Assembly: GCA_913041535.1 (NCBI GenBank)
Contig: CAJWJK010000004.1
Coordinates: forward strand, 62,001 to 126,000
DNA from: an uncultured Alphaproteobacteria bacterium
GTDB taxonomy: Bacteria > Pseudomonadota > Alphaproteobacteria > VGEJ01
Direction of reading: 5' to 3'
Length of the DNA: 64,000 nucleotides
Shown here: positions 1 to 64,000 of the stretch, in pieces
Numbering within the stretch: position 1 is the stretch's first letter
Layout: each line of letters starts with the position of its first letter
Notes under the pieces: model-generated
What the model was told of the DNA's origin: nothing
Seen by the model: the letters and a program-made list of their open reading frames with translations, nothing else
The model's database searches: none
Translations under genes and position numbers: made by a program

Positions 1-1435
1 TATATCCCTCAAGGTACCGCACGATAAATCCGCTTGTTGTTTCCCATGCTATGACCGCAATCAACACCACTAAAGCGATCTCTAGACCGCTAGAAATGAC
101 ACCCCGTCCAACGTCTCCAGTCAGCCAAGAGAAAACGGCAATTGACCAGGCCTCAGCAATTACCAGTGCCGCAAGAAGATATATTGCAACATCCGAAACT
201 TTCTTCACCCCAGAAATATAAGCGTTTGCTCTCTTTTCCAACTGCGGAAAATTATCCGAAAGTAAGTTTCCGATAGTGAACATCCTCTTTATTCCCTGCC
301 GTACTACAAACAATGCAAAACGCGCGACCACTAGAGTAATTATGGAAAGCGCGGTAGCACGAGCTATAAAAGCGAAACCACCAACCACTTCCAGAGCCCA
401 AACAATGTAGGAAACCAACAAATAAACTATTGTAGGAATGTGCCAAATATCAGCAAGACGATCCCTAATGATCTGCAATCCCTTAAAGATTGCCACACCG
501 TCGCCCCTGATCCAGCTAGCGACCGCACGACGAACTTGAAGAATAAACACGAATATTAAAACAAATTGGAAAAACCCAAACAGCTTTGCCAAGACTGCAA
601 TACCAAGGTGCGGCATGCCTAACGCTTCAGCTCCCCCTGCAAGAAAATACCCATACACAGGTATCACCATCAACCGACTCACCCAGATCAAAATGTATGC
701 CGCATCCTCGTCTCCAATATCGAAGAGTCTCAGTTGTGGCATTGTGGGTCGTAGAAGCAATTTCATTATTGAGTAAAGAAAAGCTGAGAACGTTATCGCG
801 TGAACTAGGGACAAACCGACCACACGAACTGTGTCTTCTGGCTGTATGATTGTAAGGGTTGCCAGCGCCGCAATATAAAAAGCAGCAACAGGGATTAACT
901 CTAAAAGACCATAAGCCAGCAGTAATGCTAAACGCACTGGCCTACTTGAAAAACCTATCCCTGCGAGCGCATTCCTGACCCCTCCAAGTCCAAAATTAAC
1001 CAGCCACCGAATAGCAAAGGCGAAAACTATGGTGACCGCGACTTTTGCTAATAGGGACAACCAGTTCTGGTACCGATCCGGCGTCTCAACCTCTTTTCGC
1101 AACCAAGAGGCTAAGCCAGCAAAACTATCCCCATCAGCTTGAGTGAATAGGATGTTCTGCATTGATCCAAGCTGAAGAGATATATCATCGATAACTGAGG
1201 CTATGCCCGTTGGCTCTATCGTACGCGTTACGTTTATACCCTGTAGCGTCCGAAGGTGTTCAATGAAAGTTTGTCTCTCCGTCTCGTCCTCAATCATATC
1301 AATGAGAGAATCGAGATGTTCTGGCTCAGGCAAGACAGTACTCTCTGCAGACGAGATGCTTAAAGAGCAAAACAAAATTAGAAGCGCTAAAACAACAGCT
1401 CTAGCCTGTAAGACAATATCAAGTATTGGATTCAT
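1..1435 (-). CDS. Mechanosensitive ion channel (MscS-like) family protein, N-terminal part, truncated by window start
   Basis: Reverse strand read by hand: open frame from ATG at 1435 to the window edge (MNPILDIVLQARAVVLALLILFCSLSISSAES...LFDIGDEDAAYILIWVSRLMVIPVYGYFLAGG...IYLLAALVIAEAWSIAVFSWLTGDVG...). Signal peptide plus many TM helices. Missing from the ORF track because it has no stop inside the window. Confidence 0.7.
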   Translation of the reverse strand, partial: MNPILDIVLQARAVVLALLILFCSLSISSAESTVLPEPEHLDSLIDMIEDETERQTFIEHLRTLQGINVTRTIEPTGIASVIDDISLQLGSMQNILFTQADGDSFAGLASWLRKEVETPDRYQNWLSLLAKVAVTIVFAFAIRWLVNFGLGGVRNALAGIGFSSRPVRLALLLAYGLLELIPVAAFYIAALATLTIIQPEDTVRVVGLSLVHAITFSAFLYSIMKLLLRPTMPQLRLFDIGDEDAAYILIWVSRLMVIPVYGYFLAGGAEALGMPHLGIAVLAKLFGFFQFVLIFVFILQVRRAVASWIRGDGVAIFKGLQIIRDRLADIWHIPTIVYLLVSYIVWALEVVGGFAFIARATALSIITLVVARFALFVVRQGIKRMFTIGNLLSDNFPQLEKRANAYISGVKKVSDVAIYLLAALVIAEAWSIAVFSWLTGDVGRGVISSGLEIALVVLIAVIAWETTSGFIVRYLEGY

Positions 1436-1842
1436 TATTACCTATGATACACGCAATACACATTTTATCATCGTTTGACATAGACTCCGCTCTAACACGC
1501 CACAAGCACCACATGTATCGTGAAACTTCTCTAACGTGCTTACACCACCCGCAATTCTGAAAGACCACAAAATAAAACAACCGCATGTATCGTCAATCTA
1601 GGTGCTATTATACACATAAAATGGTTTAAGAAGCGCGCATAGGTGGCTAAAGGCCTGCCAAAGGCAACAGCAGCCTAACTGTGTAATTCTAACGATCTTT
1701 ACTAGGGTGCTTCGCATATTCGAAAGATAGTGTTATTATAGCCGCAATATGCCCACGGAATAGATAAATAGATGGGCTAAAACAAACGTGGATAACGGTA
1801 CACTGGTTCCGGGATCACTTGAATATAGGGAGGGTAGGAGAT

Positions 1843-3447
1843 ATGGCCCAACGGAAAGGCAAAAGGATTACCAGACGCCGTGCCTTGAAGGCAGGCGCTC
1901 AAGGACTCGCTTTAACATCTGCCATTGGGATTGCACCCAAGTATCTGATAAGCCCAGCAAGAGCAACAGGTCTAGCATCGGGAATGACCGGTGGGCCAAC
2001 GGGATTCGATGGCGCAGAGCGCTTTCAATACAATGAGGGCATGTCAGAAGGTCGCGCAGTAGAAGCAGCTAAGAAACTTAAAGCGGACGGCAAGGCTGGA
2101 AAAATAACTTTCCTTCTTACACAGGGTGCCGTTGGCCAGTTTGAACAACCATTTCCGGATGGAGCTCCCACTGTACGGTCTGTTTGGGAAGCAGAAACTG
2201 GCATTCCGGTTGAGATAATCCCGGCCGGTGAAGTTGAAATCATCCCCAAAGTCATGCAGGACATCACCACAGGGTCCGGAACGTACGATATTTTCACAGG
2301 GCCATGGAATGCCGTTGGCGACAAAGTTGATGCGAACGGAATCGTCAATCTAGATGAGTTTGTCGCCAAACATAGGCCAGATTGGGGCGACTCGGAAAGA
2401 GGCACGCCAACTCCTGAGATGGAAAACCTTCTGTATAAGTATAATGGTTCCTATTACACCATATCCATCGATGGTGATTTTCAAACATGGGTCTATCGCA
2501 AGGACCTGTTCGAAGACTCAGACAATATCAAGCAGTTTGAGGACACCTATGGCTGGACGCTTGGACACCCTCGAACGTGGAAGGAAGTGGATCAAATTGC
2601 GGAATTTTTCCACGGCAAAGGTGTTCCCCAATGTAATCTTATTGGACCATTCTGGGGTCTAGCAATTTTCTACGCGCGATTTGCTGGGCAGGATAATCCC
2701 AACTTCTACTACTTCGATGAAGAAGGAAATCCAAATCTGGACACAGACCTCGGTATCAAGGCTCTTGAGGAGCACGTTAATCTCAAGAACTATTCTGCCC
2801 GCGATGCACTTTCGTGGTCTTGGGCAGAGGCATACGGTGCCATGGGCCAAGCTGAAGGCCTCATGATGTCAACGTACACCAATCTGCGGAAGTTTAATGA
2901 TCGCTACAATGCCGACGGAACGCCAGCAACTCCAGCGACTGGAAAGCTCGGATCGTTCCTGCCACCCGGCAATACCTTTGGCGACGACCTGATTCGCCGC
3001 AGTTGTCTGTACTATAACATCAACGCGGAGATCTCAGCCCAGAGTGAACATGCGGAAGCTGCTTACCTGTTCATGCAATGGGCAAGCTCTACCAGAACAT
3101 TTAGCTGGATGTCTGGCAATCCGGGTGGTTACTTTGATCCATTCCAGAAAGCAAACTTTGCAGAACCTCTGGTACAGCAAACTTACCATGCAGACCACTG
3201 TGCAATAATAGAAGAAACCATTGCCCGATCGGCTCCGACAATTAACTTTGCCGGACAGGGTGCGTTTGACACAAAACTTGATGAGCAAATTCAGGCCGCA
3301 CTTGTTGGTGATAAAACACCAGCAGAGGCAATGAAGAAAGCCGCAAAGGATTGGCGGAGAATCATCAAAAAGCGCGGTGAAACTCGCATGATTGATAACA
3401 TGAACAAGAGCCGCGCGAATTGGCCGGCTATCATCGATAAGGCATAG
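1843..3447 (+). CDS. ABC transporter extracellular solute-binding protein (carbohydrate type), Tat-like signal
   Basis: MAQRKGKRITRRRALKAGAQGLALTSAIG twin-arginine-like signal; type-1 solute-binding fold features; followed by two permeases and two ATPases. GGTAGGAG upstream of ATG 1843. Confidence 0.88.
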   Translation: MAQRKGKRITRRRALKAGAQGLALTSAIGIAPKYLISPARATGLASGMTGGPTGFDGAERFQYNEGMSEGRAVEAAKKLKADGKAGKITFLLTQGAVGQFEQPFPDGAPTVRSVWEAETGIPVEIIPAGEVEIIPKVMQDITTGSGTYDIFTGPWNAVGDKVDANGIVNLDEFVAKHRPDWGDSERGTPTPEMENLLYKYNGSYYTISIDGDFQTWVYRKDLFEDSDNIKQFEDTYGWTLGHPRTWKEVDQIAEFFHGKGVPQCNLIGPFWGLAIFYARFAGQDNPNFYYFDEEGNPNLDTDLGIKALEEHVNLKNYSARDALSWSWAEAYGAMGQAEGLMMSTYTNLRKFNDRYNADGTPATPATGKLGSFLPPGNTFGDDLIRRSCLYYNINAEISAQSEHAEAAYLFMQWASSTRTFSWMSGNPGGYFDPFQKANFAEPLVQQTYHADHCAIIEETIARSAPTINFAGQGAFDTKLDEQIQAALVGDKTPAEAMKKAAKDWRRIIKKRGETRMIDNMNKSRANWPAIIDKA

Positions 3448-3479
3448 TGCTTTAGTATCATAGAATGATGGGAGGTACT

Positions 3480-3503
3480 GCGGACAACCTAGGCGTTGTC
3501 CGC
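3480..3503 (+). other. Intergenic stem-loop between solute-binding protein and permease genes
   Basis: Perfect 9-bp inverted repeat GCGGACAAC-ctaggc-GTTGTCCGC, with flanking GAGG/CCTC extension. Confidence 0.75.
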
Positions 3504-3548
3504 GCCTCTTATTAGGCTCGGTGGTAGTATTAAGAGAGCAAAACGCAA

Positions 3549-4415
3549 ATGATGGCTGGTAATCGAATTTCATTCGAGGTTATGCGGTACACGTTTATTA
3601 TCGCAGCACTCGCCATATTTCTAATTCCGATTGTTTGGATGACTACGCTTGCGTTCAAACCTGTCGCGGAGTGGACAACTGCCATTTCTGAGATTACATG
3701 GCTACCAAAGAACCCCACATTGGGAAATTTTGAGTTTATCTTCACGGGACAAACGGATGAACTCATCATAACCATGCCCAACACGGCAACGATGCCAATT
3801 ATAGCAAGCCTCGTAATTGCGTCACTTGGTACATTAATTGCAGTAGTGGTCGGAACATTAGGTGCATATGGCGTATCGCGCTTTCAAGTTGGAAATAATC
3901 TTCCTTTATCCGTGCTCCAACTTCGTTTGTTTCCGCCAATGGCAGTTATGATTCCTGTCATGATGATGTGGTCATATCTTGCGCTTGTTGATACTTTCTG
4001 GGGGCTTTCGCTGATTTATGGAATTGTCACGTTGCCATTTTCATTTTGGCTAATGAAGACATTTTTTGATGAGGTACCTCGTGAGATTGAGGAGGCAGCA
4101 CTTGTAGAAGGATGTAGCCAATGGAGAGTCTTTTATCGCGTTACGTTGCCAATGGTAAAAGCGCCACTAGCAACAACCGTATTGTTTGTATTTATCCTTA
4201 ACTGGAGCGATTACGTTATAGCTTTGCTCCTTACGCGGAAGGACTGGGTCACCATTCCGGTCTACATGAACTCCCTTAATAGTGCCATGACTGGTGAAAT
4301 GTATGGATCCAAAGCAGCAATCGGCTTAATTGCTGCCATCCCACCGGTGGTGCTAGGCATCATCATTCAGAAGCATTTGGTGCGCGGGCTTACCTTTGGA
4401 GCTCTCAAACAATGA
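3549..4415 (+). CDS. ABC transporter permease (MalG-like, CUT1)
   Basis: Multiple TM helices; EAA-loop-like segment EVPREIEEAALVEGCSQWRVFYRVTLPMVKAPL. Confidence 0.88.
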   Translation: MMAGNRISFEVMRYTFIIAALAIFLIPIVWMTTLAFKPVAEWTTAISEITWLPKNPTLGNFEFIFTGQTDELIITMPNTATMPIIASLVIASLGTLIAVVVGTLGAYGVSRFQVGNNLPLSVLQLRLFPPMAVMIPVMMMWSYLALVDTFWGLSLIYGIVTLPFSFWLMKTFFDEVPREIEEAALVEGCSQWRVFYRVTLPMVKAPLATTVLFVFILNWSDYVIALLLTRKDWVTIPVYMNSLNSAMTGEMYGSKAAIGLIAAIPPVVLGIIIQKHLVRGLTFGALKQ

Positions 4416-4445
4416 TGACAGCGGATCTAAAGCGAGTCACAAACG

Positions 4446-5384
4446 ATGGCAAGTAACCCGCAAACTCTAACTCTAGCCCAACAGGGAGCAAAGTTAGGCA
4501 GGTGGATGACCCTGCCAACCCAGCTTCTATTGGTCTTTATATTCGCTTTTCCTGGCTTAATGATTATTTACGTCAGTTTAAGCTGGTGGGGGCCACTTGA
4601 GGGAGTACCTTGGTATTATGCGTACGAGTCTCTGAATTGGTTCGAAAATTATATTTATTTGTTTGAAGATGAGCGCCTGTGGGGTTCGATTTGGCGCACT
4701 CTTTTAATTATGCTCGTTGTTGTACCTGTTGAGTTTTTTCTTGGACTAGGGCTAGCCATTCTCTTCGTGGATAATTTTACGGGTAAGCGAGTATTCTATT
4801 CTATTCTTTTGATGCCCATGATGATTGTGCCCGCAGTGGCGGGTTACATGTTCTATATCCTGTTCCAGAGTAATGGGCCCGTTAATCAGCTTCTGAGCCT
4901 GATTACTGGATTTGAGATTGATATTCTATGGCTAAGTGAAACCGATAATGCTTTTGTTGCCATTATGATTGCCGATATTTGGCAATGGACACCTCTCATG
5001 TTTCTAATTCTCTTGGCAGGATTACTCGGGGTTCCTGAAGATCAATTGAAAGCCGCCACACTCCTTGGTGCGAACTGGGGTCAAAAATTTCTGCGCATTG
5101 CCCTCCCAAAAATGCGCATTGTAATGATTATTGCCCTCGTTATCCGTGCAGTGGAGGCTTTTAAACTATTTGATGTAATGTATGTTATGACAAAGGGTGG
5201 TCCAGGGGTCGCTACTGAGACAATATCCGTGTATGTTTACAAAGTAACCTTTATGGAACTTGAGTGGTCTTACGTATCTGCAATAGGATTTGCGATTCTG
5301 ATGTTCCTTACAGCACTTGGTGCAATTGGAATCATCATTTTGTCTAACGCGCAAAAAAAGAGGCTCGCCAATGTCGTCGATTGA
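4446..5384 (+). CDS. ABC transporter permease (MalF-like, CUT1)
   Basis: Multiple TM helices; EAA-loop-like GVPEDQLKAATLLGANWGQKFLRIALPKM; KGGPGVATETISVYVYK motif typical of sugar permeases. Confidence 0.88.
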   Translation: MASNPQTLTLAQQGAKLGRWMTLPTQLLLVFIFAFPGLMIIYVSLSWWGPLEGVPWYYAYESLNWFENYIYLFEDERLWGSIWRTLLIMLVVVPVEFFLGLGLAILFVDNFTGKRVFYSILLMPMMIVPAVAGYMFYILFQSNGPVNQLLSLITGFEIDILWLSETDNAFVAIMIADIWQWTPLMFLILLAGLLGVPEDQLKAATLLGANWGQKFLRIALPKMRIVMIIALVIRAVEAFKLFDVMYVMTKGGPGVATETISVYVYKVTFMELEWSYVSAIGFAILMFLTALGAIGIIILSNAQKKRLANVVD

Positions 5385-6468
5385 GTTGACTAATTTGACT
5401 AAGCGTTTCGGTGATCTAGTCGCCGTTAATAATATGGACCTTGAAATAAAGGATAAGGAGTTCGTTGCACTTCTGGGGCCTTCTGGCTGCGGTAAAACCA
5501 CTACCATGAACATGATTGCCGGAATCGAATTACCATCGGATGGCCATGTTAGTTTCGACGGCAATGACATTACCAACACACCAATGGGGAAAAGAGGTGT
5601 GGGGTTTGTATTTCAGAACTATGCGATATTTATCCACATGACTGTTTACAAGAATCTTGCATTTGGACTAGAGGTTTCTGGAACGCCCCGTGGCGAGATT
5701 GATCAAAAGGTCGACGACATGGCCAAACTAATGCGACTCACACGCCAACTCGATTGGCCCGCGGAGCGCCTCAGCGTCAATGAATTGCAGCGCCTCGCAA
5801 TTGGCCGTTCAGCCATCGTGCGACCCAACATCTTTCTGCTTGATGAACCTCTTTCGAATTTAGATGCCGCATTCCGCGCTGAAATGCGTACTGAACTCAA
5901 GCATCTGCAGCATGAACTTGAACAAACTATGGTGTATGTCACTCATGATCAGCTTGAAGCAATGAGCATGGCAGACCGAATAGCTATCATGGATATGGGC
6001 ATACTTCAGCAATATGGCTCACCAATCGACGTATATAATCGGCCGGAAAATAGTTTTGTTGCCCGATTTATTGGTGCGCCTAGTATGAATCTTTTAGATG
6101 GTCGCATAGTCGGCACAAACGGTTCCACAAAGCTGGACTTTGGTGATATTGGCAACCTAACCCCCGATGGAAATGACCCTCTAGCTCAGGCCTGTCAAAA
6201 TGCCCAGAATTCCAATGTGCTTTTTGGGGTTCGACCAGAGGACTTAAAGATACAGCCTTCTGGAAGTTCTGATCAGGTACTGTCTGTAAAGGTCACATTT
6301 ATTGAGCTCATTGGCCCAAGGTCAATTATACATGTCGAAGGAGGCGGACATCAGCTTAAGGTCGTTAGTGATAACCAAGAGACAATAGAGATAGGCACCC
6401 CGGTAGGAATTGCTCCGACTGGACGTACACACCTTTTTGATGCTGATTCAGGTCAGCGCGTGGAGTAG
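5371..6468 (+). CDS. ABC transporter ATP-binding protein (MalK-like, CUT1) with degenerate signature motif
   Basis: Walker A GPSGCGKTT, Walker B NIFLLDEP, H-loop THDQ; C-loop reads LSVNELQ instead of LSGGQ. Likely start ATG 5371 (MSSIELTNLTKRFGDL), overlapping the end of the permease gene. Confidence 0.9.
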   Translation: MSSIELTNLTKRFGDLVAVNNMDLEIKDKEFVALLGPSGCGKTTTMNMIAGIELPSDGHVSFDGNDITNTPMGKRGVGFVFQNYAIFIHMTVYKNLAFGLEVSGTPRGEIDQKVDDMAKLMRLTRQLDWPAERLSVNELQRLAIGRSAIVRPNIFLLDEPLSNLDAAFRAEMRTELKHLQHELEQTMVYVTHDQLEAMSMADRIAIMDMGILQQYGSPIDVYNRPENSFVARFIGAPSMNLLDGRIVGTNGSTKLDFGDIGNLTPDGNDPLAQACQNAQNSNVLFGVRPEDLKIQPSGSSDQVLSVKVTFIELIGPRSIIHVEGGGHQLKVVSDNQETIEIGTPVGIAPTGRTHLFDADSGQRVE

Positions 6469-6471
6469 ACC

Positions 6472-7554
6472 ATGGCACAACTGGAACTACATGGGATAAA
6501 TAAGAAGTATGGCAACATCGTTGCCGTTGAGGATATCGATATCGTTGTTCCCGACAACGAATTTTTCTGTATTTTTGGACCGCCCGGTTGTGGAAAAACT
6601 ACGCTTTTGCGCCTCTGGCTTGGTTTGGAAAACGCAGATAGTGGCGAAATCATCATTGACGGTCAGGTGATGACTCACCAACCTCCAGCTGCCCGAAATC
6701 TTTCGATGGTATTCCAGAATTTGGCACTATTCCCGCACATGACTGCACGAGATAACCTCCGCTTTCCGCTAGTTGAGAGAAAACTTCCATCCAACGAAGT
6801 GGATCAGCGAGTGGCTCAAGTTGCTGAAACACTGCACATAACACCGCTTCTGAATAAGATGCCGGCCCATTTAAGCGGAGGCGAACGCCAACGTGTTGCC
6901 ATCGGTAGATCTTTAGTCCGTGATCCCGCTGCATACTTGATGGATGAGCCAATATCAGCTTTGGATGCCCGTCTTCGTGAGGAGATGCGGGTAGAGCTTA
7001 ATCGGTTGCAACGTGAATTGAAACATACCCTCATTTACGTGACTCATGACCAAGAGGAAGCGATGTCAGTTGCAGACCGAATGTGCATAATGCAAGAGGG
7101 CAAGGTGGTCCAGGTTGGGACTCCCGGTGAAATTTACAATAGTCCGGCAACACGGTACGTAGCAGAGTTTGTAGGTTCGCCACCGATAAACCTAATCGAA
7201 GGGCGTTTTGCAAACGGCACATTTAACTCAGATTCGCCAAGTATCTCTTGCAATGCTACTGGATCGTCGAATGTGGCAGACTGCAAAGCATTTATTGGTT
7301 TTAGACCCGAAGATGTAAGTGTTAGTCGTGAACCAACACCCGGATCAATCGCAGCTGAAGTTTTTGAGCTTGAGCCATTAGGTGCATGGACTGTGGTTGA
7401 CATTAAGGTTGGACAAGGTGTCGTGCGAGCGCAGATCTCTGGCCAACCCGACTTTGCGCTTAAAGAGCCTGTTCACATAATCCCGAATCTGGAACGCGCT
7501 CACTTCTTTGATGTAGATACTGGTACACGCTTTGCAAGTGGTGTTACAGCTTGA
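6472..7554 (+). CDS. ABC transporter ATP-binding protein (MalK-like), canonical signature
   Basis: Walker A GPPGCGKTT, signature LSGGERQRVAIGRSL, Walker B AYLMDEP, H-loop THDQEEA. Confidence 0.9.
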   Translation: MAQLELHGINKKYGNIVAVEDIDIVVPDNEFFCIFGPPGCGKTTLLRLWLGLENADSGEIIIDGQVMTHQPPAARNLSMVFQNLALFPHMTARDNLRFPLVERKLPSNEVDQRVAQVAETLHITPLLNKMPAHLSGGERQRVAIGRSLVRDPAAYLMDEPISALDARLREEMRVELNRLQRELKHTLIYVTHDQEEAMSVADRMCIMQEGKVVQVGTPGEIYNSPATRYVAEFVGSPPINLIEGRFANGTFNSDSPSISCNATGSSNVADCKAFIGFRPEDVSVSREPTPGSIAAEVFELEPLGAWTVVDIKVGQGVVRAQISGQPDFALKEPVHIIPNLERAHFFDVDTGTRFASGVTA

Positions 7555-7563
7555 GGCCTTATT

Positions 7564-7595
7564 CAACACCTTCAACTGAAAAGCTGAAGGTGTTG
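7564..7595. terminator. Hairpin between convergent genes (candidate bidirectional terminator)
   Basis: CAACACCTTCAACT-gaaa-AGCTGAAGGTGTTG, 14-bp stem with one mismatch, outer GGCC/GGCC; lies between stops of convergent CDS. No clear T tract. Confidence 0.65.
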
Positions 7596-7610
7596 AGAGG
7601 CCATAAGCTA

Positions 7611-8060
7611 TCATCGCTCTTGCGACGGTAGGGGTATGTCTGGCACCCACATATAGCCATCAAGATCAAGTATGTAAGCCTCCCTGAGACCGTGAGGCTT
7701 ATCGGCAGCCGTGGCTACAACTTTCATACCAAGTGAAAGAGCTGCAACTACTGCGGCATCGGGATCACGGCCATGGAGTCGAAGCTCAGCCCCTATTCCT
7801 CTGACTCTGCGCCCACCAACCATATCGGAATACAGAGGGTGTTGGTCGTAAGTATGATCTGCATGCAACATCCACTCGGATTCACCACGCTTAAACGCAG
7901 CAAAATCCTTATCACTGTAAATCTCATCCGCGCCCAATACTTTCCGGTGAAAGGGCAGCGCCGCAATCACATCTCGGACAAGTAAATTAAGGGTAAGGCC
8001 CACTAACCTTCGACCATACTCAGAAGCTGGAAGCCATGGTTTCTGATTGCTCTTGCGCAA
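7611..8060 (-). CDS. VOC (glyoxalase/bleomycin resistance-like) family protein
   Basis: LVGLTLNLLVRDVIAALPFHRKVLGADEIYSD...LGMKVVATAADKPHGLREAYILDLDGYMWVPD, typical VOC fold motifs. Likely TTG start at 8060 with AAAGGAG upstream. Confidence 0.7.
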   Translation of the reverse strand: MRKSNQKPWLPASEYGRRLVGLTLNLLVRDVIAALPFHRKVLGADEIYSDKDFAAFKRGESEWMLHADHTYDQHPLYSDMVGGRRVRGIGAELRLHGRDPDAAVVAALSLGMKVVATAADKPHGLREAYILDLDGYMWVPDIPLPSQER

Positions 8061-8346
8061 AACATTCTCCTTTATCGTGAGAAAGAAGACAATAGAAAGA
8101 GCGTACACATGACACCATGTAAAACGTAATAAGAAGAAATCTCATCATACGCACGTAACTGGTTCAATAATTATAATTATACGGTTAGGGTATGCCTCAA
8201 AGCCAAGGCGTTTCTGTTTCAACAACACTCCAGGTGTCCGCACATACACCAATCCCTTTATCGGCATACAAGCTATATGATGCGCAAACTCAGTCCTCGT
8301 AATAACACCACCTGATTGCTTTGCCATGTCATGATTCCAAACCCTC

Positions 8347-9138
8347 TCATTCGACATTCGGACGTTCGTAGCTCTCAAAGTTTCCACAAACACTGATAGA
8401 TTGACCAGACACATGCCGCCCAGCGTCAGAACACAGATAAAGAGCCATATCCGCAATCTCCTGTTGTGAGACCAAGGTACGCAAAGAAATACGCTGAAGT
8501 GCTTTCTCCAGAAACTCTTGATAAGTCACTCCGGCTGCCTCTGCTTGTTTATCGATAACTCCACGCAGTCTTGGACCGTCGACCGCACCTGGCAAAATCG
8601 CATTGACCCGAATATTCTTTGGACCCAGCTCAAAGGCCGCCTGATCGGTGAACCCACGTACCGCGTACTTAGACGTAGAGTAGGGCGCTCGTAATGGCAT
8701 AGGAAGCCGACCAGCTACGGATGACAAGTTAACAATTACTCCACCGCCCGCTTCCACAAAAGGGGCGACAGCGCGCCTTGCGCAGTAAAATTGACCGTTA
8801 ACGTTAACGGAAATAGTATGATCCCACTCATCAGGAGTTATATCTTCAAAACGCTTTGTAGGACCGGCAATGCCAGCATTGTTTATGAGAATGTCTAAGC
8901 CACCCATCTGATCCAAGGCCTGATCAAAAAGCCTATCGACCTCTTCTGGTTTTGAAACATCGGCCTTGATACAACCTATCGCAGGGAGCGACCGTTGCAG
9001 GTCACTAAGCACTGTTTCATCTATATCACACACATATACATGAGCTCCATTAGCGACGAAGGTCTCTGCAACCACTCGGCCAATCCCTGACCCCCCAGCA
9101 GTCACAATCGCGCGTCTACCTTTAACATTGATATCCAT
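8347..9138 (-). CDS. Short-chain dehydrogenase/reductase (SDR)
   Basis: TAGGSGIG Rossmann motif, NNAG, YSTSK catalytic motif. Confidence 0.9.
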   Translation of the reverse strand: MDINVKGRRAIVTAGGSGIGRVVAETFVANGAHVYVCDIDETVLSDLQRSLPAIGCIKADVSKPEEVDRLFDQALDQMGGLDILINNAGIAGPTKRFEDITPDEWDHTISVNVNGQFYCARRAVAPFVEAGGGVIVNLSSVAGRLPMPLRAPYSTSKYAVRGFTDQAAFELGPKNIRVNAILPGAVDGPRLRGVIDKQAEAAGVTYQEFLEKALQRISLRTLVSQQEIADMALYLCSDAGRHVSGQSISVCGNFESYERPNVE

Positions 9139-9167
9139 TTTCTTTACTCTCAAAATGCCCTGAATCC

Positions 9168-11240
9168 TTACTCGGATTCCGGTTTTATGGACAGGCTGCC
9201 AGTTTCAGTGGAGTTTGCCGATGCACCAGGATTGATAACAACAGTAGTAAATGATGACTCAACGATGGCTGGTCCCGATATATGCACACTTGGATCCAAC
9301 CCCTCAAAATGATGCACTGCAGCGTCAGCATAACCAACACCAGGAAAGAAAACTCTTCGTGTGGGTGATGATTTTCGATTATCCTTTCGATGCTCCAAAC
9401 TGCCAGTCCCTATAGCCCTAAGACGGCAATTCACTGCCGCACGCCAACTAACAATCTCAACTTCCGACTCTGGATCAGAAATTGCGAATACGTCCTCGTG
9501 TGTGCGATGGAATGCGGAAACTAAGGCCTGAATATCTTCGTCAGAGCTAAAATTTGGACCCGGCAATTGAACTTCAATCTCCCACACCTGATGCGGATAA
9601 CGAGCTTCCGCCGTCAATTCTATACGACTCTCAATGCAACCACGCCCGGGACCATCGATAAATTCTTGGCACCGATCCACCAAGCCAGACAAAACTTCAT
9701 TTACCCCTTTAAGATCAAAGTTACCACTTATAGTATAATGTGTAGCTTGAAATTGCGTTGCCAACTCAGACATTAATGCCCCAGCAGCGCTCAACGCTGC
9801 TCCTACCTCAGGAATAATCACACTATCGCAGCCCAAACGCCGTGCGATCGGTACAGCGTTCAATCCCGCAGCTCCCCCGCCTCCAATGAGGCATGCACTG
9901 GCCGGATCTATACCCTGATTCACTGTTATATCTTCTATCGCATGAACCATGTTCTCTGTAGCTAGATCAATCACCGCTGACGCGGCGAGCTCTAGAGATA
10001 GACCAAGTGGCTCTGCTACTTTGGAAATAATAGCTTGCTCCGCAGCCTCTGTATTGACGTTCATCGTGCCACCGAGAAAATTGTCAGGATCTAAATAACC
10101 AAGAACCAAAGACGCATCAGTTACAGTTGGTTCATTGCCACCAGAATCGTAACAGGCAGGCCCTGGCACGGCTCCCGCACTCTGAGGGCCAACGTGCAGC
10201 ATGCCACCCGTATCGACCCATGCAATAGAGCCACCACCCGCACCGATACTTCTCACGTCAACTGACGGAAACCCAGTCATATGGCCTCGAAAAGGTTGAC
10301 CAATCCAAGTTTCACTTGTCCAGGGAATGCGACCTCGACGAACTAAACTTACATCGTAGGTGGTACCGCCAGTATCAGTTACAATTGCCGTATCGGTACC
10401 GCTATCAACTTTCGCGAAATGCCGCCCTGCAACTGGAGCCATAGCCGGACCCGAATTGATGGAGTGTATGGGAGTTGTAGCAATGTCCTCAGCGTCCATC
10501 ACACCTCCCTGGGAGGTAACGACCAGCACCCGACCACCAAATCCTTCACTGCGCAGACGTTCCGCTAGATTTTGCATGTATGTCCCCATAAGAGGCTTTA
10601 ATGAGGCATCAATGCAGGTAGAGGATGCCCGACGATATTCTCGTATGGCCGGATTCAACTTGTGAGACAACGTATAAGGAATGCCGGGAAGGTGTTCGGC
10701 TATGAGTTCTCCTATTCGCAATTCATGGTCCGGATTAATCACGGACCAAAGAAGACAAACGCCTATCGCCTCTACTCCCTCCGACTTTAATGTTTTAAGT
10801 GTTTCGATTACTGCATCTTCACCTAGAGGTTCTGAGATTGTCCCGTCAGCCATAATGCGCTCTGGAACCTCATGAGTTAGCGAGCGAGGAACATAAGGAT
10901 CAGGAAATGGCACCGTAAAGTTGAAAGGCTCGATTCGCCCGCCTTCACGAAACACCAAAATATCAGGGTGCCCTTTAGTAGCCAGAAACGCGGTTTTAGC
11001 GGTAGTCCCTGTCACTATAGCATTGATAGCGCGTGTGGTGCCGTGGACGAATAAATCCCCTAAACCTAAAAGCTTACTCGATGATAATTCATAATCGTCC
11101 GCAGCAATCCCTATACTATCCATAACGCCAACGATTGGATCATCAGGAGTAGTAGCTGTCTTGTACATGCGGATCTGACCATCATCATCTTCTACGATTA
11201 GATCAGTAAAAGTACCACCCGTATCAACCGCGAATCGCAT
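9168..11240 (-). CDS. Hydantoinase/oxoprolinase family protein (HyuA-like subunit)
   Basis: N-terminal MRFAVDTGGTFTDLIVED, HGTTRAINAIV, GSGPAMAPVAGRHF-like region, GGGSIAWVD; length fits HyuA. Start taken at ATG 11240. Confidence 0.9.
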   Translation of the reverse strand: MRFAVDTGGTFTDLIVEDDDGQIRMYKTATTPDDPIVGVMDSIGIAADDYELSSSKLLGLGDLFVHGTTRAINAIVTGTTAKTAFLATKGHPDILVFREGGRIEPFNFTVPFPDPYVPRSLTHEVPERIMADGTISEPLGEDAVIETLKTLKSEGVEAIGVCLLWSVINPDHELRIGELIAEHLPGIPYTLSHKLNPAIREYRRASSTCIDASLKPLMGTYMQNLAERLRSEGFGGRVLVVTSQGGVMDAEDIATTPIHSINSGPAMAPVAGRHFAKVDSGTDTAIVTDTGGTTYDVSLVRRGRIPWTSETWIGQPFRGHMTGFPSVDVRSIGAGGGSIAWVDTGGMLHVGPQSAGAVPGPACYDSGGNEPTVTDASLVLGYLDPDNFLGGTMNVNTEAAEQAIISKVAEPLGLSLELAASAVIDLATENMVHAIEDITVNQGIDPASACLIGGGGAAGLNAVPIARRLGCDSVIIPEVGAALSAAGALMSELATQFQATHYTISGNFDLKGVNEVLSGLVDRCQEFIDGPGRGCIESRIELTAEARYPHQVWEIEVQLPGPNFSSDEDIQALVSAFHRTHEDVFAISDPESEVEIVSWRAAVNCRLRAIGTGSLEHRKDNRKSSPTRRVFFPGVGYADAAVHHFEGLDPSVHISGPAIVESSFTTVVINPGASANSTETGSLSIKPESE

Positions 11241-11486
11241 ATTTAACCTCCTAGAATCAGGTAGTTGCACGCAAAGCACCTCAGCGCATGTAAAATTTGA
11301 TTCAAGTTAAAACCTGCCCCAAAGCATTGCCAACTACCGACATGAAAATAACAGCTCATATTGCCAGTACATTACCAATTGTGTACAGCCACTAACACGA
11401 CAAGTTCTCCAGCTCTTGCACAACAAGCTCTATCCGCGCATCATTCAATTATACAAGACACATCTGTCACGAATTGTGGAGCGATA

Positions 11487-11912
11487 ATGGGCGACGAACT
11501 TAATCGTGAAGAATTAATTGAGCTTCTGAATAAACTTGGTGACAGTTCAGAAAGTGAGATCCTGAACTCCGCCCGCATCATACACAGGAAGGTAACGTCA
11601 GCCGAAACCACTTGGAACGAACTTTTAGTACCTGACCACACGGATGAAGACGAGCTGTCAGAAGATGATTCATGGGATGAAGACGCTCCGTCAGATTATG
11701 ATTCATGGGATGTTGACAGCGGCACAGAAACACTTCAAGACTCAGACAGTTCCGACGCCCTTAAAATTATTGAAAAACTCCTTTCCGGAAAAATTTCTGA
11801 CACAACACGTGAAGAACTTATCGGTTATAAAGATGACATTGCTGAGGGAGATTTTGATAAAAATGATCTCAAATACCTCAAAGCATTATCTGGCCGAATC
11901 GATAAGAACTAA
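11487..11912 (+). CDS. Small acidic hypothetical protein
   Basis: ORF MGDELNREELIELLNKLGDSSESEILNSARIIHRKVTSAETTWNELLVP... with Asp/Glu/Ser-rich linker and C-terminal LKIIEKLLSGKISDTTREELIGYKDDIAEGDFDKNDLKYLKALSGRI. Confidence 0.7.
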   Translation: MGDELNREELIELLNKLGDSSESEILNSARIIHRKVTSAETTWNELLVPDHTDEDELSEDDSWDEDAPSDYDSWDVDSGTETLQDSDSSDALKIIEKLLSGKISDTTREELIGYKDDIAEGDFDKNDLKYLKALSGRIDKN

Positions 11913-11973
11913 TCTGGAATACGTAGTGGCGACATAGCATACTACGCCAAGCTCAAATGCCGGACCCGAAAGA

Positions 11974-12858
11974 CTAGCGACCCATATCTCTGATCAATTC
12001 AATGATACCAGAAAAATCAAGTTCTCCATTACCTCTCCTATCAAAATCCGCATAAAGCTGGCACGCCGCTTCAGTTAACGGAATTGAGAGGAATTGAGAT
12101 TGTCCCGCCCGTTGTGCAAGACGCAAGTCTTTTAGCATCATTGCAGTTGAGAAACCTGGTTTAAACTCTTTGTTGGCGGGAGACTTGGGCACGGGACCAG
12201 GCGCGGGACAATAGCTTGTGAGCGCCCAACTCTGACCCGTCGACCGTGAAACAACATCAAATAATGTCTGACAATCAACACCCAAACGCTCAGCAAGGAC
12301 CAATGCCTCAGAGGTCCCAATCATTGATACGGCCAACATCATATTGTTGCATAGTTTTACAGCCTCTCCACTGCCCGCCACTCCCGTATGAATAATATTT
12401 TCGCCCATAATCTGTAGTATTGGTTTTGCCCTCTCAAATCCACCCCGCGTGCCACCTACCATGAACGTTAGTGTTCCTGCTTCCGCTCCCGCTACGCCGC
12501 CAGAAACTGGAGCGTCAACCATGTCCAACCCGAGAGCAGTAGCCTTAGCGTTGATCTCACATGCCGTTTCAACAGCAATTGTAGAACAATCAATGATGAT
12601 CACATTAGCGTCCAAAGACGCTAGAACTCCCCCGTTACCGAGATACACATCACGCACCTCCTTCCCACTCGGCAGCATGGTGATCAGCACCTTCACACCA
12701 TCCGCGGCATCCTTAGCCGTCGCTGCGGTTTGGCATCCTGCTGCCTGGTCCAACCCCTCAACAATATCAAAACCTTTTACGCTGCAACCGGATTTAACGA
12801 GCCTAGAAACCATTGGACGGCCCATATTTCCGAGTCCAATGAATCCAATTTTTGACAT
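11974..12858 (-). CDS. mmsB: 3-hydroxyisobutyrate dehydrogenase
   Basis: GFIGLGNMGRPMV nucleotide-binding motif, DAPVSGGVAGAEAGTLTFMVGG, GEAVKLCNNMM; in valine catabolic cluster. Confidence 0.9.
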   Translation of the reverse strand: MSKIGFIGLGNMGRPMVSRLVKSGCSVKGFDIVEGLDQAAGCQTAATAKDAADGVKVLITMLPSGKEVRDVYLGNGGVLASLDANVIIIDCSTIAVETACEINAKATALGLDMVDAPVSGGVAGAEAGTLTFMVGGTRGGFERAKPILQIMGENIIHTGVAGSGEAVKLCNNMMLAVSMIGTSEALVLAERLGVDCQTLFDVVSRSTGQSWALTSYCPAPGPVPKSPANKEFKPGFSTAMMLKDLRLAQRAGQSQFLSIPLTEAACQLYADFDRRGNGELDFSGIIELIRDMGR

Positions 12859-12876
12859 TAGTTCTCTCCGTTAATC

Positions 12877-13962
12877 TTATTTATTGCCCAAACCTTCCAA
12901 ACTCAGTTCTTCTCCACCAAGAGGAGAAAAATATTTTTCTACCTCTAAGTCATCCACTGCCTCCAATAGCCTTGGGTTCCATTCGGGGCAGCCATCCTTA
13001 TCAATCACTGCGGCCCGTATTCCCTCATAAAAATCTTTGCCACTTATAAACCGATGAACTAACCGATATTCAAGAGCCATACACTGGTGAAATGAAAGCG
13101 AACGCCCCTCCTGAAGCTGCCTAAATGATACTTTAAGGCTTGTGGGGGATTTACCCCTCAACATCTCAAGAGTATTTGACGCCCACGGGCTGGTATCATT
13201 CTCTAGAGTTGCGAAAATCGCGTCTAATGACGAGGCACCAAACACCTTGTCAATCTCCCTGCGCAATCCCTCGAGACAGCCTTCTTGAGCAATGCCAGAG
13301 TATTCAGCTAGTATTTTTTCCAATTGCAACGGGTGTGCAATCAAAGAATCCAATAAGTCATCAATCTTTTCAGCAACAGTATAGTTGGTCGCTACGCCGG
13401 CATAGAGACTATCCCCCGCCCCCAGACGCACGCCCGTTAAACCAATGTATTTTCCTGTCTCTCCTGGACACCTCGTCAAGAAATATGTTGCCCCAACATC
13501 AGGAAACAAGCCTATACCAGTTTCTGGCATTGCAAAAATCACGTTTTGCGTAACTACACGGTGTGATCCATGAACAGAGACGCCTACCCCACCACCCATC
13601 ACAATCCCATCAATTAGAGACACATAAGGTTTAGAGTAGTGCTTAATATACGTATTTAAACGATATTCATCCCAGTAGAATTGGTGTGAATGTTTAGGAC
13701 TTGTACCGCGCGCCTTATACAACGCAGTAATATCGCCACCCGCACAAAATGCCTTATCCCCTGAACCGCGAACAACTACAATTGCAATGTTAGAGTCCAA
13801 TTCCCAGTCTCGAAGAATCGAATGCAAATCACGTGTCATAGCATGGCTAAGCGCATTTAGAGCCTGTGGACGATTAAGTGTTACTAGTCCTACTCCTCCC
13901 CTACGCTCAAACAGAATATGTTCAGATTTCACTTGGCTACAAGTCCAATAGTTTTCGTGCAA
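12877..13962 (-). CDS. 3-hydroxyisobutyryl-CoA hydrolase (enoyl-CoA hydratase/isomerase family)
   Basis: VTLNRPQALNALSHAM, AFCAGGDI, DGIVMGGGVGVSVHGSHRV, MPETGIGLFPDVGATYFL; length and motifs typical of HIBCH. Confidence 0.9.
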   Translation of the reverse strand: MHENYWTCSQVKSEHILFERRGGVGLVTLNRPQALNALSHAMTRDLHSILRDWELDSNIAIVVVRGSGDKAFCAGGDITALYKARGTSPKHSHQFYWDEYRLNTYIKHYSKPYVSLIDGIVMGGGVGVSVHGSHRVVTQNVIFAMPETGIGLFPDVGATYFLTRCPGETGKYIGLTGVRLGAGDSLYAGVATNYTVAEKIDDLLDSLIAHPLQLEKILAEYSGIAQEGCLEGLRREIDKVFGASSLDAIFATLENDTSPWASNTLEMLRGKSPTSLKVSFRQLQEGRSLSFHQCMALEYRLVHRFISGKDFYEGIRAAVIDKDGCPEWNPRLLEAVDDLEVEKYFSPLGGEELSLEGLGNK

Positions 13963-15076
13963 TGATTATACGCATAACCTCATTAGTACCCTCAAGAATC
14001 TGGTGCACTCGAACATCTCGCAGGAATCGCTCAATAGGGAGATCTTTCATATAACCATACCCACCATGTAGTTGCAGGGCCTCGTTCACAACATGGTAAC
14101 CCACATCCGTAGCCAACCTTTTTGCCATAGCTGCATAAAGCGTCGCATCCGCAGCCCCCATATCGTATTCATGAGAGGCACGCCACATCAATAACCGTGC
14201 AGCTTCTAGCTCTGTTGCCATGTCCGCAATTTTAAACTGGAGCGCCTGAAACTCGCTTAAGCGATTCCCAAATTGCTTTCTTGCAAGAAGATGTTGCCGA
14301 CTTAGATCAAGACAGTAACGCGCTGCGCCAATTGAGCACGCGGCAATGTTAAGGCGGCCTGCATCAAGGCCCTGCATCGCTATCTTGAAACCGTCACCTT
14401 CGGAACCAATGAGATTGCTTGTTGGCACCCGACAGTCGGAGAAATTGACCATAGTTGTCGGCTGGCTACCCCAGCCAAGTTTTCTTTCAAGCCTGCCAAA
14501 ACTAAGTCCCGATGTGCCCATCTCCACGACAATACATGAAATTCCGCCGGCTCCCGCATCACCAGTTCGAACCATGCAGAGATACAGATCTGACTGCGAC
14601 CCACCCGATATAAAAGCCTTGGAACCGTTAAGAATATAACAATCTCCGCTACGCACAGCCCTGGTACTAAGTGATGCCGGGTCTGATCCCGCATCTGGCT
14701 CTGTTAAACAATAACTCGCAAAATAATCCATACTGCATAACCTTGGTAGCCACATATGACGCTGTGAATTAGATCCGTAATGATCAATCATCCATGCGAC
14801 CATATTATGGATTGAAATGTACGCAGCAGTTGAAGCGCACCCAGTAGCTAACTCTTCAAATATTATAGCTGCCGCAGTTCGATCCAATCCGGACCCTCCA
14901 ACGTCAGGCGCTACGCAAATCCCCGCAAATCCAAGCTTTGCTGTATCTTGTAGCACCAGTTTTGGAAATATTTCATGCTCGTCCCAATCAGCCGCATTCG
15001 GTGCAAATTGTTGAGTTGCAAGATCTCTTGCAAGACCTTGTATAGAACGTTGCTCCTCTGATAGACCAAAATCCAT
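13937..15076 (-). CDS. Acyl-CoA dehydrogenase (probable isobutyryl-CoA dehydrogenase)
   Basis: MDFGLSEEQRSIQGLARDLA, YCLTEPDAGSDPASLSTRA, LQLHGGYGYMKDLPIERFLRDVRVHQILEGTNEVMR; cluster context. Confidence 0.92.
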   Translation of the reverse strand: MDFGLSEEQRSIQGLARDLATQQFAPNAADWDEHEIFPKLVLQDTAKLGFAGICVAPDVGGSGLDRTAAAIIFEELATGCASTAAYISIHNMVAWMIDHYGSNSQRHMWLPRLCSMDYFASYCLTEPDAGSDPASLSTRAVRSGDCYILNGSKAFISGGSQSDLYLCMVRTGDAGAGGISCIVVEMGTSGLSFGRLERKLGWGSQPTTMVNFSDCRVPTSNLIGSEGDGFKIAMQGLDAGRLNIAACSIGAARYCLDLSRQHLLARKQFGNRLSEFQALQFKIADMATELEAARLLMWRASHEYDMGAADATLYAAMAKRLATDVGYHVVNEALQLHGGYGYMKDLPIERFLRDVRVHQILEGTNEVMRIIIARKLLDL

Positions 15077-15087
15077 AGTTGCCCAGC

Positions 15088-15861
15088 CTATATGTTCCTA
15101 AATTGAGGCTTCCGTTTATCAAGGAATGACTCCATCCCCTCACGTCGATCTTCTAGTGCAAAAGTTGATCGGAATAGCCGTCGTTCTGCCATTACCCCTT
15201 CGTTTAGCGTCGTCTCGTATGCGCTGTTCACGGCTTCCCTAGCGATCACCACTACTGGCCTTGAAAGACCCGCGATTGTCTTTCCAGTCTTAATGGCCTG
15301 ATCTAGGTACTCACTAATCGGAAAAACCCGACTAACTAACCCAACCCGTTCTGCCTCCTTCGCATCCATCATACGGCCCGTCAATATCATCTCCATGGCT
15401 TTTGATTTACCCACAAGCCTTGTCAATCTTTGGGTGCCACCTGCACCAGGTATAGTACCAATCAGGATCTCTGGTTGGCCAAACTTGGCATTGTCAGCAG
15501 CCAAAATGAAATCGCACATCATTGCAATCTCACAACCACCACCCAACGCAAAACCGGCAACAGCCGCTATTATAGGTTTACGGCATTCAGCGATTCGCTC
15601 CCATGGCTTTATGAAATCGTCTTTATGAAGTTCCACAAAATTCTTGCCAACCATCTCATTAATATCTGCGCCAGCTGCAAACGCTTTTTCATTACCCGTA
15701 AGCACTATCGCAGCTATATTTGAATCATTTTCCATCATTTCTAGCGCAAGTCCGAGTTCCTCAATAACCTTGGCATTGATCGCATTTAACGCTTTAGGTC
15801 GGTTAAAGCGAATAATTCCAACACTTTCCCGCACCTCTGTAATGATTGTTTCATAAGCCAT
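15088..15861 (-). CDS. Enoyl-CoA hydratase
   Basis: IIRFNRPKALNAINAKV, AFAAGADINEM, AGFALGGGCEIAMMCDFILAADNAKFGQPEI, typical crotonase. Confidence 0.92.
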   Translation of the reverse strand: MAYETIITEVRESVGIIRFNRPKALNAINAKVIEELGLALEMMENDSNIAAIVLTGNEKAFAAGADINEMVGKNFVELHKDDFIKPWERIAECRKPIIAAVAGFALGGGCEIAMMCDFILAADNAKFGQPEILIGTIPGAGGTQRLTRLVGKSKAMEMILTGRMMDAKEAERVGLVSRVFPISEYLDQAIKTGKTIAGLSRPVVVIAREAVNSAYETTLNEGVMAERRLFRSTFALEDRREGMESFLDKRKPQFRNI

Positions 15862-16000
15862 ATTGTTGTTCCCATTGTTTAACAATAATTTCTGAATCTT
15901 AACGGCGTCGCTACCACATGTGTAGCGTCTCTATACCTTCTACACTTGAACTAGGAATCTTCCACCAGCGTCTATTACAATGCGTCAGCAATGTGGAACC

Positions 16001-19000
16001 ATGATGTACATAGATAAACGCCTTTGGCCCTTTACGGCCGGCTCACGTTTACGCATTGCGACAACGGTCCTTCTTGGCATCGCATCAACCATTTTTGGAG
16101 TTGGTCGGTTAGCACTATTAGGCTGGGTGCTAGGCAAAATTATCTTAGGTTCTCACTTTTCCGAACTATTATGGGCCTTTGTCGCTATTGCTTTAGTTAT
16201 GCTTGGACGTGGGCTTTTGGAATATGCCAGAGCAATGCACGCTCATCATACGTCTGCAATAATCCAATTAAGATTACAAAAAATAATTTATGATCACGTC
16301 GTTGCTTTAGGACCGGGGTATTTCGGACAACATCGAACCGGCGATACTATGTTGTCGATTATTGACGATGTGGAGCAGCTTGAAACGTATTTCGGACAAT
16401 ATCTCCCTCATCTCATTGTCGCGACACTAACACCAATTGGCATTTTTTCGTTTGTTGCCTTCCTTGATCTACCCATTGCGACGGTCATGATCTTTTTTGC
16501 GTTATTGACACTGATTGCACCAGCCGCCTTTCACCATTGGGAAAGCCGCAACAGCAAAGCTCGGCGCAAAGCGTACGGGTCTTTCGGAGCTGAATTTCTT
16601 GATTCTGTACAAGGTCTTGCAACTCTTAAGGCATTCGGCCAGAGCGGTGCCCGAATACAACTGCTAGCGGATAAAGCACAAACTCTGCTGAAGACGACGA
16701 TGTGGGTGCTTGCTACTAGTTCAATTTCACGCGGTATTACAGACTGCGGTATTGCTCTTGGTGCCGCCGTTTCGCTCACCATAGGTGCTTATCGGGTGCT
16801 CGAAGGCAGTATGGAACTATCTGTCCTACTGATAGTGCTATTAATGGGCATTGAGGTTTTTCGTCCCTTACGTGAGCTAAGAATTTTATTACACCAAGGA
16901 ATGCTTGGAGCCTCTGCAGCCGAAGGAATCATCAAATTGCTTAGTGAGAAACCAACGGTGGACGATAATGGTGAAATCAACAAACCAGAAATCAATCTCC
17001 GCCCAAGCATTGAATTCAAGGACGTACACTTCACATATCCGAGAACGCGCATGCCAATTCACGTCTCTCTTAATGTAAAGGTAGCTCCCGGAGCGCGGAT
17101 CGGCATCGTTGGCGCAAGCGGTAGTGGCAAATCAACCGTAGTAAGGCTTCTAGAACGTCTGTATGACCCGGATGCAGGCTCAATTCTAGTGGGAGGAAAG
17201 GATATACGTAGCCTCTCCCTATCGACCCTTCGAAAACAGATTGCATTGGTTAACCAAGATACGTACCTCTTTCATGGCACAGTCAGAGATAACCTTCTCC
17301 TTGGAAAACCGAACGCTAGCAAAAACGAAATAAAAGAGGCAGCAAGTCTAGCTAACGCTGATCAATTTATTGAACGATTGCCCGACGGTTATAACACGGT
17401 CGTTGGCGAACGTGGAATTAGGCTATCTGGTGGCCAACGGCAACGCATTGCCATTGCTCGCGCTCTTTTACGCGACGCACCGATTCTCGTATTGGATGAA
17501 GCACTTTCAGCTGTCGATGCAGAGAACGAGGCTGATATTCAAGAAGCCCTTGATCATCTTATGAGTGGTCGTACCACATTAATTATTGCACACCGCCTAT
17601 CAAGCATAATTAATGCAGACAGAATACTGGTTCTTGATAGCGGAATGGTAGCAGAGTCCGGAACCCACGCTGAGCTTATGGCACTTGGAAAGCTCTACTA
17701 TATATTAATGAGGGATCAAGTGAGCCAGCCAACAAGCTCCAACCTCACGCCACCAGTTCTTGCTAGTGGGGGCACTCTTCAGGACAAGTTCCTAGATTTC
17801 CACAAACCTGAATTAGATCACTCCTCTCCGACTGACACATCTACCGAAGAGATACTGGGATGGGGAAAAGCAATTAAACAACTGATGTCATATGTTGCGC
17901 CCTGGCGTATTAAATTGAGTCTTGCCTTTGGCTTTGGAATCGCGCGAGTAGTGGCATTCATTGGCGTCGGTATACTTAGTGCTTTAACCGTACTCGCAAT
18001 AAAAAACGGCCAACCCTTTGACCTTCTTGTCATTGCACTATTAATTCTAGCTCCAGCTTCCGGATTATTGCACTGGTTCGAATCCTGGGTTGCCCACGAT
18101 GTAGCCTTTCGCCTGCTTGCGGAAATGCGGGTTAACTTGTTCAAAAAACTTGATAAACTCGGCCCCGCATACACCCTCCGACGCCGAAGCGGTGATTTGG
18201 TGTCTATAGCAACACAGGACATCGAGACAGTTGAGTATTTTTTTGCTCATACAGTAGCTCCAGCGTTTGTCGCAGTTCTAGTTCCCACAGCGGTAATAGC
18301 GACTCTACTCGTATATGGTCCGCTAATGGCACTAGCTCTGTTACCATTCCTGATTCTAATTGGCATCAGCCCGTTTATATTGAGAAGTCGGATAGACCGA
18401 CTAGGGTCGCTCGCCCGAGAATCCTTGGGTGAACTTAATGCTTACTCTGTCGATACAATACAGGGACTTACCGAAATTCTAGCATTTCAAGTTAGCGCCC
18501 AACGGGGCCATCAATTCGTAGATCGAATCCGTCAATACCATCGGACACGCATTGCATTTCTATCTGATCTTGCAGCACAGAATTCTCTTCTCGAAATTGC
18601 TATGGGATTGGGCGGCCTTGCCGTGGTAGTTACTGGTAATAGCCTGGTTACCCAAGGCGCACTTGAGTCTGGGGTGTTGCCATTGCTCGTAATATTGGCA
18701 ATGTCAGCATTCTTACCCATTTCGGAAATATCTAATGTAGGACGCCAACTTGCGGATACATTAGGGGCAACGCGGCGGCTTTATACCGTCCATCGTCAGC
18801 CAATAGCGATTTCTGACGGCACCTATACACCCGCACACCATCACGCCAAGCAAGCTGTAAACATTGACATTGACAGTATAAGCTTTACATACCAAGGCAG
18901 CCGAGAGTCGGCACTAGTTGATGTAAGTTTCCCTATCTTCTCTGGCTCTACAGTGGCACTGGTAGGTTCATCGGGTGCTGGAAAAACAACTATTGCCCAC

Positions 19001-19648
19001 CTTCTTATGCGATTCTGGGACCCCGATTCGGGCCTAATCAAAATTAATGGTATTGACGTAAGAGAGTACCGACTTGACGACCTACACAATCTTGTTGCGT
19101 TAGTCGCCCAGGATACATACCTATTCAACGATACCCTTCGCAATAATATTCTTATTGCACGACCAAATGCTGAAGAACACGAAGTAATGAACGCTGTGGA
19201 AAAAGCTGCGCTTGAAGAGACTGTATCAAGCTTCCCGGACGGTCTAAGTACTCAAGTTGGAGAACGTGGAGCAATGTTATCGGGAGGACAAAGACAAAGA
19301 GTGTCCATAGCCAGGGCATTTCTCAAAGATGCTCCAATTCTTATTCTTGATGAAGCCACATCTCATCTGGATGCCGTTAATGAACGCCAGGTCCGCAACT
19401 CTCTGATATCGCTAATGCACCGCCGTACAACTCTTGTTATTGCCCATCGCTTATCCACTATCCGTGAGTCTGATTTCATCGTCGTTCTTGACCAAGGCCG
19501 TATGATAGAGGGCGGCACCCATACAGAACTTCTAGATAAAGGAGGCCTATACTCACGCCTTACAGCAAGCCAGATGTCGGAAGATAATTACCGTACAGAT
19601 TGGACGTCATACGGTACAGTGAGTTCACATTTTCGTACCAAGGTATAA
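16001..19648 (+). CDS. Fused ABC exporter with two TMD-NBD halves, CydDC-like
   Basis: About 1215 aa single ORF with two TM domains and two NBDs (GASGSGKS/LSGGQRQRIAIARALL and GSSGAGKT/LSGGQRQRVSIARAFL); order resembles CydD then CydC. Start could be 15980, 16001 or 16004. Confidence 0.82.
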   Translation: MMYIDKRLWPFTAGSRLRIATTVLLGIASTIFGVGRLALLGWVLGKIILGSHFSELLWAFVAIALVMLGRGLLEYARAMHAHHTSAIIQLRLQKIIYDHVVALGPGYFGQHRTGDTMLSIIDDVEQLETYFGQYLPHLIVATLTPIGIFSFVAFLDLPIATVMIFFALLTLIAPAAFHHWESRNSKARRKAYGSFGAEFLDSVQGLATLKAFGQSGARIQLLADKAQTLLKTTMWVLATSSISRGITDCGIALGAAVSLTIGAYRVLEGSMELSVLLIVLLMGIEVFRPLRELRILLHQGMLGASAAEGIIKLLSEKPTVDDNGEINKPEINLRPSIEFKDVHFTYPRTRMPIHVSLNVKVAPGARIGIVGASGSGKSTVVRLLERLYDPDAGSILVGGKDIRSLSLSTLRKQIALVNQDTYLFHGTVRDNLLLGKPNASKNEIKEAASLANADQFIERLPDGYNTVVGERGIRLSGGQRQRIAIARALLRDAPILVLDEALSAVDAENEADIQEALDHLMSGRTTLIIAHRLSSIINADRILVLDSGMVAESGTHAELMALGKLYYILMRDQVSQPTSSNLTPPVLASGGTLQDKFLDFHKPELDHSSPTDTSTEEILGWGKAIKQLMSYVAPWRIKLSLAFGFGIARVVAFIGVGILSALTVLAIKNGQPFDLLVIALLILAPASGLLHWFESWVAHDVAFRLLAEMRVNLFKKLDKLGPAYTLRRRSGDLVSIATQDIETVEYFFAHTVAPAFVAVLVPTAVIATLLVYGPLMALALLPFLILIGISPFILRSRIDRLGSLARESLGELNAYSVDTIQGLTEILAFQVSAQRGHQFVDRIRQYHRTRIAFLSDLAAQNSLLEIAMGLGGLAVVVTGNSLVTQGALESGVLPLLVILAMSAFLPISEISNVGRQLADTLGATRRLYTVHRQPIAISDGTYTPAHHHAKQAVNIDIDSISFTYQGSRESALVDVSFPIFSGSTVALVGSSGAGKTTIAHLLMRFWDPDSGLIKINGIDVREYRLDDLHNLVALVAQDTYLFNDTLRNNILIARPNAEEHEVMNAVEKAALEETVSSFPDGLSTQVGERGAMLSGGQRQRVSIARAFLKDAPILILDEATSHLDAVNERQVRNSLISLMHRRTTLVIAHRLSTIRESDFIVVLDQGRMIEGGTHTELLDKGGLYSRLTASQMSEDNYRTDWTSYGTVSSHFRTKV

Positions 19649-19762
19649 AGCATGCTAAAGTATTATGGAATCTAGATCAGCACAGAGCTCACATCACCCA
19701 CACTTAAGATTTCTATAACTGATGCTGAATGCACTACTGGCCCGACCCACAAGGAGATCATT

Positions 19763-20962
19763 ATTCATAACCCCAAAGATAGCCTAAGCGCCACATGGCA
19801 CTTCCCAACTCACATATTATTTGGACCAGGGAAAATCAAGGAACTTCCGAAGATCTGTAGCCTGATTAACATTTCAAAACCGCTCGTGGTCACAGACCGC
19901 GGTCTATCCAAAGCTTCATTTATCAAGGAAATTGAACACATACTAAAGGCTTTCAGTCTTGACTTTGGTATTTTCTCAGGTGTGCGGCCCAACCCGATTG
20001 GGGCTACGGTGGAGTCGGGCGTACAAGTATACCTCGAGGGAAACCATGATGGAGTAATAGCTATCGGTGGCGGCAGCTCCCTTGATACCGGAAAAGCTAT
20101 TGCGTTCATGTCAGGGCAAAGCGAATCCCTTTGGAACTACGCGATGGCGGATTTCAGCAACGCTGATGGTCTTGCACGTATCGTAAACGTCAATGGAATT
20201 GCTCCAGTAATTAGTGTGCCCACCACAGCTGGTACCGGCTCTGAGATCGGACGTGCCGCTGCTATAGTCGACGAATCACTATCGGTTAAGAAAGCGCTAT
20301 TCCATAAACATCTTATGCCTCGGGCTTGTATTGCTGACCCTGAGCTAACACTGGAGTTACCAGGTGATCTCACAGCGGCTACGGGAATGGATGCACTTTC
20401 GCATAATATAGAAGCCTTTTGCTGCCCTTTTCTTCATCCGATGTCTGACGGACTAGCAATAGAGGGCATGAGGCTAATTAAAGAGGCATTGCCTCGCGCC
20501 GTTTCTGATGGTACGGACCTTCAAGCAAGATCCGATATGCTGGCAGCGTCCATCCTAGGTGGAGGCGCTTTTCAAAAGGGGGTAGGAGCTATGCATGCGC
20601 TCAGTCATCCCTGTTCAGGAATTTTTGATTTACATCACGGGCTGGTTAACGCCGTGCTAATGCCCTATGTACTGAAGCACAACGCGACCTTACCATCTGT
20701 TGATCATAAACTCACTGCTGCAGCGCGCTATCTCGACCTTAAAAACCCATCTACCGCAGCAATGGTTCAATGGACAATCGATCTTCGTAAGAGTATTGGC
20801 ATCCCCAATACTCTATCTGACCTCGGTGTCGAAATAGAAGATATTCAACGTCTAGCACCGATGGCATCCGCAGACGTCTGTTCCGGCGAGAATCCTCTCC
20901 CTCTTACCACTGAAACGTGTGCTGAACTCTATCATGACGCGATCACGGGAAACCTAGAATAA
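19763..20962 (+). CDS. Iron-containing alcohol dehydrogenase, apparently with a non-canonical ATT start
   Basis: Fe-ADH motifs GGGSSLDTGKAIAF, PTTAGTGSE, GMDALSHNIEAF, GAMHALSHPCSGIFDLHHGLVNAVLMP. Homologous N-terminus (WHFPTHILFGPGKIKELP) extends upstream of the track's GTG 19886; AAGGAG at 19751-19756 precedes ATT 19763. Confidence 0.8.
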   Translation: MHNPKDSLSATWHFPTHILFGPGKIKELPKICSLINISKPLVVTDRGLSKASFIKEIEHILKAFSLDFGIFSGVRPNPIGATVESGVQVYLEGNHDGVIAIGGGSSLDTGKAIAFMSGQSESLWNYAMADFSNADGLARIVNVNGIAPVISVPTTAGTGSEIGRAAAIVDESLSVKKALFHKHLMPRACIADPELTLELPGDLTAATGMDALSHNIEAFCCPFLHPMSDGLAIEGMRLIKEALPRAVSDGTDLQARSDMLAASILGGGAFQKGVGAMHALSHPCSGIFDLHHGLVNAVLMPYVLKHNATLPSVDHKLTAAARYLDLKNPSTAAMVQWTIDLRKSIGIPNTLSDLGVEIEDIQRLAPMASADVCSGENPLPLTTETCAELYHDAITGNLE

Positions 20963-21089
20963 TTATCTACCAGTTCCCTTGGAAAAATCCATACTGTCAT
21001 TAAAGACATTGCTTACATCTATCGCTTACGCTTTGACGTTTGCTAATTTACCCAAACCTAGGGGTACACCACAGCAGTTGGATCGGGCC

Positions 21090-22196
21090 TCAATCTCCTC
21101 CCAGCCAGCCAACGGACTCACGAAAACGCGGCATAACATCCTTCGACAATAACTCCATGTGGCGACGCCAAAGCGATTCATGCACCCAATCGTGGTGTGA
21201 AGTAACTAAAGTTTCAAAAGGCCCAACCTCTTCACGAAACTGGGCCAGTCCATTAGCCACGGTTTTAGGACTACCGGATATGACTAAATTATCGATACAA
21301 TAATCAACACTGAGTTCCTGATCCGGCATATCGATATCAGAATCATTTTTCAAAATCTGTGTCGCCCCACTATAGGTAATGGCATCGAGTAGCCAGTGAA
21401 AGTACCAACGGATGGCACAATCGGGACTGCGTAAGTAATCTCGCGCCTCTTCATCGGTTTCAGTTACAAGCAAAGTCCGTCCAACTCGCCACAAGGATGG
21501 ATTTGGCTCGATCCCGATCTTTTCGCATTCTGAAACCTGTTGGTGCCAATGTGATTTAACGACGTCAGCAGCTACAAAATTTGCTGATAGAATCTGCCAG
21601 CCACGTTGCGCACCTATCCTTACACTTCCCGAATCACGGCTGATCGCTGGGATCATTACAGGTGGGTGAGGCTTTTGGAACGGTTTTGCCATTCCACCAA
21701 TACCCATATTAGATTTAATATGCTCTTTAATCTCAAAGCTCCAATGTTTTCCTTGAAAGGAATATGGAGGATCAGATGCCCAAATACCGTGGATCATGTC
21801 TATTGATTCCACAACCATCTCCATAAGGTCTTTACCCGTCACATTGAATAACTCAAAGTCAGTCGGCGTGCCTCCGGCACCAATTCCCATAAAGAAACGA
21901 CCCTTTGAAAGATGGTCAAATTGCGCGGCCCAGGAGGCAACCATTGCTGGATGATAGTAAGGCAGACAGTGTACCGCCGAACCAAACGTAATATGCTTAG
22001 TCTCAGGAATCATAGTTGCAAACATTAATAGAGCAGATTGTACGGGTTCGGACGGAACCGAGTAATGTTCCCCCAACCAGACTTCATCAAACAAATTGGT
22101 GTCTGCACACTTTATGACGGCGCGATCCTCTTCTAGAAGTTTGTGATAGCCACGCCTATGGTCATGAAGCGGATGCATGAACATTCCAAGTCTCAT
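21090..22196 (-). CDS. LLM class flavin-dependent oxidoreductase (luciferase-like)
   Basis: MRLGMFMHPLHDH, EVWLGEHYSVPSEPVQSALLMFA, HPAMVASWAAQFDHLSKGRFFMGIGAGG. Confidence 0.9.
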   Translation of the reverse strand: MRLGMFMHPLHDHRRGYHKLLEEDRAVIKCADTNLFDEVWLGEHYSVPSEPVQSALLMFATMIPETKHITFGSAVHCLPYYHPAMVASWAAQFDHLSKGRFFMGIGAGGTPTDFELFNVTGKDLMEMVVESIDMIHGIWASDPPYSFQGKHWSFEIKEHIKSNMGIGGMAKPFQKPHPPVMIPAISRDSGSVRIGAQRGWQILSANFVAADVVKSHWHQQVSECEKIGIEPNPSLWRVGRTLLVTETDEEARDYLRSPDCAIRWYFHWLLDAITYSGATQILKNDSDIDMPDQELSVDYCIDNLVISGSPKTVANGLAQFREEVGPFETLVTSHHDWVHESLWRRHMELLSKDVMPRFRESVGWLGGD

Positions 22197-22232
22197 CAGA
22201 CACGCTCCTCTATTCTGTACAATGTCTATCCG

Positions 22233-23585
22233 TTAGGGTGCCGGTAACCCGATCTCCGTAAGAAGCCCCGTTTGACGAACCTTTAGGGACTCTTCATCAA
22301 AACCATCGATAAGGCCCTGCAACATTTGATGCCAATTGAGTTTAGCCTGGAGATGGAGGAAAACGCCACCTAACCCTATGGCTGCCCTATCCATAAATAC
22401 GAATTCTCGAGGTGGTGTAACCCCCCCCTGCTCGCGAAGGCCTTTATGGACCTTCTCTGCCACATCTAAACCATATACTCCCTCTGATGCCACATCCTGA
22501 ATTTGACGTGTCCTATCGTCGAGGAGTGGCGCGTACACAAACCTAGCCCAGAGATTCAATATTTCAATTACTTCCTCAGAAAGACCAGAAAAACCCCATG
22601 TTTCGTAGGCGTGGACTGCAAGGTCTCTATCTCCGCTCTGAAGAGCCTCATAGAGGTCAATAACGCCGCGCACAAACGTAGGTCTAAATAAACGGACGCA
22701 GCCAAAGTCCAGCAAATTGATCGTATGATCGTCAGCAACACTATAGTTCCCAAGATGGGGGTCTGCGTGAATTGTCCCAAATTTGTAGAACGGTAAATAC
22801 CAGCCACGGAAAAGACGCATGGCCAGAAGATTTCGAATGGATTGGGACGACTCCTTGTAGTCAAGAAGAGAGTGACCCTCCAGCCAACCCATTGTCAATA
22901 AACGCTGGGTGCTAAGCTCACAAAACGGCTTAGCAATATTTAACCCTGGCTCTTCACAAAGTATTGCACGATAGAGTGAAAGGTGTTTGAGCTCACGATG
23001 ATAATCCAACTCCTCGTGTAGTCGATCAGCGAGTTCATCAAATATCTGGCTTGGATCTATACTCGAGTCATAACGACGATACAGTGAAAAGAGAAGTTTT
23101 AGCTGTTTCAGATCAGTCTCAACCACCGAGGCCATATCTGGATATTGCAACTTACAGGCAACCGAAATTCCGCCATCAATATAAGCCCGATGAACTTGTC
23201 CGAATGACGCTGCTGCCACAGCTTCTCGTTCAAAGTTATCGAATCGGGATAGCCAATCATCTCCCAACTCCACACGCATTCGCCGTTTGACGAAGCTCCA
23301 GCCCATTGAAGGCGCGTTAGAACGGAGTTGCCCCAATTGTTCGGCGTATTCTCGAGGTAAAGCGTTAGGTATTGTTGAAAGCATCTGCGCTACTTTCATC
23401 AATGGTCCCTTAAGATCGCCAAGGGTTCGCCTTAAATCTGCCGCATGCAGATCGTTGTCCAAACCCAAACCCAAGTAGTAATATCCAGCCCATCTCGCTG
23501 CCAGGCCTCCAAACACACTTGAAACTTTTGTATAACGCTGCACTCTTCGGGATAAAGTAGAGCCTCTTAATCTCTCAGAAACCAC
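22233..23585 (-). CDS. ABC1/AarF/UbiB atypical kinase family protein
   Basis: KxGQ-equivalent PLMKVAQMLSTIPNALPREYAEQLGQL; AAASFGQVHRA; VACKLQYPD; HADPHLGNY; NLLDFGCVRLF. Confidence 0.9.
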   Translation of the reverse strand: MVSERLRGSTLSRRVQRYTKVSSVFGGLAARWAGYYYLGLGLDNDLHAADLRRTLGDLKGPLMKVAQMLSTIPNALPREYAEQLGQLRSNAPSMGWSFVKRRMRVELGDDWLSRFDNFEREAVAAASFGQVHRAYIDGGISVACKLQYPDMASVVETDLKQLKLLFSLYRRYDSSIDPSQIFDELADRLHEELDYHRELKHLSLYRAILCEEPGLNIAKPFCELSTQRLLTMGWLEGHSLLDYKESSQSIRNLLAMRLFRGWYLPFYKFGTIHADPHLGNYSVADDHTINLLDFGCVRLFRPTFVRGVIDLYEALQSGDRDLAVHAYETWGFSGLSEEVIEILNLWARFVYAPLLDDRTRQIQDVASEGVYGLDVAEKVHKGLREQGGVTPPREFVFMDRAAIGLGGVFLHLQAKLNWHQMLQGLIDGFDEESLKVRQTGLLTEIGLPAP

Positions 23586-23591
23586 CTCCGA

Positions 23592-25373
23592 TTACATTGC
23601 CTCAAGTTGGTCAATAAAATCAGAAATAACATTTAAACCTCTTGACCAAAATGAAACCTCACTTGCATCCAGGTTAAATGGGGCTAAAAGCTCACGATGA
23701 CGAAGCTTCCCACCTGCGCGAAGCATTTCAATATATCGATCCTCGAAACCTTCACTATTATCCTGGTAGTTGGCGTAAAGAGTGTTAACAAGACAGTCGC
23801 CAAAAGCGTAGGCATATACGTAGAACGGGGTATGCACAAAATGGGGTATGTAGCACCAAAAGTTTCTATACTCGGAATGCACTCGTACGGCAGGCCCGAA
23901 ACTCTCTGCCTGACTATCTAGCCATATATCTCCGATTCTGGAAGGTAGAAGCTCACCTTCTTTTCTCTCTTCGTGTACCCGCCTCTCAAACTCATAGAAG
24001 GCAATCTGACGGACAACCGTGTTAAGCATATCCTCTACCTTAGATGCCAACATACACCTTCGTCGTTCCGGATTAGTCTCTCCCTTTAGGAGCGCGCGAA
24101 AGGTTATCTGCTCACCAAATACTGACGCAGTCTCTGCAAGGGTAAGCGGCGTATCTGACATCAGTGCTCCTTGTTCTGCAGCCAGAACTTGGTGCACGCC
24201 ATGGCCAAGCTCGTGTGCCAACGTCATTACATCTCTAGGCTTCCCAAGATAATTAATCAAAATGTAAGGGTGCGCGCTCGGAACCGTAGAGTGAGAAAAC
24301 GCTCCAAGTGCCTTGCCAGGTCGTGGCACTGCATCTATCCATGCATTGTCAAAAAACTTCTTACCAATATCTGCTAGGACCGGTGAAAAACTGCGGTAGG
24401 CACTCAACACAATATCGCGGGCCTCATCCCATGCAAAACTTTTTTCATCAGCCCCTGGTAAAGGCGCATTTCGGTCCCAATAGTTTATGGCGCTAACACC
24501 AAACCAACGCGCCTTGAGCGCGTAGTAACGATGAGAAAGTTGGGGATATGACTCTCGAACTGCCGAGACTAAAGCCCCCACAACTTCGGGCTCCACCTTA
24601 TTTTCAAGATGGCGTGAGGCTGCAGGACTGGAGTGCCCACGATAACCGTCCTCAATTGACTTATCCTTCATTAAAGTATTGGTAATTAAGGAGAAGGTGT
24701 GAATATTGTCTGCAAATACCTTGCCCAGTGCCTTCGCAGCACTGCGTCGCCTAGCGGCATCGTCGTCAGAAAGACAATTTAATGCCTCTTCCAAGGTCAG
24801 CACACTATCGTCAATTTTAACGCGTAAACGTGACAGAAGTTCATCAAATAGGCGCACCCATGCTGCCGACCCCGATATCTCCTTTTCATGGAAAATCACC
24901 TCTGCCTCATCTGACAGTTGGTATGGCAATAGAGTCCGCAAGTCACGTAGCCAAGGTGCATAATAACTTGCCTGTTTCGCTTGTAACTGGACGTCGAGAA
25001 CTTCCTTGCTAACGCGGTTGATCTCCAAAGTGAAAAATAACAAGTCTGCTGAGATATCGACCAGCTTCTCTTGGATGTTCTGGTAAAATCGGCTGATCTC
25101 TGAATCAGTCATATCACTGGCATGGAGCAACTGAGAGAAACTGCTAATACGCCCAAGGTGGTCCTGGATCCTCTCGTACGCACTAATGGCTTCTCCCAAG
25201 TCTTCGCCTGAAAGATCTCCAATCTTTCCAGCGTATAGATCCCTAAACGCCCTTACCTCAGTTATTGAATCTGTTATCGCAGAGTGTAACTCATCAGAAT
25301 CTGGCCCAGGAAATAGGTCGGCCAAATCCCATTCCGGCACATCACTATTCCTGCTCAACTGCAACCCCCGCAC
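23592..25373 (-). CDS. pepF: Oligoendopeptidase F (M3 family metallopeptidase)
   Basis: HELGHGVHQ zinc motif, WDLADLFPGPDSDEL N-terminus; length typical of PepF. Confidence 0.9.
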   Translation of the reverse strand: MRGLQLSRNSDVPEWDLADLFPGPDSDELHSAITDSITEVRAFRDLYAGKIGDLSGEDLGEAISAYERIQDHLGRISSFSQLLHASDMTDSEISRFYQNIQEKLVDISADLLFFTLEINRVSKEVLDVQLQAKQASYYAPWLRDLRTLLPYQLSDEAEVIFHEKEISGSAAWVRLFDELLSRLRVKIDDSVLTLEEALNCLSDDDAARRRSAAKALGKVFADNIHTFSLITNTLMKDKSIEDGYRGHSSPAASRHLENKVEPEVVGALVSAVRESYPQLSHRYYALKARWFGVSAINYWDRNAPLPGADEKSFAWDEARDIVLSAYRSFSPVLADIGKKFFDNAWIDAVPRPGKALGAFSHSTVPSAHPYILINYLGKPRDVMTLAHELGHGVHQVLAAEQGALMSDTPLTLAETASVFGEQITFRALLKGETNPERRRCMLASKVEDMLNTVVRQIAFYEFERRVHEERKEGELLPSRIGDIWLDSQAESFGPAVRVHSEYRNFWCYIPHFVHTPFYVYAYAFGDCLVNTLYANYQDNSEGFEDRYIEMLRAGGKLRHRELLAPFNLDASEVSFWSRGLNVISDFIDQLEAM

Positions 25374-25412
25374 TTGATATATCTCTCACCATAGATCTGC
25401 CCGAAAAACGCT

Positions 25413-26390
25413 TTAGCGCCCATGATACTCACGATACCATTGAACAAATAATGGAATGCCGACCTCCAGCGATATAGTTGGGTCGTACCCCAAATCACGA
25501 CGGCTCGCCTCAATATCTGCAAAGGTCTCCTGTATGTCTCCAGCTGGCATTTCCTCCAAAACCTTGTCGGCCGTTTTGCCAATAGCTTGTTCCAGTAAAG
25601 AAACCAAATGAACAAGGGTTTCTGCACGGCTATTTCCAAGGTTATAAACCTGATGATTACCACTGCCTATTGAGTTAGGAGGATGATCAAGAGCTGCTAG
25701 AACGCCCCTAACAACATCGTCGATATAGGTAAAATCTCGCTTCATATTTCCATTGTTGAATAAATGAATAGGTTGTCCATTAATAATTGCCTTTGTGAAG
25801 ATATAGATAGCCATATCCGGGCGGCCCCACGGACCATAAACAGTAAAAAAACGCAGACCTGTCTGGGGAACATCAAATAAGTGACTGTAGCATTTACTCA
25901 TCAGCTCATCAGCTGCCTTAGTTGCAGCGTAAAGCGAAATCGGTGAATCAACCCGATCAGAAGTGGAAAAAGGTATCTTACTGTTAGCGCCATATACTGA
26001 ACTTGAGCTTGCATATACGAGGTGCTCAACATTGTCTAAGTGACGACATAATTCGAGCATCACCAAGTGGCCCTGCACATTTGTCTTTACATAAACGAAT
26101 GGATTCTTGAGTGAGTACCGAACACCAGCTTGGGCTGCCAAATGGACAATTCTTCGGAGGCCTTTGTAACGGCCAACCATACTTTCCATACTTTCACGAT
26201 CTGCAATATCAGCATGTTCAAAGCTAAAACCAGAAAAACTATCAAGTTGGGAAAGACGAGCGCGTTTGAGCTGAACATCGTAGTAATCACTAATGACATC
26301 AACGCCCACCACCGATTCACCACGATCCAAAAGAGCACGGCACACATGATACCCAATGAACCCAGCAGCTCCTGTTACAAGAATAGTCAT
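25413..26390 (-). CDS. NAD-dependent epimerase (UDP-glucuronate 4-epimerase-like)
   Basis: ILVTGAAGFIGYHVCRALL, SSSSVYG, SLYAATKAADELM, RFFTVYGPWGRPDMAIYIFTKAI. Confidence 0.9.
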   Translation of the reverse strand: MTILVTGAAGFIGYHVCRALLDRGESVVGVDVISDYYDVQLKRARLSQLDSFSGFSFEHADIADRESMESMVGRYKGLRRIVHLAAQAGVRYSLKNPFVYVKTNVQGHLVMLELCRHLDNVEHLVYASSSSVYGANSKIPFSTSDRVDSPISLYAATKAADELMSKCYSHLFDVPQTGLRFFTVYGPWGRPDMAIYIFTKAIINGQPIHLFNNGNMKRDFTYIDDVVRGVLAALDHPPNSIGSGNHQVYNLGNSRAETLVHLVSLLEQAIGKTADKVLEEMPAGDIQETFADIEASRRDLGYDPTISLEVGIPLFVQWYREYHGR

Positions 26391-26614
26391 TTAACAGCGT
26401 TCTTGATGTAAAGATAGGAAAGCCACAACAGCTTAGACCTCCATTAAAAGAAAAGCATCCCCACACAGAAAATCTTCTGTATGACTGGTTTCTATTACCT
26501 GTGAACTATAATAGTTTCAGAAATCAATTTCCGACAATGGGCCTTCGTTCTATAGTTGAGTACACGTATACGGTAGCGCGAATTACTGTTTGTCCAATAG
26601 TGAGGTAGCGACGG

Positions 26615-29600
26615 ATGGCCGTTGCTGACGTAAAGATTGATGATAAATACCGAGCCGATCGTGGGCGGGTATTCATAAGTGGGAATCAAGCACTCGTCCG
26701 ACTCGCCATCATGCAGCGCTGCCGAGACAACTCTTCCGGTCTAAACACTGCGGGTTTTATCTCTGGCTATCGAGGCTCTCCACTCGGACTACTGGATCAA
26801 TCTTTATGGCAAGCACGTGAGTTTCTTGACACCCACCATCTGCATTTTGAACCCGGTGTAAATGAGGACCTAGCCGCTACTGCCGTATGGGGGAGTCAAC
26901 AGACTAATCTGTTTTCCGGGGCACGCTACGACGGCGTGTTTGCAATGTGGTACGGAAAGGGCCCCGGCGTTGACCGAAGTGGCGATGTGTTTAGGCATGC
27001 CAATATGGCGGGCACCTCCCCAAATGGAGGTGTTTTAGCACTCGCCGGTGACGACCATGGAGCCGCATCTTCGACCACAGCTCACCAAAGTGAACATGGG
27101 TTCATATCGGCAATGATGCCGATACTACACCCGACAAATGTGCAAGAGATTGTGGATCTAGGCTTACTTGGATTTTCAATGTCTCGATATTCGGGACTAT
27201 GGGTGGGACACAAACTTGTGACTCAAACAGTAGAGAGCTCGGCATCAATTGACATTAGCCCCGAACGCTTAACCATTAATATTCCCGATGACTTCGAAAT
27301 GCCGATGGGTGGATTGCATATAAGGTGGCCAGATGATCGGTTAGCTCAAGAAGAGCGTCTGATTAAATATAAGCTTAATGCAGCACTCGCTTTTGTTCGC
27401 GCAAATGATGTAGATCGAACGGCTATTCGTGGGGAAAAACCGCGTTTTGGCATAATTACTGCTGGCAAGTCGTACCTTGATGTCTGCCAGTCTCTCAGTG
27501 ATCTCGGCATCAACGAACCTGTAGCCAAAGAAATTGGCCTGTCAGTATACAAAGTTGGCATGGTATGGCCACTTGAACCCGAAGGCCTTTTAGACTTTTC
27601 CAAAGGCCTTGAAGAGATATTAGTGGTAGAAGAGAAACGGCCGATTATCGAGAATCAAGTTAAAGACCTTCTGTATAATTTACACACTGAATCACGTCCT
27701 CGCGTGGTTGGAAAAACTGACGAAACTGGACAGTTTTTGCTCCCAAGTTCGGGAGAATTAACAACAGAACAGATCGCCCGCATAGTGGCCAAACGAATAG
27801 AGGCATTTTATTCAAGTGATACCATTCATCAATACCTTGCTCTTATTGCAGCTAAGGAAGAATCCCTCCACAACAGGCCGCCACACCTTACCCGCACGCC
27901 TTATTTCTGTTCTGGATGTCCACATAATACGTCAACCCGCATTCCGAGTGGGAGCAAAGCATTGGGCGGCATTGGCTGCCACTTCATGGCTCTTTCGATG
28001 GATCGAGATACAGAGACCTTCACACATATGGGTGGAGAAGGAGCATCATGGATCGGACTTTCGCCCTTTACTGACATACCTCACGTATTTGCCAACATTG
28101 GTGATGGCACTTATTACCATTCCGGACTGTTAGCGATCCGAGCGGCAGTTTCCGCTAATACAAATATTACGTACAAGATTCTATATAATGATGCAGTTGC
28201 AATGACCGGAGGACAACCAGTTGAAGGTGGCCTTAGCGTTGCCGCTATAACTCATCAAATTCGCGCAGAGGGAGTTGGCCGCATCGCTGTCGTAACTGAC
28301 GAGCCGAACAAGTATCCAGCCAACACTGAATTCGCATCCGATGTCACTATTCACCATCGAAATGATCTCAATGACATTCAAAAAACATTGCGTAAACAAG
28401 TTGGCGTAAGCGCACTAATCTATGACCAAACCTGCGCAGCTGAGAAGCGCCGCCGACGCAAACGTAATACACTCCCCACACCCCCGAAAAGAGCATTTAT
28501 AAATGATACCGTTTGCGAAGGCTGTGGTGACTGCAGCTGGCAATCAAACTGTCTGTCTATCGAACCACTTGAGACTGAATTTGGACGCAAACGAGCCATA
28601 AACCAATCCTCATGTAATAGAGACTTCTCTTGTGTAAAAGGGTTTTGTCCCAGTTTTGTCACGGTACATGGAGGTAATCTCGCCAAACCAAGTCTACAAA
28701 TTGATGTCACACAAAATGGACCAAATCAATCGCTACCATTGCCTAAAGAAATAACTCAAGCTGAACCCTACAATATTCTTATTACTGGAATCGGAGGTAC
28801 GGGAGTAGTAACAATAGGCCAAATCGTTGGCATGGCAGCCCATCTCGAAGGAAAAAGTTGCAGCGTTCTCGATTTTACGGGGCTTGCCCAGAAGGGTGGC
28901 TCAGTGCTCTCGCACATTCGAGTGGCGTCTAACCCTAGCTTGATGTACTCCACCCGTATCGCATTGGGTTCATCCGACACTCTCATTGGTTGTGACATGG
29001 TAGTCGCAGCAGGAATTGAAGCCATGAACACCGCTGAAAAAACGCGGACTCATGCAGTTATTAACTCGAACTTCACACCTACAGCCGACTTTACACTCGA
29101 CACTGACGCGCAAGCCAATATAGGCGAAATGAAGAAAAATATTACCAGTGAGACGAAGTGCGCTGACTTCGTTGAGGCAACTGCGTTCTCCAGCAAAATT
29201 TTTGGTGATGCAATTTGGACAAACATGTTCATGCTTGGCTTCGCTTTTCAACGCGGATTAATACCTGTTCGCCTTGATTCGCTTCATCAAGCGATAGAAT
29301 TAAACGGCGTTTCTGTGACAACTAACGTCGATGCACTTTCATGGGGTCGCCGCGCCGCTCACGACATAACGGCGCTTCACGACATGGCAAACAAGCCTCA
29401 AAAATTAAGCAAGAGGAGAGTACAGGCGGATGAGCTTAAGGAAATCATTGACCTACGGTCAAAGGACCTTATTGCGTACCAAAACAATGCGTACTCGGCA
29501 CGTTATAAAACGGGAGTCCAACGGATACAGGAAATCGAACGGAATCGCGCTCCAGGAATGAGCGGTCTTACTACGGCAGTTGCTCGATCTTATTACAAGC

Positions 29601-30091
29601 TTCTTGCCTATAAGGACGAGTACGAAGTTGCCCGTCTCTATTCTGATGGAAGTTTTATCAAAAAAATAGAGGAGCAGTTTTCTGGGGATTTTCGACTTCG
29701 ATTTCATCTTGCACCCCCCCTTATTGCCCGACGCAACAAAAGCACGGGATATCTGGTCAAGCAGGAATTTGGCTCTTGGGTGCTTATATTGATGAGTGCT
29801 CTTGCTCGACTCAAATTTTTACGTGGTACGGTCTTTGATATTTTTGGCTATACTGCAGAGCGACGTGCCGAACGGAAGTTAATAGCTGATTATGAAGATA
29901 TCTTAACGGTGATTTCCGCAAATCTTAACCCTGACAATCATCCACTTGCCATTAAGATTGCCTCAATACCAGATGACATCCGTGGCTTCGGCCATGTAAA
30001 GGACCAGAGTATTGAGGCAGCAACCTTGCGCCAAAGTGAATTACTTACAAATTTTCTTGAATCTACGACCCAAGTGGCCGCAGCGGAATAG
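26615..30091 (+). CDS. Indolepyruvate:ferredoxin oxidoreductase family protein (fused IorA-IorB type)
   Basis: 1158 aa; FISGYRGSPLGLLD, TPYFCSGCPHNTST, NIGDGTYYHSG, CEGCGDCSWQSNC Fe-S motif, GIGGTGVVTIGQIVGMAAHLEG. Confidence 0.93.
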   Translation: MAVADVKIDDKYRADRGRVFISGNQALVRLAIMQRCRDNSSGLNTAGFISGYRGSPLGLLDQSLWQAREFLDTHHLHFEPGVNEDLAATAVWGSQQTNLFSGARYDGVFAMWYGKGPGVDRSGDVFRHANMAGTSPNGGVLALAGDDHGAASSTTAHQSEHGFISAMMPILHPTNVQEIVDLGLLGFSMSRYSGLWVGHKLVTQTVESSASIDISPERLTINIPDDFEMPMGGLHIRWPDDRLAQEERLIKYKLNAALAFVRANDVDRTAIRGEKPRFGIITAGKSYLDVCQSLSDLGINEPVAKEIGLSVYKVGMVWPLEPEGLLDFSKGLEEILVVEEKRPIIENQVKDLLYNLHTESRPRVVGKTDETGQFLLPSSGELTTEQIARIVAKRIEAFYSSDTIHQYLALIAAKEESLHNRPPHLTRTPYFCSGCPHNTSTRIPSGSKALGGIGCHFMALSMDRDTETFTHMGGEGASWIGLSPFTDIPHVFANIGDGTYYHSGLLAIRAAVSANTNITYKILYNDAVAMTGGQPVEGGLSVAAITHQIRAEGVGRIAVVTDEPNKYPANTEFASDVTIHHRNDLNDIQKTLRKQVGVSALIYDQTCAAEKRRRRKRNTLPTPPKRAFINDTVCEGCGDCSWQSNCLSIEPLETEFGRKRAINQSSCNRDFSCVKGFCPSFVTVHGGNLAKPSLQIDVTQNGPNQSLPLPKEITQAEPYNILITGIGGTGVVTIGQIVGMAAHLEGKSCSVLDFTGLAQKGGSVLSHIRVASNPSLMYSTRIALGSSDTLIGCDMVVAAGIEAMNTAEKTRTHAVINSNFTPTADFTLDTDAQANIGEMKKNITSETKCADFVEATAFSSKIFGDAIWTNMFMLGFAFQRGLIPVRLDSLHQAIELNGVSVTTNVDALSWGRRAAHDITALHDMANKPQKLSKRRVQADELKEIIDLRSKDLIAYQNNAYSARYKTGVQRIQEIERNRAPGMSGLTTAVARSYYKLLAYKDEYEVARLYSDGSFIKKIEEQFSGDFRLRFHLAPPLIARRNKSTGYLVKQEFGSWVLILMSALARLKFLRGTVFDIFGYTAERRAERKLIADYEDILTVISANLNPDNHPLAIKIASIPDDIRGFGHVKDQSIEAATLRQSELLTNFLESTTQVAAAE

Positions 30092-30112
30092 TTTATAAGA
30101 GAGGCTCAACTA

Positions 30113-30802
30113 GTGAACACAGACCTGAATAATAAGGGATCCGCCGCGATCGTTGGGGTGGGGACTGGGCTAGGGGCATCTTTAGGGCGATACTTTGCAT
30201 CCATGGGACACCCATGCTTATTGGGGGCACGAAATGTCGATAGAGTCAAAGAGATTGCTGACCAGATCGATGGTGCAGTAGGCACTTCAGTAGACGCAAC
30301 GGACGAAAATGCTGTCAAAACATTTTTCGATATAGCTGAAGCGGATCTTAGCCCCGTGGAAGTATGTGTATTCAACGCTAGCGGAAGGATTCGAGATAGC
30401 ATTCTAGATCTCGATACTAATGAATTTATTTCGTGCTGGAAACATTCCTGCTTGGGAGGGTTCATGGTAGGCCGTGAAGCCGCTCGTAGAATGGTTCCGC
30501 GAGGACGTGGCACGATAATCTTCACTGGAGCAACAGCGAGCGTTAAGGGATTTGCGCGTTCAGCAGGCTTTGCAGCAGGAAAATTTGGGTTAAGGGGTGT
30601 AGCTGAAAGCATGGCTCGTGAATTACACCCTCTAGGAATTCATGTAGTACACGTCGTTATCGATGGTGGAATAGGATTCGATGACAGCGGTGCACTGCTT
30701 GATCCAAATGAAATTGCAAAAGCATATTATGAATTGTCGCGCCAAGGTCGCAGTGTATGGTCTCACGAGGTTGAGCTCCGCCCGTGGACTGAAAAATTTT
30801 AG
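30113..30802 (+). CDS. SDR-family protein lacking the catalytic Tyr
   Basis: GVGTGLGASLGR Rossmann motif; FAAGK where YxxxK is expected; GTG start. Confidence 0.82.
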   Translation: MNTDLNNKGSAAIVGVGTGLGASLGRYFASMGHPCLLGARNVDRVKEIADQIDGAVGTSVDATDENAVKTFFDIAEADLSPVEVCVFNASGRIRDSILDLDTNEFISCWKHSCLGGFMVGREAARRMVPRGRGTIIFTGATASVKGFARSAGFAAGKFGLRGVAESMARELHPLGIHVVHVVIDGGIGFDDSGALLDPNEIAKAYYELSRQGRSVWSHEVELRPWTEKF

Positions 30803-30933
30803 ACCTAATTGAGCAATAGAATTTCTCCACTGTGCTCTATAATATGTGTCAATGTTTGGCACTCACTATCGGGCTTTGATATACTGCAGCGCGCGGCGTT
30901 TAATGAGTTCGATACGTAGGAGCACAGGTAACA

Positions 30934-31053
30934 ATGACTCAAATGGACATAACCGAACAGCGGCGAACATGGCACTTCTTCGGACGACTCACACTGACGA
31001 CAACAATTTTAACTACGATACTCCTCGTGTTGCTGGCGTTGACGCTATTGTAG
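30934..31053 (+). CDS. Small (39 aa) single-TM protein resembling aa3-type cytochrome c oxidase subunit IV family
   Basis: MTQMDITEQRRTWHFFGRLTLTTTILTTILLVLLALTLL*; AGGAG upstream; immediately precedes pntAA. Not in the ORF track (too short). Confidence 0.7.
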   Translation: MTQMDITEQRRTWHFFGRLTLTTTILTTILLVLLALTLL

Positions 31054-31175
31054 GGCCAGGTTTATACGTACACATAACTAGGTCTCGCACCATCAAACAA
31101 GTTTACGTGAGATCATCAGAAATCTGAGATGTCGATAAGAACCGCTACACCATATCGGTGCCGCCAACAGTCATT

Positions 31176-32342
31176 ATGAAGATAGCTGTTCCTAAGGAAA
31201 GGCACGATTACGAGCGTCGGGTAGCTGTCACACCAGAGACAGTGGAACGCTACGTTGCGTTAGGGATTCAGGTTTCTGTAGAATCGACTGCCGGAAATTC
31301 TGCAACATTTCCAGACGATGCATATAGATCGGCCGGTGCCAAAATTGAACATAACCAGGCTGACGTCCTTAGAGATGCAGATATGGTTCTTAAAGTTCAG
31401 CGACCGTTGGATGGAACCAACAGTAGCATTGACGAGCTTTCTTTAATCAAATCAGGGGCTATATTACTAGGGTTACTATCACCCACAGTAAATGCGAACT
31501 TTTTCCGTGCTTGCGCTAGTGCAGGAATTACAGCTATGGCACTGGAATACCTCCCTCGCATTAGCCGCGCGCAATCTATGGATGCGCTATCATCACAAAG
31601 TAATCTCGCAGGATATAAAGCTGTCCTCGATGCAACCACTGAGTTCGGGCGAGCGCTGCCCATGATGATGACCGCAGCGGGCACTATTGCTCCAGCAAAA
31701 GCTTTTGTGATTGGGGCTGGAGTTGCTGGCCTGCAAGCTATCGCAACGGCACGCCGTCTTGGCGCAATAGTTTCAGCATTTGACGTCCGCCCGGAAGTCC
31801 AGGAGCAGATTGAAAGTCTTGGCGCACGTTTTGTATCTGTCCCCCTAAAAAATCAAGACGATGCTACCACCAATAGTGGGTATGCACGCGAAATGTCCTC
31901 CGACTTCCAACAAAAGCAGGCGGAGGTGACACACGAAACTCTTAAATCACAAGATCTTGTAATATGCACTGCATTAATTCCCGGTCGACCAGCTCCAATG
32001 TTGATTACAGAGGAAATGGTAAAGGACATGAAACGGGGCTCGGTTATTGTGGATCTTGCGGTTGAAACCGGTGGTAATTGTGAATTATCCAAGCCAGGAG
32101 AGATTATCTCTGCTCATGGAGTTCAAATTATCGCGCACCCAAATGTTCCAAGCCGCATAGCTGTAGACGCAAGCGCACTTTATGCAAAAAACTTATTTAA
32201 TGTTGTAAGCGCATTTTATGACAAAACAAAAAACCAAATGAACACTGATCTAGACGATGAAATTCTCAGCGCGATAACGCTAACTCATGATGGCTCCGTC
32301 GTTAATTTGAAAATTGAAAAAATGCTGGAAGGAGAGGATTAA
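31176..32342 (+). CDS. pntAA: NAD(P) transhydrogenase subunit alpha part 1
   Basis: MKIAVPKERHDYERRVAVTPETVERY, GAGVAGLQAIATARRLGA, QSNLAGYKAV. Confidence 0.95.
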   Translation: MKIAVPKERHDYERRVAVTPETVERYVALGIQVSVESTAGNSATFPDDAYRSAGAKIEHNQADVLRDADMVLKVQRPLDGTNSSIDELSLIKSGAILLGLLSPTVNANFFRACASAGITAMALEYLPRISRAQSMDALSSQSNLAGYKAVLDATTEFGRALPMMMTAAGTIAPAKAFVIGAGVAGLQAIATARRLGAIVSAFDVRPEVQEQIESLGARFVSVPLKNQDDATTNSGYAREMSSDFQQKQAEVTHETLKSQDLVICTALIPGRPAPMLITEEMVKDMKRGSVIVDLAVETGGNCELSKPGEIISAHGVQIIAHPNVPSRIAVDASALYAKNLFNVVSAFYDKTKNQMNTDLDDEILSAITLTHDGSVVNLKIEKMLEGED

Positions 32343-32344
32343 TA

Positions 32345-32641
32345 ATGGCTACAGAAATGATTGATCCCTTTATCTTCCGATTAACCATTTTCGTTCTAGC
32401 AATATTTGTTGGTTACTATGTAGTCTGGAGCGTGACACCAGCTCTGCACACGCCACTAATGTCTGCCACGAATGCAATTTCAAGTGTGATCATCGTAGGC
32501 GCGCTGATCGCTGCTGGACCTGACACGATGAGTCTTTCCCGAGTGCTTGGATTTATTGCGCTTACACTTGCAGCCATAAACATTTTCGGAGGCTTTGCAG
32601 TCACTCAAAGAATGCTCCGCATGTACAAGCCTAAACGGTAA
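32345..32641 (+). CDS. pntAB: NAD(P) transhydrogenase subunit alpha part 2
   Basis: FVGYYVVWSVTPALHTPLMSATNAISSVIIVGAL typical PntAB membrane segment. Confidence 0.95.
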   Translation: MATEMIDPFIFRLTIFVLAIFVGYYVVWSVTPALHTPLMSATNAISSVIIVGALIAAGPDTMSLSRVLGFIALTLAAINIFGGFAVTQRMLRMYKPKR

Positions 32642-32647
32642 CAGCTG

Positions 32648-34033
32648 ATGTCACCAAATCTCTCCGCTCTGGCATACCTTGTGGCAGCCATTTGTTTTGT
32701 CATGTCACTGAGAGGACTCAGTTCTCCGGCTACAGCACGTCGTGGAAATATTTATGGCATAGTCGGAATGGTAATAGCTGTACTGACAACCATCGCGAAT
32801 CCCCAAGTTGTGGGTTATGACCTTATTCTCGCAGGGCTTTTAATAGGTGGTGCAATTGGCACGGTTATAGCGCTCAGAATCCAGATGACTGCAATGCCAC
32901 AGTTGGTTGCAGCCTTTCACAGCCTCGTTGGCATGGCGGCTGTTATGGTAGCTGCTGCCGCATTATATGCACCTGAGTCTTATGGCATAGGTACTACTGA
33001 AAATATTAAAATTGCAAGCCTAATTGAAATGACTATTGGTCTTATTATAGGTGCAATTACGTTCTCTGGATCAATCGTTGCCTTCGCAAAATTGCAGGGA
33101 CTAGTTGGCGGATCGCCGGTGATATTTTGGGGACAACATTGGCTGAATCTCCTCTTAGGGTTGCTTATTGTCGCAGGTGCAAGCTACTTTTGTGTAAGCC
33201 AGTCGAAGGAAGTCTTTTGGATAGTCACGGCTCTTGCTTTCCTAATCGGAATAATGATCATTATTCCGATTGGCGGGGCTGACATGCCAGTTGTCATCTC
33301 GATGTTAAATTCATACTCGGGATGGGCCGCAGCTGGAATCGGTTTTACTCTAGAAAATACAGCACTTATTGTCACCGGCGCACTTGTTGGTTCGGCTGGT
33401 GCAATTTTAAGCTACATTATGTGTCGAGCAATGAATCGGTCATTCGTCAGTGTTATACTGGGTGGCTACGGTGCTGACCACTCTGACAATGAAACGATCG
33501 ACTCTGATAAGACAGTAAAACCTGGTAGCGCAGCTGACGCTGCCTTCATCATGAAAAGTGCCGAATCTGTCATTATCGTTCCAGGCTACGGACTCGCAGT
33601 TGCCCAAGCACAACATGCGGTACGAGAAATGGCAGATCTTTTGACAGAATCTGGAGTTCGCGTTCGATACGCCGTCCATCCAGTTGCTGGTCGTATGCCT
33701 GGACACATGAACGTACTTCTAGCCGAAGCAAATGTCCCCTATGACGATGTATTTGAACTCGACCAGATCAACAGTGATTTCTCAACAACAGACGTTGCCT
33801 TTGTGATTGGTGCAAATGATGTTACCAACCCCGCTGCAAAACGTAATCCCCAAAGCCCTATCGCTGGTATGCCTATCCTCGATGTCGAGAACTCCCGCAC
33901 GGTCCTATTTGTCAAACGCAGCCTTTCAGCAGGCTACGCTGGTATCGACAACGAATTGTTTTACCAAGACTCAACTATGATGTTGTTTGGAGACGCCAAA
34001 CAGATGACGGAAGACATTGTAAAATCACTTTAG
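32648..34033 (+). CDS. pntB: NAD(P) transhydrogenase subunit beta
   Basis: MLNSYSGWAAAGIGFTLENTALIVTGALVGSAGAILSYIMCRAMNRS, VPGYGLAVAQAQHAVREM, HPVAGRMPGHMNVLLAEANVPYD. Confidence 0.96.
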   Translation: MSPNLSALAYLVAAICFVMSLRGLSSPATARRGNIYGIVGMVIAVLTTIANPQVVGYDLILAGLLIGGAIGTVIALRIQMTAMPQLVAAFHSLVGMAAVMVAAAALYAPESYGIGTTENIKIASLIEMTIGLIIGAITFSGSIVAFAKLQGLVGGSPVIFWGQHWLNLLLGLLIVAGASYFCVSQSKEVFWIVTALAFLIGIMIIIPIGGADMPVVISMLNSYSGWAAAGIGFTLENTALIVTGALVGSAGAILSYIMCRAMNRSFVSVILGGYGADHSDNETIDSDKTVKPGSAADAAFIMKSAESVIIVPGYGLAVAQAQHAVREMADLLTESGVRVRYAVHPVAGRMPGHMNVLLAEANVPYDDVFELDQINSDFSTTDVAFVIGANDVTNPAAKRNPQSPIAGMPILDVENSRTVLFVKRSLSAGYAGIDNELFYQDSTMMLFGDAKQMTEDIVKSL

Positions 34034-34169
34034 ACTGTGGCCAATTTCCCAACGCACTGTACCTACGTCAAAGGCAGTCATCGAAGTTTCCATGTGATAC
34101 GACAACACGTTTATTTGACTGCCGATACTCCCTAAATTAGGTGTATTCAAGATACAAATGCTTTTAAAG

Positions 34170-34370
34170 CTATGAGTCCTTTTGTGCTCTTTTGCGAGCA
34201 AGCTTGCGGGCACGTCTTACTGCTTCAGCGCGTTCCCTTGCTCGTTTCTCTGAAGGCTTCTCGTAATAACCACGAAGCTTCATCTCGCGGAATATACCTT
34301 CCCTTTGCATTTTCTTTTTTAGCACCTTAAGCGCCTGATCAACATTATTATCGCGCACAACAACTTGCAC
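34170..34370 (-). CDS. rpsU: 30S ribosomal protein bS21
   Basis: [56 protein letters not shown]; probable GTG start at 34370 with GGAAGGAGA upstream (shorter than the track ORF). Confidence 0.94.
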
Positions 34371-34502
34371 TGTTTCAGCCCTCTCCTTCCTTACAATATT
34401 TAGGCTACCAAGTGCGGTTGATAACACGGCAACAAGTTGATGTGAAGACCTACCTTAAGATCAACGTTTTGCCGTTTCTTCTAAGTAGCCTATATTTATG
34501 CC

Positions 34503-35054
34503 ATGTCGATCCTCAAAATTGCCCGTATGGGCCATCCAATATTGAGAGAAAGAGCCAACGAAATTGCCGATCCGCAACAGGCTCAAATCCAGACGTTAGT
34601 CCAAGACATGCTGGATACCATGATTGATGCTAACGGATTAGGGTTAGCCGCACCGCAGGTACACGTTTCAAAAAGACTGGTGATCTTTTCCATATCAGAG
34701 GAACAAGCTGAATATTATGATTGCGAAATGATGCCATTGTCAGTGCTTATCAATCCAGTATTGGAGCCCTTAAGCGATACTACCAACACTGATTGGGAAG
34801 GCTGTCTTTCTGTACCCGGACTTAGGGGCAGAGTGCCACGTTATGATCACATCGGGTACCGAGGCATGTCCCTCGAAGGGAAAGCATTTGAGAGGGAGGC
34901 TAGAGGATGGCACGCACGCGTCGTACAACATGAATGCGATCACCTCGATGGGATACTGTACCCCCAACGTATCGAAAACCTTAGTGATCTGATCTTTGAA
35001 TCCGAAATTAAACATCACATTGGCAGCCCAGATGATAACGAGATCACACAATAA
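34503..35054 (+). CDS. def: Peptide deformylase
   Basis: GLGLAAPQ, EGCLSVPG, QHECDHLDGILY motifs. Confidence 0.96.
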   Translation: MSILKIARMGHPILRERANEIADPQQAQIQTLVQDMLDTMIDANGLGLAAPQVHVSKRLVIFSISEEQAEYYDCEMMPLSVLINPVLEPLSDTTNTDWEGCLSVPGLRGRVPRYDHIGYRGMSLEGKAFEREARGWHARVVQHECDHLDGILYPQRIENLSDLIFESEIKHHIGSPDDNEITQ

Positions 35055-35692
35055 TGACCTATGAAATAAAGCAACAGATTATGTCGTTAGTACTGGAAAA
35101 AGTGCCATTTAATGGGTGGAGGCAAGATCACCTAAGAACTTCGGCCTCCGAACTCGGGATATCGGAAGCCTTGCTCCAAAATGTATTTCCAAATGGCGTG
35201 ATCGACTTAATTGATTTTTATACATTCATGGGCGATCAACAAATGAAAACTGCCTTAACGAGCGAAGATCTACAGGCTGCACGTATACGTGACCGTGTTG
35301 CAACTGCTGTACAGACCAGGCTTGAAGTTCAATCAGATCACATGGAAGCAACTCGCCAAGCGCTGGCAATCATAGTTATGCCAGCATACGCAACTCGTGG
35401 CACTCGCATGCTTTACCGTACTGTCGATTGTATTTGGTATTCAATTGGCGACTCCTCCACCGATATAAGTTTTTATACCAAGCGCGGATTGTTAGCGGCG
35501 GTATATGCATCAACACTTATGTTCTGGCTTAACGATAGGAGCCAAGACAATTCTGATACCTGGTCTTTCCTTAGACGAAGAATAGATGATGTAATGCACA
35601 TACAAAAACTTCGCGGGAGTTTCAAACCAACAGGGAAATATTTTCCCTTGCCACTTCGAGCTCTATGCGCCTTTGCAACAAGGACTAAATAA
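35054..35692 (+). CDS. COQ9 family protein
   Basis: LGISEALLQNVFPNGVIDLIDFYTFMGDQQM and C-terminal WSFLRRRIDDVMHIQK typical of COQ9/rpsU-divergent family; overlaps def stop (TAATG). Confidence 0.88.
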   Translation: MTYEIKQQIMSLVLEKVPFNGWRQDHLRTSASELGISEALLQNVFPNGVIDLIDFYTFMGDQQMKTALTSEDLQAARIRDRVATAVQTRLEVQSDHMEATRQALAIIVMPAYATRGTRMLYRTVDCIWYSIGDSSTDISFYTKRGLLAAVYASTLMFWLNDRSQDNSDTWSFLRRRIDDVMHIQKLRGSFKPTGKYFPLPLRALCAFATRTK

Positions 35693-35760
35693 TTTTAGAT
35701 CGCACACAGAGTTAATATATCTCAGCCATAACAAGCATTTATACAACACTACACGTACGG

Positions 35761-36258
35761 CTAAGGAGAATTGTTTGGCTCTTCGGGCAATGCGGCATTT
35801 CTCCTCATTCGCCAATTTTTCAGTGCCTCAAGCACCTTGCTATCATCTAGAGCAAGAACCGCTACAGCTAGGAGTGCCGCATTTGTCGCGCCTGCCCCAC
35901 CAATCGCCAAAGTGCCAACTGGGACGCCCCGCGGCATTTGCACGATCGATAGTAAACTGTCCATCCCGCCAAGTGCCTTAGTCTGTATTGGGACCCCAAA
36001 AACTGGAAGGGTCGTAAGAGCTGCCACCATGCCCGGCAAAGCTGCAGCTCCCCCCGCACCAGCAATTAAGACACGCAGACTGTTATCTCTTGCTGAGCCA
36101 ACATATTCTGCAAGGCGATCAGGACGCCGATGTGCCGAAATGATACGACTCTCATGAGGCACCTCTAGCTCACACAGTATTTCGCTTGCCTCCCGCATTG
36201 TAGTCCAATCACTTTGACTACCCATTATGATTCCAACACTAGGCTTAGTATCTGTCAT
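35761..36258 (-). CDS. purE: 5-(carboxyamino)imidazole ribonucleotide mutase
   Basis: [54 protein letters not shown]. Confidence 0.95.
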
Positions 36259-36751
36259 TTGTTCCCTCTTAGATCCAGCAACTACTATTCAATATGCCCG
36301 AAACAGATATTTCCTTTTTATTTTCACGTTTTTTGTCTCTTATCCACGCTGTGAGCAAGCGCTATCCCATCACTATTAATGGGACTCCGCTGGCAAACAC
36401 TACATCACCATATTTTTACCATAGAAAATAGTACTAACTTTTTAATGGATCGACAGGCTAATAAACCTGGATGACTTAAGCCAGTTTCGTAACCTCTTTA
36501 GTTTCTCGTGTATAACTCAAACTTGCGTTCTGTACACTGTCACAAGTGAGCGCTAGCCGTAGTTAAGCGCTCCAGTTATTGTAGCAAAGCGATACAGTAT
36601 AGTTGCGTGTGGTATCCTGTTGGTTGAACACAAACATTTTTGCACAAGAGACACCATGTCATCCACCTCACTAGGCCATGGTTAATGCACTTTTGAAAGA
36701 AATAGAATCTGAGCTGTCAAAACCAACTCTACACAAAAGAAATTTATTGCT

Positions 36752-38914
36752 ATGCGAGCTGAAAGCACGCTTTTACCTGATCCGGCTAAACCACAGAATG
36801 TGACTAAAAATAACGTGCCCTTCACTCTGGTATCTTCCTATCAACCGAAAGGAGACCAGCCAATTGCAATTGACCAATTGTCAGAAGGCTTAAATCGTGG
36901 AGATCGAGACCAAGTGCTGCTTGGCGTTACTGGATCAGGTAAGACATTCACGATGGCACAAGTTATCGTAAACTTACAACGTCCTACACTTATACTCGCG
37001 CCAAACAAAACACTTGCCGCTCAACTATACGGTGAGATGAGGACATACTTTCCAGAAAACTCAGTTGAGTATTTTGTTTCGTATTACGACTACTACCAAC
37101 CCGAAGCGTATGTACCCCGAACAGATACATATATAGAAAAAGACGCATCAATTAACGAACAGATTGATCGGATGAGACACTCTGCTACCCGAGCCGTTCT
37201 GGAACGCGATGATGTAATTATTGTAGCCTCGGTCTCATGTATTTACGGCATAGGTGCCGCTGAAACATATCAAGGTATGGCTATTCCACTTCGATGCGAA
37301 GACAAGTTTGATCGCCAAGACCTCCTACGAAGGCTTGTCGAGATTCACTATAGGCGTAATGATACGGCGTTCCAGCGTGGTACGATTAGAGTAAGGGGCG
37401 ACTCGGTAGAGGTCTTTCCATCCCATCTCGAGGACCGAGCCTGGCGCATATCCCTGTTTGGGGATGAAATCGATTCAATAACCGAGTTTGACCCACTGAC
37501 CGGTGAGGTAACTGGCCTTCTGGACGCAATAAAAATTTATGCTAATAGTCACTATGTAACTCCAAGGCCCACGTTACAACAGGCAATAAAAGGAATTAAA
37601 AAGGAGCTATCGGCTCGTGTACAAGAACTCACTCTACAGAACAAACTTTTGGAAGCTCAACGTCTGGAACAGAGAACTACCTTTGACATTGAAATGATCG
37701 AAGCCACTGGATCATGTGCAGGAATTGAGAACTATTCACGCTATTTAACTGGGCGCCAGCCGGGAGAGCCACCGCCAACCCTATTTGAGTACCTGCCCCA
37801 TAATGCTCTTGTCTTTGTTGATGAAAGCCATGTCACCGTACCACAGCTACGAGCAATGTACCGTGGGGATTTTAACCGCAAATCCACCCTAGCAACATTT
37901 GGGTTTAGACTACCGTCATGCGTGGACAACCGACCTCTTCAGTTTGAGGAGTGGAACACTATGCGCCCACAGACGCTTTTTGTATCAGCCACACCTGGAT
38001 CATGGGAATTAGAACAAACCGAAGGCTCAGTCATTGAGCAACTTATACGACCCACCGGACTGATCGACCCCGTCTGCACCATCCGTCCTGTAGAAAAACA
38101 AGTTGACGACCTGATTATGGAATGTAAGCAAGTTGCCGACCATGGCAAACGAGTGCTAGTTACAACCCTGACCAAACGCATGGCAGAAGATTTGACTGAA
38201 TACCTAAATGATGCGGGAGTTCGTGTCCGTTATCTGCATTCAGACATTGATACGATCGAACGAATAGAATTAATTCGTGATCTTCGCCTCGGTGTATTCG
38301 ATGTTTTAGTGGGCATTAATCTTCTACGCGAGGGTCTCGATATTCCCGAGTGTGCCTTAGTCGCGGTCCTTGACGCAGACAAAGAGGGATTCCTCCGCTC
38401 CCGGACTGCCCTCATTCAAACTATTGGTAGAGCTGCCCGTAATGTCGACGGTCGCGTGATACTGTACGCTGACAAACCAACGAAAAGTCTAAGTGAAGCA
38501 ATAAATGAAACTAACCGTCGCCGTGAGATCCAAAAAACCTTTAATGCAGATAATGGCATTACGCCCCAATCAATAAAAAAATCGATAAGTGATATCCTAG
38601 AAGGCATCTGCGAACGCGACTATGCAACAGTAGCGATCGATGACCTTGAGAAGTCAGAAATTGCCAGCAATAACATAGGCTCTTATATCAACGGTCTTGA
38701 AAACAAAATGCTCGAGCATGCAGCTAATTTAGAATTCGAAGAGGCCGCTAGACTGCGTGACGAGCTGGCCCAACTCCGCAGTAAAGACCTTGGTATCGAT
38801 TTTGATAATAGGGAATCAAATAAGAATAAACCTTTCTCCCAAGCTCGATCTTCTGCAGGCCTACCAGGAACGAGACATCGTCGAGGAAAAAAATCTAAGC
38901 CTGTTCGTAGGTAG
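36752..38914 (+). CDS. uvrB: UvrABC system protein B
   Basis: [52 protein letters not shown]-like region [16 protein letters not shown]-terminal UVR motif. Confidence 0.98.
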
Positions 38915-39276
38915 GTTTGGATACCTTTGAAAAAAACTATTCTGTTATTAGATACTTGTGCGGTATATGGCGGTAAACGAATCCAACTCTCTGTTGTTTT
39001 TTTAACTCTAACTCTTATAAATATTTTGGCTGTTGAGGACACCCTATTAAATGACATTGCGGATTTTGTTAGTGCATTTTCCCCTAATTGGCAGGAAAGC
39101 GGCTGATTTTAAGACCAAAGCATGCTCATAGAGAACTTCCTGCAAACAGAAACATTGCAAGAAATTAACAGCATCTGACGGTAATCTATGAATCTTCCAA
39201 GCTTGCCTCTTAAAGCGTTACCCCTCATTGTTCCTAAGCGTCTGTATTTCACTATAACGCCTATCGGATACTCCCT

Positions 39277-40239
39277 ATGATGTATATCCATTTCATCGGT
39301 GGGCTTATTGTTTTGCTAGTCGGCGGCGAACTTCTTGTTCGTGGGGCTGTGGCTTTGGCTCAACGGTTAGCTGTCAACCCACTACTTATCGGACTGACCG
39401 TAGTAGCGGTAGGCACTTCGGCTCCAGAGCTTGTCGTCAGCATCGATGCTTCCCTCAGGAATGCCACCGCACTCGCCATTGGAAACATCATGGGAAGCAA
39501 CGTAGCCAACATTGTTCTGGTTCTCGGTCTTCCGGCCTTGCTGCGCCCGATTTCCTGTAACACACGGTCTGTCGGCCTCGACAATACTGTAATGATTATC
39601 TCGACACTTATATTCATACTTTTTTGTCTGGGGAATGAGATAGGACACTGGCAAGGCATAGTTCTTGTCTCATCTCTAGTGGCGTACATCTTTTGGCGTT
39701 ACTGGAGCAATCGCGGTGATATTGAACAAAACAAGCATTACTCTAATGAAGTGACTGGCATTGTTCAAAACCAATGGTCTTTTTGGCGTTCCACAATCTT
39801 CGTGCTAGCTGGGCTAGTCGGACTTACGGTCGGTGCTGAATTGTTGATTGGTGGCGCTGTTGATATTGCCCGTGTAATGGGTATATCTGAAGCTATCATC
39901 GGCTTAACCTTAGTGGCCATTGGCACATCTCTTCCAGAGCTCGTAGCAGTCACTGTCTCTGTGTTGCGTGGCCATAGTGACCTTGCAATAGGCAACGTCA
40001 TTGGAAGCAATATGTTTAACATTATGGGAGTCATTGGCACCACCGCGATAATAGTACCGTTGCCAGTGCCGCCCGAGCTGCTCCAAGTTGACTTGTGGAT
40101 AATGCTAGTGACAACTCTACTTCTAACACCGATTCTTATACGACGGATGCCGATTAACGCACCGATTGGAGTTGGCTTTTTATTAATCTACGCTGGTTTT
40201 ATAATGGCGCAATTCTACGTTGGGCATAGTGCTGGCTGA
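39277..40239 (+). CDS. Calcium/sodium antiporter (CaCA family, YrbG-like)
   Basis: Two repeats with VVAVGTSAPELVVSI..GNIMGSNVANI and LVAIGTSLPELVAVTVSVLRGHSDLAIGNVIGSNMFNI. Confidence 0.93.
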   Translation: MMYIHFIGGLIVLLVGGELLVRGAVALAQRLAVNPLLIGLTVVAVGTSAPELVVSIDASLRNATALAIGNIMGSNVANIVLVLGLPALLRPISCNTRSVGLDNTVMIISTLIFILFCLGNEIGHWQGIVLVSSLVAYIFWRYWSNRGDIEQNKHYSNEVTGIVQNQWSFWRSTIFVLAGLVGLTVGAELLIGGAVDIARVMGISEAIIGLTLVAIGTSLPELVAVTVSVLRGHSDLAIGNVIGSNMFNIMGVIGTTAIIVPLPVPPELLQVDLWIMLVTTLLLTPILIRRMPINAPIGVGFLLIYAGFIMAQFYVGHSAG

Positions 40240-40243
40240 CCTT

Positions 40244-40975
40244 ATGCACCCTACTTTTAGAACAGTATTGATCACGGGTGCTGCCCACCGAATTGGGCGT
40301 GCAATTGCAATTGACCTCGGAAAACAAGGTTGGACGGTGGCTGTTCACTACAACCGTTCACATGAAAAAGCACAGAGTGTAGCTGCTGAAATTTTAGCTA
40401 ATGGAAACCGTGCAGAAGTCGTACACGCCGACCTCTCCGTAGCATCTCAGTGCCAAAATTTGATCGAAAAAGCCACATCTTCTCTTGGTCCTTTAACATG
40501 CCTAATCAACAATGCAGCCGTTTTTGAGCGAGATACCGTGGACACACTGAGCGATGAATCCTGGAACCGACATGCTAACATCAACTTGCGTGCCCCACTA
40601 TTATTAACGCAAGCGTTTGCAGCGCAAATGCCCGAAAACGTACATGGCAATGTTATAAACCTTTTGGACCAACTAGTATGGCGTCTAATACCGACGTATG
40701 TATCCTATACGGCAAGCAAATCAGCATTGTGGACACTTACCCAGACCCTTGCGATGGCGCTTGCACCAAAGATCCGTGTTAATGGAATTGGTCCAGGGCC
40801 AACGCTCCCGAATGCCCAACAAACCCCAGAAGCCTTCAACGCCCAGTGTGATTCCACCCCATTGGGAATTGGCACCACACCAGATGAAATTGCAAGAGCA
40901 GTTCGCTTTATCCTGTCGACACCAGGCATGACTGGACAAATGATCGCTCTGGATGGTGGCCAACACCTAGTATAA
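40244..40975 (+). CDS. SDR family oxidoreductase (pteridine reductase/FolM-like)
   Basis: ITGAAHRIGRAIA, NNAAVFE, YTASKSAL; directly upstream of folB. Confidence 0.85.
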   Translation: MHPTFRTVLITGAAHRIGRAIAIDLGKQGWTVAVHYNRSHEKAQSVAAEILANGNRAEVVHADLSVASQCQNLIEKATSSLGPLTCLINNAAVFERDTVDTLSDESWNRHANINLRAPLLLTQAFAAQMPENVHGNVINLLDQLVWRLIPTYVSYTASKSALWTLTQTLAMALAPKIRVNGIGPGPTLPNAQQTPEAFNAQCDSTPLGIGTTPDEIARAVRFILSTPGMTGQMIALDGGQHLV

Positions 40976-40993
40976 CGAAGAGTGAGGATTAAA

Positions 40994-41413
40994 ATGCCCA
41001 TGCATAATGCTGGACCGACCACCAGTGGCTCACTTCGAATTGCCGATGCTTCACGCTCCGTTCGTCACGTCTTCGTTCGCGATCTAGTTATCGGCGCTAA
41101 CATAGGTATCTACAACCACGAGCGAAAGACAGCACAACCGGTACGTATCAATATTGACCTTACCGTAGAAGATACCAATATTGATGAGCAAGTTAAGAAT
41201 GTCGTGGACTATAGCCAGATAATTGAGGGTGTGCGAAAGATCATTAGAGAAGGACACATTAACCTTGTCGAAACGTTAGCTGAGCGAATCGCCCATGAAT
41301 GCCTAGATGACTCACGCGTGTTAGCAGCTTTAGTACGTGTTGAAAAACTCAACGTTTTTCCGGAGGCAGGAGGAGTGGGTGTTGAAATAGAAAGATTAAG
41401 AAATGATAGGTGA
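40994..41413 (+). CDS. folB: Dihydroneopterin aldolase
   Basis: VFVRDLVIGANIGIYNHERKTAQPVRINIDLTVE, VDYSQIIEGVRKII, LVETLAERIAHECL. Confidence 0.92.
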   Translation: MPMHNAGPTTSGSLRIADASRSVRHVFVRDLVIGANIGIYNHERKTAQPVRINIDLTVEDTNIDEQVKNVVDYSQIIEGVRKIIREGHINLVETLAERIAHECLDDSRVLAALVRVEKLNVFPEAGGVGVEIERLRNDR

Positions 41414-41754
41414 ATACAGACAGTTCCAAGCAAATCCTAAAGGGGATTTGTACACAGGTTCATTAGGCGTCACTCGTCAAATCTGTTACATCAGCTAGTT
41501 AACATTCTTTTCAATGAAACGATTAACGAGCGTAATGTTTCATAATATAATCAGTAAGTTACAGTTATTGCACAAAAACTATGCAAACTCTTGCAACTGC
41601 TGGTTTTGCTGGCCTCAGAGCCTCCACCATTGCTTTGTCCACGGACATGTCCACAGCCACCGTGGATAAGGCATTCCCAGTGTGTCCTTTGGCAAGGTAT
41701 ACCAGTAAGAGAAGCTAAGCCCATGTCCCCACAGGTGGCAGGTCGGGAGCAAAA

Positions 41755-43620
41755 ATGGTAACAAAAACAACCCAAAACACAGTGTCAAAGGGGTCTGCTT
41801 TTTTACAGGGTGAGCTTGCGACTATCCCAACCCGTCCCGGCGTTTACCGAATGCTCGACAGTAAGAATAATATTCTTTACATCGGTAAAGCAGTTGACCT
41901 AAGAAAAAGAATCTCCAATTACGCTAAACGCGCACAGCACCCAGTAAGAATTATTCAAATGATCTCCAAGACAGCCGGCCTTGAGATCACAACAACGCAC
42001 ACTGAAGCAGAAGCTTTGCTTCTTGAGGCTAATCTCATCAAACGATTTAGACCCCGATTTAACGTGGTGCTGCGCGATGACAAGTCCTACCCCCACATCC
42101 TTCTAACCGGTCACCATCGATGGTCACGGATTCTCAAGCATCGCGGCGCTCGTAACGTTAAAGGCGAGTACTTTGGACCTTTTGCGTCAGCTACAGCAGT
42201 GAATGACACAATCAATGCCTTACAACGAATATTTCCGTTAAGATCATGCACTGACACCGTATTGTCGAATAGAAGCCGTCCTTGCCTACAATATCAGATT
42301 AAGCGGTGCACGGCTCCCTGCGTTGGACGCATAAATGAAGCGGATTATCAGGCCATTGTAGAAGAAGCGCGAGAATTCCTTACTGGTCGCAGCCGTACCC
42401 TTCAGAAACGTCTGTCACAACGAATGATTAAAGCAAGTGATTCACGCGACTATGAGACGGCCACAGTATACCGCGATCGTATCCGCGCTCTAACACAGAT
42501 ACAGAGTCAACAGGGGATCAATGTTCCTAAAATGGACGATGCCGACGTAGTTGTAGCACACCAGGAAGCGGGACAGACGTGTGTTCAAGTAGTTTTTTTT
42601 CGAAAAGGCTGTAATTACGGAAATCGTGCATTTTTCCCTTCCCATAACTATGACACTCCACTAGATGAGGTTATGGAAGCCTTCTTGGGACAGTTTTACA
42701 CGGACAAAGAGCCCCCAAAACTGGTACTAACTAGTCATATGGTGGAGCGTCCCGAAATTCTAGAGCAAGCGTTGGCTGTTAGAGCACAACGACGCGTACG
42801 GCTTTTGTGGCCCCGCAAGGGGCATAAACGGCTACTTATTGAACAAGCACTCAATAATGCGCGTGAAGCCTTAGGCCGACGATTAGCGCAAAAGATTTCG
42901 CAGAGACATTTACTGAAAGAACTAGCCCAAGTATTTGGGCTAGCAGACCCACCGAATAGAATTGAAGTTTACGATAATAGCCATATTCAAGGCCAAGATG
43001 CTGTAGGGTGCATGATAGTTTCTGGACCAGAGGGTTTGGTTAAGAGTTCGTACCGACGCTTTTCTATCAAAAGCGTAATAGCTGCCGGAGACGATTGCGG
43101 CATGATACGTGAAGTCTTATCTCGGCGGTTTAAGCGTCTCTTAAATGGCGGTGAAATAAGCTCCGAAGACTGGCCAGACCTCCTGCTGATTGATGGGGGA
43201 AAAGCACAACTAAACGCTGCTCGTGAGGTTTTGGCCGACTTAGAAGTTACCGGCATATCTTTAATTGCAATAGCGAAGGGTAAAAACCGAAATACAGATC
43301 AGGAAACTTTTCACACTACTGATCGTAATCCTTTGAAACTGGAATCAAATCAGCCGTTGTTGTATTTTCTGCAGCGCCTGAGAGATGAAGCACATCGCTT
43401 TGCTATAACTACTCATCGCCGAAAAAGATCTCGTAATATTGTTCTTTCAGTCCTGGATGCTGTTCCCGGAGTGGGTACTAAGCGTAAAATGGCACTGTTG
43501 CATCATTTTGGATCTGCTACCGCAGTAACGCGAGCTGGACTAGGCGACCTTGAGAGAGTTAAAGGCATCAATAAGAATGTTGCTAACACCATATACCAAT
43601 ATTTTCATACTAACGACTAA
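41755..43620 (+). CDS. uvrC: UvrABC system protein C
   Basis: PTRPGVYRMLDSKNNILYIGKAVDLRKRISNY GIY-YIG domain; RIEVYDNSHIQGQDAVGCMIV; C-terminal HhH. Confidence 0.97.
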   Translation: MVTKTTQNTVSKGSAFLQGELATIPTRPGVYRMLDSKNNILYIGKAVDLRKRISNYAKRAQHPVRIIQMISKTAGLEITTTHTEAEALLLEANLIKRFRPRFNVVLRDDKSYPHILLTGHHRWSRILKHRGARNVKGEYFGPFASATAVNDTINALQRIFPLRSCTDTVLSNRSRPCLQYQIKRCTAPCVGRINEADYQAIVEEAREFLTGRSRTLQKRLSQRMIKASDSRDYETATVYRDRIRALTQIQSQQGINVPKMDDADVVVAHQEAGQTCVQVVFFRKGCNYGNRAFFPSHNYDTPLDEVMEAFLGQFYTDKEPPKLVLTSHMVERPEILEQALAVRAQRRVRLLWPRKGHKRLLIEQALNNAREALGRRLAQKISQRHLLKELAQVFGLADPPNRIEVYDNSHIQGQDAVGCMIVSGPEGLVKSSYRRFSIKSVIAAGDDCGMIREVLSRRFKRLLNGGEISSEDWPDLLLIDGGKAQLNAAREVLADLEVTGISLIAIAKGKNRNTDQETFHTTDRNPLKLESNQPLLYFLQRLRDEAHRFAITTHRRKRSRNIVLSVLDAVPGVGTKRKMALLHHFGSATAVTRAGLGDLERVKGINKNVANTIYQYFHTND

Positions 43621-43668
43621 ATCCACTCTACATGATACAGTACCTTCAGAGATAACCATCTACATCGT

Positions 43669-44304
43669 ATGATAAACACGCTTCCTAATCTTCTTACACT
43701 CGCACGAATCGGCGTGATTCCGCTGATTGTCTGTGCTTTTTATCTACCCGGACACGCTGCGAATTGGACGACTTTCAGTTTATTTGTCCTTGCTGCTATG
43801 ACGGATTTTCTAGACGGCTATTTTGCCCGCTCTCGTGACCAAAAAACAGCATTTGGTCGAATTTTTGACCCTTTAGCTGACAAACTTTTGGTGGTTTCCT
43901 GCCTTGTAATGATTATTGCGATGCGTCAAATTGACGTTATTACAGTCGTGGCTTCTTTAGCTATTTTATGCCGAGAAATGCTGGTATCAGGACTCCGAGA
44001 ACTTCTTTCTGGAATGAGTATAGCGGTACCGGTAAGTTGGTTTGCAAAGTGCAAAACCACGGTCCAGATGGTAGCTATTGCAGCACTGCTGGTTGGAGAC
44101 GCGGCTCCGTTCGACCTACCCTTACATTCGATAGGCACATGGGGTTTATGGTTCGCGGCAATATTAACAGTGTATACAGGATACCAGTATTTTCGAGGAG
44201 GAGTGCCCCATCTTGTCCAGACGGGTATAAAGAAAGATGATGAATCACCGCAACTTTCAAAACAAAGCAAGCGTCCTGGCACTGCTACTAGTATAAAGTT
44301 ATGA
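43669..44304 (+). CDS. pgsA: CDP-diacylglycerol-glycerol-3-phosphate 3-phosphatidyltransferase
   Basis: NTLPNLLTLARIGVIPL; DFLDGYFARSRDQKTAFGRIFDPLADKLLV CDP-alcohol transferase motif. Confidence 0.95.
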   Translation: MINTLPNLLTLARIGVIPLIVCAFYLPGHAANWTTFSLFVLAAMTDFLDGYFARSRDQKTAFGRIFDPLADKLLVVSCLVMIIAMRQIDVITVVASLAILCREMLVSGLRELLSGMSIAVPVSWFAKCKTTVQMVAIAALLVGDAAPFDLPLHSIGTWGLWFAAILTVYTGYQYFRGGVPHLVQTGIKKDDESPQLSKQSKRPGTATSIKL

Positions 44305-44810
44305 AGATAATTGGATTGGTTGGGTGGAGTGGCAGCGGGAAAACTACACTGATTGTAAGCTTAATCCCCGTGCTAAGGTCCCTCGGATTGCGTGTCTCAA
44401 CTCTCAAACATGCTCATCATGATTTTGACATTGACCATCCAGGAAAGGATAGCTATGAACATCGCGCTGCCGGTGCATCAGAGGTTCTGGTATCTTCCTC
44501 GCGAAGATGGGCATTAGTGCACGAACACAATGACATGGCTGAATCTAGTCTTGATGAATTACTGACACGCCTTAGCCCAACGGATCTTGTGATAATCGAG
44601 GGATTTAAACGCCACGAGCACGATAAGATTGAAATTCATAGAAAAGGCGGGCGGGAGCTTCTGGCAAAGAATGATGACCGCATTATAGCAGTTGCAAGTG
44701 ATGAACCGCTAAATGATCTCAATATACCCAATTTAGATCTTAACGATGTTGAATCTGTTGCAGACTTTATCGTTAAACACTGCAGCCTTAAGACTCATGG
44801 CAAACAGTAA
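44301..44810 (+). CDS. mobB: Molybdopterin-guanine dinucleotide biosynthesis protein MobB
   Basis: GLVGWSGSGKTTLIVSLIPVL P-loop; STLKHAHHDFDIDHPGKDSYEHRAAGA; ATGA overlap with pgsA. Confidence 0.94.
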   Translation: MKIIGLVGWSGSGKTTLIVSLIPVLRSLGLRVSTLKHAHHDFDIDHPGKDSYEHRAAGASEVLVSSSRRWALVHEHNDMAESSLDELLTRLSPTDLVIIEGFKRHEHDKIEIHRKGGRELLAKNDDRIIAVASDEPLNDLNIPNLDLNDVESVADFIVKHCSLKTHGKQ

Positions 44811-46065
44811 CATGGCGCACCTCCCTAATGACTGCTTTGATACGCCCAACGAGCTTATGACAGTATCTGAGGCCTTAGAATTTCTGGATCAACGAGTTAT
44901 TTCAGTTACGGAAGCTGAGAATATAGGACTTAGAGAAGCTTGCGGTCGTATTCTCATGCGCGATCTGGTTGCCAAAACCAATTCCCCCCCACACGACAAT
45001 TCTGCGGTCGACGGATATGCGGTCCGTTATAGCGACATACCCATAGAAGGCGAAGTCAAATTGAAACTCGTCGGTCGAGCTGCTGCTGGACGCCCATTTT
45101 CAAAAACCCTGCAAGCAGGACAGACAGTTCAGATTTTTACTGGCGCACCAATTCCAACTGGTGCCGATACTGTTGCCATGCAAGAGTACTGCCATAAAGA
45201 AAATACAACTATCTGTGTCCCATCAGCGCTTACACTTGGCGATAACCTTCGCCTTGCAAGTGAAGACATAAGATCTGGTGACGTAGTCTTACGTGCAGGC
45301 CACCGAATGCGCGCCCAAGATATTGGACTTGCTGCATCAGCAGGATACACAGAACTTCCTGTCTATTCTCGATTAAAAGTAGCGCTCTTTTCGACCGGCG
45401 ACGAGGTTGCAGAGCCTGGTACAGTACTAGAGCCTGGGAGAGTGTATGACGCCAATCGATACGTCATTTCAGCGCTACTCCAAAACCTTGAATGTCAAAT
45501 CAGTGATCTTGCTATACTGCCTGACAATCGAGAGTCTGTATATGAATCACTAAAGGCATGCGCAGAGTCGCACCATCTTATAGTGACTTCCGGCGGAATC
45601 TCCGGCAGCGAAGAAGACCATGTGGCTAAAGCAGTAAACTCACTTGGTCATTTATCATTCTGGCGATTGGCCGTTAAACCTGGAAAACCAGTTGCCTTCG
45701 GACAGATTGGAACGACGCCATTTATCGGGCTGCCAGGAAACCCAGTCGCGGCAACGTTAACATTTTTACGGATAGCACGTCCGATCATCCTCAAATTGAG
45801 TGGCGCCAATAATGTTGTTCCCCACATGTTCCGTGTTAGATCTGGATTTAATTACACGAAAAAACCGAATCGCCTTGAATGGATTAGGGCCCGTTTGACC
45901 ACCGAACCTGACGGAAGTTTAGTTGCTAACATGTATGAAAGCCAAGGCTCGGGGATTCTTTCCTCTGTTGTTGAGTCCGATGGTGTGGTTGAACTACCAG
46001 AGGAGTTAACACAACTTAACGCTGGGATGATGGTTAACTTCCTTTCCTACAACGAGGTGACTTAA
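44797..46065 (+). CDS. moeA: Molybdopterin molybdotransferase MoeA
   Basis: SPPHDNSAVDGYAVR, IFTGAPIPTGADTVAMQE, STGDEVAEPG, TSGGISGSEEDHV, KPGKPVAFG, GLPGNPVAATLTFL. Start may also be 44812. Confidence 0.95.
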   Translation: MANSNMAHLPNDCFDTPNELMTVSEALEFLDQRVISVTEAENIGLREACGRILMRDLVAKTNSPPHDNSAVDGYAVRYSDIPIEGEVKLKLVGRAAAGRPFSKTLQAGQTVQIFTGAPIPTGADTVAMQEYCHKENTTICVPSALTLGDNLRLASEDIRSGDVVLRAGHRMRAQDIGLAASAGYTELPVYSRLKVALFSTGDEVAEPGTVLEPGRVYDANRYVISALLQNLECQISDLAILPDNRESVYESLKACAESHHLIVTSGGISGSEEDHVAKAVNSLGHLSFWRLAVKPGKPVAFGQIGTTPFIGLPGNPVAATLTFLRIARPIILKLSGANNVVPHMFRVRSGFNYTKKPNRLEWIRARLTTEPDGSLVANMYESQGSGILSSVVESDGVVELPEELTQLNAGMMVNFLSYNEVT

Positions 46066-46316
46066 TGGAAGTACTCTATTTTGCCTGGTTGCGCGAGCGC
46101 ACGGGAATCTCTCAGGAAACTGTTCAACCTCCAGACGGTACGGATACAGTCGAAAAGCTCATAACGTGGCTTAAAGGCCGCAGTGCGGGTCATGCAGAGG
46201 CCTTCTCTGATCTGGACGTCGTGCGCGTAGCTGTAAATGAGGAATATGCAAAGCTCGACAGCCCAATATCGGCCGGAGACGAAGTTGCATTTTTTCCACC
46301 CGTGACTGGGGGATAG
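46065..46316 (+). CDS. moaD: Molybdopterin synthase sulfur carrier subunit
   Basis: VLYFAWLRERTG...VAFFPPVTGG with C-terminal GG; TAATG overlap with moeA stop. Confidence 0.93.
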   Translation: MEVLYFAWLRERTGISQETVQPPDGTDTVEKLITWLKGRSAGHAEAFSDLDVVRVAVNEEYAKLDSPISAGDEVAFFPPVTGG

Positions 46317-46317
46317 A

Positions 46318-46767
46318 ATGATTCGTGTTCAAACTAAGGATTTCGATGTTGGACGGGAATTATCATCCCTAACTGAACACAACGTTTCCATTGGAGGAAT
46401 AGTGACTTTCGTTGGAACAGTTCGTGGAAACGCGGAGGGTAATGATGTGGGCGCTATGACTCTTGAACATTATCCCGGAATGACGCACAAGGAGCTGGAG
46501 AAGATTGAAAATACAGCACGTGAACGTTGGAATCTCGCAGGCAGTCTGATAATTCATCGTCATGGACGGCTTAAGCCCGGTGACCGAATCGTTTTAGTGA
46601 TTACTGCATCAGCACACCGACGCGATGCGTTTGAAGCGTGCGAATTCCTTGTTGATTGGCTCAAGACCAAAGCTCCATTTTGGAAGCTTGAAGAAACGTC
46701 TGATGGAACCCGATGGGTAGCGTCGCGTGCAACAGATGATGCGGCTTCCTCAAGATGGACAGAATAG
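46318..46767 (+). CDS. moaE: Molybdopterin synthase catalytic subunit
   Basis: GGIVTFVGTVRGNAEGNDVGAMTLEHYPGMT, HRHGRLKPGDRIVLVITASAHRRDAFEACEFLVDWLKTKAPFWKLE. Confidence 0.95.
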   Translation: MIRVQTKDFDVGRELSSLTEHNVSIGGIVTFVGTVRGNAEGNDVGAMTLEHYPGMTHKELEKIENTARERWNLAGSLIIHRHGRLKPGDRIVLVITASAHRRDAFEACEFLVDWLKTKAPFWKLEETSDGTRWVASRATDDAASSRWTE

Positions 46768-47100
46768 CCCAGATACCTTGTGGACGGGCCTATGAGTGGC
46801 TGATGTTAATTAGTTATTTACAATAGAAGCATAAACCGACCGCACCCTTCTGCATCAATAACCTAGTGACCCCCAATTCTTGGGAACGAAAGAGATGCTA
46901 ATGATTAAAGGCATAGATCAACAGATTGGGAAGACGACCCTTCGGGAAGTGATGCTGGTGTGTTGCCGATGATCAAATTGCATGCTCAATGCGCTCTAAT
47001 CATCCGCTTTGCATGGATTACAGTGCCCTGTAGCTTCCAATCTTGTTCTGGGTACTAAGGCAGAAACTCATACCAGATGACTTCCTCCTTTTGTTTTTCG

Positions 47101-48141
47101 TCACATACTCAGGGGGGTCAGCGTAACGGCAAGTTTCCTCCATTCGTCTCGCTCCCCACCCATAAGGGGTATTAGTCCTTTATCTGTAAGGTACCCAAAA
47201 TCACCCCAAGCTCTCTCGCTTGTAAACTCATCAACAAATTCCCTAATACCTGGAATTATTCCGACGTGGGCATTCTTCACATAAAAGTACATTGAACGAG
47301 ACACGGGGTAAGCACCGGAGACAATATTTTCAAAAGAAGGAGGCACATCGTTGATTACACTTCCCTTAACTTTATCAAAGTTTCGTTCCAGGAAGCTAAA
47401 CCCAAAAACACCGATCGCTGTACTATTTGCAACAAGTTTTTGGACAATTAGGTTGTCGTTTTCTCCGGCCTCAATATACGCGCCGTCCTCCCGAATTGTG
47501 TGACAGATTACTTTATATAAGTTCTTATCCGTTATTTTTAGTGATTTGATACTTTCAAAAGTTTTACAGCCACCTTCTAGTGCTAACTCTACAAAAGCAT
47601 CCCTTGTACCGGACGTTGGCGGAGGGCCGAGAACCTCAATATCTGAATCTGGGAGTGATGCATCTATATCCCTCCATTTCCGATAGGGATTGGGAACCAT
47701 CTGTCCGTCAATCGGTACCTCCTTCGCAAGTGCTAAAAATACCTGCCGCAAACTTATTTCAAACGACGAAGCGTCTTGTGCATTTGCTAGAACAATACCG
47801 TCGTAACCAATCTTAACCTCTGTAACATCGGTCACCCCATTTTCAGCACATTTTTTTAGCTCTGAGGCCTTAATTCTTCGTGAAGCGTTTGCAATATCAG
47901 GGTGCTGCTCTCCAATGCCATTACAAAACAGCTTAATCCCGCCACCTGTTCCTGTACTCTCAACAACCGGCGTGCCAAAATTTGTCGTTCGTCCAAATTG
48001 CTCCGCTACCGTAGTTGAAAATGGAAATACCGTTGATGAACCTACAATCTGTATACGCTCCCGAGCGTAAGCTATCGATACGCCACCCAAACTAACGATA
48101 ACTACACCGAGGCATATGCTTACTAACCTTTTTATATTCAT
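47101..48141 (-). CDS. pstS: Phosphate ABC transporter substrate-binding protein (PstS family)
   Basis: Signal peptide from Met at 48141 (MNIKRLVSICLGVVIVSLGGVSIAYA); IQIVGSSTVFPFSTTVAEQFG, ESTGTGGGIKLFC, PPPTSGTRDAFVELAL. Confidence 0.88.
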   Translation of the reverse strand: MNIKRLVSICLGVVIVSLGGVSIAYARERIQIVGSSTVFPFSTTVAEQFGRTTNFGTPVVESTGTGGGIKLFCNGIGEQHPDIANASRRIKASELKKCAENGVTDVTEVKIGYDGIVLANAQDASSFEISLRQVFLALAKEVPIDGQMVPNPYRKWRDIDASLPDSDIEVLGPPPTSGTRDAFVELALEGGCKTFESIKSLKITDKNLYKVICHTIREDGAYIEAGENDNLIVQKLVANSTAIGVFGFSFLERNFDKVKGSVINDVPPSFENIVSGAYPVSRSMYFYVKNAHVGIIPGIREFVDEFTSERAWGDFGYLTDKGLIPLMGGERDEWRKLAVTLTPLSM

Positions 48142-48204
48142 CGCCTTTCCTATTCCCTGAAGATTCTGTTCTGGATATAACCTACTTTGCATCTCCGTAT
48201 ACTC

Positions 48205-48251
48205 ACTATATGTGGAGTATTTTTGACACCAATATGAATCTTTTGTGAATC
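48205..48251 (-). promoter_or_regulatory. Pho-box-like repeats plus -10 upstream of pstS
   Basis: On minus strand: GATTCAC-AAAA-GATTCAT-ATTG-GTGTCAA (three 7-mers at 11-bp period), then 12 nt, then TATAGT. Confidence 0.55.
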
Positions 48252-48555
48252 GATCTTGGTCCTTACGGCTAATGCGCTACATTATGGCGAAAGGGGCTTC
48301 CCCTGTAGTAAACAACAAGATTAATTAATGCTAGGGTTTCTACGTTAGAAAATTCAGCATCACGTCTAAAATCAATGATTGTTACGCACATTGCCCCAGC
48401 GAACAGAATATAAACGCACTAACGATTATTGCCCAAATTATAGAAAGAAACTCTTTGCGGACATGATACAGCGAAACTTCCCTAAATCCATGACGCGAGG
48501 GCACCTCAGTTCCCATCAAACGCCATAGAGAAACACACAATATGAGACAGATCAG

Positions 48556-49728
48556 ATGAAACGTGCTAGATCCCGCAATACGACTCTCGTTATCTGCAGC
48601 ACACTAATAGGTGTCTTAGTAGTGGAGGTCTTTCTCCGAGTAATGGGAATATCTTTTCCAGAATTTGGTGGACCAAACCGAGATTTGGGTTGGGCTCCTA
48701 TAGCCGAAACATCTGGAACATACGCTGCTGACGAGAATGTTGTGATTACAATCAACCGTGAGGGATTCAGGGACGTCGAGCACCCTATCTTGAAACCAGA
48801 CCATACCTTTCGTATTGCCGTTTTGGGTGATTCGTTTACTGAAGCTCGAGAAGTTCCTCTTAAAGACACATACTGGAAACTATTGGAAGGGCACCTTGGA
48901 AAATGTATGAGTGGTAATAGTCAAAATGTTGAAATGATCAACTTTGGTGTCAGTGGATATGGAACGGCACAACAACTTCTATTGCTAGACAAACACGTTC
49001 TCAAATACGACCCCGATATTATTTTGCTAGCCATTTTTACCGGTAACGATATCTGGAATAATAGTCTCGAATTAGATGGCCATGAAAGACGCCCCTATTT
49101 TAAGCTAGATAACGGGAGGCTGGTCCTTCAGAAGCTGACTCGCACGCCATGGGATCATAATTTTGGCTTTCTATGGGCTGATGTTCGACGTTGGGTTTTC
49201 AATCGTGTCCGAATCGCACAGGCTATTTATCAGGCCCGCAGGCATCTCCGTTTTCAATCAAAATATGCCAAATTGAATGTGTACCAACAACTAAACTATA
49301 GCCTCGACAAAGCTATTTACGTTGCCCCTCGTGACGTGCATTGGCAAGAAGCCTGGCAAGTAACTGAAGGACTCATTGCTGCAATTAACGAGAAAGGACG
49401 TGCAAATGGAAGTACCCTTTGGATCGCAACACTTACTAACCCTATTCAAGTATATCCAGATGCGGCAATACGTTCGCGGCTAACCGCTGAGCTCGGCGTC
49501 GCTGATCTTAAATACCCTGATCGTCGTATAGCCCGATTTGCGAATGTCAACAAGATCCCACATGTAACACTGCTTGATTCCTTACGTAAGTATTCAGAAG
49601 AACACAAAATAAATCTTCACGGCGGGAAAAGCTTTAGCGGCGGCCACTGGAATAAATTTGGCCACCAAATCGCGGCGAAAGGCCTCTCCACTCCCATATG
49701 TGAGGCCTACGGCTCTCCAGAGACTTGA
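48556..49728 (+). CDS. SGNH/GDSL hydrolase family protein, membrane anchored
   Basis: N-terminal TM; FRIAVLGDSFTEAREV block I, NFGVSGYGTAQ, FTGNDIWNN, and a C-terminal GGHWNKFGHQIAA (HxxxGH-like). Confidence 0.83.
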   Translation: MKRARSRNTTLVICSTLIGVLVVEVFLRVMGISFPEFGGPNRDLGWAPIAETSGTYAADENVVITINREGFRDVEHPILKPDHTFRIAVLGDSFTEAREVPLKDTYWKLLEGHLGKCMSGNSQNVEMINFGVSGYGTAQQLLLLDKHVLKYDPDIILLAIFTGNDIWNNSLELDGHERRPYFKLDNGRLVLQKLTRTPWDHNFGFLWADVRRWVFNRVRIAQAIYQARRHLRFQSKYAKLNVYQQLNYSLDKAIYVAPRDVHWQEAWQVTEGLIAAINEKGRANGSTLWIATLTNPIQVYPDAAIRSRLTAELGVADLKYPDRRIARFANVNKIPHVTLLDSLRKYSEEHKINLHGGKSFSGGHWNKFGHQIAAKGLSTPICEAYGSPET

Positions 49729-49810
49729 TTTTTCAACATATCATTGGAATGAAAAGAACCTGTTACTCTGCAACATATCCAAGATCGGCATGAAGGCACA
49801 TATGAGGTGG

Positions 49811-49882
49811 CTGGGGCGGCAGGATTCGAACCTGCGAATGCCGATACCAAAAACCGGTGCCTTACCACTTGGCTACGCCCCA
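49811..49882 (-). tRNA. tRNA-Gln (anticodon TTG)
   Basis: Reverse strand TGGGGCGTAGCCAAGTGGTAAGGCACCGGTTTTTGGTATCGGCATTCGCAGGTTCGAATCCTGCCGCCCCAG + CCA encoded; all cloverleaf stems pair; anticodon loop TTTTGGT. Confidence 0.97.
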
Positions 49883-49932
49883 ACAACGTGCCTAAACATA
49901 TTCGTAAATGCAACCTATGGCCAAGCGCTTAT

Positions 49933-50538
49933 CTAAATTTGTTGACGTTTTCGAAGCATATACCAGACCGTCATCGCCACGCCGAGCACCAATATCACCG
50001 CAACTAGAACAAGCACTGCGAGCTGGACACGATAGGCCCTATCCTGAGCTAAATTCCTCTGTTTGAATAGATCTTCAGCTATTTTCTCAAGCTCTATTCG
50101 CAAGTCACCACGCGCAGCGGTAAGGATTACGGACAGCAATTCTCGCCTACGAACATCGCTGCTCTCATGATTCACAAGTTCACGCAACGCAACAATATAA
50201 GTACGTGTATTACTCTCAAGAGAAGCGTCTTGAAATTCACCAAAGAGTTCTGCGTCATGCACCGTTTCGATGGAATTCACCGCTACTCGTATGTCCGACG
50301 AAAGCCTGTTACGTTCCGATTCATCAGAAACGGCAACCCAAAGCACGGTATCTAGCGCCACAGCTCGAACGGTGCTTAACTGTCGTTCGCAGTAAAAAAT
50401 CTGAATCTGTAAAGCTCTCACAGATTCAGAACTTTGGAAAATCACAAGAGAACACATGAGTGTTGCTCCGCTGATCAAGGCTAGTCCAAGCAAAATTCCA
50501 ATAAACTGGCGATGGGAAATCTGGAGCCAAGTCAGCAT
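49933..50538 (-). CDS. Hypothetical membrane protein with N- and C-terminal TM helices flanking a helical periplasmic domain
   Basis: MLTWLQISHRQFIGILLGLALISGATLMCSLVIF...VQLAVLVLVAVILVLGVAMTVWYMLRKRQQI; start 50538 just overlaps the end of the upstream glycosyltransferase gene. Confidence 0.75.
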   Translation of the reverse strand: MLTWLQISHRQFIGILLGLALISGATLMCSLVIFQSSESVRALQIQIFYCERQLSTVRAVALDTVLWVAVSDESERNRLSSDIRVAVNSIETVHDAELFGEFQDASLESNTRTYIVALRELVNHESSDVRRRELLSVILTAARGDLRIELEKIAEDLFKQRNLAQDRAYRVQLAVLVLVAVILVLGVAMTVWYMLRKRQQI

Positions 50539-50542
50539 ACTG

Positions 50543-51550
50543 TTATACCTTCCCGATCTCTCGCACGAACCGTCGCTTTCCCAATATGACGATGGACAAG
50601 TATACAACCAAGACTACCGCCGCCCACGCGGCCACCCATTCAGGCATCAAAATGGAAAGTCCACTCGGAACGGCCACCAAGGATAAATATACCAATAGAC
50701 CCCAACGCCACGGCATCCAATGGGTTAGTATATGGTGCAAGTGATTTTGATCAGAACGGAATGGCGACCTCCCCTTATATAGCCTCTCACCCATCAACCG
50801 CAGACAGTCAACTATTGGAATTAGAAACCAAAGCGCAACAACATCTGCACGCATTTCTGAAAATCCTATTCCATAGCTGTATACAGTTAAGAGTCCGATA
50901 CATGCACTTATGGAATAACTCCCCGAATCACCCAAGAACAAGCGACCGGTAAGATTAAAAATAAGTGTTAGAACAAGCCCTACTGACAACACGATCAAAA
51001 GAGGTTGCAAGTGAAAGGGGCCGTACACAAACAATAAGGTGGTCCAAATTAGAGAGAGTCCAATAACTAAACCGTTCTTACCGTCAGCCATATTGGTAGC
51101 ATTTTGAACTCCTACAAGGCAGAACATTGTAAATATCATTACAAACCAGGTATCTGGTGTAATTAAGTTTGGATAAAAACTAAACAACAAGAAATCTACC
51201 CCTAGGGCCGGCACGACAAGCACTGCAGATAAGAAAATTATGGTAGATATAAAAAGTCGGTAAAGAGGCCTTATCTGAATACTATCATCAATCATGCCCA
51301 CCAACAGAAACATGGTGGCCACTACTCCAAGCACTGCGTACAGTGGCATGTGCCGCATCCCGAAAACGCACAGACCACACATAATTATCACTGGCACAGT
51401 TACAGCAATTCCACCTAAAAGAGGAACCGCAGAATCATGCGTTTTTCGATCTCCATCAGGGAAATCCAAAAGGCCAAACTTGTGCCCGAAGAACCGGGAA
51501 AAAACACAGATGAAAATGCTAAATGCACCGAGCAACACATAAGTCAACAT
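50543..51550 (-). CDS. Undecaprenyl-phosphate sugar-1-phosphate transferase (MraY/WecA family, GT4)
   Basis: LLDFPDGDRKTHDSAVPLLGGIAV; ATNMADGKNGLVIGLSLI; GRLFLGDSGSYSISACIGLL; LHHILTH. Confidence 0.9.
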   Translation of the reverse strand: MLTYVLLGAFSIFICVFSRFFGHKFGLLDFPDGDRKTHDSAVPLLGGIAVTVPVIIMCGLCVFGMRHMPLYAVLGVVATMFLLVGMIDDSIQIRPLYRLFISTIIFLSAVLVVPALGVDFLLFSFYPNLITPDTWFVMIFTMFCLVGVQNATNMADGKNGLVIGLSLIWTTLLFVYGPFHLQPLLIVLSVGLVLTLIFNLTGRLFLGDSGSYSISACIGLLTVYSYGIGFSEMRADVVALWFLIPIVDCLRLMGERLYKGRSPFRSDQNHLHHILTHWMPWRWGLLVYLSLVAVPSGLSILMPEWVAAWAAVVLVVYLSIVILGKRRFVREIGKV

Positions 51551-51734
51551 CGTCTGACCTCAATCAAGCACTCCAAAAACGGGCATATCATCAACTCGAA
51601 AATGGGCACATTGGATCGAAATATTCACTTAACGTAGACATCATCTTATCATGCCGATCTAGGCCCACAGAACAATGGCTGTCTGGCATGACCTACGCAT
51701 CAACTGTATTCAACCAAAACCTTACGAAGTGCTC

Positions 51735-53135
51735 CTAACAAGGTGTGTTCGACACACTCAGTCCACTTAGGCCTTCAGGGACCTCTACACCACTTGCCAT
51801 CAGCTGATCAACCAAATTGGCGCACAAAATTCTCAGAGTCGACGAATCCTCCGCCTCTATCCGCGCCACCAATACTGGTTGGGTGTTTGAAGCTCGCAAG
51901 AGCCACCAGCCTCCTCGTTCCGTTACCCGAACTCCATCTATAGTGACAAGGTCAGAACTGATCTTCTCTACGCGTTCTCGCACCTCATTAATTACATCGA
52001 ATTTTCTTTCGTCTGGGCAAGGAAAACGAATTTCTGGTGTGTTATAGAGGGCTGGCAGCGAATCAAGAAGATCAGAAAGCGTCCCCGATCTGGCAGAGAG
52101 AAAATTAATTAGGCGCACAGCTGCATACAAAGCATCATCATAGCCATAGTTATGGTCGGCAAAAAAAATGTGCCCACTCATCTCCCCTGCAAGAAGTGCT
52201 CCAGTTTCCAACATTTTGCTCTTTATTCTCGAATGACCTGTCTGCCACATCATCGGACAGCCACCAAGTCGCGAAACCTCATCGAAAAGCATCTGACTTG
52301 ACTTTACATCTGCTATAACCGTGCAGCCTGGATGTTCTGAAAGCACATCGCGGGCAAGTACAGCCAAAATCTGATCTCCCCATAGTACACGTGCCTTATT
52401 ATCAACTACTCCGATGCGGTCCCCGTCTCCATCAAACGCTACACCCAGATCCGCTTCTTCTTGAAGAACTTTTTCACGCAACTGATTCAAATTTTCAACA
52501 ACAGTTGGGTCAGGGTGATGGGCGGGAAATGTTCCATCAATTGACTCATTAAGAACATAGTGTCGGCCCGGTACACTTCGAATAAGAGTTGATATAGCAT
52601 CGCCGGCTGCTCCATTTCCGGCATCCCATACTACGCTTAAATCTTTCCTGCCCTTGTATACGTTTGCTAACGCGTTAACATACTCCTCAACATGAGGTCT
52701 CTCCGCCACTTCACCCTTACCGTCACAAAAACTTCTATCAGCAATCACTTGACCAAGACTTGTTATTGATTCACCAAAAAATGCTTGGCCACTCAGCGTA
52801 AACTTAAAACCATTATACTCCGGTGGATTGTGGGAACCGGTTACCATAACACCAGCATCGCTCCCAGAAGTATAAACGGCATGGTACAACATTGGTGTTG
52901 GACCTAACCCTAGGCGATACACGTCAGCCCCAGTTTCCAAAAGACCCTGAACAAGCGAGTGCTCTAATTCGGGAGAACTCAGACGGCCATCATATGCAGT
53001 AGCAACTACCCGTCCTCCCGAACGCAAAACCAGTGTCCCGAAACCAAGGCCTACAAGGTACGCATCGCGGGAACTCAGAGTTTTACCCAACACGCCGCGA
53101 ATGTCATACTCGCGAAGGATCGAAGGATCGAGCAT
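51735..53135 (-). CDS. Phosphomannomutase/phosphoglucomutase
   Basis: LREYDIRGVLG; VMVTGSHNPPEYNGFKF active site; VAFDGDGDRIGVVD metal site; GEMSGHIFFAD. Confidence 0.94.
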   Translation of the reverse strand: MLDPSILREYDIRGVLGKTLSSRDAYLVGLGFGTLVLRSGGRVVATAYDGRLSSPELEHSLVQGLLETGADVYRLGLGPTPMLYHAVYTSGSDAGVMVTGSHNPPEYNGFKFTLSGQAFFGESITSLGQVIADRSFCDGKGEVAERPHVEEYVNALANVYKGRKDLSVVWDAGNGAAGDAISTLIRSVPGRHYVLNESIDGTFPAHHPDPTVVENLNQLREKVLQEEADLGVAFDGDGDRIGVVDNKARVLWGDQILAVLARDVLSEHPGCTVIADVKSSQMLFDEVSRLGGCPMMWQTGHSRIKSKMLETGALLAGEMSGHIFFADHNYGYDDALYAAVRLINFLSARSGTLSDLLDSLPALYNTPEIRFPCPDERKFDVINEVRERVEKISSDLVTIDGVRVTERGGWWLLRASNTQPVLVARIEAEDSSTLRILCANLVDQLMASGVEVPEGLSGLSVSNTPC

Positions 53136-53267
53136 ATAAGCCTTATCAAGGTGGGTAGCAAATATCGAACATTGTAATATCACGACCACGAATTCGGATA
53201 AAGACCTACGAATCAATCTCGTCGGGTGTAACTTATCGTTGTAGAATCAATATTAGTGTAGAACAGT

Positions 53268-55214
53268 ATGTGTGGAATAGCCGGTATACTGGACCAACAT
53301 CAACGAAATTCAGCGTCTGAGCTTGAGGCCATTGCAAATCGCATGGCCAATAGTATTGCCCACCGTGGCCCAGATTCAGAGGGCTCCTGGGTCGATGCTT
53401 CTGCTGGGATAGCGCTTGCCCATCGCCGCCTTGCAATCATCGATCTATCAGTCGAAGGAAACCAGCCTATGTCCTCTTCTGATGGGCGTTATGTCATTGT
53501 CTTCAATGGGGAAATCTATAACTTTCAGGAACTCCGAACGGACTTAAAGGCTCTCGGTCACAATTTTCGAAGTAACTCGGATACGGAAGTCTTGCTAGAG
53601 GCAGTTTCCGAATGGGGCCTTGAAAATGCACTATCACGTTGTATTGGAATGTTTGCGTTCGCTCTGTGGGAACATCAGAACCGCAACCTACACCTTGTCC
53701 GAGACCGCCTTGGGATTAAACCATTATACTACGGTCCAATCGGAACTAGCTTTGCATTTGCGTCCGAGATAGGCGCACTCTGTACCCACCCCAATTTTCA
53801 AAGAGATATCGATCGCGATGCACTCGCTATATACATGCTACGTAACTGTGTACCCGCACCCTATTCGATATTTCGTCATATCAAGAAGTTGCCACCAGGA
53901 GCAATTCTTACCGTCCATGGCAGTAGTGGGGAGTCAACTATTTCCTCGTATTGGTCACTAAAGCAAGTTGCTGAGGCAGGCGTAACAACCCCGTTTTCAG
54001 GCAATGAAGGTGAAGCACTGGAAGCCCTCGAAGATGTACTCTACGAATCAGTTCGGGCTCGGCTAGTTGCGGATGTTCCAGTCGGAGCGTTCCTTTCTGG
54101 CGGCATAGATTCCAGCCTCGTCGCGTCATTCATACGCGAAGTATCGGGAGAAGAGATACTCACCTATACCGTAGGTTTTGAATCAGCTGATTATGACGAA
54201 ACAGCTGATGCTACCGCGGTTGCCCACCACCTTGGCACCAAACATAATTCCCACATCCTTACTATTTCCGACGCAATGTCAGTCATTCCCAAACTTGGCA
54301 ATATATTTGATGAACCATTTGCAGATTCATCACAAATACCAACCTTTCTTGTGTCACAGATCGCCCGCCGAGAGGTTAAGGTCGTTTTATCCGGGGATGG
54401 AGGAGATGAACTTTTTGCTGGGTATAACAGGCACATTTGGTGCGAACGTATTGCTTCCTGGTCGTCAGGAAAACCAAACTTCCTTTTGCATTCAATTGCA
54501 AGAGCACTAGTACTACTTTCACCAGACTCCTGGGATCGGATTCTGGATGGGTTACAACCAGTGCTGCCATCACGGCTTAAACTGAGCCATACCGGAGATA
54601 AAATCCACAAACTCTCGCGTGTACTCGCTGCGCGAAATGCCTCAGAGATCTATAGAACATTGGTAGGCCATTGGCATGAGCCATCACATGTAGTGAAGGG
54701 TGGCCTTGAACCACCTTCCGTAGTTTCAGAAGATAGTGAATGGGCTCAATTACCAGATTTTACGCGCCAAATGCTATATTTGGATACACGGACTTATCTG
54801 CCAGACGACATATTGACGAAGGTGGACCGAGCAACGATGGCTGTAGGGTTAGAAGCTCGAGTTCCACTTCTTGATCACCGTGTCGTCGAATTTGCGTGGC
54901 AGCTCCCAACTGAACTAAAGATACATAACGGACAAGGGAAATATATTCTTAGGCAAGCCCTGCACAAACGCCTGCCAAAGACGATTTTTGATCATCCTAA
55001 GCGTGGCTTCGAAGTACCTCTTCATGAATGGTTGCGCGGCCCTTTGCGGGAATGGGCCGAAGATCTTCTGTCACCTAAACGGCTACAGCATGACGGCTTT
55101 TTTTCGTCCGCTCCTATCCAAACTATGTGGCAGGAACACCTTTCAGGAAAACGAAACTGGCATCATCATCTATGGGATGTCCTCATGTTCAACGCATGGC
55201 TCTCTGCACAGTAA
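53268..55214 (+). CDS. asnB: Asparagine synthase (glutamine-hydrolysing)
   Basis: MCGIAGILDQ Ntn amidotransferase N-terminus, FLSGGIDSSLVASFI PP-loop, SGDGGDELFAGYNRH. Confidence 0.95.
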   Translation: MCGIAGILDQHQRNSASELEAIANRMANSIAHRGPDSEGSWVDASAGIALAHRRLAIIDLSVEGNQPMSSSDGRYVIVFNGEIYNFQELRTDLKALGHNFRSNSDTEVLLEAVSEWGLENALSRCIGMFAFALWEHQNRNLHLVRDRLGIKPLYYGPIGTSFAFASEIGALCTHPNFQRDIDRDALAIYMLRNCVPAPYSIFRHIKKLPPGAILTVHGSSGESTISSYWSLKQVAEAGVTTPFSGNEGEALEALEDVLYESVRARLVADVPVGAFLSGGIDSSLVASFIREVSGEEILTYTVGFESADYDETADATAVAHHLGTKHNSHILTISDAMSVIPKLGNIFDEPFADSSQIPTFLVSQIARREVKVVLSGDGGDELFAGYNRHIWCERIASWSSGKPNFLLHSIARALVLLSPDSWDRILDGLQPVLPSRLKLSHTGDKIHKLSRVLAARNASEIYRTLVGHWHEPSHVVKGGLEPPSVVSEDSEWAQLPDFTRQMLYLDTRTYLPDDILTKVDRATMAVGLEARVPLLDHRVVEFAWQLPTELKIHNGQGKYILRQALHKRLPKTIFDHPKRGFEVPLHEWLRGPLREWAEDLLSPKRLQHDGFFSSAPIQTMWQEHLSGKRNWHHHLWDVLMFNAWLSAQ

Positions 55215-55359
55215 GTTAGCTCCCTATATAGAGATAACGCTACGACTAAGACTGTTTCGAGTTCTTTGTCACACTGATCTAAGAAATCAAAGTGAAATTA
55301 AATCTACCGCAACATATACCGTTGAAAAGTATAACTGAAGTTAATCTATCACGGAAACT

Positions 55360-55827
55360 TCAGAAAATTCCCAAGTCAAGACCGGCAGCCATCGCTGCTC
55401 CTAGATCGTGACAATTACTAACAAAACACTCCTGCCACTCCCCTCGACAGACCACCGCATCTTGTACCGATCGCCATCGAAGACCACCTGTAATTGCTTC
55501 AATACCCCTCTGGGTGCCAGTGCCATCATGTCCAGCACGAATATATAACGCGTAGGGAAGTCCTTCTGTCTTATTCAAGCAGGGGTAATAGCAACGATCA
55601 AAAAAGTCCTTTAGCGCCCCGCTCATGTAACCAAGGTTTTCTGTCGTCCCTAGAATCAACCCACTGGCCGCCAAAACATCATTCGGCTGTGTCTTAAAGG
55701 GACTCAGAGCCACAACCTCTAATGTCTTCGACGAGTAATCACGGGCACCATCTATAACAGCGTCGTACAGTTTTCGAGTATTTGCCGAAGGCGCATGACC
55801 AACAATTAACAGTTGCCGTCTGTCCAT
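55360..55827 (-). CDS. Flavodoxin-like/NAD(P)H-dependent oxidoreductase family protein
   Basis: LLIVGHAPSANTRKLYDAVIDGA FMN-binding loop; LILGTTENLGYMSGALKDFFDRCYY. Confidence 0.83.
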   Translation of the reverse strand: MDRRQLLIVGHAPSANTRKLYDAVIDGARDYSSKTLEVVALSPFKTQPNDVLAASGLILGTTENLGYMSGALKDFFDRCYYPCLNKTEGLPYALYIRAGHDGTGTQRGIEAITGGLRWRSVQDAVVCRGEWQECFVSNCHDLGAAMAAGLDLGIF

Positions 55828-55922
55828 AAACCAAATTATCCTCGTCTTAGCACCTAAACATGCACTCGTTACATCGCGAAATACCAACCTCCCTCCATTG
55901 TACAGGTTTGTACACCCAGTGG

Positions 55923-55996
55923 TGGGCCCGGCAGGACTCGAACCTGCAACCAGACCGTTATGAGCGGCCTGCTCTAACCAGTTGAGCTACGGGCCC
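55923..55996 (-). tRNA. tRNA with CAT anticodon, probably tRNA-Ile2 (lysidine type)
   Basis: GGGCCCGTAGCTCAACTGGTTAGAGCAGGCCGCTCATAACGGTCTGGTTGCAGGTTCGAGTCCTGCCGGGCCCA + CCA; cloverleaf intact; loop CTCATAA. Body resembles Ile(CAT) rather than elongator Met, but identity is not certain. Confidence 0.9.
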
Positions 55997-56039
55997 TTAG
56001 CGTTAAACTGAGATATAATGTTGTGCTCAAAACGACCTA

Positions 56040-58070
56040 TTAAGTATCAAGAAAACTCCTCAGTTTGCGTGATCGGCTTGGATGCTTAAGCTTTCTAAGG
56101 GCCTTGGCTTCAATCTGGCGAATGCGCTCGCGCGTCACTGAAAACTGCTGCCCAACCTCTTCAAGCGTATGATCAGTATTCATTCCTATACCAAATCGCA
56201 TACGCAGCACCCGCTCCTCTCGTGGTGTCAAACTTGCCAAAACACGAGTGGTCGCCTCACGAAGATTAAGCTGGATCGCCGCATCCAAAGGAAGTACTGC
56301 ATTCTTATCCTCAATAAACTCACCAAGGTGACTATCTTCCTCATCGCCAATCGGGGTCTCCAAGCTTATCGGCTCTTTTGCAATCTTAAGTACCTTGCGC
56401 ACTTTTTCGAGTGGCATACCCAACTTCTCCGACAACTCCTCTGGCGTCGGTTCCCGACCGATTTCGTGCAAAATTTGGCGGGACGTACGTACTAGCTTAT
56501 TTATCGTTTCTATCATATGTACGGGAATACGTATGGTTCTCGCCTGATCTGCAATAGAACGAGTTATAGCTTGTCGTATCCACCACGTTGCATAAGTAGA
56601 AAATTTGTATCCGCGACGATATTCAAATTTATCAACGGCTTTCATCAAGCCAATGTTACCTTCCTGAATTAAATCGAGGAACTGCAGGCCCCTATTCGTG
56701 TATTTCTTTGCTATAGAGATTACGAGCCGCAGATTTGCCTCTATCATCTCCTTCTTGGCTCTAGCCGAATCCCGCTCTCCACGCTGGACGGAGTTAACGA
56801 TGTGCCGAAACTCCCCCACCGGCAGTTGAGTTAGTTCTGATACGTCAGCAATCTGACGGCGTATTTCACGAATTTGCGGAGATTCAGCCTTAGTAAATTC
56901 AGCCCAGCCCCTTTCCTTGAGACGGCGTACCCTTCGAAGCCAATTTGGATCCAACTCATTATCACCATAATGCTTTAAAAAACTCTCTCGTTTAACGCCA
57001 TACGTCTCAGCTAAACGCAACAGTCGTCCTTCAAGGCCAATGAGTCGACGATTCGTTCCATAAAGCTGATCGGTTAGTGCCTCGATGACATTATTGTTGA
57101 GATGAATATGAGTCATAAGTTCCAGCATCTCAGTCTTCAACTTCTCGTAACGACGCTCTTGAGCACGAGAAATGGTATCTTTTTTTCTAGCAACTGATAC
57201 GCGGAGCTGTTGTAATCGCGCCAGCTTCTTATGTGTCGACGCCACAGCTGAAAAAGACTGCATTACTGAGGGGTAAAGAGCTTCCTCCATTGCTGAAAGT
57301 GACAGATTAGCATCGTCTTCCTCATTTGAATCGTCTTCCGAACTATAGTCTTCATCATCTGAATCCGATTCAGCCGAGTTTTCCTCCTTCTTTGTCTCGG
57401 AGGTGTTCTTATTTTGCGGTAAGCCCTTCGGGGATTCTGTCTGCAATTTTTCATTTTTATCATCCGTATCATCTTGCGAATGAGAATCCACAACAACTTT
57501 CTCTCCTGACCCCTCCCCATACGTTGCCTCAAGATCAATTACATCTCGTAGCAATATAGTCGACTCCTTGAGATCTTTATGCCATTGAGCAATAGCACGA
57601 GTAGTTAAGGGGCTTTCACATATGCCCCCTATCATGGCATCACGACCCTCTTCTATGCGCTTCGCGAGTTCAATCTCGCCCTGTCGGGACAACAATTCAA
57701 TCGAACCCATTTCCCGCAGATACATTCGCACAGGGTCATCAGTACGTTCCGCTAATTCCTCAGACGGTCGGGTGCTAACATTTGTTGATGCAACTGGCCC
57801 AACCTCTGTCCCCGTCTCTTCAGTATCATCCGACTCAACCACGTTAACACCCATCTCCGAAAGCATGGCCATGGTGTCCTCGATCTGTTCAGATGACACA
57901 CGATCTTGCGGTAAAACCTTGTTCAATTCATCATATGTGACGTACCCTCGCTCCTTAGCATTAACCAACATCCTCTTTACGCCTTGGTTTGTTGCATCAA
58001 GAAGCGGACTATCTGTTGAATCGTCGCTCGTTTCTTCAGATTCTGCCGCGCCTGCCGTTTGACTTACCAT
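56040..58070 (-). CDS. rpoD: RNA polymerase sigma factor RpoD (sigma-70)
   Basis: [98 protein letters not shown]. Confidence 0.98.
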
Positions 58071-58145
58071 TCGCCCTTATCTCCCACACCTAAACCATAT
58101 ACCAACTTTTATCGTTTCATCGATATTCGCGATTTGTGACAAGCA

Positions 58146-60005
58146 TTAACCTTGGGACCCAAGTTGCGGGCCATTAACTTCAATATCCAATTCATTGCCT
58201 TCGCCTGCTTCCCACTGGGCCTGCATTGCTCTTAAACGTGCCAGACCCGACTCCGTCATATCTTTCGCCAAGGCATTGACTGCTTCGCGACGTTCAGTAC
58301 TTGAAACAACACTCAACAGCCGATGCAGAGCCAGCACATGGCGCCAGCATTGCTCCGCCTTTGTATCATCTGTATCTGGCCTTATCCATGGCTCTAGCCC
58401 CCCTATCTCTGAATGGGTCAAAAGCTCAATCACATCACCCAACCCACACTGTGTCAGGTGGTGCCTGATAGTAGATGCGTCAAGAGCAACCTCAGTCGAA
58501 GCCACTTCTAGGAGTGCACGGGCTATCCTGTCAAGCTCTGGCGTCGCAAATTGAATACCAGCTAGCTCTTCTGAAAGTTTTGACACAAGCGGGGGATGAT
58601 TTATTAAGGTAAGAACGAGCAGCCTTTCACGAGCGGCTGGAGATGCAGCCGCACCAGAACCCAACCCAAGGCTTCGTGGTAGCCGCGCTCCTGATGGCAT
58701 GCCTTTGCGGGGCGCTGTTCTTTTAGCCTCCCCCCTATTCCCACGAAAGAAATCCTTAAAACGAGATGAGAAAAACTCTCTGTAATAGCCGCGCACTAAG
58801 CTATCAGTAATTTGACCACTTAATTTATCCAAAGACCCCTTCAGGGCAGCACGTCGTTCCGGAGTCTGGAAATCCCCATCTCGAATCGCGCCTTCCCATA
58901 GAACGTCAGATAAGGGACTGGCACACTCAACTAGTTCTGTTAATGCAGAATGACCCTGTTTTCGAACTATAGTGTCAGGATCTTCTCCCCATGGTAAATA
59001 AGCAAAACGCAAAGATTGCCCTGCCTTAAGTAATGGCAACGCACGATGGGCTACCCGTTCTGCAGCACGCTGACCCGCCCCATCACCATCAAGACACAGC
59101 ACTGGTTCTGGTGCAATTCTCCAAAGAAGTTCTAGTTGAGCACTGCCAACTGCAGTACCAAGCGGTGCCACAACATGGGTCAGGCCACTTTGATAGAGAG
59201 ATAGAACATCCATGTAACCTTCAACTACCAGTAAATTCTCTATATTGCCGGAAAACCTGCGAGCACGTGCATAGTTGTATAACGTCCTACCCTTATGAAA
59301 TAGTGTTGTTTCTGGTGAGTTGAGATATTTGGGCTCAATGTCCCCAAGCGCCCGCGCACCAAACGCAATGGTACGTCCCCGAACATCTGATATTGGAAAA
59401 AGAATACGATTACGGAACCGATCAAAACTAGGCCCACCATCTTCTGGAGTAATTACAAGCCCTGCCTCAACCAACTGCTCCTCTCCAATTCCCAGCTTAG
59501 TCATGGCCTCTTTCAACGCCGTACGCTGCTTTGGGGCCAAACCAAGTTTAAATTCTTTAGATGTATCAAGGGTAACACCTCGAGATTGCAGGTATTTTTG
59601 ACCTCGGTCACCATTACGATCCCAAAGCTGGTGCGCAAACCACTTGGCCGCAGTTTCCATCACCTCATACAAACTAGCCCTTCGCGCTGCCTGTGATCGT
59701 GCCTCTGGAGTTTCCACAGGCACAGGAATCCCAGACGCTATTGCAAGCTGCTCAACAGCCTCTGGAAAGCTCAAATTTTCCACTCTCATCAGAAAATCGA
59801 AGTGGCTGCCATGAGCTTCGCAGCCAAAGCAGTGATAAAACCCTTTATCATCGTTGACCGTGAATGAAGGTGTTTTCTCACTGTGAAACGGGCACAGACC
59901 AATAAATTCACCGCCACGCTGGACCAATTTGATGCGCTTGCCAATCACGTTGGAAAGTTGGACACTCCCGCGCACCTGATCTAAAAAATCTGATGAAAAC
60001 ACCAT
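58146..60005 (-). CDS. dnaG: DNA primase
   Basis: CPFHSEKTPSFTVNDDKGFYHCFGC zinc finger; TOPRIM VVEGYMDVLSLYQSG; start Met 60005. Confidence 0.97.
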   Translation of the reverse strand: MVFSSDFLDQVRGSVQLSNVIGKRIKLVQRGGEFIGLCPFHSEKTPSFTVNDDKGFYHCFGCEAHGSHFDFLMRVENLSFPEAVEQLAIASGIPVPVETPEARSQAARRASLYEVMETAAKWFAHQLWDRNGDRGQKYLQSRGVTLDTSKEFKLGLAPKQRTALKEAMTKLGIGEEQLVEAGLVITPEDGGPSFDRFRNRILFPISDVRGRTIAFGARALGDIEPKYLNSPETTLFHKGRTLYNYARARRFSGNIENLLVVEGYMDVLSLYQSGLTHVVAPLGTAVGSAQLELLWRIAPEPVLCLDGDGAGQRAAERVAHRALPLLKAGQSLRFAYLPWGEDPDTIVRKQGHSALTELVECASPLSDVLWEGAIRDGDFQTPERRAALKGSLDKLSGQITDSLVRGYYREFFSSRFKDFFRGNRGEAKRTAPRKGMPSGARLPRSLGLGSGAAASPAARERLLVLTLINHPPLVSKLSEELAGIQFATPELDRIARALLEVASTEVALDASTIRHHLTQCGLGDVIELLTHSEIGGLEPWIRPDTDDTKAEQCWRHVLALHRLLSVVSSTERREAVNALAKDMTESGLARLRAMQAQWEAGEGNELDIEVNGPQLGSQG

Positions 60006-60065
60006 ATTGTCTTTCACACTATGGCCAAGGGGCAAACTCTTAGCCCAATGATAATGACCTATCGC

Positions 60066-60536
60066 TCAGTCGTCACTCAAAAGCTCTTTAACAATACCAC
60101 TTGCACTGCCAAAATCCATACTTCCAGCGTACTGTCTCTTGAGCTCCCCCATCACCCGACCCATATCCTTGATACCCGATGCACCAATTTCATCCATGAT
60201 TGCTCGGATTGCCTCACGAACCTCATTGTCTTCCAGCTGCTTTGGGAGAAAGCTTGAAATGATAGCAGCCTCTTCCTCTTCTTGCTGAACAAGGTCGTCC
60301 CGTCCTCCTTTGCTGTAGAGTTCAATACTTTCCCGACGTTGGCGAACCATCGTCGAAAGAATGCTAATTATTTCCTGATCGCTAATGGCTTCCTCTTTAC
60401 CATCACTCCGAGCTGCAATTTCACGGTCTTTTAGAGCAGCGATAATTAAACGCAACGTCGACATACGACGAGTATCCTTAGACTTCATCGCTTGTTTTAG
60501 TTCCTCGCCAAGTCTCTCGCGAAGCATGTAATTCAC
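60066..60536 (-). CDS. GatB/YqeY domain-containing protein
   Basis: LGEELKQAMKSKDTRRMSTLRLIIAALKDREIAARSDGKEEAISDQEIISILSTMVRQRRESIELY; upstream of dnaG. Confidence 0.94.
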   Translation of the reverse strand: MNYMLRERLGEELKQAMKSKDTRRMSTLRLIIAALKDREIAARSDGKEEAISDQEIISILSTMVRQRRESIELYSKGGRDDLVQQEEEEAAIISSFLPKQLEDNEVREAIRAIMDEIGASGIKDMGRVMGELKRQYAGSMDFGSASGIVKELLSDD

Positions 60537-60757
60537 CCATTACCGATGTTTCCATATGCTAACGCATGCTAAGCGGTACTGGCAAACTGTATTAAAGATC
60601 ATAACTCATTGAAATTACGAGTGAAAATTGACGGCTTAAGGGTTGACGACCGACTGGCATTTGCCTATGTTCCAACGCAGTCAGCCTGCCTTGCTAAGCT
60701 CTAGGTGTCTGCTATTGAAGATTACTATGGCGTGGTTGGGTAATCCCAGGAGCTTAT

Positions 60758-61930
60758 ATGCCAAAACCGTCGAACCCGTCCATAGCGACGTGCCCGAGTG
60801 GCGCGAGTGCGGCATTGGTGTTGGCCGACGGGACAATTATGCGGGGCATCGGACTTGGTGCTACAGGTATCTCGACGGGTGAAATCTGCTTCAATACTTC
60901 AATGACAGGCTATCAAGAGGTCATAACCGATCCCTCATATGCTGGTCAAATCATTACATTCACTTTTCCTCATGTGGGAAATGTTGGCGCTAACGAGGAA
61001 GACATAGAATCTCCCTACATAGCGGCGCGAGGTCTGGTTCTTCGTACAGCCATTACTAAACCCAGTAATTATCGATCAACTTGCAACCTTAATGAGTGGT
61101 TAAAGAAGCAGGGTCTGATTGGTATAAGCGGAATCGACACTCGTCGTCTGACTCAATCGATACGAGATAACGGCTTTCAAACAGCAACGCTGTGCCACTT
61201 GCCTGACTCGACCATTGATATTGCATCACTTTTAGATAGTGCACGTTCTTGGCCTGGCCTTGATGGTATGGACCTCGCAGCTGAAGTTACGTGTAGTCAA
61301 TCCTATAATTGGAAAGAAACCCAATGGACTTTTAAAGGTGGCTACGGACAGAACGATACCAGTCGATTCCTAGTTGTAGCGATCGACTATGGAATAAAAA
61401 GAAATATTCTTAGATGTTTAGCCTCAGCAGGCTGTGAGATCATCGTTGTTCCGGCAACTACTGGCGCAGAAGATATCCTTTCCCTAAACCCAGACGGCAT
61501 TTTCCTCTCTAATGGACCTGGAGACCCTTCCGCTACAGGCTCTTACGCAATTCCAATCGTACAACAATTAGTTGAGAGCGGATGTCCAATATTTGGCATA
61601 TGCCTCGGTCATCAGATTTTAGCACTCGCACTTGGGGCAAACAGTCGTAAGATGGAGTGTGGGCATCGTGGCGCTAATCACCCAGTCAAAGACCTTGAAA
61701 CTGGTCGCGTCGAAATCACCTCCCAGAACCATGGCTTTGTTATTGATTCCAGCACGTTACCACATGGTGTAACGCCCACACACACCTCACTCTTCGATGG
61801 TAGCCTCGAAGGGTTGCGTGTAGATGACAAGCCCATATTTTCTGTTCAGTATCACCCGGAAGCATCACCGGGTCCTCGAGATAGTCACTACTTATTTAAC
61901 CGCTTCATTAAATTGATGGAGTTGAGCTAG
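60758..61930 (+). CDS. carA: Carbamoyl-phosphate synthase small subunit
   Basis: FNTSMTGYQEVITDPSYAGQIITFTFPHVGNVGAN; GPGDPSA; PIFGICLGHQILALALGA; QYHPEASPGP. Confidence 0.97.
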   Translation: MPKPSNPSIATCPSGASAALVLADGTIMRGIGLGATGISTGEICFNTSMTGYQEVITDPSYAGQIITFTFPHVGNVGANEEDIESPYIAARGLVLRTAITKPSNYRSTCNLNEWLKKQGLIGISGIDTRRLTQSIRDNGFQTATLCHLPDSTIDIASLLDSARSWPGLDGMDLAAEVTCSQSYNWKETQWTFKGGYGQNDTSRFLVVAIDYGIKRNILRCLASAGCEIIVVPATTGAEDILSLNPDGIFLSNGPGDPSATGSYAIPIVQQLVESGCPIFGICLGHQILALALGANSRKMECGHRGANHPVKDLETGRVEITSQNHGFVIDSSTLPHGVTPTHTSLFDGSLEGLRVDDKPIFSVQYHPEASPGPRDSHYLFNRFIKLMELS

Positions 61931-62036
61931 TTGGTGCTGATAACAATATACGCGAAAGTTGATTCGAATATCCATGAAGCACCATACTTATCAGCATCCA
62001 CCAAAGTCCAATAGGACTAACCGCTAGGGAGGAAAC

Positions 62037-64000
62037 GTGCCCCGACGCAACGATATTCAGTCAATATTGATGATTGGCGCCGGACCGATTGTTATTGGTC
62101 AAGCTTGCGAATTCGACTATTCGGGAACTCAAGCCTGCAGAGCCCTAAAAGAAGATGGCTACCGCGTAATACTAGTTAACTCAAATCCAGCAACCATCAT
62201 GACTGATCCTAGCATGGCTGACGCAACGTACGTGGAACCAATCACTCCTGAAACCCTAGTAAAGATCATCGACAAAGAACGACCTGATGCTCTCTTGCCC
62301 ACAATGGGCGGGCAAACTGCCCTTAATGTCTCATCATCGCTTTCCACTATGGGCGTCCTTAGCCAGTATGCGGTTGAAATGATTGGCGCCTCTTTTGAAG
62401 TCATAGACAAAGCAGAAAATCGCCAACAATTTCGTGAAGCTATGTCTAATATCGGCCTCGAATGCCCACGCAGTATGATTGCCCATTCTCTTGATGAGGC
62501 GCACGATTCCATTAAAACTCTTGGCCTGCCTGCTATCGTTCGCCCCTCATACACACTTGGCGGGTTAGGTGGAGGGATAGCCTTTAACGTCACTGACCTC
62601 GAAAATATTGTCGCCACAGGCCTTGATGCCTCACCGAGCAGCGAGGTGCTGATAGAAGAATCGGTATTGGGTTGGAAAGAATTTGAGATCGAGGTCGTTC
62701 GTGACCGCAACGACAACTGTATAATTGTCTGTTCCATCGAAAACGTTGACCCGATGGGCGTTCATACAGGTGACTCCATTACTGTCGCGCCAGCATTAAC
62801 GCTAACTGATAAAGAATACCAATTGATGCGTGACGCTTCCATCGCCGTGTTGCGCGAAATTGGCGTAGAGACAGGCGGCTCAAATGTTCAATTCGCAATT
62901 AACCCAGCCGACGGACGCATGGTTATAATCGAGATGAATCCTCGAGTGTCTCGATCGTCAGCACTCGCTTCAAAAGCAACAGGGTTCCCTATTGCTAAAG
63001 TGGCAGCCAAGCTCGCAGTAGGTTATACCCTAGATGAACTATCAAATGATATCACTGGTGTCACGCCAGCTTCTTTTGAGCCTACCATCGATTATGTAGT
63101 TACTAAGATTCCGCGCTTTACCTTTGAGAAATTCTCCGGTACCGAACGGGTTTTGGGAAGTTCCATGAAATCGGTCGGCGAAGTTATGGCAATCGGCAGA
63201 GACTTTACAGAGTCTTTACAAAAATGCATTCGTTCACTGGAGATTGGGCTGACAGGTCTTGATGATTTTGTAGTCCCAAACTCATCCAAAATTGGCGACG
63301 CAACAGACTGTCATCAAAATTTAATAAAAGAACTCAAAGTACCTAGACCCGATCGGATTCTCCTCATCGCCCAAGCATTTCGTTGTGGATTATCCATACA
63401 CGATATATTTGAGGCGTGCCATTACGATCAGTGGTTTCTCCATCAGATCCGCAATCTTGTGCTAATGGAAGCAGAGGTTATAAAACACGGTCTGCCTACA
63501 GATCTTCCTCAATTTTTAAAACTCAAACAGGTGGGTTTTTCCGATGCACGACTCGCCAAACTCAGCGGTACGAATGAGACTTCAGTCACAATGCACCGAC
63601 GCAAGCTCGGCCTTCACCCAGTGTTCCGACGCATCGACACGTGCAGCGCGGAATTTGCTTCCCGAACTCCCTACATGTACTCCACATACGAAGGTAATGG
63701 CATTGAACCAGCTAATTGCGAATCGATGCCGTCAGATAATAATAAAGTGATCATTTTGGGCGGGGGGCCCAATCGAATAGGTCAGGGCATAGAATTTGAT
63801 TACTGCTGTGTACATGCCGCATATGCGCTAAAAGAAACCGGCATTGAAACCATAATGGTGAATTGCAACCCTGAAACGGTTTCAACTGACTATGATACAT
63901 CCGACCGCTTATACTTTGAGCCCTTAACGGTCGAAGATGTCATTGAAATCGCAAGTGTCGAGCAAACTTCTGGACAACTTAAAGGTGTAATCGTTCAGTA
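62037..64000 (+). CDS. carB: Carbamoyl-phosphate synthase large subunit, 3' truncated by window end
   Basis: GTG start after [44 protein letters not shown]...[11 protein letters not shown]...[37 protein letters not shown]...; frame open to the last base. Absent from the ORF track because it has no stop in the window. Confidence 0.97.

Follow-up and report, generated by a model that had tools for sequence, protein, structure and literature searches.

An AUU codon as the probable start of an iron-dependent alcohol dehydrogenase gene in an uncultured alphaproteobacterium

Our data indicate that an iron-dependent alcohol dehydrogenase (Fe-ADH) in an uncultured Alphaproteobacteria bacterium is most probably translated from AUU at position 19763, the gene being intact and an ancestral ATG having turned into ATT at 19763-19765. 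The gene lies on the forward strand of the 64,000-nucleotide stretch of DNA analyzed here, referred to as the window. Non-canonical start codons are already known as a phenomenon, and Fe-ADH adds a further case.

The Fe-ADH reading frame is open from 19676, directly after a TAG at 19673-19675, to the stop codon at 20960-20962. The first ATG, GTG, or TTG in this frame is GTG 19886, with none between 19676 and that codon; on re-reading, these limits agreed with those given by an earlier, sequence-only reading of the window. We found that the open frame, the Pfam matches, and the starts of orthologues together place the most likely translated extent at 19763..20962, that is, an ATT start and 399 codons followed by the stop. 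The protein matches both domains of the family, ADH_Fe_C (PF25137, 7.7e-45) and Fe-ADH (PF00465, 6.4e-44), while for the substrate subfamily the best NCBIfam model, 4-hydroxybutyrate dehydrogenase, scores 332.7 bits and falls below its cut-off of 500. The motifs GGGSSLDT (131), TAGTGSE (184), DALSH (239), AMHALSH (305), and HHG (320) are present, and the key residues of the dinucleotide site (GGGS), of GTGSE, and of the metal ligands (Asp and three His) are invariant in the orthologue alignment. Fe-ADH is the sole such gene in the genome and is without an internal stop. Judged by its predicted product, the gene encodes a full-length member of the iron-dependent (group III) alcohol dehydrogenases; it is intact apart from its start and probably working. 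Its upstream neighbor (15980..19648, forward strand) ends approximately 115 nt before ATT 19763 and encodes 1222 amino acids; this ORF carries two ABC-transporter modules fused in tandem in a single frame.

We compared the N-terminus of Fe-ADH with those of its best 45 orthologues, drawn from same-class relatives and public genomes and numbered by the residues of the whole open frame of the window protein. These orthologues are approximately 42-53% identical to Fe-ADH (the nearest approximately 53-54%), and all 45 have an ATG within columns 26-37, 4-15 codons before a conserved Trp. This count includes one orthologue (L059) whose alignment ran past a stop and whose ATG is visible in the translation near column 31. 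The most common ATG column is 30, the exact position of ATT 19763, which supports the earlier proposal that Fe-ADH starts at an ATT; the N-termini of one orthologue (L032, MTNESPTLSANWSYPT) and of Fe-ADH (IHNPKDSLSATWHFPT) serve as an example. Mean identity to the 45 orthologues is 12-15% over residues 1-37, 44% over residues 38-70, and 49% over residues 71-428. Since identity rises from 12-15% to 44% at residue 38, protein-type evolution marks the sequence from ATT to GTG 19886 but not the sequence ahead of ATT, and the conserved N-terminal block that had been placed upstream of GTG 19886 is thus borne out. Of all genomes searched, this one alone has the ATT start of Fe-ADH. The order has two genomes, and plasmid records gave below 60% identity; since the nearest orthologue is only approximately 53-54% identical, the time and direction of the change from ATG to ATT are untraceable in close relatives.

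The proposed start codon (19763..19765) lies 6 nt after a consensus Shine-Dalgarno sequence, AAGGAG, at 19751..19756 on the forward strand, both as the sequence-only reading had described them. An exact AAGGAG was found 3-11 nt before random positions of the genome in 0.19% of trials, and any Shine-Dalgarno-like 6-mer in 0.68%, compared to 6.5% of the genes that score strongly as coding. The site before Fe-ADH therefore exceeds both chance and what is typical of a gene in this genome. The in-frame codons following AAGGAG are ATC 19757, ATT 19760, ATT 19763, and CAT 19766. Of the three near-cognate codons among them, ATT 19763 is the best spaced. Its neighbors at 19757..19762, ATC 19757 and ATT 19760, stand 0 and 3 nt from AAGGAG and are less likely starts, although ATT 19760 keeps a small chance. 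Two mini-ORFs precede the gene on the same strand. One (19652..19675, MLKYYGI*), which the earlier reading had not mentioned, begins in the Fe-ADH frame at ATG 19652, meets TAG 19673 seven codons on, and would be usable only with read-through of that stop. The other, MHYWPDPQGDHYS* (19729..19770), is out of frame and ends with a TAA at 19768-19770, just past ATT 19763; it may be coupled to the Fe-ADH start, or its position may be due to chance. The leader RNA showed no structure beyond that of shuffled sequences (z 0.15), and a promoter and terminator scan gave no promoter-like site upstream of Fe-ADH and no excess over shuffles.

We asked whether other genes of the genome lack a conventional start. 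The survey covered approximately 1.1 of 2.09 Mb, about half of the genome, with 937 predicted genes, and by its design overlooks genes in which an internal ATG comes early. Four other genes have no ATG, GTG, or TTG at the conserved start position: infC, a coxL-like gene, parA, and mnmE. The infC gene starts with ATA after AAGGGAG, as it does in most alphaproteobacteria checked. The coxL-like gene, for a molybdenum hydroxylase large subunit (G000:C1:19061-21403, L066/L067), has no conventional start for 75 codons and begins IAKFGIGQSV at an ATA where a sister genome has MAKFGIGQSV with ATG; the ATG of most relatives falls in that column or the adjoining one. The parA gene (G000:C3:34369-35187, minus strand, L097) has no conventional start for 49 codons and probably uses an ATT after AAAGGG, and the exact codon, at or near that ATT, is less certain because relatives start parA at various places. 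The mnmE gene (G000:C3:37670-38995, minus strand, L097) most likely starts with CTG, as does its counterpart in the sister genome (L263), where no ATG, GTG, or TTG is present either. In both family members this CTG sits in CTGA, pointing to an overlap with the stop codon of an upstream frame. The Pfam and NCBIfam matches of parA, mnmE, and coxL all begin 5' of the first conventional codon. Codon-usage scoring for an upstream coding signal caught the coxL-like case but was insensitive, and the N-terminus of Fe-ADH scored -5.6.

Three further candidates were not counted. The apparent start loss of prfB (G000:C6:39972-41021, L175/L176) is due to its programmed +1 frameshift, at AGG GGG CAT CTT TGA C. 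A threonine-dehydratase-like gene (G000:C5:12016-13017, L171) also has no usable conventional start; it may begin at CTG, or a single-base difference within five consecutive G would account for the loss. In a relative, G031, the start loss of aroA (C1:552987-554273) reflects a frameshift at nine consecutive A near the start, itself either a sequencing error or transcriptional slippage. Excluding infC, 4 of 937 genes in this genome compared to 1 of 1096 in two relatives is not a significant enrichment (Fisher p 0.19), nor is the comparison with 6 of 2265 genes in Listeria (p 0.32). A raised use of non-canonical starts in this lineage is possible.

The sequence-only reading had offered a sequencing error or a recent loss of the start codon as alternatives, and both keep some weight, though they are weakened by the absence of other lesions and by the similar genes in the genome. 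If the assembly or a base call were wrong, the true sequence at 19763 would be ATG and the gene an ordinary one. A single base separates the two codons, and the assembly consists of 39 contigs with an estimated contamination of 4.25%. We nevertheless regard such an error as improbable, since none of 399 homologue-matched ORFs (approximately 131,000 aligned codons) was broken by a frameshift or stop; the lone flagged split in the approximately 1.1 Mb was one ORF matched in two pieces. The upper bound on substitution errors, slightly loose since the 399 ORFs include a few antisense matches, predicts no more than 0.19 lost starts among them, compared to 3 found besides infC (the probability of 3 or more is approximately 0.001), and the CTG of mnmE recurs in the independent sister assembly. 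Random base-call error therefore explains the set of start-less genes poorly, while it may still account for Fe-ADH by itself. Recent loss of the start, with a genuine ATT, little or no product, and a gene on its way to becoming a pseudogene, would fit the weakness of ATT as a start (PMC13068326) and the ATG of all 45 best orthologues. It is unlikely given that the 399 codons hold no second lesion, that every motif is kept, and that a strong Shine-Dalgarno sequence is retained at proper spacing.

Two other readings place the start elsewhere. GTG 19886 is the first conventional codon and the one that a gene caller limited to ATG, GTG, and TTG would choose, giving a protein of 358 amino acids. 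This codon falls within the conserved KPLVV (19874..19888, forward strand), and a start there would cost the protein its conserved FGPG block as well as half of KPLVVTD, the first strand of the dinucleotide fold; in alignments both correspond to residues 7-38 of relatives with solved structures. None of the best 45 orthologues starts at this position, so the finding that the sequence-only reading had named as refuting the ATT start did not appear, and the preceding bases (AACATTTCAAAACCGCTC) contain no Shine-Dalgarno-like site. We rejected GTG 19886 as the main start, and the shorter protein is very improbable. A longer or frameshifted product is just as hard to credit. It would arise from ATG 19652 by read-through of TAG 19673, or by a frameshift from the out-of-frame ATG 19722 or 19729; these codons do exist, and frameshifts mimicked start loss in two controls, prfB of this genome and the nine-A aroA of G031. 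The sequence from 19722 to 19790, however, is free of long homopolymers and known slippery sites, the ribosome-binding sites before all three ATGs are weak, and the products would exceed the orthologues in length across an unconserved stretch.

In the favored reading, initiation at AUU 19763, AAGGAG would place the 30S subunit on the Fe-ADH mRNA, initiator tRNA-fMet would pair with the AUU despite a third-position mismatch, and the product would begin Met-His-Asn-Pro. Output would be expected to be low compared to an AUG start, and initiation would fall when IF3 is abundant and rise when it is scarce, as for infC. By analogy with known systems, the Fe-ADH start is probably weak and IF3-sensitive. 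In Escherichia coli, infC has an AUU start and is autoregulated by IF3, which discriminates against codons of this class (PMC5472188, PMC2268962). Fe-ADH shares the AUU and the Shine-Dalgarno site, but the product of infC is IF3 itself, with proven regulation, whereas Fe-ADH is a metabolic enzyme. The alphaproteobacterial infC, present in this genome, likewise has no ATG, GTG, or TTG at its start, yet its AUA is conserved across the class. In Streptomyces, the GTC start of sigR is repressed by IF3, so a non-canonical start can be regulatory in a gene other than infC (PMC5472188); unlike Fe-ADH, sigR has a different codon, encodes a sigma factor, and has experimental proof. Listeria monocytogenes has fixed non-canonical starts in 6 of 2265 conserved genes, and in its rsbW both ATA and ATT work weakly, in the order ATG > ATA > ATT (PMC13068326). 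Since ATT is translated less than ATG or ATA in rsbW, Fe-ADH with ATT could be nearly silent. The Listeria starts were measured experimentally, and the rsbW changes arose under laboratory selection.

Gene callers limited to ATG, GTG, and TTG would cut 41 residues off Fe-ADH and would also put the coxL, parA, mnmE, and infC starts of this genome in the wrong place. Should several of these genes truly use IF3-sensitive codons, initiation fidelity is a possible layer of control beyond infC, and the gene list opens such control to testing. We consider it doubtful that the AUU, AUA, and CUG starts of the unrelated genes Fe-ADH, coxL-like, parA, mnmE, and infC recur as a set in this lineage and form a small IF3-responsive regulon governed jointly by IF3 level or initiation fidelity. 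Elsewhere in the window, positions 2949-3183 on the minus strand match the Ruegeria cis90 sRNA in Rfam (RF02648) with 56 bits against a threshold of 50, apparently outside its namesake genus.
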